The translations under genes and the position numbers were made by a program. The notes under the pieces are model-generated. The model was not told where the DNA came from, ran no database searches, and saw only the letters and a program-made list of their open reading frames with translations. From assembly GCF_000226095.1 (NCBI RefSeq), contig NC_016474.1, positions 248,001 to 312,000 on the forward strand: a stretch of DNA of 64,000 bases, read 5' to 3'. The stretch comes from Thermothelomyces thermophilus ATCC 42464 (taxonomy: Eukaryota; Ascomycota; Sordariomycetes; Sordariales; Chaetomiaceae). This document shows positions 1-64,000 of this stretch, in pieces (position 1 is the first letter of the stretch; each line of letters starts with the position of its first letter).

Positions 1-797
1 CTAGCCCTTAGGCTAAGCCTATCAAATAGGTCCTAGACTAGGTAGTAGAGGTTAAAGCTACCTATAAGGACTAGGGGGTAGGTTGGCTAAGGTAGGGCTA
101 GTAGGTCCTATAAGAGGGCCTACTCTCCCTTGATATTATAGACTAACTAGAGCTTAAACCCCCTCTTTCCTAGGGCTAGAAAGGTCAACCTATACTAGTT
201 CTCCTCTACTAAATAGTCCTATTGGCTAATTAAGAAGCGCTTAGCTACTAGAATAGCTGCCTTGCCTTTAGGCTTATAAATTAGGTAGTAGTTTAAAGCC
301 CTAAGGTAGTAGGTTAACCCTATAAATCGGTTAATCTATAGTTCTTAGATAGCTAATAGCTTATATTTAGCTTTTTCTAGTAGGACCCTAAGGGCCTATT
401 TATTATCTTAGGTGTTCTACTAGAGGAGCTTAATTTGTATTCAAGGTAGCTAGGGCGGAGGCCGAGGGTATAATAATAGGCTCTATAGCTATTACCCCCT
501 TGGCTAATTACGAAAAGGAAGGGTTTCTAGGCTACAGAAAGGAGATATAGGTCTGTCAAGCATCGAATAAGGTACTTTTAGCTGCCTACTAGGCTAGGGT
601 AGGCCTCCTATAAGGGCGTTTAGCCCTAGTTTAGTAATGGTTATTATCTTCTAGTTAGCTACTAAACTCGAAGGCTATCTTCTAGTACGGTTACTTTAGT
701 GGTTAGAAGGTTTAAAGTCTATATTAGTAGGTCTCCCTAGCCCTTTCCTAGGCCTTGACTTTCTTTAGCTAGCCCTTATACTAGGCTATATAAGGGA
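1..797 (-). mobile_element. Tad-like LINE fragment, RIP-mutated
   Basis: This stretch matches, base for base with scattered transitions, the part of the LINE copy lying at about 20,220-21,040 (same strand). It corresponds to the ORF1/early ORF2 part of that element. The match stops near 797, where old gypsy sequence begins. TAG and TAA stops are dense in every frame and CpA is depleted, as expected after RIP. The left end runs off the window, so its full length is unknown. Confidence 0.75.
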
Positions 798-2403
798 CTA
801 GAGAAAGTTAGTAGACTTCCCTTATATTATAGTATAGCTAATTACTATATTAAGTTAAAAGAGGGCCTAGATAGAAAGAGTCCTAAGCTCTTATAGGGGC
901 CTCTCTATAATATATTATAAGACTACTTATTATAAGTCTAAAAGCAAGTCGTTGACGTACTAGATAAGGGGTAGATCTAAGCTAGCTCCTCTTTAGCTAT
1001 TACTCCTATCCTCTTAATAAAGAAAGCAGATAGAGGATAGAGGTTTTATATTAACTATTAGATACTAAATAAGATTATAAAGCAAGATCGATACCCCCTT
1101 CTATTTATTAAGGAGATGCTTTACTCTTTAGCTAGAGCTAAGTGATTTATAAAGCTTGATATCTAGGTAGCCTTTCATTATATCTAGATTATAGAAGGTT
1201 ATAAGTATTTAATAGTCTTATAGACCTAGTTTAGCCTCTTTAAGTAGCTTATTCACCCCTTTAGACTTATAAGTATATCTATGACCTTCTAATAATATAT
1301 TAATAATACTTTTAGCCTAATACTTAAAGACTTTATAATAGTATATCTTAATAATATCTCAATCTATACTTTAGGTAGTACGAAAGATTATATAAGATAG
1401 GTAAGGGATATACTCTAAAGGTTATAAAAAGTAAGACTTATATTAAACCTTAAGAAGTATATACTTATTATAAAGGAAGTTAAATACCTTAGCTATATTA
1501 TAAAGGTAAGGGTCTAGGTCTGCTTAGACCTTAAATAGCTAGTTACTATCTATAAGTAAGAGGTACTATAGAAGGTTTAAAGAGTATAGAGTTTCCTAGG
1601 GTTTATAAACTTCTATTAAGACTTTATTCCTAACTTTTCTAAGTTAACTATACTCTTAATATGATTAACTTAGAAGAATACCCTATTTTGATAGAAGACT
1701 AAGGAATGAAAGGCCTTTAAAGCTCTTAAGATAGCTTTTATATTAGAACCTATTCTAGTATAATAGGACCCTAAATAGAAGATAATACTTAAGGTAGATT
1801 ACTCTAGGATAGTATTAAGAGGGTATTCATCCTAGTAAGGAGAAGATAGGGTCTTATATCTTATAGCCTACTATTCCATAAAACTATCTCTAGATAAATA
1901 GAACTATATAATTTATAACAAGGAACTACTTACGATTATCCTATACCTAAAGGCTTAGTTAGCTAAGCTTTATAGTATTACTACCCTCTTTAAGATCCTA
2001 ACTAACTATAAAAACCTTAAATATATCTCCTAGCCTTATTTAACTAGCAAATAGTAAGCTTAATAGGCCAAAATACTCTCCCTCTTTAACTTTAAACTTT
2101 ATTACTAACTAGGGTTATAAGCTTCCTATCTAGACGCCCTATCCTATTACAAATAAGATTACCCTAAAGATATATAATATATAGTATAACTCCTTCTTAC
2201 TATCTGGATAGACATAATAGGTACCTTAATGTTACCTAAAGCATCCTACTTACTAAAGGGTAGTACTATTTTCGTGGATAGATAGCTTATAGCGTTAGAA
2301 GATAAAGGGGTTATTAAGGATAAATATTATATATACCGGCTCTAGGCTATCTAAGACAGGGCTTAGAAATTTTCAAAGGAGGCAAATATAGTATAGACCT
2401 AGA

Positions 2404-2851
2404 TGTGACGAACCCAACTCAGACTTCTTCTGAAAGGGTCCAGACGGAGGTGGGTGAAGCAGGACAAGCAGGCAGGTCGTCTGAGGGATTCGGTGAAGCC
2501 AAAGGGTTCACAACAACACTTAGAGTTGTCTCTCACAGTAATCAGCAATGCTTGGTATGAGTACTGTGATTGTGATTGTTACCACTGGTGAACTCCCAGA
2601 GTCCACCATAACGAGTGACTAGCTAGCTATATATACACAATTGTCTGTCCTTCTTCAATAGTTATCACCAGTACCACTCCTCCTTTCACTTCGTGATTCT
2701 GCGTTGTCGACGGTGACATGTTATTATCACCAGTGAAGACCTTAGTCTTGGCGGTGATAATCTTCTGATTGGTCCGTCAAGTGATTGGCTGTCGGAATGT
2801 CCCGCGTCCTGGCTGCAGCCTGCCAGGCCGCCCATGTGCTTATTCGTGACA
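2404..2851 (-). mobile_element. Solo LTR of the chromovirus family
   Basis: This 448-bp sequence begins TGTGACGAACCC and ends CGTGACA. It is flanked by the 5-bp direct repeat CTAGA at 2,399-2,403 and 2,852-2,856. The first 230 bp or so (R-U5 side of this minus-oriented LTR) nearly match the LTRs of the full element at 2,972-10,483. The U3 side is different and carries ATTATCACC/GGTGATAAT repeats instead of GCGATC repeats. It shows little RIP, so it arrived after the surrounding gypsy sequence had been mutated. Solo LTRs form by recombination between the two LTRs of one element. Confidence 0.9.
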
Positions 2852-2971
2852 CTAGATTATAGATTACTCCCTTAATATATAAGGTGCTCTTTAGTTCTAA
2901 GGTAAACTCTAGCTTCTTATATAGGAGCTATTTATAATTACTATTCTTTAATATATCTATAACTCCCCTAT

Positions 2972-3385
2972 TGTGACGAACCCAACTCAGACTGCTTCTG
3001 AAAGGGTCCAGACGGAGGTGGGTGAAACGGGACAAGCAGGCAGGTCGTCTGAGGGATTCGGTGAAGCCAAAGGGTTCACAACAACACTTAGAGTTGTCTC
3101 TCACAGTAATCAGCAATGCTTGGTATGAGTACTGTGATTGTGATTGTTACCACTGGTGAACTCCCAGAGTTCGCCAGAACGAGTGACTATATACAATTTC
3201 CTTGTCCTTTCCCCCTTGAGTCTTGATCGTGCGATCGCTGCTGCGATCCTGCGATCGTTACCCAAGTGCTCGTCTTGATCGAAGTGCGATCACTGCGATC
3301 ACTTCCTGATTGGTCCTTAGGTCTTGTGGTTCCTGATTGGTTCTGTGCGCCTTGCCGGGTCGCCTTATGCAGCCAAATCGTGACA
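2972..3385 (-). repeat. 3' LTR of the recent chromovirus
   Basis: This 414-bp direct repeat starts TGTGACG and ends GTGACA in plus-strand order. Five GCGATC hexamers (3,231, 3,243, 3,251, 3,286 and 3,295) cluster in the U3 part, which faces the opposite-strand frame at 3,518-4,156. The U3 could therefore act as a promoter in either direction (inference). Confidence 0.93.
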
Positions 3386-3400
3386 CGATGCCCCTCCTTC
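3386..3400 (-). other. Polypurine tract next to the 3' LTR
   Basis: On the element's sense strand this reads GAAGGAGGGGCATCG directly before the LTR. That is the position and composition of a plus-strand primer in Ty3/gypsy elements. The RIPped relative has a comparable AAAGAGGGGGTATCA before its right LTR at 31,677. Confidence 0.75.
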
Positions 3401-3517
3401 AGGTCTTTCGTCCTCGAAAGACTCCGGTCCGTTTCAAATAGCGCCATCATCCCCTGTCTGTACGTAATTGCGTTTCCCAGTTTCTTCCTTCCTTTGCCTT
3501 CCCACGATGTTGTCGAG

Positions 3518-4156
3518 ATGGCTGATCGTGTGAGAAAGAAGTCGAAATCTAAACCTGCTGCGTCGACTCTTCGTGCCAACCATCTCCTGGCCGCGATTCT
3601 CTCCTCGGATAATCTTTTAACGATGCGTCCTTGTACGCCGTGCGAGTCCAAAGGCCTTAGTTCGTGCGAGGTTTCGAAAAGCGATTCTTCTCGATGCGCA
3701 GAGTGCGTTCGCAACAAGCGTTCGAATTGTGACGTTCTTGGCGTTTCTCCTGCTCAGCTTCGGTCTATTGCGGCTCAGCATCAAAAACTTGAGGATGAGC
3801 TTATGGCTGCTGAGGAGCGGGTCCTTCGTCTCCGGAAACAGAAGCGAATGTGGTTTGAGAAGATGATGAGGGCTATCGCTCGGGGTATCGACAGTGTGGA
3901 GGAGTTGGAGCGAGTGGAACGTGAGGAGGCTGCGGCGGCGGTGGCAGCGGAAGCTTCTGGGGTTACTGCGTCTTCTTCGACCCCATCTCGCCTGTCCGCC
4001 GATTTCGGACAGCTTTGGGATGCCGTGTATCCTAAAGTTCCTTTGGATCCGTCCTTGCTGGCCGATTTCGGGTTGGTTTCGGGTTCGTCGCTTTCGGTCG
4101 GTCAGGGTTCCTCTGGTGGAACTGCTGAAGTTTCTCGGGGCAACTCAGGTTCTTAA
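3518..4156 (+). CDS. Opposite-strand frame in the chromovirus: Zn2Cys6-like cluster plus coiled coil
   Basis: This open frame of 212 codons runs against the retroelement, between its 3' LTR and the end of pol, and overlaps the last part of pol by about 125 bases. The frame is open upstream to 3,266, but an ATG inside the LTR is less likely than the one at 3,518 (MADRVRKKSKSK). After a basic start, residues about 40-75 hold six cysteines spaced C-x2-C-x7-C-x9-C-x2-C-x7-C. This is close to the fungal Zn(II)2Cys6 pattern (C-x2-C-x6-C-x5-12-C-x2-C-x6-8-C). A heptad-rich, charged helix follows (about 80-140), then an Ala/Ser/Thr-rich tail. The order resembles the DNA-binding end of Gal4-type regulators. 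A regulatory role, for the element or the host, is inference; it could also be an unexpressed passenger frame. Confidence 0.6.
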   Translation: MADRVRKKSKSKPAASTLRANHLLAAILSSDNLLTMRPCTPCESKGLSSCEVSKSDSSRCAECVRNKRSNCDVLGVSPAQLRSIAAQHQKLEDELMAAEERVLRLRKQKRMWFEKMMRAIARGIDSVEELERVEREEAAAAVAAEASGVTASSSTPSRLSADFGQLWDAVYPKVPLDPSLLADFGLVSGSSLSVGQGSSGGTAEVSRGNSGS

Positions 4157-7100
4157 CTGGTTCCCATGAGTTGTCTTCTGGCCCAAAATCAAGCCATTTG
4201 ACCAGGTACTGCAGTTCTCCGTTGATGATGCGTGAATCCAGAATTTCTTCGACGTCCCATTCTTCCTCTTCGTCCTCTGCTTCGATGTGCGTGGCAACCT
4301 TGGCGTTCTTTGGTGCTGGTTCGAGAAGTGAAATATGAAAAACATCCGTCCGTAGTCGCATAGATGACGGTAACGATAGTCGGTAGTTGGATGTCGAAAT
4401 TCGTTCTTTGATAACGAAGGGTCCGACCTTCTTGAAGTCCAGCTTCGTGCTTGGTCGTTTGGTTCGTAAGTTTCGTGCGATCAGGTAGACTTTATCTCCC
4501 CTCTCTAGGCGAGGTCCCTCGAGCCTGTGTTTGTCGTAGTAGTTCTTCATTCTGGTCTTGACAAACTCGAGTTCCTTCTTGAGCTTCTCGTGCAGTGCGT
4601 GCATCTGTTCTGCTTTGACTGCTGCTCTTGGCACTGTGACCTCTGGTCCTTGCCTAAGGTCTGCTTCATATCCGTAGTTCGCGAAGAACGGTGTGACTTT
4701 GGTCGTCTCCGTTGGCGTCGTGTTGTAAGCGAGTTGTGCTGTTGGCAACAGCATGACCCAGTCGTTTTGCTGGTAGTTGACGTAAGAACGGAGGTACTGC
4801 TCAACAACTTGGTTTAGTCGCTCCGTTTGTCCGTCAGTCTGTGGGTGATATGCCGTTGACAGCTTGCTGTTAACGCCCAATCGTTGCATTAACGCTTGCC
4901 AAAACTTCGATGCGAACTTGGTGTCTCTGTCGGTGATCCATTCTTGCGGCCAAGCATGCACTGATGCAACTTGCCGATAGATCACGTCTGCCAACTGTTC
5001 CGCTGTCCAGGACTCCTTGTAGGGAAAGAAATATGCCCACTTAGTCAGGCGATCTACTACAGTAAGAATACTGTCGTAGGTCACTCCTGTGGCCGTGTCC
5101 TTGGATTCTGGCAGCTTCGTAATGAAGTCCATCGTAACTGAACTCCATGGTTTGTCAGCTGTTGGCAGTGGCTGAAGTAGTCCATACGGCTTGTGTCGTG
5201 CCGTTTTGCTTCGATTGCAGATGTCGCAGTTCCGTACGACTTCCTTAACTCGTGTCGTCAACTGTGGAAAGTCGTAGTGTTTCTTGACTTGTGCGACAGT
5301 CTTCGTAACTCCTTTGTGTCCTCCGAGTTTCGACTCGTGGAGTTCTCGAATCATCCGCAGCTGTTGACCTTTGTCGTGGATGTACGCTTTGCCTCGGTAC
5401 CAGAGTTTCCCATCTTTCTCTTCTACTCCGTCAGGTACCACTGGTCCGGGTGCTGCTTGATACTGTGCCTCGTTGATCCTTTCTTCTCGAAAGATTGCGC
5501 AGCATTCGAGGAACGAGTCAAGTGGATCATCTTCCACGGGTGTCTGCGTTTCGTGATGCAGCGTTCCGTCTATTCGTTCCTTGAATAACGGTAGCGTTGT
5601 TCCCGTTCGTCCTTTCGTGTGATCCGTTCGTCGGCTTAAGATGTCCGCTCGTGCGTTCTCTTTGCCCTTCTTGTAGCGGATCTCGAAGTTGAATTCCGCG
5701 AGGAATTCTGCCCATCGTATTTGTCGTCCGTTGAGTTCCTTCGTCGTCGTGAAGTATCGCAAATTCTTGTGATCCGTATATACTTGTACCGGTTCAATCG
5801 TGCCGCTGAGGTATGGTCGCCATTCCTTGAAAGCTTCGACAATCGCAAGTAGTTCCTTGTCGTGGATCGGATAATTGAGACGTGGTCCATCGAGCTTCTT
5901 TGAAAAGAAGGCTACAGGATGTAGCTTCCCTTGTTCGTCTCGTTGTCCCAATTGTCCTCCGATGGCGTAGTCTGAAGCGTCCGTTTCTACCTCGAATGGC
6001 TTCTTGGGGTCTGGCAGTACCAGTACTGGATCCTCGGTGATGGCGTCGCGAATCTGCGTAAATGCCTGCTCGTGTTGCTCTTCCCATTGGAATTCAGCGT
6101 TCTTCTTGGTAAGTTCGTGCAAAGGTCGTGCGATCGCTCCAAAGTTCCTGAGGAACATCCGGTAGAAGTTTGCAAATCCGATGAAGCTTCGTACTTCCGT
6201 GACTGACGTCGGTCGTGGCCAATTCTTGATAGCTTCAACCTTTGAAGGTTCCATCCGGATTTGTCCTGGGGATATCTCGTATCCCAGAAACACCGTTTTC
6301 CTGACGTGGAATTCGCTCTTTCCCTTGTTGACTGATAGCTTGTACGCGTGCAGCGCGTCCAGCACTGCTTTTACGTGCTTCCGGTGTTCGTCCATCGTCT
6401 TGGAGAAGATGAGTATATCGTCGAGATAACATACCGCAAATTTGTCGAGAAAGGGTCGGATAGCTTGATCAATCAGGGCTTGGAACGTTGCCGGCGCGTT
6501 CGTAAGTCCAAATGGCATGACGAGGTACTCGTAGTGGCCATAAGGTGTCCTAAAGGCCGTTTTCCACTCGTCGCCTTCTTTGATCCGTATGTGGTTGTAG
6601 GCCGATGGCAAGTCAAGACGCGTGAAATATTGGGCTCCTGCCAACTGATCTCGGAGCCGTGAGATCAGCGGTAACGGGTATCGATTTTTCACGGTCTGTT
6701 CGTTGAGTTGCCGATAGTCGACGCATAACCGTAGCTTTCCGTCTTTCTTGGGCACAAACAGGATTGGGTAGCCTGCTGGCGATGTCGACGGGCGGATATG
6801 TCCTCTTCGAAGGTTCTCCTCCAAATATCGCTTAAGTTCTTCGTTCTGTGTCTGGCTCGTGTGGTAAATCTTGAAGAACTTCAGTCGTGCTCCTTCCTTG
6901 AGCTTGATCTCGTGATCCCATGGGCCGTGTTCTGGTAATCCTTCCAGATGTTTCGGTTCGAATGCTGGGTGCCCTTCGTATTCCTTCGGTACTTCCCCAG
7001 TCTTGTCTCGTCCCTCGGTTTTCTGATAGTATGCGAACTTGGTTCCGTCCATGGCGATACTGGCGATTTCTCCTGTCTCAACCCACTGCTCCCATTGCAG

Positions 7101-7538
7101 TGCTCCGCATTCGTCAACGGAGAGAACAGCTATCGGCGATTCAGCTCGTTCCTCCTGTCGCAACGTCGGTATCGTTATGCCGCTTCTTCCAGAGTCCGTA
7201 GTGGTCTGCCTGCCACTGTCCGTCTCTTGCGGTGGATCCGTGGGACATGCCTTTCCCTGAGCATCGTCCGCTCGCGATCCTTGCGCGCTCCCCATCTCGC
7301 TGGTCGAATACGACTCCATTCGGGGTCGCAGGTGGCCACCATTCTTCCAGCTGATGTCCGGGTCGTAATCTTCATGCCATGGTAATCCCAATATCATGTC
7401 TTTGTCGTCGCCCATGTCCACGATGCTGAATACGACTGCTGTGGTTTTCCCTGCCACAGTGATGTCGATCGGTTCGGTCTCCCTGCGTACCCATTGTGTC
7501 GGAAATGGCCCTTTGACTATGCCATGCTTCCGCTTCAT
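4032..7538 (-). CDS. pol: Chromovirus pol: reverse transcriptase, RNase H, integrase, chromodomain
   Basis: This is a long frame of 1,168 codons. Reverse transcriptase is marked by FVPKKDGKLRLCVDYRQLN and by the catalytic YLDD box. RNase H follows (the stretch with VETDASDYAIGGQL). The integrase has an HHCC zinc-binding N-terminus (GHKGV...CDICNRSK) and a DDE core (TMDFITKLP onward). The C-terminus carries a chromodomain (WDVEEILDSRI...YLVKWLDFGPEDNSWEP), which defines chromoviruses and can bind methylated H3K9 heterochromatin. That fits an element sitting inside an RIP block. The protease segment, with its active-site DSGAE, lies between gag and this frame. Confidence 0.93.
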   Translation of the reverse strand: MKRKHGIVKGPFPTQWVRRETEPIDITVAGKTTAVVFSIVDMGDDKDMILGLPWHEDYDPDISWKNGGHLRPRMESYSTSEMGSAQGSRADDAQGKACPTDPPQETDSGRQTTTDSGRSGITIPTLRQEERAESPIAVLSVDECGALQWEQWVETGEIASIAMDGTKFAYYQKTEGRDKTGEVPKEYEGHPAFEPKHLEGLPEHGPWDHEIKLKEGARLKFFKIYHTSQTQNEELKRYLEENLRRGHIRPSTSPAGYPILFVPKKDGKLRLCVDYRQLNEQTVKNRYPLPLISRLRDQLAGAQYFTRLDLPSAYNHIRIKEGDEWKTAFRTPYGHYEYLVMPFGLTNAPATFQALIDQAIRPFLDKFAVCYLDDILIFSKTMDEHRKHVKAVLDALHAYKLSVNKGKSEFHVRKTVFLGYEISPGQIRMEPSKVEAIKNWPRPTSVTEVRSFIGFANFYRMFLRNFGAIARPLHELTKKNAEFQWEEQHEQAFTQIRDAITEDPVLVLPDPKKPFEVETDASDYAIGGQLGQRDEQGKLHPVAFFSKKLDGPRLNYPIHDKELLAIVEAFKEWRPYLSGTIEPVQVYTDHKNLRYFTTTKELNGRQIRWAEFLAEFNFEIRYKKGKENARADILSRRTDHTKGRTGTTLPLFKERIDGTLHHETQTPVEDDPLDSFLECCAIFREERINEAQYQAAPGPVVPDGVEEKDGKLWYRGKAYIHDKGQQLRMIRELHESKLGGHKGVTKTVAQVKKHYDFPQLTTRVKEVVRNCDICNRSKTARHKPYGLLQPLPTADKPWSSVTMDFITKLPESKDTATGVTYDSILTVVDRLTKWAYFFPYKESWTAEQLADVIYRQVASVHAWPQEWITDRDTKFASKFWQALMQRLGVNSKLSTAYHPQTDGQTERLNQVVEQYLRSYVNYQQNDWVMLLPTAQLAYNTTPTETTKVTPFFANYGYEADLRQGPEVTVPRAAVKAEQMHALHEKLKKELEFVKTRMKNYYDKHRLEGPRLERGDKVYLIARNLRTKRPSTKLDFKKVGPFVIKERISTSNYRLSLPSSMRLRTDVFHISLLEPAPKNAKVATHIEAEDEEEEWDVEEILDSRIINGELQYLVKWLDFGPEDNSWEPVKNLSCPEKLQQFHQRNPDRPKATNPKPTRNRPARTDPKEL

Positions 7539-7780
7539 TCTCTAGGGTATCCGCAGCTGATTCACAAGTGTCGGCGAAATCAGATTCATCTCTGCTCCAC
7601 TGTCCACTAGTGCGAGCATTTCGTGCTGTTTCCACTGTGCTGTTATCCACAGCCGCTTGTCTTGCCGCCGTCGTCCAAAGATTGCGGCGATTTCCCATGT
7701 TTCTGCCGGGAGGTCTCGGTATAGTGGTCTCTTGCGCCAGTTCCTCCTGTACTGCGCTACCACTCGCCGCTGCGCGGGCG

Positions 7781-10042
7781 TTAATGGTTTCCGGGCCCCT
7801 CGAAGGGCCCTGACCCGTTTCCCAGGTCAGTGCTGACCTCTTCGGTTGTTCGGCTGATAGCGGCTTCGTCGATCGTGCTCATTTCCGTGAGCCATTGAGT
7901 GCTTGCGGCTTCCCACCATTGGGTCCGTTCTGCTTTCCGTCGTGCGTGCCATAGCTTCATCTGAAGCTCCCGAATTCGCAATTTCTTTTCGTCCGCGTGA
8001 TAGAGGCAATCGTTGCTCCAGCACGAGTCCCATGTGTCTCGTCCCGTTCCGCAGTGCCTAGGCCAGGCTCGTCTTGGAACTATCGTGATGCTTTCTAGAT
8101 CGCGGGCTTCGATCTTCCAAAGCAATTCGGCCGCTCTGTTTCCTGCATCGTAGACCCATTCCACAGGGCACAAGCCTCCGTCCCTGTTTTCCTGTCGGGT
8201 CGGCCAGTGATTGTTTTCGAATTTGTCGCGGAAGTGGTATCGGCATTCGTGTGCCACACACTGGAACCAGGGCACTTGCGCATGTGCCTCGTGTCGAGGG
8301 TGCAGTCGCGTGGCGTCGCCTGGAAGGTATTGGAACTCTTTCCCGAATCCTTCCCACTGTACGTGGACCGTGGGTACTCCAATGCTGAGGTAGGAGTGTT
8401 TCTCCCAATAGCTTTCCCACGTACGCTCATCTTTTCCGCGGTTCGCGCGCATGAACTGGTATTCGGGGTTCCGTACGTCGTGGCTGAGTTGCTGATCGTC
8501 AAAGTGCTCGGCGTAGCTATCGGGCCCATCATATGTCACAGGCTGTTCCCCTTTGATGGTTTCCACGATACGTCGGAGTTCCCTCATTTCGTCCTTCATC
8601 TCATCGCTCTGCTGGGCGAGTCGAGTCAAGCGCCCATCCCGTTCGCGCAGTTCCGTGTTGAGTCGGAAAACTTCGTTGCGGTACCATTCGATTCGTTCCT
8701 GGAGGAATAGAGCATTGGGTCCGGGTCTTTCGATTCCTTGGGTGTCGGTTGTCCACGATCCATCCCGCCTCTGCGTGACTGTGAAACCCCACTGCCTCAA
8801 GATTGGGAGAATCGAAATTGGCGGCGCATACTCTCCTGCCATGTCCCATTCGGCAAGACCTGTCTCTGGGTCCACAGTGACCAGTTCGGAGTACGGTGCT
8901 TGTTCGTCTTCACCGTTGCCGTCGTGTCCGAGACTGTCCGTGTCACTGTCCTTGTCTTCGTAGCTCGTGGCTGCTACTTCGGTGACGTTCTTGGTGGTTT
9001 CGTCGATGTCCGCGATTTCTTTTCCAGGGACTGGCTTCCATTCTTTCTTCGGGCTCCGGCATTCTCGCTTGTAATGCCCTTTCTTTCCGCAGTTGTAGCA
9101 GGTAACATTGGACTTGTCTTTGGTCGCCTTCTTCTGGTCCTGCTTCTGCGCTGCGTCCACATCCATGGCTCCGGGGTGCGTCCCGTACGAGGTACTAACG
9201 TACGCTCGCTTTTTCTTGTCGTTGGCCTTAACCGTGGTTCCGTTCATTCGACCTCGTTTCTGCTGCTCTCGTGCGTAGAGTCGATCATCGATCCTGATGG
9301 CCTGCGCGATGTATTCATCCAGAGTCTCAGGCCGATCGTACTTGTACAGCTCGTCCTTGACCTTTTCCTTCAAGCCGTTGTAGAACAGTTGCATCAACGC
9401 CTCGTCGTTAAGCTGAGACTTGAGCATGTCCTGTCTGAACTGTGCGGCGTAGGAGGCTGCTGACTTGGTCTGTCGGAGATTGGCGAGTCTTTCTTGCGCA
9501 TGAATCTTCTCGTCTTTGTCGCCAAAAACTTTCCGAAGCTCTTCTTCGAAACGGTCGTAAGATCGGAAGACTGCCCGTGTAAACGCGTCTCGATCGTCTT
9601 CGTCTTCCTCCGTGAGATAGTCGTTCCACGTAGGCTCGAACCATCTGAGTGCCTTGCCCTCTAGTCTCGTGGCTGCGTAGAGGACTTTGGCTTTGTCGTC
9701 CGGAAACTTGTCGTCATTGAGCCGGAAGTAGGATCGGAGGTTTGTCAGGAATCCTGCGAGATCCTCCTTGGTTCCTCCGTATTTACCAGGTGGTTCGATC
9801 TTGATGCGGCTCGCCTTGGCGGTCTCGAGCGCTTCGATTTTGGCGTAGGCTTCGTTGACCAACTTCTGCGAGTACTTTTCGCGGTTCTCGAGTTCCTTGA
9901 TTCGAGCTTGAGCAGCCTTGTCTCTCTGGTCCAACTCCTGGATCCGCTGCTGGAGTTGACCAAGCTGAGCGAGCAGCTGTTCGGCCGTGACGTTGGTAGC
10001 CATGTCGATGTCGAGGTCGAAGTCACCTCCGTTCTGAACCAT
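7781..10042 (-). CDS. gag: Chromovirus gag with long post-knuckle extension
   Basis: This frame of 753 codons begins 27 bases after the element's 5' LTR. An N-terminal coiled coil (about residues 20-75) leads into a Ty3-type capsid region (about 85-290). A CCHC zinc knuckle (CYNCGKKGHYKREC) lies near 313-326. Most Ty3/gypsy Gags end soon after the knuckle, but here about 420 further residues follow. They include a second heptad region and a Cys/His/Trp-rich part near the end (FQCVAHECRYHF; DSCWSNDCLYH) that may bind metal. The RIPped relative at 24,541-32,128 retains traces of the same extension, so it is a family trait and not a local fusion. Its function is unknown. Confidence 0.88.
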   Translation of the reverse strand: MVQNGGDFDLDIDMATNVTAEQLLAQLGQLQQRIQELDQRDKAAQARIKELENREKYSQKLVNEAYAKIEALETAKASRIKIEPPGKYGGTKEDLAGFLTNLRSYFRLNDDKFPDDKAKVLYAATRLEGKALRWFEPTWNDYLTEEDEDDRDAFTRAVFRSYDRFEEELRKVFGDKDEKIHAQERLANLRQTKSAASYAAQFRQDMLKSQLNDEALMQLFYNGLKEKVKDELYKYDRPETLDEYIAQAIRIDDRLYAREQQKRGRMNGTTVKANDKKKRAYVSTSYGTHPGAMDVDAAQKQDQKKATKDKSNVTCYNCGKKGHYKRECRSPKKEWKPVPGKEIADIDETTKNVTEVAATSYEDKDSDTDSLGHDGNGEDEQAPYSELVTVDPETGLAEWDMAGEYAPPISILPILRQWGFTVTQRRDGSWTTDTQGIERPGPNALFLQERIEWYRNEVFRLNTELRERDGRLTRLAQQSDEMKDEMRELRRIVETIKGEQPVTYDGPDSYAEHFDDQQLSHDVRNPEYQFMRANRGKDERTWESYWEKHSYLSIGVPTVHVQWEGFGKEFQYLPGDATRLHPRHEAHAQVPWFQCVAHECRYHFRDKFENNHWPTRQENRDGGLCPVEWVYDAGNRAAELLWKIEARDLESITIVPRRAWPRHCGTGRDTWDSCWSNDCLYHADEKKLRIRELQMKLWHARRKAERTQWWEAASTQWLTEMSTIDEAAISRTTEEVSTDLGNGSGPFEGPGNH

Positions 10043-10069
10043 GACAGAACAAAGGGAGTGGTAACAACG

Positions 10070-10483
10070 TGTGACGAACCCAACTCAGACTGCTTCTGAA
10101 AGGGTCCAGACGGAGGTGGGTGAAACGGGACAAGCAGGCAGGTCGTCTGAGGGATTCGGTGAAGCCAAAGGGTTCACAACAACACTTAGAGTTGTCTCTC
10201 ACAGTAATCAGCAATGCTTGGTATGAGTACTGTGATTGTGATTGTTACCACTGGTGAACTCCCAGAGTTCGCCAGAACGAGTGACTATATACAATTTCCT
10301 TGTCCTTTCCCCCTTGAGTCTTGATCGTGCGATCGCTGCTGCGATCCTGCGATCGTTACCCAAGTGCTCGTCTTGATCGAAGTGCGATCACTGCGATCAC
10401 TTCCTGATTGGTCCTTAGGTCTTGTGGTTCCTGATTGGTTCTGTGCGCCTTGCCGGGTCGCCTTATGCAGCCAAATCGTGACA
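10070..10483 (-). repeat. 5' LTR of the recent chromovirus
   Basis: This 414-bp repeat appears identical to 2,972-3,385. Gag starts 27 bases inside it. No convincing tRNA-complementary primer site of the usual TGG type was seen in that short gap, so the priming mode is unresolved. Confidence 0.93.
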
Positions 10484-10932
10484 CCTATATTAGGTTACCT
10501 AGGGAGGAACAGATTATTTAAAATGTTTTAATAAGACTATTACTAGGACTTTATATCCCTAGATATAAAGAGACTTATAAAGAACTACTATATATATTAA
10601 AGGGCTAAGGTTTTATATTGACTATGATAAGGACTCCTCTAGCCCCTACCCATCATTAACCACTTCTAGAAACGGATTTCTATCGATTTTATAGCTAATC
10701 TCCCTATATAAGACGAGAATTTACCCTAGTACCTCATAATAATTACTAACCGGCTATTAAAGTATATCTAACTCGAAGCTATATCTTTAATAGGAGTTAA
10801 GATATATATACTCTATTTCTAGGATATATAATATTAGTTTTATAGATTCCTAATATAAATCATTACTAATTATAATTTAGATAAGAGTTATATAGACACC
10901 CTACTTATTATACCCTTTTATAGTATATACTT

Positions 10933-13900
10933 CTCTTATATCTTTGCGAATACTCTACCAAAATATACGAAACTACCATCGCTAGAAAGCTCTCAAGGAA
11001 CGCTATCTACCGGTACCACTTTCAACCGTACATAGGCCGTTATAGGTATATAACAAGCATCACAGGCATAGGAACCGGACCTAACCGTAACCCGACCGCA
11101 CCTTATACGCCTGTCAAAATTTTCACCGTATAGACTACCTAGCGCCCCTAAATGTGACGTTAATTTAAAGCCTACCGCTAAGCCACTAGGTAAGGAGGCC
11201 TATAGCTTCGAACTAATTTTAGGGGGGCCTACTATAGGCCTACCTTACCTTAGATATTCAGGAACTAAGGGGTCTTGTTATATAACTAGTTAACCTTATA
11301 CTAAGCCTTAAATGGGGTAAGGTATAGGACCTTACTAATAGGCTCTTATAGGGCTTTATAATTACTATTATAGGCCTAGTTCTAAACCTATAAGACCTTA
11401 TAGCTAAGGAAGTTAAAAAGGGGCTTAAAGAAGCCTTTAAGGCTACCCTTTACCCTACCTAGGTATAGGTAGCCGTAGGCTTATAGTAAGGGGCTATAGG
11501 TCTTTAGAGAGGCCTACCATTGGCTAAGGCAGTGCTGTTATAGGCCTTATAGGAGGTTATAATACGGAATATAAGCCTATAGAAGGATCTTAAAGCCTAA
11601 ACCCCGGCTAAGATAGTCTAAGTAGTTAATAGGGCTTCTAGCTACTAAGGAGCTATTATAGCTAGGAAGCTCCTAAGTAGGGATATAGTAATAGTCTTTA
11701 AGGATAAGGCTACTAAGGATTGGTATTTAGCTAATAAGCGATAGGTGGCTACGACCTTTAGAGAGGAGGCTAGGGAGGTCGGTAGGGCCTATATAGTCCT
11801 AGCTAAAGGAGTTCGGAAGGAAGAGCTATAGGGGGTTAGCAAATAAAACTTTAAGGGGGCTATAGGCCTATAATCGATTGAAACGGTCAAGTTTCGGCTG
11901 CTAAAGAGCCTATAAAGGAAGTAGGCTACGGTACTCCTAGGCTTATAGGACCTTGAAGAGGTCCGGAAGGCCTATAATAAGGGCGTAATCTAGGATGCCT
12001 AGGTGCTAGATTATAAGCCCTACTAGGATGCTCTAGAGCTAAGGCAATACTATAGGTATTAGAGCTTCGGCTATACCTAGCGGTATTACTAGCAGCCGGC
12101 CTATTATAGCTATTATAGTGCAAAGGCCTATAGGGAGGGGGGAAAGACTAGGGAGGCCTAGTGCCCTACCTACTCTAACTAAGTCCCTTATAGGTATATA
12201 GCCTATAGGGGCCCTTATATAGCCTAGTATAAGGGCTGCCTAAGGAAAGTCAAAGCCTAGGAGAGGGCTAGGGAGGCCTTTTAGTATAGACCTTAGACCT
12301 TCTAACTACTAGAGTAACTATACCAGAAGGTAGCCTTCGAGTTTAGTAGCTAGCTAGAAGATAACGATTACTACTAAGCTAGGGCTAAACGCCCCTATAA
12401 GAGGCCTACCCTAGCCTAATAGGCGGCTAAAAGCGCCTTATTTGATACCTGACAGACCTATATCTCCTTTCTATAGCCTATAGCCCCCTCCCTCTTATAA
12501 CTAGTCGAAGGGGTAATAGCTATAGAGCTTACTATTACTATGCCCCTATCCTCTGCTCTAGCTACCTCGAATGTAAATTAAGATCCTTTAATAGAATACC
12601 TAAGGTAGTAAATAGGCCCTTAAGGTCTTATTAGAGGAGGCTAAATACAACCTACTAGCTATCCAGGAACTATAGATTAACCGGTTTATAGGGTTGATAT
12701 ACTGCCCCTAGGCTTTAAAATACTACCTAGTTTATAAGCCTAAGGGCAAGGCGGCTATTCTAGTAGCCAAGCGTTTCCTAGTTAGCTAATAGGACTATTC
12801 GGTAGAGGAGAACTAGTATAAGGTAACCTTTCCAGCCCTAGGAGAGAGGGGGTTCGAGCTTTAGTTAGTCTATAATAATAAGGGGGAATGGGCCCTCTTA
12901 TAGGACCTACTAGCCCTACCTTGGCTAACCTACCCCCTAGTTCTTATAGGTAACTTTAACCTCTACTACCTAGTCTAGGACCTATTTAATAGGCTTAGCC
13001 TAAAGGCTAGGGACCTCCTTAGCCTTATAGACTAGTAGGACCTCGACCTATATATACCCTATAGCTAGGTTACTAAGGCCCCCTAGGGGGACTAACGTAG
13101 CCAGCCTTCTATAATAGACCTATTCTAGGCCTCGGCCGGGCTAGAAGCGACCTATAGGGATATTATAGAATATAGGAAATCTGACTACTACCTATAGGCC
13201 CTATACGTCTCTTTTTAAGGGACTAATAGGCCTATACCGGCTAGCAAAGGGTAGGACTAGAATAGCCTAGATAGGGAGGTCGTGTAGGCTAAAGCAGCCT
13301 ACCTTTTACTCTAGCTTGGTAGATAGGCATTAGCCCGGGCCGGGCCTATCTTCTAGGGCCTAGAGGAGCTTCTATAGGCCTTCGATAGGCTTATAGAGGC
13401 CCTCGAGGAGATAGCTTTAGTCTCGGCTCTAGCAAAGAAGGCTAGTATAGGTGGTAAACAAGCTCGATAGTAGACGAAGGAGGTATAAGAGGCCTAGAAG
13501 AGGGCCAAGGAGGCAGAGAGAGCCTATAAGGGTACCCTAAACCCCTATATATAGGAGGCACTTTAGTAGGCCCTATAGGACTAGGCTAAGACTATTACGG
13601 CCGTAAAAACCAAGAGCTAGAGAGCTATATTATAGGAGTTAACTAACCGGCCGGACCTATTATAGAGGCTAGAGCGGTAGGCAAGGCTATAAAGCTACTT
13701 ACTAGTCGACCCTCTAAAGCTCCTAGCCTTCGAAGAAGGGCTTATAACCTACCTATAGAAGGCTCAAGCACTAGCTAATAAGTTTTTTCCGAACCCGGAA
13801 GTAGACCTATTAGATATTAATGACCTAGATCTAAATGACTACTAGGAGCCGAAGTTCGAAATAAACTAGGGGGTTATAGTAGGCAAAGTTAGGGTAGTAC

Positions 13901-16135
13901 TAGCTAGAGCGGCCCTATAGAAGGCCCTAGGGGAGGACCTCCTCTATATAGGTCTACTAAAGGCCTATAGGTAGCCGCTCTACCAGATACTAGCTATACT
14001 AGCCTTAGAAAGCCTACGGCCTAGCTATTTCCTAGCCTGGTTTAAAAGGGCTAAGACAATAGTCCTTTGTAAGCCCGGCAAACCCCTATAGGCCTACTTT
14101 ACCCTAGGTAGCTATAGGCCTATAGCGCTCTTACTAATAGTAGGCAAGGTACTAGAGGCTATAGTCACCTGGAAGGTAACGGCCGTTATAGAGGCCTATA
14201 GGCTTCTACCGGCCGAATAGATAGGTAACTAGGAATATAGGTCTATAGAACTAGCTATCTAGCTTATTATAGCCTAGGTCTAGGAGGCCTGGAGGTATAA
14301 GGCGGCTACCTCCTTCCTATAGCTCGACATCTTAAGGGCTTTCGATACCATTAACTATACCTAGCTATTAGCCACTTTATAAAGCTAGGGCTTCCCAAAG
14401 TAGTTATTAGTCTAGGTTAGGGAGTAGCTATAGGATAGGGTAGCTATACTTCACTTCGATAGCTAGGAAACGGAAGATATAGTAGTAAGGGCTAGGGTCC
14501 TATAGGGGTTACCCCTTTCCCTTATACTATTTATCCTCTATATAGCCTCCCTTTACTAGGCTATTCGCTAGGCTAGCCCTATGGTTAGTTTGATAGGCTT
14601 CGCTAATAATATTAACCTCCTAGCCTTTAAGAGGGCCGAGGAGGCCTATAATGGTTAGTTATAAAGGGCCTAGAAGGCCTACCTTTAGTAGGCAAGGACC
14701 TAGGGTATGGCTTTTGCCCTAGAAAAGTACAAGCTTATCTACCTTAATAGGGGCTAGAAATAGTGGTTATAACCGCTAGAGCTCCTATAGCCTAGAGGGG
14801 GTACTATTACTATAGCCCCTTCGAAGTTAGCTAGATTCCTTAGGGTCTAGCTAAACTAAAGGCTATAGTAGGGCCCCTACTATATAAAGATAGTTAAGAA
14901 GCTAGAAACCTAAGAGTTTACCCTAACTAGGCTTACTATAAAGACCTAGGGCCCTGGCCTCCTATAGGCCTATAAGGTCCATACTAAGTGTATCTATAGT
15001 GCCCTAGCCTATAGAGCCTCGAACTTCTATAAGCCTACTAAGCTAGGGGGTAAGCTAGAAGGCCTTGCTAGGGAATTAGCGAAGGCCTAATATAGGGCCC
15101 TTCGAGTAGTTACCAGGGCCTATAAGGCTACCCCTATCCGGTGCCTCGAAATAGAAGCCTAGGTACTACCCCTCGACCTCTATCTTAATAAGAGGCTAGC
15201 CGACTTCGAAGCCAAACTCGACTAACCGCTCTTATAGACTAGAGCAAGTCTAGGGGCCTCTTAGGTCCCTACGAGGGCTCTTATCTAATACGCCTATAAT
15301 AGGCTAAGCCAGAGGTTCTAGAAGAGAAGGGCTAGGGCAAGGGGCCGGGAGCTAAAGCCTATAGCCCTAGAGGTAGCAAGGTCGACGGTCCGGCAATAGG
15401 TTTAGGAGGGCTATAGAGGGGGTCGACCCTCCCTATAGACCCCATAAAGAAGGCTACAGGCTATAGAACTAGCCGTATTAGCTAGCTAGAGCAACTGTTA
15501 GAGGGCTGATCAAGCCGGTAGGAGGATATAGAGCATATTAGACAAGGACCCTCCGCGCCTAGTTTTTATAGGGGAAGGCCTATAAAGGCACTAGGGCCTA
15601 ATAAAGGCCTAGAGCTCCCTACTAGTACAGGCCTGTATAGGGGCTATCGGCCTCCGTGACTTTCTTTTTAGGGTTCAAGTCCTAGGGGTTAGTACCTCCT
15701 ACTATGCCTATAGCTAGGGGAGGGAAACTATAGAGCACCTAGTCGTATAGTACCTAAACCTACTAAGAAGCTAAACGTGGGAATCCTGGGAAATACGGTC
15801 GTAAAGGGACCTAGACCTTATTCTACGGGGTATAGGGACCTGTAACTATCGTTTGGCAAGGAGTGTTCTATAGTAGCTAATGGACCTAGGGAGGCTCCTA
15901 GAATACTGCCTTGTAAGAAGGCTAGACTGGGAGGGAAGGCCTCTATAGGGCTATTCTAGCCACTTCTCCTTTTCTTTATAGTGTATTAGTATTCCGGATT
16001 AGGCGTTAGAGGCGGGATAGAGGTTTTTATCTGGCCTATTAGGCACGGTTTCCTTTATATATAACTAGAGAGGCTTTGGCATGCTTATTAGCATAGTGGT
16101 ATGGGACTAATAATAATAATAATAATAATAATTAT
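10933..16135 (+). mobile_element. Tad-like LINE, near full length, RIP-mutated
   Basis: This copy is a LINE of about 5.2 kb. Its 5' end (CTCTTATATCTTTGCG) is shared with the copies ending at about 22,301 and 32,970. Its 3' end is a (TAA)n tail at about 16,108-16,130. ORF1 traces fill about 11,170-12,600. ORF2 traces follow in order: an APE-type endonuclease (a degraded GDFN box near 12,945), reverse transcriptase (degraded AFDT near 14,340 and FADD near 14,600) and a C-terminal zinc-knuckle-like HLVVQC near 15,735. This layout is that of Tad1-clade elements of filamentous fungi. Nearly every CAG/CAA has become TAG/TAA, so no frame is open. It sits at the end of the old gypsy fossil. Confidence 0.82.
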
Positions 16136-17090
16136 TACTAAGCAAACTAATAGCTATCGATATATTAGATATATATTAATTAAAAATAAATTAAGGGTAT
16201 AATGAAGATATAGGTAATAAGTATAGTTATAAGAGATAAAGATAGTTAGAGAATATAAAAGAAGAGGAGAGTTAGTTATAGGAGAGAGAATTAAGAAGAG
16301 GAGGGAAGAGGAAAGAGTATTTATAAGCATTAGAAAGAGGGTAGTAAGAAAGTATATAGGACATAGGTAAAGTACTTATTATATATATAACTTATTACTA
16401 TATATATAGGTCACGTTATTTTGATAATGAAAGAAAGGAGGTATAGGTTTTATCCAAACTCGAATAGCTACCTATTTATATATAATATACTATTATATAT
16501 ATAGGTCATATTATTATAGTAACAAAGAAGGGAAGGTATAGGACCTATTTATAAGACCGATATAGGGGTATAATATAGGATAAGTTAGCCTAATAACTAC
16601 GAAAAGAAAAGGGGGGGTTTATTATAGGCCTAGGCTATACCTAGGCTAAATAATGCCTAGGCTTTACCTACGCACTAGAATAGACCTACCTTGCCCTACT
16701 TACGTACGCCCTATAGGTCTATAGAATGTTCGTTACTCGTTTGTAACTTGTCTAGTAGATATATAGCTAAGGCCTAGTTAGGGCCCGACCTAAAGCCTAA
16801 CTAGGCCTTACCTAGGTTATATATATATATTAGTTAAAAGGTACTCTTCTATATAACTCTTATATTTTTTCTCTTTTTCTTCCTTAAGGTAGTTAAATAA
16901 AACATTATATACTTATCTATAGATACTATAAGGCTAGTATATTATAGATATAACATTTAAGGTCCTTAAGATATAAAAGATATTAAGGTTAAATCTGGAT
17001 AAATAATTAATAATATTAGCTAGCTTATAATTAGCCTTAGTTAGATCTATTATGATTAGAGATATATACTTTATAATCTCTTATATAGAA
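16136..17090. other. RIP-mutated spacer between two LINE tails
   Basis: This AT-rich sequence lies between two LINE 3' tails pointing at each other. A degenerate direct repeat occurs within it: an AGGTCACGTTATT-type segment with GGAGGTATAGG near 16,410-16,455 recurs near 16,500-16,545. No open frame or recognisable domain was found. It was probably repeat DNA once, since it has the same TpA-rich bias. Confidence 0.5.
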
Positions 17091-20000
17091 ATATTATTAT
17101 TATTATTATTATTATAATTATTATTAGTAGTCCTATATTACTATGTTAATAAGTATAATAGAGCCTCTTTAATTATATATAAAGGAAACTATACCTTATA
17201 GGCTAGATAAAAACCTCTATCCTACCTTTAACGTCTAATCCTAAGTACTAATATACTATAAAGAAAAGGAAAAGTGGCTAAAATAGCCTTATAGAGGCCT
17301 TACCCCCCGGTTTAGCCTCCTTATAAGGCGGTATTCTAGAAGCCTCCCTAGGTCTATTAGCTATTATAGAACCCTCCTTGCTAAACGATAGTTATAGGCC
17401 CCTATACCTTGTAAAACGAGGTCTAGGTCCCTTTGCGACTATATTTCCCGGGATTCCTATGTTCGGCTTCTTAGTAGGTTTAAGTACCAAATAACTAGGT
17501 ACTCGATAGTCTCCCTTTCTTAGCTATAGGTATAGTAAGGGGTATTGACCCCTAGGACCTAAACCCTAAATAGGAAGTTATAGAGGCTAATAGCCTCTAT
17601 ATAGGCCTATATTAGTAAAGAGCTCTAGGCCTTTATTAGGCCTTAATGCCTTTATAGGCCTTCCCTTATAAAAACTAGGTATAGAGAGTCCTTGTCCAAT
17701 ACGCGTTGTATCCTCTTACTAGCTTAATTAGCCCTCTAATGGTTACTTTAGCTAGCTACTATGGCTAGTTCCGTAGCCTATAGCCTTCTCTATAGGGTCT
17801 ATAGGGGGGGTAGGCCCCCTCTATAGCCTTCTTAAACCTACTACCGGATTATTAACCTTGCTACCTCTAGGGCTATAGGCTTTAGCTTCTAGCCCCTTGC
17901 CCTAGCCCTTCTTTTCCGAAACCTCTAGCTTAGCCTGTTATAGGCCTGTTAGATAAGAGCCCTTATAAGGGCTTAGGGAGCCCCTAGGCTAGCCCTAGTC
18001 TATAGAAGTAGCTAGTCGAGTTTGGCTTCGAAGTCGGCTAGCCTCTTATTAAGATAGAGGTTAAAGGGCAGTACCTAGGCTTTTATTATAAGGCACTAGA
18101 TAGGGGTAGCCTTATAGGTCTTAGTAACTACCTAAAGAGCCCTATATTAGGCCTTTAATAGCTACTTAGTAAGGCCTCCTAGCTTACCCCTTAGCTTGGT
18201 AGGTTTATAGAAGTTTAAGGCCTTATAGGCTAGGGCACTATAGATATACTTAATATAGACCTTGTAGGCCTATAGAAGGCTAGGGCTCTAGGTCTTTATA
18301 GTAAGCCTAGTTAGGGTAAACTACTAAGTTTCTAGCTTTTTAGCTACCTTTATATAGTAAGAGCCCTACTATAGCCTCTAGTCTAGCTAGACTTTAAGGG
18401 ATCTAGCCGACTTCTAAGGGGTTATAGTAATAGTACCCCCTCTAGGCTATAGGAGCTCTATTAGCCATAACTACTATTTCCGGCCCCTAGTAAAGTAGAT
18501 AAGTTTATACTTTTCTAGGGCGAAAGCTATACCCTAGGTCTTTACCTACTATAGATAGGCCTTTTAAGCCCTTTATAGCTAACCGTTATAGGCCTCCTTG
18601 GCCCTCCTAAAGGCTAGAAGGTTAGTATCGTTAGTAAAGCCTATTAAACTAACTATAGGGCTAGCCTAGCAAATGGCCTAGTAGAGGGAGGCTATATAGA
18701 GGATAAATAGTATAGGGGAGAAGGGTAACCCCTATAGGACCCTAGCCCTTACTACTATATTCTCTATTTCCTAGCTATTGAAGTATAGGATAGCTACCCT
18801 ATTCTATAGCCACTCTTTAACCTAGACTACTACTTACTTTAAAAAGCTATAGCTCCATAAGGTAGCTAGTAGCTAGGTATAGTTAATAGTGTCAAAAGCC
18901 CTTAAGATATTAAGCTATAGAAAGGAGGTAGCTACCTTATACCTCTAAGCCTCCTAGACCTAAGCCGTAACAAGCCAAATGGCTAGTTCTATAGACCTAT
19001 ATTCCTAGTTACCTATCTACTTAGCTAGGAGAAGCTTATAGGCCTCTATAACGGCTATTACCTTCTAGGTAACTATAGCCTTTAGTACCTTACTTATTAT
19101 TAGTAAGAACATTATAGGCCTATAGCTACCTAGGGTAAAGTAGGCCTATAGGGGTTTACTAGGGTTATAGAGGACTACTATCTCAGCCCTTTTAAACTAG
19201 GCTAGGAAGTAGCTAAGCTATAAGCTCTCTAAGGCTAGTATAGCTAGTATCTAGTAAAGCGGCTACCTATAGGCCTTTAGTAAATCTATAAGAAGGAGGT
19301 CCTCTCTTAGGGCTTTCTATAGGGCCGCTCTAGCTAGTACTACCTTAACGTTATCTATTATAACCTCCTAACTCACTTCGTAGTTCGGCTCCTGGTAGTT
19401 ATTTAGTTCTAGGTCGTTAATATCCGATGGGTCCGCTTCTAGGTTTAGAAAGAACTCATCGGCTAGTGTTCTAGCCTTTTATTAGTAGGTTATAAGCCTT
19501 CCTTTGAAGGCTAAGAGCTTTAATAAGTTAACCAGTAGATAGCTTTATAGCCTTACCTACTACTCTAATCTCTATAATAGGTCTAGCTAGTTAATTACCT
19601 ACTATAGTATAGCTCTCTAGCTCTTAGTCTTTGTAGCTATAATAGTCTTAGCCTAGTCCTATAAGGCCTGCCGAAGTGCCTCCTACGTATAGAGGTTTAG
19701 GGTGCCCTTATAGGCCTTCTTTACCTCTTTAGCCCTCTTATAGGCCTCTCGAACCTCCTTCGTCTACTATCGAGCTTGTCTACTACCTATACTAGCCTTT
19801 TTTACTAGGGCCAAGACTATAGCTATCCCCTTAAGGGCCTTTATAAGCCTATTAAAGGCCTATAGAAGCTCCTCTCGGCCTTAGAAGACAGGCCTGACTA
19901 GGGCCAATGCCTACCTACCAAGCTAGAGTAGGAGGTAGGCCGGCTTAGCCTATATAACCTCCCTATCCAGGCTCTTCTAGTCTTATTCTTTACTAGCTAG

Positions 20001-22301
20001 TATAGGTCTGCTAGTTCCTTGAAGAGAGACATATAGGGCCTATAGGTAGTAATTAGACTTCCCCTATTTTATAATATCCTTATAGGTTACTTCTAGTCTA
20101 GCTAAGGCCTAGAATAGGTCTATTGTAAAAGGCTGGCTATATTAGTCCCCTTAGGAGGCCCTAATGACCTAGCTATAGGGTATATATAGGTTAAGGTCCT
20201 ATTAGTCTATAAAGCTAAGGAGGTCCCTAGCTCTTAGGCTAAGCCTATTAAATAGGTCTTAGACTAGGTAATATAGGTTAAAGTTACCTATAAGAACTAG
20301 GGGGTAGGTTAGCTAAAGTAAGGCTAGTAGGTCCTATAAGAAGGCCTACTTTCCCTTATTATTATAGATTAACTAAAGCTTAAACCCCTTTTCTCTTAGG
20401 GCTAGAAAGGTTACCTTATATTAGTTCTCCTCTACTAAATAGTCTTACTAGCTAACTAGGAAGCGCTTAGCTATTAGAATAGCTGCCTTGCCCTTAGGCT
20501 TATAAACTAGGTAGTACTTTAAAGCCCTAGGGCAATAGGTTAACCCTATAAATTAGTTAATCTACGGTTTCTAAATAGCTAGTAGGTCGTATTTAGCCTC
20601 TTCTAATAAGACCTTAAGAGCCTATTTATTACCTTAAGTATTCTACTAAAGGATCTTAATTTATATTTAAAGTAGCTAGGGTAGAGGCTAAGACTATAGT
20701 AGTAGGCTTTATAGCTATTACCCCCTTAGCCTGTTATAAGATAGAAGGGGTTCTAGGCTATAGAAAGGAGATATAGGTCTATTAGGCATCGAATAAGGCG
20801 CTCCTAGCCGCCTATTAGGCTAGGATAGGCCTCCTATAAGGGCGTTTAGCCCTAGTTTAATAGTAGTTATTATCTTCTGGCTAGCTACTAAACTTAAAGG
20901 CTACCTTCCAATATAGGTACTCTAGTAGTTAGAAGGTTTAAGGTCTATACTAGTAGGCCTCCCTAGCCCTTTCCTAGGCCTTAACTTTCTTTAGGCAGCC
21001 CTTATACTAGGTTATATAGGGGCCTTTATAGGCTATATACCTATAAGGGAGTTAGTTAGAGTAAGTAAGGTACTAAGCCTCCCTAGTCTTCCCCCCGTCC
21101 CTATAGACCCTTATACTATAATAGCTATAATAGGCCGGCTGCTAGTTGTATTACTAGGTATAATTAAAGCTCTAATATCTATAGTCCTACCTTAGCTCTA
21201 GAGTATCCTAGTAAGGCTTATAGTCTAGCACCTAGGTATCCTAGACTATGCCCTTACTATAGGCCTTTTAGGCCTCTTTAAGGTCCCATAAGCCTAGGAA
21301 TACCATAGCCTACTTCCTTTATAGGCTCTTTAGCAGCCGGAACTTAACTATTTCGATCAAGTATAGGCCTACAGCCCCCTTAAAGTCTTATTTACTAACC
21401 CCCTATAGCTCCTCCTTCTAGACTCCTTTAGCTAGGACTATATAGGCCTTACTAACCTCCCTAGCCTCCTCTCTAAAGGCTATAGCTACCTATTACTTAT
21501 TAGCTAAATACTAATCCTTAATAGCCTTATCCTTAAAGATTACTACTATATCCTTACTTAGAAACTTTCTAGCTACGACGGCTCCCTAGTAGCTAGAAGC
21601 CTTATTAACTACTTAGACTATCTTAGCTAGGGTTTAGGCTTTAAGGTCCTCTTATAGGCTTATATTCTATATTGTAACCTCCTATAAGACCTATAATAGC
21701 ACTACCTTAGCTAATAACAGGCCTTGTTAAGAGCCTATTACCCCCTGTTATAGCCCTATAGCTACCTATGCCTAAGTAAAGCAAGGGGTAGCCTTAAGGG
21801 CTTCTTTAAGCCCCTTTTTAACTTTCTAAGCTATAAGTTCCTATAGGTTTAGAACTAAGCCTATAATAATAGTTATAAGGCTCTATGAGAGCCTATTAAC
21901 TAGGTCCTATACCTTACCCTATTCAGGGCTTAGTATAAGGTTAACTAATTATATAATAAGACCCCTTAGCTCCTTAATATCTAGTATACGGTAAGCCTAT
22001 AATAGGCCGTTCTTTAATTAGTTTAAAGCTATAGGCCTCCCTACTTAATAGCTTAGTAATAGGCTTTAAATCGACGTTACATTTAGGGGCACTAGGTAAT
22101 CTATATAGTGAAAATTCTAATAGGTATACAAGGTATAGTTAGATTATAGTTAGGTCCGGCTCCTATGCCTATGATGCCTGTTATATACCCATAACGGCTT
22201 GCGTGCGGTTAAAACTAGTACCATTAGATAGCGTTTTCCGAGAGCTTTCTAGCGGTAGTAGTTTCGTATATTTTAGCAGGGTATTTATGGAGATATAAGA
22301 G
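17091..22301 (-). mobile_element. Tad-like LINE, near full length, RIP-mutated, inverted copy
   Basis: This is a second copy of the LINE at 10,933-16,135 in the opposite orientation. Its (TTA)n tail lies at about 17,092-17,128 and its 5' end near 22,301. The two copies match along their whole length, with many C-to-T type differences. It faces the plus-strand copy tail to tail, forming a large inverted pair that could fold or recombine. All frames are closed by stops. Confidence 0.82.
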
Positions 22302-23515
22302 ATATATTCTCTATTAATAATGCTTTATATTATAGTTATTAATTATAAGCTAGTATATAAGTAGATATTTAGGCTAGTTATATTAAATAAAGGAAACTAT
22401 AATTTATAGGATACTTTATACCTCTTAATTTATATATTTTATACCTTTATCTATCTATAGGTAATAGGCTATTAATAATAGCTATTTGATTCTAATAGTC
22501 TTCTAGAAGATAGTCTAAAACTAGCTAACCTAGTCTAAATTATAATCGATGATAATTTATATCAGAAATCTATAAAACCGCTATTATATATCCTAGAACT
22601 AGAGTATATATACCTCGGCTCCTATTAAAGATATAGCTTTAAGTTAGATATACTTTGACAGCTAGTTGGTAATTACTATAAGGTACTAGGGTAAATTCTC
22701 GTCTTATATAGGGAGATTAACTATAAAATCGAAAGAAATCTATTCCTAAAAGCGGTTAGTAATAGGTAGAGGCTAGAGGAGTCCTTATTATAGTTAATAT
22801 AAGACCTTAGCTCTTTAATATATATAATAGTTCCTTATAAACCTCTTTATATCTAGGGATATAAAGTCCTAATAGTAATCCTATTAGAGCATTTTAAATA
22901 ACCTATTCCTCCCTAGGTAATATAATATAAGGGAGTTATAGATACGTTAAAGAATAGAAGTTATAAGTAGCTCCTATATAGGAAGCTAAAGTCTACCCTA
23001 GAACTAAAAAGTACCCTATATATTAAGAGAGTAATCTATAATCTAGGTCTATACTATATTTTCCTCCTTTGGAAATTTCTGGGCCCTATCTTAAATAGCC
23101 TAGAGCTAGTATATATAATATTCGTCCTTAATAACTCTCTTATCTTATAAGGCTATAAGCTATCTATCTATAAGAATAGCACTCCCCTTTAGCAGATAAG
23201 GTGCTTTAGATAACGTCAAGGTACTTATTATATCTATCTAAATAGTAGGGAGGAGTTATACTATATATTATATATCTTTAAGGTAATCCTATTTACGGTA
23301 AGACAGGGTATAAGGATAAGAAGTTTATAATCCTAGTTAGTATCGAAGTTTGAAGTTAAAGAGGGAAAGTATTTCGGCTTATTAAGCTTACTATTTACTA
23401 ATTAAACGAGGCTAGGAGAAGTATTTAAGGTTTTTATAGTTAGTTAGGATTTAAAAGAGGGCAATAATATTATAAAGCTTAGCCGACTAGACCTTTAGGT
23501 ATAAGATAATTATAT
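22302..23515 (-). mobile_element. Old Ty3/gypsy fossil, RNase H to integrase part
   Basis: Read on the minus strand, this piece matches 1,910-2,403, 2,852-2,971 and 10,484 to about 10,880 as one continuous sequence. It therefore shows what the first gypsy fossil looked like before the solo LTR (site at about 23,042-23,049) and the full element (site at about 22,923-22,935) inserted there. The left 200 bases or so are unclear and may include a scrap of LINE 3' end near 22,360-22,450. It is heavily RIPped, with very many breaks. Confidence 0.75.
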
Positions 23516-23535
23516 ATGACTCCTTATTATGGATT

Positions 23536-24540
23536 ATATTATTATCATCATTATTATTAGTCCTACGCTATTATGCTAATAAGTATGCTAGAGCCTCTCT
23601 AGTTATATACAAAGGAAACTATACCTAATAGGCTAGATAAAAACCTCTATCCTATCTTTAATACCTAATCTAGAATACTAATACACTATGAAGAAAAGGA
23701 GAAATGGCTAGAATAGCCCTATAGAGGCCTTATCTCCTGGTCTAGCCTCCTTACAAGGCGGTATTCTAGGAGCCTCCCTAGGTCCATTAGCCACTATAAA
23801 ACCCTCCTTGCTAAACGATAGTTATAGGTCCCTATACCCTATAAAACAAGGTCTAGGTCCCTTTACGACCGTATTTCTTAGGATTCCTATGTTTAGCTTC
23901 TTAGTAGGTTCAGGCACTATATAACTAGGTACTCTATAGTCTCCCTCCCCTAGCTATAGGCATAGTAAGGAGTACTAACCCCTAGGACTTAAACCTTAAA
24001 AAGAAAGTTATAGAGGCTAATGGCCCTTATATAGGCCTATACTAGTAGGGAGCTCTAGGTCTTTATTAGGCCCTAGTATCTTTATAGGCCCTCCCCTATA
24101 AAAACTAGGCATAGGGGGTCCTTATCCGACATATGCTATATCCTCCTACCGGCTTAGTTAACCCTCTAACGATTACTCTAGCTAGCTACTATAGCTAGCT
24201 CTATAGCCTATAGCCTCTTCTACTACGTCTATAGGGACGGTAGACCCCCTTTATAGCCCTCCTAAACCTACTACTAGACTATCGATCTTACTATCTCTAG
24301 GGCTATAGGCTTTGGCTCCTAGCCCCTTGCCCTAGTCCTTCTCTTCCGGAACCTCTAGCTTAGCCTATTATAGGCCTATTAGATAAGAGCCCTTATAGGG
24401 ACCTAGGAAGCCCTTAGGCCTGCCCTAGTTTATAGGAGTAGCTAGTTAAGTTTAGCCTTAAAGTCGGCTAGCCTTTTATTAAGATAGAGATTAAGAGGTA
24501 AAACCTAGGCTTCTATTTCAAGGCACCGGATAAGGGTAGC
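23536..24540 (-). mobile_element. Tad-like LINE, 3' part of an interrupted copy
   Basis: The (TTA)n tail and about 1 kb of the 3' end of ORF2 match 17,091-18,110. Homology breaks off at 24,540, where the left LTR of the RIPped chromovirus begins. The LINE resumes at 32,129, but about 3.35 kb further along its own sequence. Confidence 0.78.
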
Positions 24541-24968
24541 TGTTATAGAAATATACATATAGGACGCCGCCTAAGCTGCCTCCCTAACAGGCCAATAAGA
24601 TAACAGGAATAATAGGCTAATTAGAATAGGATTACACTTAGCAAGAAATGATCCTAGCAGAGGATTACTAGCTTACAATATAAGCTAGGTAAGCCAATAT
24701 AGAGGATTACCATAACTATTAGTAATCCTAGGATTATATATACATATAGATAGTCACTCGTTATAATAGACTCTAGGAGTTTACTAGTAATAGTAACCTA
24801 CAATTATAGTACTCCTACCAAGCATCGCTAACTACTATAAGAGATAACTCTAGTATTATTATAAACCCTTTAGCTTTACCAAATCCCTTAGACAACCTAT
24901 ACACTTGTCCCACTTAATTTATCTCCATCTAAACCCTTTTAGAAGAAGTCTAAGTTAGGTTCGTTATA
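24541..24968 (+). repeat. Left LTR of the chromovirus fossil
   Basis: This 428-bp repeat begins TGTTATAGAAATATAC. Its last 250 bp or so align with the right LTR and with the LTRs of the intact copy. The first 150-180 bp (U3) do not align convincingly with the right LTR. Confidence 0.7.
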
Positions 24969-27900
24969 CGTTGCTATCACTCCCTTTGTTCTATTATAGC
25001 TTAGAATAGAGGTAATTTCGACCTCGACATTGACATAACTACTAACGTTATAGCCGAATAGCTACTTGCCTAGCTTGGTCAACTCTAGCAGCGGATCTAG
25101 GAGTTAGACTAGAGAGATAAGGTTGCTTAAGCTCGGATCAAGGAACTCGAGAACGGCGAAAAGCACTTATAGAAGCTGGTTAACGAGGCCTATACCAAAA
25201 TCAAGGCACTCGAAGGCGCCAAAGTAAGCTATATCAAGATCGAACTACCTGGCAAATACGGAGGAACTAAGGAGGATCTTGTAGGATTCCTAACGAACCT
25301 CTGATCCTACTTCTGGCTTAATGACGACAAGTTTCTAGATAATAAAGCTAAAGTCCTCTATATAGCTATAAGACTAGAGGGCAAGGCATTTAGATAGTTT
25401 GAGCCTATATAGAATGATTATCTTATCAAGGAAGACAAAGATAACTAAGATGTATTTATATAAGTAGTCTTTCGATCTTATAACCGTTTTAAAGAAGAGC
25501 TTTAGAAGGTTTTTAGTGATAAAGATAAGAAGATTTATATATAAGAAAGACTTACTAGTCTCTAATGGACTAAGTTAATGACCTCTTATACTATATAGTT
25601 TAGATAGGATATACTTAAGTCTTAGTTTAATGATAAGGCGTTAATGTAACTATTCTATAATAGCTTAAAGAAAAAGGTTAAAGACAAGCTATATAAGTAT
25701 AACTAGCTTAAGACCCTAGACGAATATATTATATAGGCTATTAGAATTGATAATCGACTTTATATACGAGAGTAGTAGAAACGAGGTCGGATAAATAGAA
25801 CTATAGCTAAGGCTAATAATAAGAAAAAACAAATATACGTTAGTACCTCGTATAAGATATATCCTAGAGCTATAGATATAGATATAGCATAGAAGCAGGA
25901 CCAAAAGAAGATAACTAAAGATAAGTCTAATATTACCTACTATAACTATAGAAAGAAAGGGTATTATAAGTAAGAATGTCAAAGCCCAAAGAAAGACTAG
26001 AAACTAGTCCCTAGAAAGGAAATTATAGCTATTAACAAAACTACTAAGGATATTATCAAAGTAGTGGCTATAAGCTACAAAAACAGGGATAGTGATACAG
26101 ATAGTCTTAGATACAATAGCGATAGTAGAGACGAACAAGCACTATACTCCGAACTAGTCACTATAGACCTAGAGATAGGTCTTGCCAAATAGGATATAGC
26201 AGGAGAGTATATACTACTAATTTCGATTCTCCTAGCCTTAAGGCAGTAGGGTTTTATAGTTATATAGAGGCGGGATAGATCGTAGACGACCGATACCTAA
26301 GGAATCGAGAGATCCGGACCTAATGTTCTATTTCTCTAGGAACAAATCGAATAGTACCGTAACAAAGTTTTCCGGCTTAATATAGAACTGTACGAATAGG
26401 ATAGACGCTTGACTCGACTTACCTAGTAGAGCGATAAGATAAGGGACGAGATAAGGGAACTCTAACATATCGTAGAAACTATTAAAGGGGAATAGCCTAT
26501 GATATATAATAGGCCTGATAGTTACACCAAGTATTTTGACGATTAGCAACTTAGCTATAACGTACGGAACCCCGAGTACTAGTTTATATATACGAACTGT
26601 AGAAAAGACAAACGTATATAGGAAAACTACTAGAAGAAATACTCCTATCTTAGTATTGGAGTGCCTATAGTCTATATATAGTGGGAAGGATTTAGAAAAG
26701 AATTCTAATACCTTCTAAGTAACGCTATATAACTATACCTATAATATAAGGTATATATATAAATGCCTTGGTTCTAGTATATGTTATATAAATGCCGATA
26801 CTACTTTCGCGACAAATTCGAAAACAATTACTAGCTAACCCGATAAAGAAATGAAGATAGAAGCCTCTACCCTATAAAATAGGTCTATAATATAGGAAAT
26901 AGAGCGGCCGAATTGCTCTAGAAGATTAAAGCTTGCGATCTAGAAGGCATTACGGTAGTACTAAAACGAGCCTAGCCTAGGTACTATAGAATAGGACGAG
27001 ACATATAGGACTTGTACTAGAGTAATGACTACGTCTACTACGCGGACGAAAAGAAATTGCGGATCTAGGAGCTTTAGATGAAGCTATGGCACGTATAATA
27101 GAAAGCAAAACAGACCTAACGATAGGAAGCTATAAGTACTTAATAGTTTATGGAAATGAATATAATCGACAAAGCTACTATTAGCTAAATAACTAAAGAG
27201 GTTAGCACTAACCTAGGAAACGGGTTAGAGCCCTTTGAAGGGCCTAAAAACCATTAACGCCTGTATAGTAGCAAGTGGTAGTATAATATAGGAGGAACTA
27301 GCGCAAGAGACCACTATATCGAGACCTCCCGGCAGAAACATAAGAAATCGCCGTAATCTTTAGACGATGGTAGTAAGACAAGCAATTATAGATAATAGTA
27401 TAATAGAAATAGCATGAAATGCTTGTATTAGTAGATAGTAGAGCAGAGATAAACCTGATTTCGCCGACACTTGTAAATTAGCTACAGATACCTTAGAGAA
27501 TGAAGTAGAAGTATAGCATAGTCAAAGGGCTATTTTCGATATAATAGGTATATAGGGAGACTAAACCGATTAATATCACTATAGTAGGGAAGACTATAGT
27601 AGTTATATTTAGTATCGTAAATATAGGTAATAATAAAGATATAATATTAGGGTTATTATAGTATAAAGATTATAACCTAGATATTAGCTAAAAGAATAGT
27701 AGCTACCTATGACCCCGAATAGAGTTATATTTAACTAGCGAGATAGGAAGCGTACAAGGATCGCGAGCAGACGATACTCAAGGGAAGGCATATCCTATAG
27801 ATCTACTACAAGAGACAGACAATAGTAGGCAGACCAATATAGACTCTAGAAGAAGCGGTATAACGATACTAATGTTATAACAAGAGGAACGAGCTAAACC

Positions 27901-30900
27901 GCCGATAGCTATTCTCTCTATTAATAAATGTAGAACACTATAACTAGAGTAGTAGGTTAAGATGGAAGAAATTACTAGCATTGCTATAGATAGAACCAAG
28001 TTTATATACTATTAGAGAACTAAGAGACGAGATAAGACTAGGAAAGTACTAGAGGAATACGAAGGACACCTAACATTCGAACCGAAGCATCTAGAAGGAT
28101 TACCGGAACACGGCCTATAGGATTACGAGATTAAGCTTAAGGAAAGAGTATAACTAAAGTTCTTTAAGATTTACTATATAAGCTAGATATAGAATAAAGA
28201 ACTTAAGCGATACTTAAAGGAGAACCTTTAAAGAGAATATATCTACCTGTCGACATTGCTAGCAGGCTACCTAATCCTATTTATACCTAAGAAAGACAGA
28301 AAGCTATAATTATATGTCGATTATTAGTAACTTAATAAACAAACTATGAAAAACCAATACCTATTACTACTAATCTTATAGCTCTAAGATTAGTTAGCAG
28401 GAGCCTAATATTTTATATATCTTAACTTGCTATCGGCCTATAACTATATACAGATCAAAGAAGGCGACGAGTGGAAAACAGCCTTTAGGACACCCTATAG
28501 TCATTACAAGTACCTTATTATACCATTTGGACTTACAAACACGCTAGCAATGTTCTAAGCCCTAATTAATCAAGCTATTTAACCCTTTCTTAATAAATTT
28601 ACAGTATGTTATCTCGATAATATACTTATCTTCTCTAAGACGATAGACAAATACTAGAAGTATGTAAAAGTAGTGCTAGACGTATTATATATATATAAGG
28701 TATTAGGTAACAAGGAAAAAAGTAAATTCTACGTTAGGAAAATAGTATTTTTAGGATACGAAATATCCCTAGGACAAATCCGGATAGAACCCTTAAAGGT
28801 TAAAGCTATTAAGGATTAGCTATAACTAACGTTAGTTATAGAAGTACGAAGTTTTATTAGGTTTACAAACTTCTACCAGATGTTTATTAGGAACTTTAGA
28901 GCGATCGTATAACCTTTATACGAATTTACCAAGAAGAACACTAAATTCTAATAGGAAGAGCAATACAAGCAAGCATTTACGTAGATCTATAACGCCATTA
29001 CTAAAGATCTAGTACTAGTATTGCCAGACCCTAAAAAGCCATTCGAGGTAGAGATAGACGCTTCAGACTATGCTATCGGAGGATAGTTAGAATAACAAGA
29101 CAAACAAAGGAAGCTATATCCTATAGCCTTCTTTTTAAAGAAGCTCGACAGACTACATCTTAATTATCCGATCTACAATAAAGAACTACTTACGATTGTC
29201 GAAGCTTTTAAGGAATGGTAACTATACCTTAATGGTATAATTAAACTAGTATAAGTATATACAGATTATAAGAATTTACGGTACTTTATAATAACAAAGG
29301 AGCTTAATAGATAACAAATATAATAGGCAGAATTCCTTATGGAATTTAATTTTAAGATCCGCTATAAGAAAGGTAAAGAGAATGTATAAGTAGATACCTT
29401 AAGCTGATAAATAGATCGTATAGAAGAATAAACGGAAATAACATTACCATTATTTAAGGAACAAATAAATAGAACGCTATATTACGAAACGTAGACACCT
29501 ATAGAAGATAATCTACTTGACTCGTTCCTAGAATATTATATAATCTTTTAAAAAGAAAGGATTAACGAGGTATAGTATTAAGTAGTACCTAGACTAGTAA
29601 TACCTAATGGAGTGGAAGAAAAAGATAGGAAACTCTAGTACCGAGGTAGAGCGTATATCTATAACAAAGATCAATAACTATAAATGATTTAAGAACTCTA
29701 CGAGTCGAAACTCGGAGGACACAAAGGAGTTACAAAGACTATCGCATAAGTCAAGAAACACTATAACTTTCCATAGTTAACGGTACAAGTTAAGGAAGTC
29801 GTACGGAGCTACGACATCTGTAATCGAAGCAAAACGGTATAATACAAGCTATATAGGCTACTTTAGCTACTGCTAATAGCTAACAAACTATAGAGTTTAG
29901 TTACGATAGACTTTATTACAAAACTGCTAGAATCTAAGGATATAGCTATAGGAGTAATCTATAATAGTATTCTTACTATAATAGATCACCTAACTAAATA
30001 GGTATATTTCTTTCCCTATAAGGAGTCCTAGATAGCTAAACAGCTAGTAGACGTAATCTATCGGCAAGTCGTATTAATATACGCTTAGCTATAAGAATAG
30101 ATTACCGATAGAGATACTAAGTTCATATCGAAGTTCTAGTAAGCGTTAATATAACAATTAGGCGTTAATAGTAAGCTATTAACGGTATATTACCTATAAA
30201 CCAATAGATAAACGGAGCGACTAAACTAAGTTATTAAACAATACCTCCGTTCTTACGTTAACTACTAACAAGACGACTAGGTTATACTATTACTAATAGT
30301 ATAACTTACCTATAATATAATACTAATAGAAACGACTAAAGTTATACTATTCTTTATAAACTATAGATACAAAGTAGACCTTAGGTAAGGACTAGAGGTT
30401 ATAGTGCCGAGAGCAGTAGTCAAAGTAGAACAAATGTATATACTATATAAGAAGCTTAAAAAAGAACTTAAGTTTATTAGAACTAGAATAAAGAACTACT
30501 ATAATAAATATAGGCTTAAGGGACCTTGCCTAGAGAAGGGAGATAAAGTCTACCTAATTATACGAAACTTACAAACTAAACGACTAAGTATAAAGCTAGA
30601 CTTTAAGAAGGTCAGACCCTTTATTATTAAAGAACGAATCTCGACATTTAACTACCGACTATCGTTACCATCATCTATACGACTACAGATAGATGTTTTT
30701 CATATTTTACTTCTCGAACTAGCACTAAAGAACGCCAAGGTTGCTATGTATATTAAAGTAGAAGACAAAAAGGAAGAATAGGACGTTAAAGAAATCCTAG
30801 ATTTATATATTATTAATAGAGAACTATAGTACCTAGTTAAATAGCTTGATTTTAGACTAGAAGATAACTTATAGGAACTAGTTAAGAACCTAAGTTACCC

Positions 30901-31676
30901 TAAGAAACTAGAGTAGTTCTACTAGTAGAATCCTAACTAGCTATAAGAATCGGCTCTAAAGCCTATTCCCTAATAGAGAAAGAAGGGAACCTGCTAGAAT
31001 TAGGACCGGGATCTAACCCGATCGACTCCTAATCGAGCATATCAAAAGCACCTAACGCCTAAGCCTAACCCGCGAGGGTCTATATCTCTAATATTAGTAG
31101 AGGAGTATCTAGTTCTTCCTCCTCCTCTAAATGAGCTACGCTACGACGAAAAACTTCGGTACCACAATTGTATAGAGATTGCTATAAACGACGTAATCGA
31201 CTTAAACGGCTTAGCGTCTAAGCGAGAAGCGCCTTAGTCTTAGTAATCTCTTTCAAAACCTTCTCCTGCTCTAATAAATTTAAAAGAACTAAGATAGTTA
31301 GTAACCTAAGACTATAAAGGAAAATAATAAAGAACCTATAGGTATCTATAATGTTTAGGCTATTATACTTCTTACTTATATAAATGTAGTTCTAATACTT
31401 GTTTAAACTCTCTATTATTATATAATGCTTTTATAGCTTTATATTCTAATAATGCTTATAAGGTATAGTAACCTTATAACCTTTTTATTTAATCTTAATC
31501 GTAATAATATATTATTTACGCTTAGAATCGTAATAGTTCCTAGAAATATAATTAGCTATAGCAGAAGGAAGCTAGTAGAAGAAGGATATTACCTATAGGG
31601 GAAAAAGGGGTATTAGTAATATTTAAAACAAGTCATAAGAAGCTTTTAGGTCAAAAGCCCTAAAGAGGGGGTATCA

Positions 31677-32128
31677 TGTCACGAGCCAACTATATACCGC
31701 GACCCGGTAGGGTATAGCAGGCTAAACAAGCTACCAATCAAGAAGGGCACAGAGCAAGGCTAATACGGGATCACTAGGGAGCACGGGCTACCATAGGCGA
31801 ACAATTACTAAAAGGGAAAGATAACGGAGGATAGCCAGCTACCAAAGGCAATCCTAAGGCAGGCTAGAAGGGGACTATAAGCAACTAACAAAAGTATATA
31901 TACATGTAAATAATCACTCGTTATAGTAGACTTTAGGAGTTTACTAGTGATAGCAACCTACAATTACAGTACTTATACCAAGCATCGCTGGCTACTATGA
32001 GAGGCAACTCTAGTATTGTTGTAAACCCTTTGGCTTCACCGAATCCCTTAGACGACCTGTACGCTTGTCCCGCTTAATTTACCTTCGTCTGAACCCTTTT
32101 AGAAGAAGTCTAAGCTGGGTTTGTTACA
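31677..32128 (+). repeat. Right LTR of the chromovirus fossil
   Basis: This 452-bp repeat begins TGTCACGAGCCAAC and ends GGGTTTGTTACA, preceded by the purine tract AAAGAGGGGGTATCA. It is less RIPped than the left LTR and has a different U3. Confidence 0.8.
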
Positions 32129-32970
32129 CCTAGCCTCTTCTCTAAAGGCTATAGCTACCTATTACTTATTAGCTAAATACTAATCCTTAGTAGCCTTATC
32201 CTTAAAGACTATTACTATATCCTTGCTTAGGAGCTTCCTAGCCGTAATAGCTCCCTAGCGATTAGAGGCCCTATTAATTACTTAGACTATCTTGGCTAGG
32301 GTTTAGGCTTTAAGGTCTTCCTATAGGCTTACATTCTATATTATAACCTCTTATAAGGCCTATAATGGCACTGCCTTAGCCGATAGTAGGCCTCCTTAAG
32401 GGCCTATTACCTCCTATTATAAGCTTATAACTACCTATACCTAGGTAGGGTAAGGGGTAGCCTTAAGGGCTTCTTTAAGCCCCTTTTTGACTTCCTTAGC
32501 TATAAGTTCCTATAGGTTTAGAACTAGGCCTATAATAATAGTTATAAAGCCCTATAAGAGCCTATTAGCAAGGTCCTATACTTTGCCCTATTTAGGGCTT
32601 AGCACTAGGTCGACTAGTTATATAACAAGACCCCTTAGTTCTTTAATATCTAAGGTAAGGTAGGCCTATAATAGGCCCCCCTTTAATTAGTTTAAAGCTA
32701 TAAGCCTCCTTACTTAGTGGCTTGGCGGTAGGCTTTAAATTAACGTTACGTTTAGGGGCGCTAGGTGGTCTATACGGTAAAAATTTTGACGGGCGTACGA
32801 GGTAAGGTCGGATTACGGTTGGGTCCGGTTCCAGCGCTTGCGATGCCTGTTGTACACCCGCACCGGCTCGCGCGCGGTTGAAAGTGGTACCGTTAGATAG
32901 CGCTTTTCAAGAGCTTTCTAGCGATGGTAGTTTCGTGAGTTTTGGTAAGGTATTCGTAACGATGCAAGAG
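32129..32970 (-). mobile_element. Tad-like LINE, 5' part of an interrupted copy
   Basis: This matches the 5' 840 bp of the LINE (equivalent to about 21,463-22,301 on the same strand) and ends at the shared 5' terminus near 32,970. It is the least mutated LINE piece in the window; parts of the 5' leader keep CpG and CpA dinucleotides (for example near 32,860-32,880). It may belong to a different LINE copy from the piece at 23,536-24,540. Confidence 0.75.
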
Positions 32971-33420
32971 AGCCTCTTTTTTTTCTTTCTATTATAATAT
33001 TATTATAAAACAAGGTACGTTTCAGAGCTATTTATAGCTATAGTATAGGCATTGCATTTTTCCTTCTAGGTAAGGGACTTGATATAGTACATTATCTATA
33101 GATATGTCTATCGTATAAGGTTAGATAAGATAAGCCCTATAGATTCTAGAAAACGGGCTGGCAAACAGAGGGTTCTTTGTTCCTATCCTCTACTTATATA
33201 GAGCTATAGGGCCAGTAAACGTAGGAAGAAGACATCGTGCTTTTGAACTATTTATAATACTACAACCTTTTCTTCTATCTATTGGAACCATCTTCTATCA
33301 CTAGCCTTGGCATAGGATTGCAAAGTCTTCCCAGACCAACCTCCGTATAAAATACATGTGTTCTATGGACAAGACACGTGCGACCTGCTAGAATGCCCTC
33401 TAGAGCCCCCTCCCCACCGT
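32971..33420. other. Boundary spacer between the repeat block and host genes
   Basis: Base composition changes here from TpA-rich RIP sequence to ordinary DNA within about 350 bases. A short T-run lies at about 32,979-32,986. The right part should hold the 3' untranslated region of the ribosomal protein gene. No open frame of note. Confidence 0.6.
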
Positions 33421-34387
33421 CTAGAACAGCCTCGAGGCCAGCTCCTCTGCCTTCTCCTTGGACATGGGCCTGGCCTTTGGAGCCTCGGTGCCAGGAACCT
33501 TGAAGAACAAGCTGGGCGACTCGCCCGGCTTCAGGGTGTGGCTTAGGTAGCCTCTGTGCGCAGGATCGCGGTAGTACTCGATGTCGTCACGGCTCGTCGG
33601 GTCGGGCAGGCGATAGTAGTGTTTTTTGCTCGTCCGGACCTGCTCCAGCACGCTCTCGACGTGCTCCGGCCCCACGGGAAGCGGCTTGTCCGTGTTGATG
33701 CTCTGCCCTTTGACCAGCCGCTTAAGCGACTCCTTGGTGTAGAACCGCGTCACAATCTTACCGCCGGCGGCCTCGACCGCCTTGATCGCGGCGGCGGATG
33801 CGCGGGACACAAAGATGTCGACGGGTGTCTTTAATTTGTCTCCGCCGCGGGCCAGTATTTTGATCCCGTCCTTGATCGTGCTTCCTACAATGCCCGACTT
33901 GATGAGCTCGCGGGGGGTTATGGGCTTCGTCGGATCGAGGCGGCCGTTATCGATCCAGGTTTGGAGCTGGTCGATGTTGAATTCCATCATCTCGGGCGCA
34001 CGGCTGTATTGTGTGAGCAGAGGCAGGCACGTGCGCTTGTAGTGAGGGCCCGAGACGGAAGACCTACTGGTTGACGAAGCCGTGACGGCCATGGCTGACG
34101 ATGAGTGGTGTCTGGCCGCCCTGGAACCACGGCTTGATTCTAGAGTGCTGACCGGTACCCTTGTGACCGCGGCCGGCCGTCTTGCCGTAGCCGGACGAGG
34201 GACCACGGCCTCTGCGAATGCGCTTGTGGTAGGCGCCCTTGTTGTCCGAGAGGTTCGCGAGGATCGATGCGCTCCGTGTCTGTACTGAGAGGGCGGCAAA
34301 GAGGGAGACCAGGCTCGGTTGCCTCGCGGGGGCCTTAATCGCTGCAGCGCAGCATCGCGCCGCCTGCGCAAACGGTATCGGTGGCAT
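33421..34387 (-). CDS. MRPL10: Mitochondrial large-subunit ribosomal protein uL15m (MRPL10 family)
   Basis: Two exons, 34,387-34,068 and 34,003-33,421, join over a 64-bp intron (donor GTAGGT, acceptor ACAG) to give about 300 residues. The N-terminus (MPPIPFAQAARCC...) is rich in Ala/Arg and low in acidic residues, like a mitochondrial targeting sequence. The uL15 signature follows: GRGPSSGYGKTAGRGHKGTG, then FQGGQTPL and GFVN just before the intron. The second exon has the fungal continuation (EMMEFNIDQLQTWIDNGRL...). The product belongs to the matrix-side large ribosomal subunit and is normally needed for respiration. The intron is inferred from splice sites and family alignment. The first 38 coding bases and the promoter are copied twice upstream. 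The gene lies only about 450 bp from the RIP block. Confidence 0.92.
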
Positions 34388-34981
34388 GGTCGGCTTTGTG
34401 GTCGTGGCAGAGAGAGTGCTAAGGCTGCTACATCAAAAATTACGGAAGTCGCTATCACCATAATCCGCTCACCGCCTTCCATATACTGCCTGGCAGAATC
34501 GGCTAATTTAGACATGCAGGCCCGTGCCAAGGCTTGTCATATGACAACGTGTGAAGTGTACCAATGATCCTATTTGTACTGTGTGGTGGATCGGGCCCCA
34601 CTAGGGTTCCCAACCCCACCAGGGTTGCAGCCACCCACATCTTCCTGCAGGATGGCCCTGGTCAGCATCGCGCCGCCTGCGCAAACGGTATCGGTGGCAT
34701 GGTCGGCTTTGCGGTCGTGGCAGAGAGAGTGCTAAGGCTGCTTCTTCAAAAGTTATAGAAGTTGCTACCACCATAATGCGAAGTGTACCGATGATCCTAT
34801 TTGTACTGTGTGGTGGACCGGGCCCCACTAGGGTTCCCGGCCCCACCAGGGTTGCAGCCACCCACATCTTCCTGCAGGGTGGCCCTCGTTAGCATCGCGC
34901 CGCCTGCGCAAACGGTAGTCTCGGTGGCATGGTCGGCTTTGCGGTCGTGGCAGAGAGAGTGCTAAGGCTGCTTCTTCAAAA
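34343..34981. repeat. Triplicated promoter and start region of MRPL10
   Basis: The segment around the start codon (GCATCGCGCCGCCTGCGCAA through the leader AGAGAGTGCTAAGGCTGCT) occurs three times: at the real gene (about 34,343-34,460), at about 34,664-34,775 and at about 34,893-34,981. The two upstream copies lie in units of about 227 bp that begin GAAGTGTACC (34,553 and 34,780) and also share about 110 bp of other sequence. Each copy keeps an in-frame ATG (first bases at 34,700 and 34,930) followed by 12-13 codons and a stop. They could act as decoy starts in a longer leader. Confidence 0.85.
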
Positions 34982-35761
34982 GAGGCGGCCTCTTCGGACC
35001 GTACCACCTGGTCCCGCCGGACCGTACCACGTGACCCCGCCCACATATAACCCCAACCCTGACCAATCCCTTTTTTTTCACACTTTCGCAGACTAGCTCT
35101 CTGGCTCTCTAGCTCTCTGGCACTGGAACTGGCTGAATTGCTCAAAAACGCAATCAAATGAAGAGAGCCAAATCTTGTTTTTTCTGACTAAGCAATGCTG
35201 ACTAAGCTGCGGCCTCTGCGCCCTTCCCATCGCCCTATATGGCGCCCTGCGTGGCGCGCGAGCCTCTAGCCGCCCTGCTTACGCGTGGCGTTCTAGTTAT
35301 ACTACCCTGCCCCGGGTGCCTGCATGCGAGCCTCTGGTAGTCCTGGCCCCCCTGGTCCCTATGCGCGAACCTCTTCCTCCCTAGGTAATAGGCTAGCTAT
35401 TAGAGATGACCTCGTTATCATCTAACTAGCCTAGGTTATGACACCTCCTCCTATGCCGACAGGTGGTTATAGTGGATAGACGGCTGTAGCCCTGTCACGT
35501 ACGTAGGCTAGGACCCTGGAACAATAGCTTGCGTGACGACTAAGCCTGGCATGGTGATTCTAACTACGAATTCATACGTAGCTAACTTTATAGATATAGA
35601 AGATTGAGAAATTAGGTAGATTAGTAAAGTGGTTGCATTGATAGATCAATTGAACTATAGAAAAAAAGGTATGGGGGTGGCCAGGGTTGGGGTTATATGT
35701 GGGTGGTGTCACGTGGTACGGTCCGGCGGGACGAGGTGGTACGGTCCGAAGAGGCCGCCTC
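34982..35761. mobile_element. 780-bp foldback element with long terminal inverted repeats
   Basis: The first 90-100 bases (starting GAGGCGGCCTCTTCGGACCG) are the reverse complement of the last 100 (35,660-35,761), with a few mismatches. The inverted repeat includes CCACATATAACCCCAACCCT. The interior has no open frame of use and no transposase motif. It interrupts the third MRPL10 promoter copy, directly after CTTCTTCAAAAG. No clear target duplication is visible. It is probably a nonautonomous DNA transposon (MITE-like); the superfamily cannot be named from this copy. Confidence 0.7.
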
Positions 35762-35952
35762 CTCTTAGACACAAATGTATGGGAAATTTGGTGATGATAT
35801 GTCTTAGCATGTCTGGGGGTTTTGGCCCAACCTGTCGAACAGGTGGGGGTACTTAACTAATTAGTCAGCCCCAACTCCACTGTTGTTTGATGGATTTCCT
35901 TCTCGAAACCTAACCCAAACCAAGATCAGGGCCGTGGACTTGGCCTCCTCCG

Positions 35953-36990
35953 TCAGGACGGATTGTGAGAAGCCTTCTCGCTCTCTTTCCACGCTTCCCT
36001 CACCGCGCCTTGGGGATACTGCGTCATGTCTCGTGAAGGCCTCCAAGAGACCCATGACCCTTGCCCTTCGAACGCTCGCCATTTAGGATCAAATGGCGAA
36101 CGACCACTTCCAAGCTGGTGATACGAAGTGATGGTAATAAACCAATACTCCGTTACCAGCTTTCGCTCCCCATACTTGATCTCGGTAGATCGCCGTTCCA
36201 CTGTCGTGTCGTAATCCGTGAGACACTGGTTGCACGATCCGATAGCGCCCCGGCATGGTACGATGAGGCAGGCAGAAGGAGAATCGGTGTGAAGCGCGCT
36301 AACGGTAAGCTTTGCAGACTTGTTCGTAGCGACGTGGGTACAAATGGAGTATAGGCAGTTATCAAGGTTGTCTCGTAGTGCTTGATCGGTTCCATGGAGC
36401 CAACTAAGGGTCCGCGTGCCAGATAAGAATAGCTCGTCCTTGAGTATCTTGGCCGACCACTTTTCTCTCCAGCGGAGGCTGGAATAGGAAGTGTTCTTGA
36501 CTTCGAACTTATCCAGTGGCAGGCCGTTTGGTGGACCGAGAAAGTGTCGATTCATGACAAGGCGGACATGACGATAACGGACCCGAAAACTAGTTCCGGA
36601 GAGATAAGCAAATTCACGCCGGCAACTTTTCTCCCAAACTCTAACACAAAAGGTGCAGTTAATCGTGTGCTCTGAGGACCAGAACCGATGCAGAACAGAG
36701 CAGGTGTGGCAATAGTATCGATTGTGTCCAACATCCTTCTCAAGAAGAAGCAGAAAAGCCTCGCGGTCCGGGTCGTTGAGGCGCATTTTTGCCTTCGAAA
36801 ATAGGAGGTCGAATAAGCTCTTGCATGTCAGCGAAAGCGCCAGGGCCGACTCCGGTGGTAGGTGTTCTCGGCAGAGGTAGACGATAATATCGGCCGGGTA
36901 TTGCAAAATGAGGGATGGTGATCTGGCCTTGTGTCGACCTGCCTTCTGTCGACCTGCCAAGCGTGATAGCGAGCTACCCATTTGGCCCAT
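35953..36990 (-). CDS. F-box-like protein, fungal family
   Basis: A single-exon frame of 345 codons. The start is the first of two near ATGs (MGQMGSS); the second, three codons in, is equally possible. Residues about 29-62 (LQYPADIIVYLCREHLPPES...SLTCKSLFDLLF) form an F-box-like helix set, the part that would dock on Skp1 in SCF ubiquitin ligases. Next come a CHTC...CTFC cysteine pair region (about 94-120) and, later, a CNQC pair near 259. That arrangement is typical of a large, poorly characterised family of ascomycete proteins with an N-terminal F-box. Substrate is unknown. The C-terminus is Ser/Arg/Trp rich and unremarkable. It could instead be an orphan F-box protein acting outside ubiquitin ligation. 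Confidence 0.75.
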   Translation of the reverse strand: MGQMGSSLSRLAGRQKAGRHKARSPSLILQYPADIIVYLCREHLPPESALALSLTCKSLFDLLFSKAKMRLNDPDREAFLLLLEKDVGHNRYYCHTCSVLHRFWSSEHTINCTFCVRVWEKSCRREFAYLSGTSFRVRYRHVRLVMNRHFLGPPNGLPLDKFEVKNTSYSSLRWREKWSAKILKDELFLSGTRTLSWLHGTDQALRDNLDNCLYSICTHVATNKSAKLTVSALHTDSPSACLIVPCRGAIGSCNQCLTDYDTTVERRSTEIKYGERKLVTEYWFITITSYHQLGSGRSPFDPKWRAFEGQGSWVSWRPSRDMTQYPQGAVREAWKESEKASHNPS

Positions 36991-37506
36991 TGTCAGCCAC
37001 TCGAGTTTGTGCTTGGAAACCGTCAGATGGTGGTGGTTTGGGGGGGTGGGGGGGAGAAACTGCGGTTGCAGGTCGGAAGGACCAATTTATATTGAAGGGG
37101 CCGGATAACAGGTGCACGATGTAGAATGCGCGTGTGCTGGGTTGTGCCGCGTAATGGTCGTGCGGGCGAATCTCTGCATCACTGTACATACAAGGGGACC
37201 GAGGGTACTGTGTAGAAAGGAGTAATTAAACCTTGTGATAGCTGAAATGGGGTATTTTTGTGTGACGCAAGTGTGTTTGGGCCCGGCGTTCCGGCTCCTT
37301 GGGTCTTCGGCCGGCTACCCGAGCTCTAGGGGACTGACTGGCCCTGGGGCCTGGGGCTGGGTCTTTTCACCCCCCCTGGCCCAACGGTTAGTTGTTTGTT
37401 CATTGTTGCGTCAGTTGCGTCAGGCTGCCGGGTGACGAACGGATAATTATAGTGAAACTGCGGACAGGCCTTGGAAACCGACTTATACATACCTTCGCCA
37501 CCTTCG
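36991..37506. other. Intergenic spacer upstream of the F-box-like gene
   Basis: This should contain the promoter of the leftward F-box-like gene. A G-run of about 21 bases with few interruptions (37,031-37,055) is the only notable feature. No open frame with a recognisable product was seen. Confidence 0.5.
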
Positions 37507-37957
37507 CTAGCCGACGAAGAGCTTCATTCGTGGCTCATCCCCGTATACGCATTTAACTTCGCTCCATCTAACCTCTCCCTCTAGGTCGGGAGGAGGGCCA
37601 GGGCTCCTCCCGATTACGAAGCGATAGCTCGTGATCAGTCTCAGGTCCCTTGTTCGGAACTCGCGCTTGACGCCCTCGATCAGCAGCTGGACCTGCTCCC
37701 GAGGCCAAGCGAAGACCCTTGTGAAGAGGGCCGGGGCGTGCGAGGCGACCGACATCTGCATGTGCAGCTGCTCGAAGCGGCCTAGCTCCTTGAGTGTAGG
37801 GTCCTTGGCCCAGGGACCGATTGGAATCTGTCCGGACACGGTGAGCCTCTGATCTCCCTCCTCTGGCAAGTCTGTAATAACATACAACAGGCAATACGCT
37901 ACCCGCCGACGAATTTGGCAGGAAATGGTGCATTGTCCGTCGGGTCTCTCTCGCGAT

Positions 37958-37990
<33 letters not shown>

Positions 37991-38228
37991 AGCAGGAGAA
38001 CTCTTTGTTTGCTTTTGTGCGGAGGGATTTGAAAGTTCATGGGGGAACGGGACGTACGTCAACCTGCAGGGGAACGGGGACCTCGTCCCCTGCTTCCTGT
38101 TCGTGTACTTCATGTTCGTCTGCGTCATGCTCCTCTGCTCCCTTCTGCTATGTTGGATCCCGCGGCCGCTCCTCCTGTTGTTCCTGTTCTTGCTCCTGCG
38201 CAGCTGCTGCCTCCGGCGCTGGCGACAT
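37507..38228 (-). pseudogene. Remnant of a SAM-dependent methyltransferase lacking its catalytic core
   Basis: Two pieces of one protein type are visible. The 37,507-37,880 piece encodes the typical C-terminus of LaeA/TAM-type fungal methyltransferases (VSGQIPIGPWAKDPTLKELG, then HAPALFTRVFAWPREQVQLL and ITSYRFVIGR). The 38,040-38,228 piece has the low-complexity N-terminus usual in these proteins (MSPAPEAAAAQEQEQEQQEE), with an in-frame TAG at about 38,148. Between them there should be about 180 residues holding the SAM-binding motifs. Instead there are only about 170 bases with a run of 30 T (plus strand, 37,959-37,988). The gene has therefore lost its core and is almost certainly dead. If a transcript survives it could not encode an active enzyme. 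Confidence 0.72.
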
Positions 38229-39067
38229 CGTACGAAGAGCTTGGCTCCCCGTCGAGGCAAGTTCAGAGAACGCCACGCTCTGATTCTTTCCTTGCCCGTC
38301 TTTTCTGCGTCTTAGCTAATCGCTCCCCTCCCCTTTTCTCTCACCCTTTCTACCAACCCCGGTTCCTGCCCCGGCACTCGGGGCAATCGGGAAAGGTACC
38401 CGCGGATTCGGGGAAGCGATTACAAGAGAACTGGAAATTCTGATGGCTGTATGGAGCTTCAGGGCCAATCGCACTACTCATTTAGATAATTAGTGTGAAT
38501 GAATAATACGTATTCGGAGCGCAGGGAGAGGGTGACGAGATTACAGTAACTATGTTGATAACCGTGGGCCCGACTCCTCTGCACTGCGGTGGCTACACCA
38601 AAACCCGAGACCAAGTCCCTGGGCTACGCTAGTTTTGGGTGGGATGCCAAGGGGCTTGCTTTAGTTAACGAGTGTAAAACCATGTCGTCCCCGCGTCCCG
38701 AGGCCCGATCAACTGTCTTACCCGCCATTCCTGGACGAGACAACTATTGCAGGCCCGCTCGCAACACTGCTTCTTAGGTCTTATAATAAGTATTCACGGG
38801 ACACCATGGGGAACACAGCAGGGGAACGTACCCGTTCCCGTACTCTTGTGGCACTCTGTGCTAAGGCGATCTCTGCCCGGACGAAGCAAAACTAGGCGGT
38901 TTCCGCGTTCTTGATGCGGTGCTCTCCCGGCCGGCTTCACGATCATTACGCCATTGAAAGAGTCGGGAAACGAAAAATACCCGGCGAATGCATGCATGTT
39001 TCAACGTTGCCAAGTTGAATTGAGACATAAGTTGGGTAAGCAGTGTACTCCGTGACCGAGGAACATC
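38229..39067. other. Intergenic spacer
   Basis: This lies between the heads of the methyltransferase remnant and the NmrA-like remnant. In intact relatives it would be expected to hold their promoters and, for NmrA, the missing N-terminal exon. No Rossmann-fold coding sequence was found here. There are no repeats of note. Confidence 0.5.
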
Positions 39068-40208
39068 ATGGTGTCAGAAGAGGGCAACACTATGGACAAT
39101 ACCGCTGCCGCCGTGGCGGAGTCGCTCGACGACAACGGCCTCCTGGCGTCGACGCTGAGCCACGCGGCCAAGTGCAGCGGCGGCAAGCTCAAGGACCTGT
39201 ACCACTTCGACGCAAAGGCCGACGTCTTCCCCGACTACGTCGCCGCCGCACACCCGAAGCTCGCGGCTAAGATGTCGTGCATCCACACCGGCTTCTTCAC
39301 GACAAGCCACCGGATCCTCCCGAGCGCCTACTTCAGCAAGGTCAGTCATCCGTGTTTGCGGAACCAATGTCTCCAATTAGGGGGAAAGAACAAAGGGCAA
39401 GAAGGATAAAGAAGAGGAGAGAAAAGGAGAGAGGAAAAAAAGAAAAAAAATGGGAAGGGGTTGATGCCGCCTCCGCTGTTTTTGATCGATGTGACAAAAA
39501 GGGGGATGGGGGGTGGGGGGTGGGAGAGAGGGAGAAAAGGGAAAACAAAAAAAAAAAAAAATAAATAACCACTTGGCCACAGCTCCCCAATGGGACGTTC
39601 GAGATGCGGCTTCCCATGCAGTCCCGATAAGCCGGTCCCGCACCTGGATGTCAACGCCGACACGGGCAGCTTCGTCTGCGCCGTCCACCAGATGCCACCC
39701 GGCGGGGCGTACATACATGGCGGCGGGCGAGTATACCTCAGCTGGCCCGAGTTCGCGGCGGCCTGGGCGCGCGTCACGGGCGCCGCGATCCGCTACCGGG
39801 AGATCAGCGTCGCCGAGATGGTCGACCATCTGATCCCCCACCCGGACCTCGGCCTCGAGGTCGCCCTGATGTTCGCCTACTCATCCGAGCCGGGCTACGA
39901 CGGCGGGATGCGGCTGCTCCGGGCCGGGGACCTGCGAAAGGGGAGAGAGAGAGAGAGAGAGAGAGAGAGAAGCTCAAAACACGTCTGCTTTTCCCGAAGT
40001 CCACCCCTAAACCCCCCACCCCTTTTTTTTTTCGTCTTTTAAACGACATCACGGATATCGTAGGATTGTATTAATGCGACTTCTGCTGACTGGTTGACCT
40101 TACTTCCCTTTCTCCCTCTATTTCCAGGCGGACATCGACTGCCTAATGCTAACCGTGGAGGAGTCGCTGGCGCGGCAGGAGTGGGCTGCTGTGCTGGGCC
40201 AGCAATGA
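39068..40208 (+). pseudogene. NmrA-like NAD(P)-binding protein, truncated and disrupted
   Basis: Three exon-like blocks match the C-terminal two thirds of NmrA-like proteins. 39,068-39,340 holds SGGKLKDLYHFDAKADVF...IHTGFFTTSHRILPSAYFSK; about 39,583-39,942 holds PDKPVPHLDVNADTG...YLSWPEF...FAYSSEPGYDGG; 40,129-40,208 holds ADIDCLMLTVEESLARQEW and a stop. The N-terminal Rossmann fold with its GxxGxxG dinucleotide site is absent. The second block needs a one-base shift near 39,628, and AT insertions occur near 39,713 and 39,753. The expected donor after the second block is replaced by a (GA)n run (39,943-39,970). Living relatives sense NAD(P) redox state and regulate transcription factors, or act as reductases. 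This copy should do neither. Confidence 0.78.
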
Positions 40209-40578
40209 TGGCTGGTTCATGCATAATTACTGAACCTAATCTCCACGCAAGTTGCCTTTTTTTCAGCCTACCTTACTTACCTTTATTAGGTGCTCATGAT
40301 AATGTGTTGGCTTTGATGACCCGGGTTCGACAAGTTGTCATATTATGAAAGGGGTTTAATTAGCGAAGTCTCTCTTGACATGCCAGTTACAAAGGGGGGG
40401 CCCACTGTGTCCGTCCGTATTCTTTCGTACTTGCGATAGTAACAATAGTCAATGAAAATTATTAATTAGTTGATTAAGCGGGGATTCGAGACGGGTATAC
40501 ACAGCTAGGCCATTAAGAAACGTTGATAGGCAATCGTCGGACAACGCCGGCGATCTCGGGGTGAGTGACACTTGGCAT
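40209..40578. other. Convergent spacer between the NmrA-like remnant and the GST gene
   Basis: The 3' ends of both loci fall here. AT-rich stretches near 40,440-40,470 could serve polyadenylation. No gene or repeat was seen. Confidence 0.5.
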
Positions 40579-41505
40579 TCAGCGCTTCTTTTCCAGCTCC
40601 TGTTTGATTCGGGCCTCGGCCCGCTTGAACCCGGGCTCTTCCTCGAGCCGCTTCAGGTAGGCCCAGACCTTTGGGAAGTTGTCTCCTAACGTCCCCTTGC
40701 CCTTGCCGGCGGTGACCTGGGCGAATCTCTGCTTGGCGGCCTGCAGGGGGTAGCTCATGAGGATGTCGGCCGCCGTCAGGCTGGGTCCGCAGAGGTACTG
40801 GCCGTTTCCGGGAGACGTCTCGAGCTGGGACTCGAGGAAAGCCAGGTGGTTGGCTATCTCTGGCCCTAGGTAGACGGCAAACAGCTTGTCCACCACGCTC
40901 GACGTGATGGGGCGGATGAAGAAGGGGACCTTAGGGCCGTGCAAGACTGGATAGGTAAGGAAGACACACGAGTTAGCAGGCCACTTTCTTCTCTCAAGAA
41001 GATCACGCCAAAACTCAAAAGAAGTTTTTTTTTTGGTGGGGGAGGGGAGACCCCCTTCTGGCAAAAGAAAAGAAAGAAAGAGAGCGGAATCGACTTACTA
41101 CGCATGACGAGGCCCAGCACCAGCGGCGGCATCAGACTGCCCTCGGGGTAGTGCAGGTAGTACTGGTAGCGCATCCACTCGTCCGTCTCGCCGCCGAGCT
41201 GGCCCTCGCGCCCGTCGCGGTAGCGCTTCGGGGCGAGAGAGGTGTCGCGGCCCAGGTGCTCGGTGAGGTACTGGACGATGAGGCCGCTCTCGGCCAGCAC
41301 AAGATGTTTCTCCTGCTTGGCCGGGTCCGCCGGGTGGTCGTCCGGGAGAGCGATGCTGACGAGGGGGGACTTTCCTAGGGGATGAACCTTCCGAAGCTCG
41401 TCAGGAGCCAGCATGTCGGCGTCACGGTAGAAGACCTTGACGTTGTACTCGAGGCCAAGCTCCTCCAACAGCCAGGCGATGCGTTGAGCACGTGAATCAT
41501 TGAGC
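40579..41505 (-). CDS. Gtt1-like glutathione S-transferase (5' exon not resolved)
   Basis: Two exons are clear: 41,505-41,099 and 40,946-40,579. They join over a 152-bp intron (donor GTAAGT at 41,098, acceptor TATCCAG). The thioredoxin-like N-domain reads LNDSRAQRIAWLLEELGLEY, then PLGKSPLV and AESGLIVQYL, the glutathione-contact Glu-Ser pair. The helical C-domain has YYLHYPEGSLMPPL, KVPFFIRP and SLTAADILMSYPLQ. The whole resembles yeast Gtt1 (about 234 residues). The frame is open only from an acceptor-like GGCAG just before LNDS, so a short first exon encoding the first strand must lie upstream. I could not place it between 41,506 and 42,000. If no such exon exists, the gene has lost its start. 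Role by family: conjugation of glutathione to electrophiles and peroxide detoxification. Confidence 0.85.
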
Positions 41506-43887
41506 CTGCCATGTCAGTCAGGATGATGTTTCTTCTTATTATTCATAAAATTTTATCTGTGTTTTTTCTATTATGTTGAGTAAGGATATTATTCCTTCCA
41601 CCCTTATTATTTTCTCCAGTGTGCGATCGGCTCTTGACTCTTACCAGTATAGCGTGATTTTAGGTTGCGCTGATGTTGCCTGGGATACCATGGTGCTGAT
41701 GTTTTACGGGCACTTGGTTATTGATATTCACTCCTTCGATCGAGTTGCGGTTCAACGGGGTGGTAATAGTTATTAAATAAGTAATAGGGAATAGGTAGGC
41801 TCGGATGTTGTCGTGCGGTAACTATTATTCTTCACGCGGGATCATTTCGTTTCTTTTATATAATTACCTAGGCAGCTACCTAGGCAGGTGTAGGTAATTA
41901 TACGAAGCAGTGAAGAGCAGTCCACACGACTCGGCTGACGTTGGGCCAGAGTGTGTCCGGTCTGCCACGATGGGAAGAAATCCCGGACTCGCACTCGCTT
42001 TGCTGACGTTGGCTTCTAGTGCTGGTCTGTACCCGTAAGCAGGGCACCCTGATTGGTGACCCAACCGGAGCATGGTCCTTTTGCAGCCCGACGCGTCAGA
42101 TTGCCGCCAAAAAGACCTAATTATCATACTGGATCGAAGCAACCTAATTACTCCGTTCTCCGTGCTCCGTGCTCGTCCGGGAATTATGAGTGAACACCAC
42201 GAATAATACGTGATCTCTGTTCACTCGCATCTAGAGTGTACCTTTCTGGCTCCGAAGGCGGCATTTTTATTTTTGTCTTATTTTTTTTTTCCGTAAGGCC
42301 CGCATTTTTTGAGCATTTTATTCTAACTGCGCGCCGAGCACGACCCCAACCCTGATGCTGTGCCTTGTGGTTTGACCTGGGAAAGACCACTCCCAGCGTG
42401 CAACTAGGTACAGAATTGGGCCCTGAGCTTCCTCCGTTCCTGAGGCATCATCATCTTTTCACCGTTTCTGCTGGTTCTATCCATACCTTAGCCATCAGGT
42501 CCCGCCGTGCCCACCATCGATCAAATCATTCGTTTCCGGCTGCAGGCTTCCCCTGCCATTTCTTGTCCGGGACTCCAACGAGTTGACATCTGGCAACTGC
42601 TCTGTTTAAGTAAATCAGATTGATGTCATCCTCTCCTTTCCATACTTAAAGGGCGGCTTTCTACCTGCCAAAGATTTCTCATTTTTTCCCTACAAGTTTG
42701 CCTTCCTCTCCATCGGACGGGCGCCGCTCCGCGCGACCCAACCTTGGCGCAGTTCCCGTGTCTTAACGGCTCATTCTGTAAAGACTCTGAGCTCGACTCT
42801 GCCGTCAGCGGTCACTATCGTGTTCAGGATCGCGGCAAACACCGAAACTCGAAAATATACGAGAGCAGAACGGGCGGCGATGGCAGCTAGCCGCTCTGTA
42901 GCGCGCATGGCCCTCTTCCGGGAGACCCTTTCCACGTCCATGCTGCATCATACGGGCAAGAGCCATAGTCATGACCCTTAAATTTCAGAGCACCTGAGAT
43001 TCAGATACAGACCGAGTTTCCCTCTGATTCATCGTCCCACCCCCCACGCGGCCACTGAGCTAGGGTAGGTGTGGAGGTGGGTCACCTGTGAGGTATGCGC
43101 TCCGTTGGTGCCCTTCTTTTAGGTTACCCGCGCACGACCGCGGCGACGGTGCGGTCAGGTAATTAATCATGGTCACTATGAGCGTCATTTGAAATATTCT
43201 CGAGAGGGCATCAAGGTGCGTTCGATAACTTTCCACGGCTGTTTACTTGTAGAAATCGCGCGATGGAGAGATACCGCACTACGAGTGGATGTACTGACAG
43301 GGGAGTGCCACGAGGTTGGTTATCATAGATATCAAAAGGGTCAACAGTTCCTTGATTGACACGGGCCGCCAAGTCTCGGACGGATCGAGCACGATGCGCC
43401 TCTCGAGCGCTATCTGTTCAGCTGGGCCCGCACCCAGCTGCCAAGGTGCATACCAAGCCGCGGGGCCGCACCAATCATGCATTCTTGGCCCCCTGACCGG
43501 GAGCAGGATCCAGCTTCCTACTGGAACCCTCCAAACCGGAACAGGCTCCGTGGGGGGTTCCAGAGGCCAGGCCTGCCACCCCTGAACCAGTCTGGCTCGC
43601 GTCTGGGCGGTTGCCATTGCGCAAGGCAGCGACAGGGAGGCCCGAGAGCATTGCAGGCGGGGGTTGCCGCTGCTCCTCGAATACATACAAGTCCCCGCGG
43701 TCGGGTGGTGGTTGCTGCTGCAAGTCGATATGCTCTCACATCGGAGTAAGGAACGGAGTGAGTGCGTGTGGCGTCTGTTTGCATGCGTGTGTCAGGAGGC
43801 ATAATCTGCATGTAAACACAGGTGCATGCGCTGTTCCTTTGGACACGCTCAACTACGGCGCTCTTCGCCCCATCATCACCACCCACC
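41506..43887. other. Long intergenic region (2.4 kb)
   Basis: It should contain the GST first exon and promoter on the left and the promoter of the rightward gene at 43,888 on the right. A short direct repeat AGGCAGCTACCT/AGGCAGGTGTAGGTAATTA lies near 41,870-41,900. No open frame has a recognisable domain, and no tRNA-like fold was seen. Confidence 0.5.
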
Positions 43888-45375
43888 ATGTTTGGGAAGA
43901 AAGTGCGGCGGAAACAGCAGTACCACCTGCTCCGCATTCCCGGCGAGATCCGCAACCAGATCTACTCGGACCTCCTCCTCTCCTCTCCACACGCTGTCCC
44001 GATCTACCGAGGCGGCGGCAAAAAGGCCGCGGCCCCGGGGACGGCAACCAGGACGACCGACGAGGTACTCTCGGCGCTGACGGTGCTGACGGCGCTGCTG
44101 CGCACCTGCCGCCAGATCCACCGCGAGGCCGGCACGCTCTTTTACTCGCGCGCCCGCTTCGCCCTGCCCCCGGACGCCTCGCGCGCCCCGCACCAGGCGC
44201 AGGTCAACCTCCTCTTCCGCGCCTTCCTCGACCGCATTGGTCCCCGCAACGCCGCCCTCATCCGCCACCTCGCCATCCCCTTCCCGGTCGACCCGGACCT
44301 CTTCCTCCAGCACGCCTCCCTCTTCCCTCGAAGGCGGCCGCCGGGGGGACAGGAGGGAAGGAGAGAGCCGGCGAGCGGACATACTGATGAGCAGCGGAGA
44401 GACGAGGATGAGTACGGCAATGAGTACGGCGATGAGTACGACGGTGACGACGACGACGAAGACGCGGCGTTGTTGCTGATCACAGCGCTGCGGCGGCGTT
44501 GCCCCGCCCTCGAGACGCTCACGTTCGACCTGCGGTGCAACAACAGCTGGGCGCGGCGGTTGCTGCTGCTGTTGAACGTGATGACGGAGGCGGCAACTAG
44601 GAAGACAACAAAGACAACAACAACGATGATAAGTATGACAACGACGGCGCAGGTGACGGGCGCCGCGCAGGCGGCAGCGCTGCGACTGTTTGGCCCGGTC
44701 GACTCCCTGCTTCGGGCGGCATTCCCGCGCCTCAAGCGCGTGGACCTGCTGCTGGGCGCCGGGGTGTACCGGAACCCCTGGGCGGATCCGATCACGCCGG
44801 CCGAGGCGGCATGGCTGCAGGCGGTGCTAGGGAGTGAAATGGAGGGGAAGGAGAAGGAGGACAAGCAGAAGATGATGATGAAGGAGAGGAAGAAGAAGGA
44901 TAAGCGGGGGTTCAGTGCCAAGTGGGACGTGACGGTCGAGGATGGGAACAAGGAGGAAAGGGGGGGGAGCAATGCCGAAGCGGCAGGCAGCAGCTCCGCG
45001 AACAACTGGCGCTCCGGGGGGGGATGGGAATGGTGGGGGGTGGGCAAGTGGTACGGGACGCCACGGAGACCGCGGCACGCGATCGAGGTGCTCTACGGCC
45101 CGCCCGCGCACGCCGTCCGGTCCGAGATGCACGACCAGTGGACCAGCCTGGACGTGGGGCTAGCCTACCTCCGGCTTGCCATCGCCTGGCTGCGGTCGCC
45201 CACCCGGGCCGTCCTCGACCGGGAGGAGGCCGTCGAGTGGAAGCGCTGGAGGCGGGCCATGCTCGCCAACGCCGCCCCCCGCGGCCGCGGGACCCTCTCG
45301 CTCAAGAGTTTGCGAGTTGGCGGGGGGTCCGGGAGGCGGAGCCTGCGCTCACTGATATGTCGGAAACAGACCTAA
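43888..45375 (+). CDS. F-box-like (LPGEIRNxIY family) hypothetical protein
   Basis: A single-exon frame of 495 codons. The ATG at 43,888 has a strong context (CCCACCATG) and directly precedes MFGKKVRRKQQYHLLRIP. An ATG 22 codons upstream would add only an unconserved leader. Residues about 15-32 (LLRIPGEIRNQIYSDLLL) are the hallmark start of a large ascomycete family related to F-box and 2EXR proteins. CRQIHREAGTLFYSRARF (about 80-100) is the second family block. The rest is divergent, with an acidic Tyr/Asp run at about 170-191 and a Lys/Met/Glu-rich run at about 315-348, both low in complexity. The far C-terminus returns to an ordered-looking stretch (VEWKRWRRAML). Function is unknown; ubiquitin-ligase adaptor is a guess by family. 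Confidence 0.8.
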   Translation: MFGKKVRRKQQYHLLRIPGEIRNQIYSDLLLSSPHAVPIYRGGGKKAAAPGTATRTTDEVLSALTVLTALLRTCRQIHREAGTLFYSRARFALPPDASRAPHQAQVNLLFRAFLDRIGPRNAALIRHLAIPFPVDPDLFLQHASLFPRRRPPGGQEGRREPASGHTDEQRRDEDEYGNEYGDEYDGDDDDEDAALLLITALRRRCPALETLTFDLRCNNSWARRLLLLLNVMTEAATRKTTKTTTTMISMTTTAQVTGAAQAAALRLFGPVDSLLRAAFPRLKRVDLLLGAGVYRNPWADPITPAEAAWLQAVLGSEMEGKEKEDKQKMMMKERKKKDKRGFSAKWDVTVEDGNKEERGGSNAEAAGSSSANNWRSGGGWEWWGVGKWYGTPRRPRHAIEVLYGPPAHAVRSEMHDQWTSLDVGLAYLRLAIAWLRSPTRAVLDREEAVEWKRWRRAMLANAAPRGRGTLSLKSLRVGGGSGRRSLRSLICRKQT

Positions 45376-46524
45376 GAGTGGCGGGGTCGTCATGCTGTTC
45401 TTCGCAATTGGGGTGTTTCCTTGGTTCAGGGCGTTTGAGGAGTCTTGCTCGCAGTATGCATGCATACCTAAGGGTTCTTTTTTTGTTCTCGTCTTGCTTC
45501 TTTTCTTTCTTTCTTTCTAAGGTTGGGGGCGTTTCTGGCCCAGAATTCGGACGTCTGTTCCGTCCACTTCATGATACTCATCCTCCCGTTTTCGGAGGTC
45601 TCTTGGCTTGTGTCACTTCTGGTTCCTTTTTTTTTTTTGTTTGTTTTCCTTGATGAGTTGTGAGTGCCACACCCGAGACGCTCTTCGGCTGCTACGTATG
45701 TTTGTATGTACAAGTCCCTAAATGGGACTCGGCCAGGAATTGCAAGTGCATCCGGTGAGCGTTCAGAAGGATCAAACTTGGGGGCCCCCCTTTGTGGATC
45801 TGATACCACTTGCTGTAGGATGTGGAGGGATCATAGCCGGGAGGTTGAAGTTGGACCTATGCTCTCCTTGTCGTGTCGAAACACTAGGTATGCCTTTCTG
45901 TATGTGCACAAACAAATCCGAACCGACAAGGGGGCGAGGGGTGAGAGGGGGGTTGAGTGTAGCTAGCTGTTAAGTCTAAGGAGAGTGCAGCTAGCTACTG
46001 ATGAACTAAACTATACACTCACGGATTATATCCATTCACATTTACAAAATTGGAACAGTAAACTGGTACGGGTTAGAGAGGTTCATATGTGTCAATTCCC
46101 GCTGACTTCGGCGCCACATCTCGGGGTAGTACTAATAGAGTTACAAGTCCAAACCAGCACAAACCAATTGTACATACGGGGTAAAGTCGATAACCCACTG
46201 ATTAGGTCTTTAGCCATCACAAGCGGGGCAGGCAGTGAGTGGTTGGCTGATGTCGGCCGTCGATGACGAGAGCGTCGTCCAGGTGACATCATATCTTCTT
46301 CAATATATAATTGTTGGTATTGATGAAATACCGTGAGGGAACAGAGGCATACACATGATCTGGTCTGATATTTGTCGCGTTGGTTGTCGTTAATTATCAA
46401 GCAAAAAGACCAGAGTTTCGGTGCTCAGCAGCCTGATAATGCCTCTATTGCATCTCTCCCAAGGACATTTCTCTCTGCAAATGTAACGAAACATAATTAA
46501 CGGTCGCATCAGCACCGCCAGAAA
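45376..46524. other. Intergenic region (1.15 kb)
   Basis: This holds the 3' end of the F-box-like gene and the promoter of the hydrolase gene. A T-rich tract (45,628-45,650) follows the first gene. Nothing else was recognised. Confidence 0.5.
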
Positions 46525-47667
46525 ATGGCCGCCAGGCTCGTCTCCCATCCGGCCCCGAAGCCGCACTCGATCTACGAGTACGCCGGGCTCGCGAGACCGC
46601 CCCATCTCGGCCGTCTCGAGAGGGCCACGCACAAGAGCGGCGTGGTCGAGTCGCTCAGCATCGGCGTCGACGACGAGGACGACGGGTACGTCCCTGGCTT
46701 CTTGCACCTCCCGCCCGACATTTTCACCACCGACGCTCCGCCGCCCTCCGCCGCTGCTGTTTCGACCAAGTCATCCGACCAAGAAGAAGAAGGAGGAGGA
46801 GGAGGAGGAGGACCGGGAGCCCCGACGGCCGAGCAGACGAGCCAACAACAAGAACAACAACAACAGGAACAGCAGCAGCAGCAGCATTATCAGCGGCCGG
46901 CCACCGCGCAGCCGCCGCACCACCACCGCACGGCCGCGATCCTGCTGTCGGGGGCGGGAGGCGGGGTGACGGGGCCGAGCTCGATGTACCTGTCGCTGGC
47001 GTGCAAGCTGGCGACGCTGGGGCGGGGGATCCCGACGCTGCGGCTGGACTACCGGGCGGCCGGGCGGCGGGAATCGTGCGCGGCCGACGCGCGCGCCGGC
47101 ATGGCCTACCTGCGGGACCTGTACGGGCTCGACCGGTTCGTGCTGGTGGGCTGGTCGCTCGGGGGCGCCGTCGCCCTCTCGGCCGCCGCCGACGACCCGC
47201 GCGTGGTCGGTTGCGCCGCCGTGGCCAGCCAGATGCCGCTGCCGGTGCCGCTGCCCGGTACCGAGGGCGAGGGTACCCTCGCCCTCGACCTCGCCCTCAC
47301 CGACGCCGACGCCGATGCCGTCGCCGCCTGCCTGCCGCCCCGACCGCTGCTGTTGCTGCACGGCAGCGACGACAGCACGGTCGGGGTCGAGTGCTCGCGG
47401 CGCCTATTCGACGCATACGGGACCCGAGACGGGGCCGGGGCGGGCGACCGGGCGCTCGAGATCTTCGAGGGCGACAACCACGCGCTGAGTGGCAACGCGG
47501 AGCGCGCCGAGGAGCTGCTGTGCGAGTTCGTCGCCCGGTGCGCCGGCGTCCGCGTCGGCCCGCGCGAGAGGGAGGACGTGGTGGCGGCCGAGCTGGTCGA
47601 GGGCGGGGAGCGCCACGCGCTCATGGAGCGGGGAGGGGATCTCCGGCAGCCGGAGCGCGAGGACTAA
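46525..47667 (+). CDS. Alpha/beta hydrolase
   Basis: A single-exon frame of 380 codons. The fold's landmarks are in order: TAAILLSGAGGG (oxyanion-hole strand, about 137-148), TLRLDYRAAG (about 173-182), the nucleophile elbow GWSLGG with Ser211, LLLHGSDDSTV with the likely acid Asp283, and GDNHAL with His319. The triad is complete, so an active serine hydrolase is expected; substrate is unknown. The family resembles the fungal and plant dienelactone-hydrolase-like group of uncharacterised enzymes. Between residues about 90 and 130 there is a low-complexity insert of Glu, Gly, Gln and His runs, partly from GGA and CAA/CAG repeats, which falls before the catalytic core and probably forms a loop. 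There is no signal peptide, so a cytosolic location is likely. Confidence 0.88.
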   Translation: MAARLVSHPAPKPHSIYEYAGLARPPHLGRLERATHKSGVVESLSIGVDDEDDGYVPGFLHLPPDIFTTDAPPPSAAAVSTKSSDQEEEGGGGGGGPGAPTAEQTSQQQEQQQQEQQQQQHYQRPATAQPPHHHRTAAILLSGAGGGVTGPSSMYLSLACKLATLGRGIPTLRLDYRAAGRRESCAADARAGMAYLRDLYGLDRFVLVGWSLGGAVALSAAADDPRVVGCAAVASQMPLPVPLPGTEGEGTLALDLALTDADADAVAACLPPRPLLLLHGSDDSTVGVECSRRLFDAYGTRDGAGAGDRALEIFEGDNHALSGNAERAEELLCEFVARCAGVRVGPREREDVVAAELVEGGERHALMERGGDLRQPERED

Positions 47668-48677
47668 TTATTATTAATAATCCAAAAAAAAAAAAAAAAA
47701 CAAGAAACCAAGAAAACAGAGAATCGGCAGATCTGCAACTGACACACCAAAATGGCCACAGGTAACGCAGTAGACTAGCGCGCCTGCTTGCCTATCGTTT
47801 AGGGGGTTTACCAAGGCGTGACTTAGTTTCATCATGTATATATATATATATATATATCTTTCACCAGTTGCGGGGGGAAGGGGGGGGGGAGAAGGGGATG
47901 GGCAAGTTGCCATGTTTTTCGGGTCAGGGGTAATCAATTAATTAGGTATTAATTAATTACCTACATCTGAGCAAGCTATCTTGCATTACCTAAAATAACA
48001 TCGAGAAAGTGCCCACTTGTAGCAGTTGTTTATAACCCCTTTTTCTGTTTTCTTTCTTCTTTTCGAGTCCTGACTAGTTCGAACGAACGCACTTCCGGGG
48101 AATAAGTAAACCCACCGTTCCGAAGCCGAAGCCGAAGCCGAAGCCGACTCTGACGCCAACGAAGGAGCTGCGGGGAAATGGAGCCGGAGCATCTTCCGGT
48201 CCCACTTCCCCAGCCCTACCACCCAGTCTACACTACGCTCCCTTTTGGCTGGCCGAGAGACGGGGGTAGACCCCAGACATCGTGGAACGGGACCAAGAGA
48301 TGAAAAGTAAGGACGATTTGTGATTCTGCCTTCCGGGGAGGCCCCTGGACGCCAGTTCGCGGTCCCGGCAAACAAACCGCGAGTTGCGATGGTCATGTCT
48401 AATTAATGTAGCTTCATGTGCTAAGTATTATGTATGGCATATTACTCTACAAATGTTTCCTCGACATCTCAGAGCGTAACCGATCCAGTTCCGACCCCGC
48501 CGTTGGCGTTCGTCACTAACAAACCATTCCCCCCCTCTCCGCCCCCTTCCCCAAACCTTCTCCACGCCCCGAGGTTTGTGGGGTATAATGATCTAATTAG
48601 TATCATTCCCACCCGTACCTTAACAACGTCGAGTTTGCTTTCTTTGAACGGCTGCAGTCGGAGACGACGGTACAAGT
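47668..48677. other. Intergenic region with simple repeats (1 kb)
   Basis: An A-run (about 47,683-47,700) lies just after the hydrolase stop. A (TA)n run sits at about 47,837-47,858 and a four-unit GAAGCC hexamer repeat at 48,122-48,147. The right end is the promoter of the monooxygenase gene. No gene was seen. Confidence 0.55.
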
Positions 48678-50972
48678 ATGACGACGACGGAAGCCGAGAA
48701 GGTGGACGTGCTCATCTGCGGCAGCGGGTCGGCCGGGCTGTGCGCGGCCGTGTGGCTCGCCCGGTTCGGCGTCAACTACCGGATCCTCGAGCGGCGGGAC
48801 GGGCCGCTGAAGACGGGGCAGGCCGACGGGGTGCAGACGCGGACGGTCGAGATTTTCGACAGCTTCGGCATTGCCGAGGAGCTGCTCCGGGAGGCCTACC
48901 ACGTCCTCGAGGTCGCCTTCTGGGCGCCGGACCCGCGCGACCCCGGCGAGATCGCCCGGACGCGGTACGCCGCCGACAAGGAGACGGCCATCAGCCACCA
49001 GCCCCACGTGATCCTCAACCAGGCCCGCCTGAATGCGCTCATGACGGGGCTGTTGGGGCCGGAGCCGCCGGTCGAGTACGGCTGCGAGGTGAGGGAGGTC
49101 CGGGTCGACGACGGGGCCGCCGCCGAGGACCCGGACGCGTACGCCGTGACGGTGACGGCGGTCAAGGACGGGGTAGAGAGGACCTACAGGGCCAAATACG
49201 TCCTGGTAAGACACAATCACCGACATTTTCTTTGCCTTCCCCTGACTGGATCTACAAATAATAAACATAGCACTCGATGTTTCCTATATATGTATATATC
49301 TGTATATATATATATATGTAGACAGACAGATACTACCTAATTATTCATTATATTTCTCGATACGCATCAGCTAACGGGTTGACTCCCAGGGCTGCGACGG
49401 GGCGCACAGCACGGTCCGGCGGTCGCTCGGGTTCAAGATGGTGGGCGACAGCAGCGACGCGGTCTGGGGCGTCATGGACGTGTACCCGCGGACGGATTTC
49501 CCCGACATCCGCAAGAAGTGCGTCATCAACTCGGCGGCCGGCAGCATCCTCGTGGTGCCGCGCGAGGGCGACGCGCTGGTCCGCCTCTACACGGAGCTGC
49601 CGGCGGGCACGCGCGTGGCCGACGTGAGCCTCGAGGGCCTGCAGGCGCACGCGCGCCGCGTCTTTGGCGGCCGCTACCCGCTCGACTTTGCCGAGACGGC
49701 CTGGTGGTCGGCCTACTCCATCGGCCAGCGCCTCGCCGACCGCTTCCACCGCGCCCACCGCGTCTTCCTCACCGGCGACGCCTGCCACACCCACTCGCCC
49801 AAGGCCGGCCAGGGCATGAACGTCAGCCTGCAGGACGGCCACAACGTCGGCTGGAAGCTCGGAATGGTCCTGCGCCGCCTCGCCCGCCCGGACGTCCTGC
49901 TGCCCACGTACGTGCTCGAGCGCGAGCGCACCGCCGCCGATCTCATCGACTTCGACCGCGCCTTTGCCCGCCTCTTCGACTCGCGCTACCGCCGAGAGAA
50001 CCACGTGTCGCCCCGGGACGTCGCCGACCACTTCGTCCGCGCCGGCCGCTACACCGCGGGGCAGGCCGTCCGCTACGACCCCTCCGTCATCACGGCCGCC
50101 ACCCCTTCCTCTTCTTCTTCTTCTTCTTCTGTAGCCTCGGGCCTCACCGTCGGCATGGCCTTCCGCAGCGCCCAGGTCGTCCGCTTCTGCGACGCCAAGG
50201 CCATGCAGCTCGTCAAGGGCATGCCCGCCAACGGCCAGTGGTACCTCGTCGTCTTTGCCGGCGACCTGGCCCGGCCCGAGTCCGCGGCGCGCCTGAGAGA
50301 GGTTAGTAGTCTGTTCTCTTTTTTTTTTTCCTTCTTCTTCTTCTTCTTTTTTCCCCCTTATCTCTATCTCTACTTCAAAACGAGCTTCCTCCACTGACAT
50401 CTTCTTATTTCTGTCTACAGGTCACCCGCTCGCTCGAGCGCATCGCCTACCGCTTCACCCCGCCGGGGGCCGACCCGGACAGCGTCATCGACCGGATCTT
50501 GGTCCTCGCGTCCGACCGGAAAACGGTCGAGCAGGACGAGATCCCTGCATTCTTCACCCCCGTGACGGGCAAACGGGGCATGAAATGTGCGTCTTGTTGC
50601 GCCCCCCCCCCCCTTCTCCCCGGGTCCTCCCTTCTCCTCACCGAGAGCCTCACCGCTGACTTGGGCAATCAGGCCTGACCAAGGTGTTTGCCGACGAGGA
50701 GAGCTACAACTCGGGACACGGGCACGCATACGAGGCGTACGGGGTCCATCCCGAGAGAGGAGCGCTGGTGGTCGTGCGGCCGGATCACTGTAAGTTCCCC
50801 CCCCCCCCCCCCAACCCCTTCTTATTAAATAACATGATGCTCCTACTTCTCGGGGAAACCGGTGGTTACTAACTCGGTTCGTGAAATAGACGTGTCCAAG
50901 ATCGCTTCCCTGGACGAGGCCGACTCGTTAGAGCAGTTTTTCGAAGGGTTTATGATTCCGCAGCGGACCTGA
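48678..50972 (+). CDS. Phenol 2-monooxygenase-type FAD monooxygenase
   Basis: Five exons: 48,678-49,205, 49,390-50,301, 50,421-50,586, 50,673-50,789 and 50,890-50,972. All introns are GT...AG, and together the exons encode about 601 residues, the usual size. FAD is bound by GSGSAGL (Gly15-x-Gly17-x2-Gly20), by GCDGAHSTVR (Asp179-Gly180) and by GDACHTHSPKAGQGMN (from Gly305). The last exons form the thioredoxin-like C-terminal domain of phenol hydroxylases (VTRSLERIAYRF...SYNSGHGHAYEAYGVHPERG). The enzyme would hydroxylate a phenolic ring using NADPH and O2. It could serve aromatic catabolism or a secondary-metabolite step; no ring-cleavage gene is next to it. A run of eight serines (TCT/TCC repeat, about 50,103-50,130) lies between the FAD and C-terminal domains. 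Confidence 0.92.
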
Positions 50973-52009
50973 GCTGTCATCGTTTGTTTAAATATTTAAT
51001 TAATTGGTATTTTCCTACTTACAATATTATGTCCATGGTCCAACGGCACCAAGCATCGACAAAAGTGTCGAGGAGAGAGAGAGAGAGAGAGCACTTACAA
51101 ATATATGAGCACTAAGAATACCAGAAACCTAAGTCTCGTCTCATGATGCTGCTCTGCTCTGCGCTGCGTAAAGAGGGTGATTAAAGGACGTCACGGACAA
51201 GGCGTCAGGGGGAAGATTACAGGGATCCAGAGATGATGGTATCCGGTCCAGATAATCTGGGATACTTCAATATTTCTTTTTTAGAATCATCCCATCTGAC
51301 TCCCTGGGCTGCCGCTCCCGTCCTTGCCGCCGTCGATGTCGTGATTGGCTCAGGGGGCGGCACAGGGAAACTACGGAAGTATTGTATTGTATGTATGTAA
51401 TACATGATAAGGTAGTATTGTATTGTATGTATGTCCAAGAACATAGGCGCGTAGTTACCTGTAGGCCTCCGTGCAGGGTGCACACAGGAAAGGACGCTCG
51501 GTTGTCTGCCGTGGGCCTCAATTTCTGGCCAAACCGGGGGGGAAGCCTCGTTAGGTGGTTGGGTCTGGGCAGCGGCCGCTGAGGTCGCCTGCCGAGTGCC
51601 GACCAACCGACCAAATTCGATTTGCGCGCGCAGGCCTCATATGAAGTTCAGCTCAGCCCGACCGTGGTTGTTGTTGGGTCTGCCGCGTACGGAGGCATCC
51701 GATTGAGGCAGGCTCTCACAACATGGAGGCAGCACTGTGGGAGGGCTTTGAGCCTGCCCGTTGGGTGCAAAGTGGCCCGTCTGTCACGTCGAAACAGGCT
51801 CAGAACCCAGGGGGATGACAACAAAAAGCCGACCGTCACCCCAGCTTGAGGATTAATTAATTATTTACGAGACAACGAGCATCATATTTAGTTTTTGTTT
51901 TCCTATTTTAATTAACTCCTCGAGCACATGAATATCGAAACTTATTGGAAATTTTTAACTCTTAATTACTAATTACCTATCGAGTATTCTACAACTGGCT
52001 CACCTTGCC
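50973..52009. other. Intergenic region (1 kb)
   Basis: This contains a (GA)n run (51,074-51,091) and a tandem pair of GTATTGTATTGTATGTATGT about 37 bases apart (51,378 and 51,415). The right end is AT-rich and precedes the zinc-finger locus. No gene was recognised. Confidence 0.5.
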
Positions 52010-52395
52010 ATGTCGCGCAAAGTCTACGTGTGCCCGTTTCTGATCAACGGCCGACCATGCCTAGACAAGACCAGGGGCTGCCCGTGCTCGCACAAGGGGG
52101 CCGACATTCGGGAGTGGAAGGAGACCCGCAGGCAGACACCCTGCGACCACGGCCGGAGATGCCGCTATCTCGATACCGACACCTGCCTCTGGTATCCACC
52201 CACCGGAACACCGACAACGGGTGCACCGACGGCGGGCCGAGCGGGTTGCTGCCGTGTTCCGCGGGCTCGAGGACCGGGAGGCCGTGGCCGTCGAGTCTTT
52301 CGAAGCCCCCGCTGGGCCGGTCACCATCACGGGCGTCCAAGCCCTCGCGAGCTTCAACAAGGTCTCGGACGGCGAAATAGCTGTTCCAGGTTCGC

Positions 52396-52453
<58 letters not shown>

Positions 52454-52798
52454 CCCTTTCTTTCTTCGTTCTTTCTTCCTCTCGTTATTGTTTCTTCAGA
52501 GATACGCCCATAACCATAACCAGGTCATTTCTCAGCTCTACCCCTAATTTTTTCCCCTAATTATCACATCACTAAACGCCCTCCGTCCGATCGCAGGTGC
52601 TCCTCCAAGGCTATACCCACTGACGTAGCCGCTGAGGATCGCGGCCAAGTCCGAAAAGAACGGGCCCGGCGACGGCGGCGATAACGATAACGACGACGCC
52701 CGGTACCCGCAGTACGCGCACATCTTCGACTGCGGCACCCGCTTCGAGCGCGCGACGTGCCGCCACGACCCGGGCGACAGCGCGGCGTCGGCAGGGTG
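52010..52798 (+). pseudogene. CCCH zinc-finger protein, probably broken
   Basis: The first frame starts MSRKVYVCPFLINGRPCLDK and holds Cys/His clusters, ending CDHGRRCRYLDTDTCLWY. A one-base shift near 52,196 is then needed: the following frame supplies the expected His (C-x5-C-x7-C-x3-H) and continues HRQRVHRRRAERVAAVFRGL and VTITGVQALASFNK. An intron with a 56-T run follows (acceptor GATCGCAG at about 52,597). The next exon begins GAPPRLYPLT, meets an in-frame TAG at about 52,627, and then reads on as coding-like sequence (YPQYAHIFDCGTRFERATC) to 52,798. A shift plus a stop suggest a dead gene, although RNA processing I cannot see might bypass one of them. By family it would bind RNA or act in nuclear regulation. 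Confidence 0.6.
52398..52453 (+). repeat. 56-base T homopolymer inside an intron
   Basis: An uninterrupted run of 56 T directly follows the splice-donor region of the zinc-finger locus. It is the longest homopolymer in the window. The true length may vary between individuals or be affected by sequencing. Confidence 0.9.
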
Positions 52799-53011
52799 AG
52801 CCTGGTCTGCGAGTCGGATGGGTCCGGTAGGGACGAGGGGATCAAGCTGAGGCTGTGTGAGCGGGTGCGGGAGGGGATGGGGGAGGAGGAGGAAGGGGAG
52901 GACGGAAGGTGGTTGTTGTTGTTGCCGCCTTGTTTGTGTTTGCAGGGCTCTGGCAATCTCTGCAACAGGGGATTCTGAGAAAGCGTTGCGGGTAGGAACA
53001 GGGCCCATAAG

Positions 53012-53968
53012 TCATGTAGGAATAATAACCAACAGAGTCATACGGTAGATTAATGCTTCCTTTCCCGGCCCCACGCCCCCTCCCCCCAATTCTAGATATA
53101 ATATATAACCAAAGACACTGCCTACTATAGCGCAGTAGGAGATCATAGCGGCCTTGCCGACCCACTTGTTGCCGCCCTCGATGCACTCCTCAAACAGCCA
53201 CTTCCCCACGTCCTCGCGGCTGATGGTGTAGCCGGGGGCAGCCGCCACCTCGACGACGCGGCGGACGGGGTCCTCCATACCCGCGCGGACGCGGCCCTCG
53301 GTGGCCGGGCCGTCCGTGTACAGGCTGCCGCGCACCAGCGTCCAGTCGGCCAGCTCGCCCGCCTCCTGCACCACCAGCCGCTCCATCGCCCGCTTGTCCC
53401 GGTGCGGCGCCGACAGCATCGCCCAGTACAGCGGCATCATCACCAGCGGCACGTCGCGCTCCGCCTCGGAGATGCCCGTCGTGCTGACCACCACGAGCCG
53501 CGGTTTTTTCCCCTCGCCTCTTCCTCTTTCTTGTCGGGTTCGGATTTCTTCCTCCCCTCGTTCCGTCGTCGTAGCCGAGGCTGCCGCCTCTCTCTTGGCT
53601 TTGGTCTCGCGGAGGGCGGCCAGCAGCGTCGCCATGCCGCGCTCGCACACCTGCGGCTCCGACAGGCCGCGCAGGGTCGGGCGGCCGCCGAGGGAGAAGA
53701 CGATGGCGTCGACGGGGCGGGCGAGGCAGCGGGCCAGCGCGGCGGCGTCGTGCGCGTCGCCCTGCACGATGTCCAGGTTGGGCGGGACGGTCCCGCTGCC
53801 GCCGTCGGGCTGCTGCAGCTGCGAGGTGAGCTTGGAGGGGGTCCGGCAGAGGGCGATGCAGCTGTGGCCGGCCGCGAGGGAGCGCCGGAGGGCCGAGAGC
53901 CCGACGCCGCCGGTGGCGCCGAGGAAGAGAATCGTCTTGGTATCGGTCTTGGCGGGAGGGGAAGACAT
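53012..53968 (-). CDS. NAD(P)-binding Rossmann protein (atypical SDR/NmrA-like)
   Basis: A single-exon frame of 318 codons from the ATG at 53,968 (MSSPPAKTDTKTILFLGATG). An in-frame ATG 33 codons further upstream would add a hydrophobic, AT-coded leader that looks like untranslated sequence. The dinucleotide-binding glycine motif is GATGGVG (residues 17-23), followed by a basic LCRTPSKL after strand 2, which favours NADP. DIVQGDAHDAAAL, DAIVFSLGG and LVVVSTTGISEAE are the next atypical-SDR landmarks. WTLVRGSLYTDGPATEGRV is the substrate-side segment. A low-complexity Glu/Arg insert (about 143-160) interrupts the fold before strand 5. The last 40 residues are hydrophobic and may form a membrane anchor, or part of them may be intron. 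It converges on the zinc-finger locus, 213 bases away. Substrate unknown. Confidence 0.82.
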   Translation of the reverse strand: MSSPPAKTDTKTILFLGATGGVGLSALRRSLAAGHSCIALCRTPSKLTSQLQQPDGGSGTVPPNLDIVQGDAHDAAALARCLARPVDAIVFSLGGRPTLRGLSEPQVCERGMATLLAALRETKAKREAAASATTTERGEEEIRTRQERGRGEGKKPRLVVVSTTGISEAERDVPLVMMPLYWAMLSAPHRDKRAMERLVVQEAGELADWTLVRGSLYTDGPATEGRVRAGMEDPVRRVVEVAAAPGYTISREDVGKWLFEECIEGGNKWVGKAAMISYCAIVGSVFGYILYLELGGGGVGPGKEALIYRMTLLVIIPT

Positions 53969-54586
53969 TGTCAGGGTGTTTTGTGTATTATATTGATGTC
54001 TGTTGCTGTGGATCAAAATGATGATGATGCGCTCCTGGATTAATAAATAAATAATCAATAAATCCAATCCAACAAAGGGATCGCCTCGACCGCCTTGACA
54101 AGACGCTGCTTTCTCAAGGCTTTCCTCTGCTTTGCTTTGTTTGCTTTAAGTAGTTTGTCTGCGCACAGCGAATGATGCCTCGAGCCATCGTAAGCGGCCT
54201 CGTTTTAAGGCCTCTCTTGAGGAGCCCATGTTGATTGCTATCGTCATCAGAAGGATTCATCGCTGACGACGCCGGTGACGAAAGCTTTGGAGCCACGTTC
54301 ACAGACAAGATTGGGTCTCTGGATCAAAGCCACCGAGTATTTGGTTGCCTGACCAAGCCCCGCCTTAAGCGAGCGTTACGTAATACGCATCCATACAATC
54401 TGAAATATATAATCCTATAATCTTATTATAAATTAAGAATGGTATTTACTTTTAATATAAAATCTTAAGCTAAAAATACTTAAAAAGTTAAGTTTTAAAT
54501 TTATTAGTCTATTTTAAGTACTTAAGGTATGGTGGTAACATGTAGACCCACTGGACCTCTTTTGTCATCACCGCCTCACACCGTCA

Positions 54587-54678
54587 TCCTCCTTCTGAAT
54601 CCTAGCGTGGTACGTGGGTCCTGCGCCAAAAAAGCCACTTGCGGCAAGTACCGCGCTAGGATTCAGAATCCTGGAGGA
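54587..54678. repeat. Imperfect inverted repeat (hairpin)
   Basis: TTCTGAATCCTAGCGTGGTAC on the left pairs with GTACCGCGCTAGGATTCAGAA on the right with one mismatch, across a loop of about 35 bases. It lies in gene-free DNA just right of the RIP-like AT stretch and may be the remnant of a small foldback element. Confidence 0.65.
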
Positions 54679-56234
54679 GGGTGTATTGTCGTCTTTCTCT
54701 TGATGGTTGTCCTGCGGAAGCGAAGGCCCTTTGCCAAGCGAAGTTCCCCGATTAGGTACCCCGCAGAGCCCATCGTGGCGCTCTGGGAGTGCGACCATTG
54801 GGCGCCATACGGTAGTCTTCCCGGGCCCGACTTGGCGCACGCCGCGGCTCAGGCCACGCGGGCCATTAATCCGACCAGGGAAGGAGGTGGCCCCCAAATG
54901 GCCCCAAATCGTTTGATCTCGAAAACCTCTTATAGTGAATGTACAGTATGTATGTACGGATTACTATGTACATACTCCGTACACTACAACTGAATGCTTG
55001 CGGTTGGGTCTGCACCAGGTTACACGTGTATATACACACAAAATAAAGTGCATGGCGGGAAACAAGGATTATGGATTACACAGGGCATTTTGCATGTATG
55101 GAATAAGTCCACTGTATACGGATTACTATATATAAACGGAACCCGGACGTCACACGTACACTCATTGAGGACTACTGAAATTTTACTCTCCGACCGCCCC
55201 CCCCCCCCCCCTTTCTCTCGGTCAGGTAACACGAAACAACCCTCCTAAACGCCCAGCGCGCTCTTCCCTTCAATACGGAGTACATACTTGCCATCAAAAA
55301 CGTTTCGTGTCGGCGGGCCAAGATGGAACTGCTTGCAGGAACTTACCGCTGTATTGCATTCTGCGATTACCACGTCAGGGAGCATCAGGGAGCGCAGCTG
55401 AGCTGCGGGAGAAATCTCCTTTCCCTGGTTCTGTCGGTCTTGTGGACACTGATTCGCTGCTCGAGACCCTGCATGGAGACATTGAGCCGCCTTGACATGG
55501 TCCATCCCCGGAAAAATCGGAACTTGTGAGATGCCTTTGGCAGCCCTACTAACGTAAGCAGCAAAGTGGATTGCCTCTTTGGATTCCCTGCAGAGGCCCC
55601 TGCATCGTGCAAAATCCACTATGGGCCATTATCGAGCAAGTGCAAGCATTCAAGGGAAGGGAGAGGAGCTGGCAGGTGCTCATGATGACTCCGTCTATCA
55701 TGGCTTCCTTTTCCTGTCACCGTCGGTTACACAGGTGCAACTGCATACAGCGTGTAGCGTACCCGTACATACTAGTACATGTACATACATACATACCTGC
55801 AGCCAAAGTCATTCAACATGCCTGGCATACCACTTAACTACTCCGTACCTTACCCAATATACGCTGCTTTGTGCTACATACACAAGTGTTTGCACAAGGA
55901 AGGATAACCCAGCTTCGGCCAGTCAGATAAGATGGGCTTTTGCGGCACAAGCCCGTAATAACTAACGAGCCCCGCCAAATGAGCCGATGGAACCCACTGA
56001 CCACGCGTCGCCATTTTCGAAGAGTACCTGGAAAGCTAAACGCGAACGTGGGCGAACCGACCTACTACACATTTCGTACATAATGTATGGTGTATGGCAT
56101 CTGCGACCTGCTCGTTTGTGTTGCTGTCTGTTTGTCTGCATTCATGTTCATACATTCGGTATGTACAGTACGAATTACCTACCCTACGCACATACGTACA
56201 CTACATACAATACCTCCATATCATCCGTATACAG

Positions 56235-56235
<1 letters not shown>

Positions 56236-56265
<30 letters not shown>

Positions 56266-56308
56266 CCCACACACACACACACACGCACACACACACACAC
56301 ACACGCAC
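56236..56308 (+). repeat. (CA)n microsatellite
   Basis: A nearly pure CA repeat of about 70 bases with a few CCC and GCA interruptions, flanked by ACATAC-type repeats on both sides. Confidence 0.9.
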
Positions 56309-57640
56309 ATACATATTCGAGCGGACCCAGCTGTATGTTGTATGTACATACATACGGTACATACAGAACATAAAAGAACGGGAACCTTATCGGCTTCAGC
56401 GCTCTCCTGTACAACACAATTATAGAGTGAGCTGAAGCAGAGGGCAAATCACGTCACCCGTCAGCTCAGCCCCCCAACCCTGTTGTCCACAGGGGAAGGG
56501 AAGGGCAAGAGGTCAAGTGAGTTAATAGTTGTAACTCCACACAGAAACAAACGGAAAAAAAAGGTAGGAATAATTACAATAAGTTGCATAATTAAGAAGA
56601 GCCGCTGACGCCACTGCCCTGTTCGGTTTACAGGAACACCACAGCTCGCTCATTCTAGGTAACTTTGCCTGACCCAACTGATTCCCCAGTGACCTCGTGT
56701 CTTCCACATGTACATACATACACGCCTGCGAGTAATACAATGAGACGGGTAAGCAGCCAAGGCAAAAGGTGCAGTCCGGATTCCGCACCCTGCAGATATC
56801 TACCGCGACGTTGCCAGAACCGGTGTTGTCTGCATACAAAAGGTAGTACGTAGCGGCCGGTTGGTTCCATGTTAGGTCCGGGTGCAAGTCCGAGTATATC
56901 ATCCTCCACATGCATACAACAATTGGGGCGAAGCTTGGGGTCTCGAACGTTCAGTCACGCCTCCCAACCCTCCCCGTCTGCCAATCACTGCGCTAGGGGC
57001 CGCTGCCGGAGAAATTGCCAATTTCGATCGCTGGAGAATTTACCACTCCAACGGGTCCAGCCCACCCAACATCGCAGTGCCGTGTTGTCTGTGTTAATGT
57101 AGTGGATGTATGTCCACATCACGCATCATCCCGTGGGGGGGGGGGGGGGAAAAGATGATGGGGTGAGAAAGAGAGAGCGGGAGGGTCAGGGAGGGGGGGT
57201 GAGGAGACCAACAACGGCGCCCGAGCATGCCGTGACCATCCTGGTGCTGCCATCCCGTTGGATGACGGCGACGGGAATCTTTGTTTGTACAACACCAAGT
57301 CCCACGCCAAGGTTCACACGCTACACTTGCACTACTAGCATCTTCGTTTTTTTGTTTTTTTTGTTTCCCTTCCTTGTGCCGTACCCATGCATCTTAGAGG
57401 CATGGCTTCATTTTCTTCAATCTCCTCCTTCTCCTCCTCCACCACCACCACCGTCTTCTTTTTCTACTTTTTCCATCTTCTCTCGTCCTCGGTCTTAGTA
57501 CTTGAAAAACCAGCAAGACCGCCCAAGCCCACAAAGGGGAGGGGGGCGGCAGGCTCCATGGCAATGGTGGCATCTTTTCCTGCCATTCCTCCCAAACCAC
57601 CACAGCTTCACAAGGCCTCGGGGTCCGGCTATTATTTAAA

Positions 57641-59557
57641 ATGTCAGTCACCGTGCTCACCTCGCCGCCGCCCCCGCCGGTGCGCTACCCTTCGCTGGCC
57701 TGGCCCGAGATACCGCCACTACGACAGATCCCCGGCCTTGCAAGTGCCAAATCCTCTCCCGCGGCCTTCAGCGCGCCTGACGAGAACCGGATCAAACCGC
57801 ATCATACGACTGCTGCTGTTTCTGCTGCTACCACTACTGCTGCTACTACTACTACTGCTACCACTACGCGAGGCGCCAGCATGCGGCTGACACGCCCGTC
57901 AGAGAGCAGGAGCTTCGGCCTGCTGCACATTGCGGGGGAGGCCCAGGTCGTAGACCTCGACGCTCCCGGTCCCCAGGGCGGCCGGAGCCAGGGCCACGGC
58001 GGGGTGAGCGGCCAGACGGAGGCGGGCGGGACGGCGACGGTGTGCTGCTCGCGAGAGGCCCTCGACGCCGTCCTGTCCGACATGGTCATCGTGGTCCCCT
58101 GCAAGGACGAGGAGCTGGCCGTCATCCGGGGCGTCATCTCGGCCATCCCGGCCCTCTGCCTCGTCATCCTCGTCTCCAACTGCGCCAGGGGCGAGGGAGA
58201 CGAGTACGCGCAGCAGGTCGCCATGGCCAGGGCCTTCGGCCGGGCGGGGAGGCAGGTTCTCACCGTCCACCAGAGGGATCCCGCCGCCGCGGCCGCGTTG
58301 CGGGCGGCGGGAATGGAGGAGCTCTGCGAGTCGGGCGCCGACGGCGGTGGCGCCGTCATCCGCAACGGCAAGGGCGAGGGCATGGTGCTCGGCATCGCGC
58401 TGGCGGCCGCCTTCTGCCCGGGGCGGCGGTACATAGGCTTCGTCGACGCCGACAACCTCTGCGCCGCCTCCGTGACCGAGTACTGCCGCGTCTTCGCCGC
58501 CGGGTTCGCCATGTCTCCGCCCCCCGAACGGGGGGACTGCATGGTCCGGCTCCGGTGGCGGTCCAAGCCCAAGGTGCGCAACGGGCGCGTCGAGTTCGTC
58601 AGCGAGGGCAGGTGCTCCAGGGTCGTCAACTCGTGGCTCAGCAGGCTGTTCGCCGCGCCGGCGACGAAGGAGGACAACAATACTGATAATAACAGCAACA
58701 GCAACAGCAACAGCAACAATAACAACAACAATAACAACAACAATAACAACAACAATAACAACAACAATAACAATAACAATAACAATAACAATAACAGCAA
58801 CAGCACTATGAAGAATATGAGAGCGGCGCCCGGCACGGGGCCCGATACCCACTTCATAACGACGGGAAACGCCGGCGAGCACGCCATGACCATCGGCCTC
58901 GCCCTGAAGCTCCGGATGGCGGCCGGCTACGCGATCGAGCCCTTCCACTTTGTCGACCTGCTGGAGCGCGCCCACCTCTCGGCTCCCTCGGGTGGTGGTA
59001 GCAAGGCCTCGGAGGAGACTCCGGGGGGCCGTAATGATAAGAACAACAACAACAACAACGGCAGCGGCAGCGACGGCAGCAGCAATGGCAACAACAACTC
59101 GCGGAGCCACCCCCACCCCCATCCACGGAAGCCGCTGAGCCGGCCGGTGCGGGTGCTGCAGATCCGCACGCTGAGCCCGCACTACCACCGGCCGTCGGAC
59201 GGCGAGCACATCCGGCGCATGTGGGCGGCCGGGCTGGGGTCGGTCTTCCACGGGCTGGCGGCGCACGCGGGGGGGGAGCTGCTGCCCGGGCCGGACGGGG
59301 CGCCGGACGGGGCGGCGGACGGGGCGGCCATGGCCATCTCGGAGCTGCGGCGCGACATGCACGACTTCGCCGTCCGCCAGGCCAACGTCGACCGCGCCAC
59401 CGGCGAGCTGCCATGCCCCCGGACCTACCCGGCCCTCGAGACCATCGACTTGGACAAGTTCCGCGACCTCATGCTGCGCCACAGCCTCGGCCGCGGCTCC
59501 CTCCGCTCCTTTGGTTGGCCCGCCGACAAGGACCACCCGGCCTGGGCTCAATCTTGA
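57641..59557 (+). CDS. mpgS: Mannosyl-3-phosphoglycerate synthase (GT55)
   Basis: A single-exon frame of 638 codons. Family landmarks in order: DMVIVVPCKDEELAVIRGV (from about 147), GKGEGMVLGIALA (about 243-255), the GDP-mannose/metal site in YIGFVDADNL (Asp269-Ala-Asp271), AAGFAMS, MVRLRWRSKPKV, ITTGNAGEHAMT (from about 406) and YAIEPFHFVDLLE. The order and motifs closely follow the Thermus and archaeal enzyme, which joins GDP-mannose to 3-phosphoglycerate; a phosphatase then yields the compatible solute mannosylglycerate. No such phosphatase gene is visible nearby. The protein exceeds the usual 390-450 residues because of an unconserved N-terminal extension of about 130 residues and two inserts: an Asn run (about 346-387, AAC/AAT repeats) and an Asn/Ser/Gly-rich stretch (about 465-490). 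It is probably cytosolic. The identification is strong; activity is not shown. Confidence 0.92.
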   Translation: MSVTVLTSPPPPPVRYPSLAWPEIPPLRQIPGLASAKSSPAAFSAPDENRIKPHHTTAAVSAATTTAATTTTATTTRGASMRLTRPSESRSFGLLHIAGEAQVVDLDAPGPQGGRSQGHGGVSGQTEAGGTATVCCSREALDAVLSDMVIVVPCKDEELAVIRGVISAIPALCLVILVSNCARGEGDEYAQQVAMARAFGRAGRQVLTVHQRDPAAAAALRAAGMEELCESGADGGGAVIRNGKGEGMVLGIALAAAFCPGRRYIGFVDADNLCAASVTEYCRVFAAGFAMSPPPERGDCMVRLRWRSKPKVRNGRVEFVSEGRCSRVVNSWLSRLFAAPATKEDNNTDNNSNSNSNSNNNNNNNNNNNNNNNNNNNNNNNNNNNSNSTMKNMRAAPGTGPDTHFITTGNAGEHAMTIGLALKLRMAAGYAIEPFHFVDLLERAHLSAPSGGGSKASEETPGGRNDKNNNNNNGSGSDGSSNGNNNSRSHPHPHPRKPLSRPVRVLQIRTLSPHYHRPSDGEHIRRMWAAGLGSVFHGLAAHAGGELLPGPDGAPDGAADGAAMAISELRRDMHDFAVRQANVDRATGELPCPRTYPALETIDLDKFRDLMLRHSLGRGSLRSFGWPADKDHPAWAQS

Positions 59558-62500
59558 TTTATTATTACGATATTAGAGGTTTGCATTGGGCCGCCGGTTG
59601 GCTTTTGCTATTCTTTTTTCCCCTTCTTTACTTCGCTCTTCTCCTCGCTTTGTTCTTTTTTTTTTTTTTTTTTTTCACACTCGTCCTGCATCATAGATAA
59701 GAGAGACGGTGTCGCAAGACCTCCCTGGGGTGCCTTCAACAGATATCCGGTAGACAGCTACTTACTTATTAGTCCCTAATTAATGGATAATCAGGGATCA
59801 CACAAGCGAACTAGGAGCAGCGGTGCAGTGATGGATGCTATGATAACGAAACTGTCTGATTTTTTCTCATTTTTCATTTTTCTTTTTTTTCTACTTTGCA
59901 ACCACGAGTTCATGTCAACGGATTCTTCTATTTCATACGAAGTCGATTACCAGTGTGTTCATTCATCGGAGGCCCCGTGAACAGATACAATAGAGTCTGT
60001 AGCAACCGAAATACTCTCAACGACTCTCCCCGACTAATTTCCTCGATGTGAGAACTGCCCTGTTACAGCATCGAAACAGAACACGAACCAGTGCCCCGAG
60101 AGCTGAATGAATCAGAACTCAAAACTTGCTCACCAACGCCGACTAATTATTAGCAGTTGGTTGGTGCATGCGGCCGCGGGCGGGCAGTGCAATCGATCAT
60201 CAGCCTCCAACATAATTATGTGTCTTCGATGTGCTCAATAGTCTCCTCCCGATACCACTATGATGTCTCGCATTTCTAAGTGCATTAGTTGGTTGTTGAA
60301 CTCTCATCAAGATAGGCAAGTACCAGAGTAATTAATACTATTATCCAAATACGTTAGTCTACATTAGCATTATTCACACCACACCCGCATTATTATGGGG
60401 AAATGCTCCTATTTGCATCTCTTCCCTCTTCTCTCCTCTGTAATTCACTAGGTACTTACGATCACTGCCTGACTGTAGCCGGCCCAAACCAAGCCCTACA
60501 CCACTCCACGTCTTCTTTCGTGCGCTCATAACCCCGCTAACCCCGCTGAGTGAGTACTTTACATACTCGGGTCTCACCGTGGGCCCCGGGGTTGCCGGGA
60601 GCTTAGGGGTTCCGGGAGCAGAGCACACAGTGTCGCTGGAAAACCCGGCAGTCAGGCCGGAGATGGTTTGCAGCGTGAAGGGTGCTGTTGGTGGCGTCGG
60701 TGCCTGAGAACCGAGCTAAGGTATGAACCTAGGCATGTAGGTATATAGTGCATAGATTGTAATTATTCCGTACTTACGTAGACTGCATGTACTGTACTGT
60801 ATGTACGTGCTGCTGCAGGGCGGAAGTAGCTCCCCCGCTCCCCTACTGCTAACCCGCGGGGGCCACCGTGTTGATGCCTTCGCCCTGCAGAGAGGGGCCT
60901 TCGTTCTTCCAGCCAACCTTTCTCGAATGTTTCTAACTAGTGTCCGTCGAGGTCTCCTGCACCTCGTCCCTCCCGCCGTTCCTCGTCAATTCCTGACATA
61001 TGTGCATATGACTGATGATTGTATTATCTGACGGATGTATGTACGCCTCTCAGACCTTGGAGACCCGAATACCCTTTTGGGGTTGTAAAACGGAGTCTAG
61101 CCCATCGGGTAGAAGGCGGTGCACAGAGACCATCTGCCTTGTTGACGCAGTGCATTGCATCGACGGCCGGTTCGGCCGCGCTTTACGGCACCTGTCACAG
61201 CGGTCTGGGGACGCCACAGCCCGTCTGGGGTTTGTTTGAGGAGGGTTCGTGGACTTCTGGAAGGTTGCCTCTTGCAGACGCCTGCATCATTCCAAATACA
61301 CACAAACACACACACAAACAAACGCACGCACGCACACACCCCCAAGTATAGGGTACCGACATGCTGTAGCGAATAGGGTTAGCACTCGAACCAGGAGTTA
61401 TTGTTTCGGCCTTTCACCGATTTTTTGTCTTGTCGTACGGCCTTCTTGCTCTCCTCTTCCTCCCCGATCATTAATTATTGACTCGTATATTTGTATTTCT
61501 ATTTATCTTCTTCTATCTTCTCTAGGTTTTCTTTCTCTTCTTGTTTTCCTTGTTTCTTGCTTTTTTTTTTTCGGTGCGTCCGTTTCTGCGGCAGAACGGG
61601 AGGTGCAGCCGATCGCAAGCCACCGGCAGTTGCAAGTGCTGTCGGTGTCGCATGGGCATCGCTCCTGGTTGGTGGGTTGGCGGCAAATGGACCAATCCGG
61701 TGCCTCGAAAACAGCGACTGACCTCCAGGGTCGGCCTTCCGAGCGAAGTTGCCCAAGGTTAGTCATAGCACTTTCTGCCTAATTCTTGAGAGATCAATCT
61801 GGGAAAACCAACAGTGAACCTCGTTTGACTGAGAGGTCAGTCGAGGAGCGGCGCCGGAGGGAGCTCATCGCGATCACATTTCTTTTCTTTTCGAAAAAAT
61901 TTTTTTTGCCTACAGGTTCGCCAAAAGTGACAATGTTCACTGTACGAGCTGCACAGCCACGCCATCGATTGGTAGCAAAGTGTTTGGACGAGATATGCGG
62001 CCGAAACGGAGGCCCGGCCGGCAGGCTTAGATGGTTATAAAGTATACGGCACCCACACCAGAGCAAGCTGGCACCTCGCTCCAACCTAGCCGGACGCTGG
62101 TTATCTAACAAGATCTATGCCGGGGGTGGCACCGCCGTGGCGTGTAGGTGCACAGGCACAGCCCGACTGACGCGATCTCGAAATGCAGGAGCACCAACAG
62201 TTCTCACAGTGTCTGGGTGGGAGAAAGCCTACTCAGGTAGGGCTATACACAGACTTGGGCGGGGCCTGCCATCAAACCATCATCGGGTCCCGGGGCCGTT
62301 TGCTTTGCCGGACTGCGGGTTGAGTTCCTTGGAAGACTCTCGGCCAGAATACGGGTGGAGGTGTCATGAGATCCCGCATGCATCGGTCGACTCCGAATCT
62401 GACTTGTGCGTAAGTATCGGCAATCAGCCAGAGTCTGCGCCATTGATTTTCCATCACCGGTTCAGTTCGGACTTATCCGCGAGCCATGCGATGCACTTGG

Positions 62501-63921
62501 GACATGGGTACCTACCTCCAGGTATCTAAACTGAATCTGGTTGTCTACCTACCGATGTACTATTTAATACACATCCGTTGCTGACTGTATGGCCATACCT
62601 ACCCAGAGACGTGGAGCGAGCTGCTGAGCCAAAACGGCGAACAGCTTATTAGAGTGATAATTTCAAGCGGCTCTGCCCATTGGTCTGTCTCGTCATCTCG
62701 TCTCGTCTTTCTGTGCTACGTTGACTAATTCATGATAACACATCGCACAGAATCCAAAGATCATGGGGCTGAACACTTTGACCGATCTAATCGCAACGGG
62801 ACTCGAGAGTAACACGGCAGTTAGGCATCACCGGGTATACCCGGTTCTTGGCCAGTTCAAATGTCTAAGGCATTTCAATAAGGCAGTGCGGGTCGTGTGG
62901 CCTGGAATTGAGTAAGTCATCCGCGGCCGACGAGTACAGTCACGGCGGGAACGATAAACATTGTTGGCTGCAGGTGGTCCGCCGCGGTCATCGGTCACGG
63001 GCAAACCAAAAAAAAAAATAAAAAAAAAAAAAAAACATGACATGCAAGTTCGTCGGCATTGACCGCAGAAACAGCCTGATTGTCCAACAATCGAGCAGTG
63101 TTGTTGCAGTGTTCTTGTCGTTTCTTTCCTTCGTTTGTGTAGAACCCCTCCCACTTTGCTCGTCCCGGTAGTCGGGAACGATGTGCTGCAAGGGTCGAAA
63201 ACCGGCTGCGTGCCAATCAGGGGCCCACAAACCAGCCGGCGCTTAAACGCGTTTAATCTGATACGTACCCAGAGTACCTTACAGTTCGCCTGCTCGGCCG
63301 TCGCCCGGCCGGCCAATGGGATCGAGGGCGCAGTCGGTCTACATATGTATGTACATACATTGGACTAGGTCGGCAGCCGGCAGGCCGTCCTCCCCCAACA
63401 TTGCGGCTGCCATGAGTACGTACAGTACACTATTTCGGCCTAACATTCTCTGGCCCCAACGGCGCACCGCCCCCCTCTGCTCCCGCCGTAGCAGGGTGTG
63501 CGGCCCGGCGGTGGCGGAGAGGTTTGTGAAGGAGACCGTACCACACACTGCGTAGCTTAGTGCCGTTGTCTTTCCCTCCGATCTCCCTGGTGGTTTTGGC
63601 ACAAAAAGATGGATGGGATACCCCACCCTCCCTCTTTGTCCCCCCTCCAATTCGCCTTTCGACCCAACAGTCTGGTTTTCACCGGCCAGGGGGGCTCTGC
63701 TGCTGCATGCTGCATGCTGCATAAAGGACCATCAAACTTGACCACCCACGGCTCTATAGGAGTCACCTGCCCCAGGTCGATGCCGGTTACTGCTCTCTGG
63801 TAACATGGCCTAGGCGGTCATCTCCTTTATTCCTCGCCGTGTCGTGCAGGCCGAGGCACCCTTGGGTTCTCTTCCCGCCCTCCCCTTGAGCCAGAAGACA
63901 TCTGGCCAACGTCGAGACTTT
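59558..63921. other. Long intergenic region (4.4 kb)
   Basis: No frame with a recognisable domain on either strand. A T-run (about 59,657-59,676) follows the synthase gene. A-rich tracts occur at about 63,008-63,035, short (CA)n at about 61,302-61,340, and CATGTAC-type repeats near 60,780-60,810 and 63,345-63,360. The size is unusual next to the denser gene spacing to the left. It may hold a noncoding RNA or unrecognised small exons, but I see no direct support for either. Confidence 0.5.
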
Positions 63922-64000
63922 CCTATAAAGGACATTCAGACCTCGACGGAGCATCCCATCTCCAAATCACAAAAGCACAAACAACGCACACAACATCAGA
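63922..64000 (+). promoter_or_regulatory. Likely core promoter and 5' leader of a gene beyond the window
   Basis: A TATA-like box CCTATAAAGG lies at 63,922-63,931. About 40 bases later an A/C-rich, G-poor stretch begins (CATCTCCAAATCACAAAAGC...). This is the usual look of a highly expressed filamentous-fungal 5' untranslated leader. The window ends before any start codon. Confidence 0.6.

What the first reader, a model, noticed from the sequence alone, without database searches (positions are those of the whole stretch)
3266..4156. Opposite-strand Zn2Cys6-like gene carried by a chromovirus
The recent LTR element carries an open frame on its antisense strand between pol and the 3' LTR. It has six cysteines spaced nearly as in fungal Zn(II)2Cys6 DNA-binding clusters, a basic N-terminus and a following coiled coil, the layout of Gal4-type regulators. 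The 3' LTR U3 lies directly upstream of it, so the LTR could drive it. Retroelements with antisense accessory genes are known in some viruses and plants, but a transcription-factor-like antisense product in a fungal element would be a distinct way for an element to control itself or its host. What is seen: the frame and the cysteines. What is inferred: expression and DNA binding.
Basis: partly seen in the sequence, partly recalled or inferred. Interest (0 to 1): 0.85.

Follow-up and report, generated by a model that had tools for sequence, protein, structure and literature searches.

The report
Antisense regulator gene in fungal retrotransposon
A jumping gene of a heat-loving fungus carries, on its opposite strand, a conserved gene for a protein predicted to fold like a fungal gene switch, and that gene is exchanged together with the neighbouring control region of the element as one block, which suggests that versions of the element may carry their own private control systems.

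Summary
The element (2972-10483, minus strand) is a Ty3/gypsy chromovirus with identical 414-bp LTRs; its antisense gene is 3518-4156 (+), 212 codons, between pol and 3' LTR. It is no chance frame: 99 database proteins match, the six Cys columns hold 512 Cys and 17 Tyr, and dN/dS between cassette types is 0.30-0.54. A model of the Cys cluster finds nearly only Zn2Cys6 DNA-binding domains in the PDB (16 of 17 weak Foldseek hits), though Pfam Zn_clus stays under its cut-off. The family includes Botrytis BRTN, so antisense genes of this kind are known. New here, as far as my searches reach: (1) four diverged versions in this genome hold a candidate antisense-strand intron at nearly one place and in one phase; (2) U3 plus the antisense gene form a swappable cassette: at least six strongly diverged types on a shared backbone; (3) the U3 of types A, B and G hold clear arrays of repeated GATC sites upstream of TATA; C and D weaker, E and F not convincing. 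Best explanation: an element-encoded regulator with its own operator, exchanged as a unit. Expression, DNA binding and regulation are inferred. The U3 diversity resembles a pattern left unexplained in Podospora crapaud elements.

The parts
2972..3385 (-). 3' LTR (414 bp); R-U5 side at low coordinates, U3 side next to the antisense gene
   Evidence: identical to 10070-10483, TSD CCTAT at 2967-2971
10070..10483 (-). 5' LTR, identical to the 3' LTR; TSD CCTAT at 10484-10488
3188..3193 (-). TATA box of the sense promoter (TATATA), at the edge of the part shared by the LTR types; function inferred
   Evidence: sequence; edge of the blastn match to other types at 3189-3203
3225..3300 (.). array of seven GATC-centred sites (five of them CGATC) in U3, between TATA and CCAAT boxes: candidate operator
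   Evidence: 7 observed, 1.66 expected, 0 of 1000 shuffles; top 6-mer GATCGC x6, 0 of 500 shuffles; positions 3225, 3233, 3245, 3253, 3277, 3288, 3297
3309..3340 (-). two CCAAT boxes (ATTGG on the + strand at 3309-3313 and 3336-3340); function inferred
   Evidence: two also in B L034, C, D and G, one in F L098 and A2 L042
3388..3400 (-). polypurine tract (sense GAAGGAGGGGCAT) directly upstream of the 3' LTR; assigned by eye
   Evidence: sequence
3403..3422 (.). inverted repeat GTCTTTCG/CGAAAGAC beside the polypurine tract, seen in the other types too
3518..4156 (+). antisense gene, 212 aa, Zn2Cys6-like protein of the brtn family
3632..3730 (+). six-cysteine cluster (residues 39-71)
3749..3880 (+). 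long helix after the cluster (residues 78-121), candidate dimerisation coiled coil
   Evidence: predicted
4032..7538 (-). pol: RT, RNase H, integrase, SH3-like, chromodomain; its last 125 nt overlap the antisense gene
7542..7763 (-). protease part of pol, cut off from RT by one in-frame stop (7542-7544) in this copy
7781..10042 (-). gag, 753 aa, with capsid domain and CCHC knuckle

Best explanation
The antisense gene encodes a dimeric, Zn2Cys6-like DNA-binding protein that regulates the element that carries it. It is transcribed from the U3 side of the 3' LTR (inferred; introns are indirect evidence), translated (supported by codon-level conservation), and binds repeated sites in U3 between the TATA and CCAAT boxes (inferred), thereby setting sense transcription, probably as a limiter, and perhaps its own. 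The regulator and its sites stay together because they lie side by side, and they are exchanged as one cassette between elements, most simply by template switching in reverse transcription (the exchange is shown as a pattern; the route is inferred). Different cassette types on one backbone would then act as separate regulatory specificities.
For: Real protein: 99 relatives, six Cys near-invariant with Tyr as the only substitute, dN/dS 0.30-0.54 in all 10 pairs of five types. Antisense expression: candidate introns in C, D, F and G, phase 1, 8 or 9 residues behind the sixth cysteine position; gene models of Canariomyces (P0145) and Chaetomium globosum (P0147) and environmental P0151 run straight across the junction predicted for C. 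DNA-binding fold: 16 of 17 Foldseek hits, of seven different proteins, are Zn2Cys6 domains; a second look at Foldseek's list by VIA gives 13 of 13 entries; the UniRef name of P0147 begins 'Zn(2)-C6 fungal-type do' (cut in the listing). Cassette: transversions per site of A against B, C and D are 0.0017-0.0023 in pol, 0.0035-0.0049 in gag and 0.010 in R-U5, against 0.21-0.285 between U3 of A, C, F and G and dS 1.3-2.0 between antisense genes (profile). Arrays: A GATC x7 and G GATC x6 (0 of 1000 shuffles each; top 6-mer 0 of 500 each), B ATGATC x7 (0 of 500). Gene type and adjacent U3 type agree in 71 of 72 loci, one undetermined.
Against: No expression or binding data. U3 and the gene are neighbours, so joint exchange is expected from linkage alone. 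A, B, D, E, F and G arrays all centre on GATC, which one shared factor could read. Arrays are not shown in every type: C is borderline without a chosen motif (7-mer 12 of 500, 6-mer 164 of 500; its TATCACC count, 0 of 1000, uses a motif picked by eye), D is modest (GATC 3 of 500, 6-mer 24 of 500), E has GATC x3 (29 of 500) and F none by the unbiased test (192 of 500). The canonical DNA-contact loop is not basic in most members, so the binding mode is open. Pfam Zn_clus is below its cut-off in every member tested, and single Foldseek hits are not significant (best E 0.27).
Confidence: 0.45

Rival explanations
1. Linkage only. The antisense protein works elsewhere (host genes, nuclear import, integration or silencing suppression). 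U3 changes because elements compete for host transcription factors, and the gene rides along because one template switch near the end of pol plus the strand transfer at R moves both.
For: Exact neighbourhood; exchange boundaries near R and at the pol end fit the reverse transcription scheme; Westerberg et al. 2024 propose such recombination for crapaud LTRs; nearly all arrays share a GATC core, and two U3 types lack a convincing array.
Against: The gene is under constraint, not a neutral passenger; type B exchanges U3 plus only the DNA-binding half of the gene while the rest is type A (one case); the product has a predicted DNA-binding fold.
Confidence: 0.37
2. The antisense transcript, not the protein, is the agent: it makes double-stranded RNA or interferes with sense transcription.
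For: Suggested for plant elements (PMC7264820, passages); an antisense RNA would be complementary to the pol end and U3.
Against: Protein-level constraint, near-invariant cysteines, intron removal that joins the frame. Both roles could coexist.
Confidence: 0.08
3. A recently captured host Zn2Cys6 gene fragment without function in the element.
For: The fungus has many Zn_clus genes (88 matches).
Against: Relatives in many fungal genera and in Boty elements, a gene of this family in each cassette type examined (E only in part), dN/dS below 1.
Confidence: 0.03
4. Chance open frame or artefact of pol overlap.
For: A 125-nt overlap with pol.
Against: The conserved part lies outside pol.
Confidence: 0.01

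Closest known systems
brtn, antisense gene of Boty-like retrotransposons of Botrytis cinerea (Zhao et al. 2011; title and passages in PMC7264820, PMC8365987, PMC4227169 only)
   Same: Antisense, between pol and 3' LTR of a gypsy element with chromodomain; same protein family (P0119, named Putative BRTN by UniRef, E 8.1e-34 with profile A1)
   Different: The passages seen mention no Zn2Cys6 fold, intron, or exchange with U3; the paper itself is not held, so I cannot say what it reports
crapaud LTR subfamilies in Podospora anserina (Westerberg et al. 2024, PMC10787394; abstract and sections 3, 8, 12 read, word search of the rest)
   Same: Many LTR types that differ in U3 while R-U5 is shared and the internal region does not follow the LTR type; same fungal order; template switching proposed
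   Different: A word search of its main text finds no 'antisense' and no 'zinc'; the cause is left open there. Whether crapaud carries this gene was not tested here
Antisense ORFs of plant Retand/Grande elements, TRP28 domain (PMC11963269, PMC7264820; passages)
   Same: Antisense gene between pol and 3' LTR, probable DNA binding, regulatory role suspected
   Different: No TRP28 match in the window protein; other element lineage
HBZ of HTLV-1 (mentioned in a passage of PMC11963269; details recalled)
   Same: Antisense gene near the 3' LTR coding for a nuclear regulator
   Different: bZIP, not Zn2Cys6 (recalled); virus of people, unrelated
Fungal Zn2Cys6 regulators (Gal4, Hap1, Put3, Leu3, Ppr1)
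   Same: Predicted fold of the Cys cluster and a following long helix
   Different: Element-encoded and small; sequence under the Pfam cut-off; basic loop is the second one
Immunity regions of lambdoid phages (recalled)
   Same: Works like: regulator gene and its operators exchanged as a block on a shared backbone
   Different: Analogy only; no repression was shown here

Membership tests
Fungal Zn2Cys6 (Zn_clus, PF00172) | six cysteines in two CX2C-X-C halves | tested here: met
   512 Cys and 17 Tyr of 529 letters in the six columns
Fungal Zn2Cys6 (Zn_clus, PF00172) | first loop of six residues (rule recalled; 20 of 20 own-genome Zn_clus domains) | tested here: not met
   Window protein has seven; types C and G and BRTN P0119 have six, F has eight
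Fungal Zn2Cys6 (Zn_clus, PF00172) | Pfam score at or above 21 bits | tested here: not met
   No match for P0001 at E <= 10; 17 of 74 members match, best E 0.018; 9 of 10 distant members, best 18.1 bits; 2 of 7 C-like, F and G sequences, best 16 bits
Fungal Zn2Cys6 (Zn_clus, PF00172) | binuclear cluster fold | tested here: met
Fungal Zn2Cys6 (Zn_clus, PF00172) | basic loop between Cys2 and Cys3 (DNA contact) | tested here: not met
   Mean net charge 0.31 in loop 1 and 2.01 in loop 2 of 74 members, against 4.15 and 0.50 in 20 own-genome Zn_clus domains
Fungal Zn2Cys6 (Zn_clus, PF00172) | zinc and DNA binding | not testable with these tools
   needs protein
brtn of Boty-like elements | antisense between pol and 3' LTR of a chromodomain gypsy element | tested here: met
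brtn of Boty-like elements | sequence homology to BRTN | tested here: met
   P0119 found by profile A1 at 8.1e-34; 30% identity over 93% of P0001
brtn of Boty-like elements | transcription in antisense | not testable with these tools
   no RNA data; introns are indirect evidence
Plant antisense TRP28 genes | TRP28 domain (PF04195) | tested here: not met
   not among the Pfam matches of P0001 at E <= 10
crapaud elements | U3 diversified, R-U5 shared, internal region shared across LTR types | tested here: met
crapaud elements | sequence membership of the crapaud family | not tested
   no Podospora DNA at hand

The most novel reading that the evidence does not exclude
The U3 plus antisense gene is an immunity module of a retrotransposon: each cassette encodes a self-regulator with a private operator, resident copies hold down elements of the same type, and elements that pick up a new cassette by template switching escape and burst. 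This would explain why many U3 types persist on one backbone, here and in Podospora crapaud.
Probability: 0.25. Interest if true: 0.92.

Novelty: new variant of a known kind. Interest (0 to 1): 0.77.

Why it matters
In the papers seen here, antisense genes of plant and fungal LTR elements have no known function. A DNA-binding fold, a conserved candidate antisense intron and joint exchange with U3 give a concrete, cheap-to-test role: a self-encoded regulator with its own operator. It could also explain the U3 diversity that was reported in Podospora and left open after RIP escape was not supported, and it would be a transposon parallel to phage immunity regions and to antisense regulators of retroviruses.

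Full report
WHERE IT LIES. The window is G000:C3:248001-312000 of a genome of 38,744,216 bases in 7 contigs. Relatives named MYCTH of Thermothelomyces thermophilus ATCC 42464 lie on contigs whose lengths equal those of C1, C2 and C6 here (10,931,058, 5,454,242 and 4,127,677), one with 99% identity, so the host is that fungus (Sordariales, Chaetomiaceae). Most older copies of the gene carry stops, mostly TAG, of the kind RIP leaves (the RIP reading is inferred).

THE ELEMENT. LTRs of 414 bp at 2972-3385 and 10070-10483 are identical and flanked by CCTAT on both sides. The element runs on the minus strand: gag 7781-10042 with capsid domain and CCHC knuckle, protease 7542-7763, pol 4032-7538 with RT, RNase H, integrase and chromodomain. 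In this copy pol is broken by one in-frame stop at 7542-7544, between protease and RT; the same junction has no stop in L037, L038, L039, L042, L044 and L045 and has it in L036 and several RIPped copies.

THE ANTISENSE GENE. The frame 3518-4156 (+) codes for 212 residues. Only 4032-4156 overlaps pol. A protein search gave 99 relatives at E <= 0.01, among them proteins of Colletotrichum, Cordyceps, Pyricularia, Gaeumannomyces, Fusarium, Hirsutella, Metarhizium, Cryphonectria, Microdochium and Chaetomium. A profile search gave 146, of which 120 are listed, including a Botrytis protein that UniRef calls Putative BRTN (P0119). In an alignment of all 100 proteins the six cysteine columns hold 512 Cys and 17 Tyr, nothing else; Cys to Tyr is what a C:G to T:A change gives, so the exceptions look like RIP damage (inferred). 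79 of 100 show the full six-Cys pattern; of the other 21, 13 lack part or all of the region.

CASSETTES ON ONE BACKBONE. Copies with other LTRs showed the main result. Along the element, type A (window) and types B (L031-L035) and C (L037-L039) share R-U5 and gag-pol almost without transversions, while U3 and the antisense gene are strongly diverged (which compared L032, L035, L037 and L039 of these). Numbers: transversions per site of A against B (L032), C (L037, L039) and D (L036) are 0.0017-0.0023 in pol, 0.0035-0.0049 in gag and 0.010 in R-U5; R-U5 of the C, G and F copies L102, L097 and L098 differs from A by 0.005-0.015; U3 of A, C, F and G differ by 0.21-0.285 in all six pairs; antisense genes of A, C, D, F and G differ by dS 1.3-2.0 and dN 0.41-0.88 in all ten pairs (ratio 0.30-0.54). 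For F and G the backbone rests on R-U5, on the pol end (94-95% identity over 1.2 kb) and, for F, on the RIPped second element of the window. The shared LTR part ends at about 3189-3203, at or just behind the TATA box; on the other side the shared part resumes at about 4093-4101 in C, D, E and F (start of the pol match) or at about 3840-3870 in B, so that B joins its own U3 and DNA-binding half to an A-type C-terminal half. B is closer to an environmental protein, P0009 (63%), than to A (59%), and C has a 79% relative in Canariomyces and a 61% one in Chaetomium, which suggests that the types are older than the species. A pol-end DNA search scored 40 of 893 candidates: 15 are A-like (98-100%), 25 are 94-96%. 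I fetched 9 of these 25: four C, three F, two G (typed by eye). Of 72 distinct loci with a typed antisense gene, 71 have the matching U3 next to it (A or A2: 61 of 62; B 6 of 6; C 3 of 3; D 1 of 1); one is undetermined.

ANTISENSE INTRON. In C, D, F and G the antisense gene holds a GT...AG stretch (C 66 or 69 nt, D 49, F 51, G 47 nt) that begins after one leftover T of a codon, 9 (C, G) or 8 (D, F) residues behind the sixth cysteine position, and its removal joins the frame. The C-type copy L102 then reads 196 residues without a stop. Points against or open: in F the stretch is itself open in frame, so splicing is not needed there; in G and D the donors are GTCCGT and GTTCGT, not the usual GTAAGT; of seven C copies four have the GT donor and three read AT, as RIP would leave it. 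Independent support: P0145, P0147 and P0151 align straight across the junction predicted for C, and the metagenome protein P0148 has 16 extra residues exactly there, as an unspliced reading would give. An intron on the strand opposite to the genomic RNA survives retrotransposition (known logic), and its presence speaks for a spliced antisense mRNA. A and B show no such stretch.

OPERATOR-LIKE ARRAYS. Upstream of TATA in the sense direction, on the near side of the CCAAT boxes, U3 holds repeats. A: GATC 7 times (1.66 expected, 0 of 1000 shuffles); top 6-mer GATCGC 6 times, both strands counted (0 of 500). B: ATGATC 7 times (0 of 500). G: GATC 6 times (0 of 1000); top 6-mer GATCAC 6 times (0 of 500). 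A2 (L042): GATC 6 times (4 of 500). D: GATC 5 times (3 of 500), top 6-mer 24 of 500. C: no GATC; TATCACC or its complement 3 times (0 of 1000, motif chosen by eye), unbiased 7-mer 12 of 500 and 6-mer 164 of 500. E: GATC 3 times (29 of 500). F: GATC 4 in L098 (5 of 1000) and 3 in L031 (27 of 500), but no enriched word by the unbiased test (192 of 500). So the array is clear in A, B and G, plausible in A2, C and D, and not shown in E and F. The R-U5 control has no enriched word. In A2, a diverged form of the A LTR, GATC and CCAAT sites align in place in the four copies compared, without gap columns at the sites in three of four; transitions are 4-12 of 65-74 site columns against 27-33 of 119-137 others, transversions 1 in each class.

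HOW IT MOST LIKELY WORKS. Shown: the antisense gene, its constraint, its predicted fold, the intron-like stretches, the joint exchange with U3, the arrays of A, B and G. Inferred: transcription from U3, zinc and DNA binding, binding to the own array, and the direction of regulation. A limiter that sits between CCAAT and TATA would be a natural self-control; an activator cannot be excluded. Joint exchange has a simple route: one template switch near the end of pol plus the strand transfer at R (recombination at the strand transfer is also proposed for crapaud LTRs in PMC10787394). Linkage alone can therefore explain why U3 and the gene move together; it does not explain why only this part of the element is so diverse. 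Long-lived variety on a homogenised backbone is what one expects if type matters for interaction among copies, as with phage immunity types (recalled analogy).

WHAT IS KNOWN. Antisense brtn in Boty (Zhao et al. 2011) is known to me here only through its title and through passages in PMC7264820, PMC8365987 and PMC4227169; a further passage names a BRTN-like transcript in Monilinia (PMC5987419). The function of such genes is called unknown in PMC7264820. Plant elements have other antisense genes (PMC11963269, passages). Crapaud in Podospora: 14 LTR subfamilies with differences concentrated in U3, RIP escape not supported, cause open (PMC10787394, abstract and sections 3, 8, 12). None of the papers that I opened links the two; the searches and their limits are under Tried and rejected.

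Noticed in passing
window 7542-7544: The pol frame of this copy is broken by one in-frame stop between protease and RT; six other copies examined lack it, L036 and several RIPped copies have it.
   Followed up: yes
window 2404-2851: A solo LTR of type C with a CTAGA duplication lies just beside the element; its U3 reads as in the C copy L102.
   Followed up: partly
window 24747-32128: A second, RIPped element whose two LTRs are, by eye, of different types (D-like and F-like), as reported for some crapaud copies, perhaps by gene conversion.
   Followed up: partly
window 3403-3422 and the same place in other types: An inverted repeat CTTTCG...CGAAAG beside the polypurine tract is present in all types looked at (damaged in RIPped E copies), with a paired T-A to G-C change between A/A2/B and C/D/G; the predicted fold shows the hairpin in most but not in F L098 and E L040; role unknown.
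   Followed up: partly
L097 about 843-905, and near the same place in L098 and L102: Possible further introns in the 5' part of the antisense transcript (in G: GTAAGT ... CTAAC ... TAG, by eye).
   Followed up: no
window 7784-9052 (gag residues about 331-753): The gag protein has some 420 residues behind the CCHC knuckle with no Pfam match over its cut-off.
   Followed up: no
type F exon 1 (L098): Its cysteine cluster matches DUF3716 (PF12511) under the cut-off (17.5 of 22 bits); a possible lead to the origin of the cluster.
   Followed up: no
gene models MYCTH_2313167 (P0008) and MYCTH_105130 (P0149): Annotated models of this gene family in the host are truncated or oddly joined: one starts at an inner Met, one lacks the second half of the cluster.
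   Followed up: no
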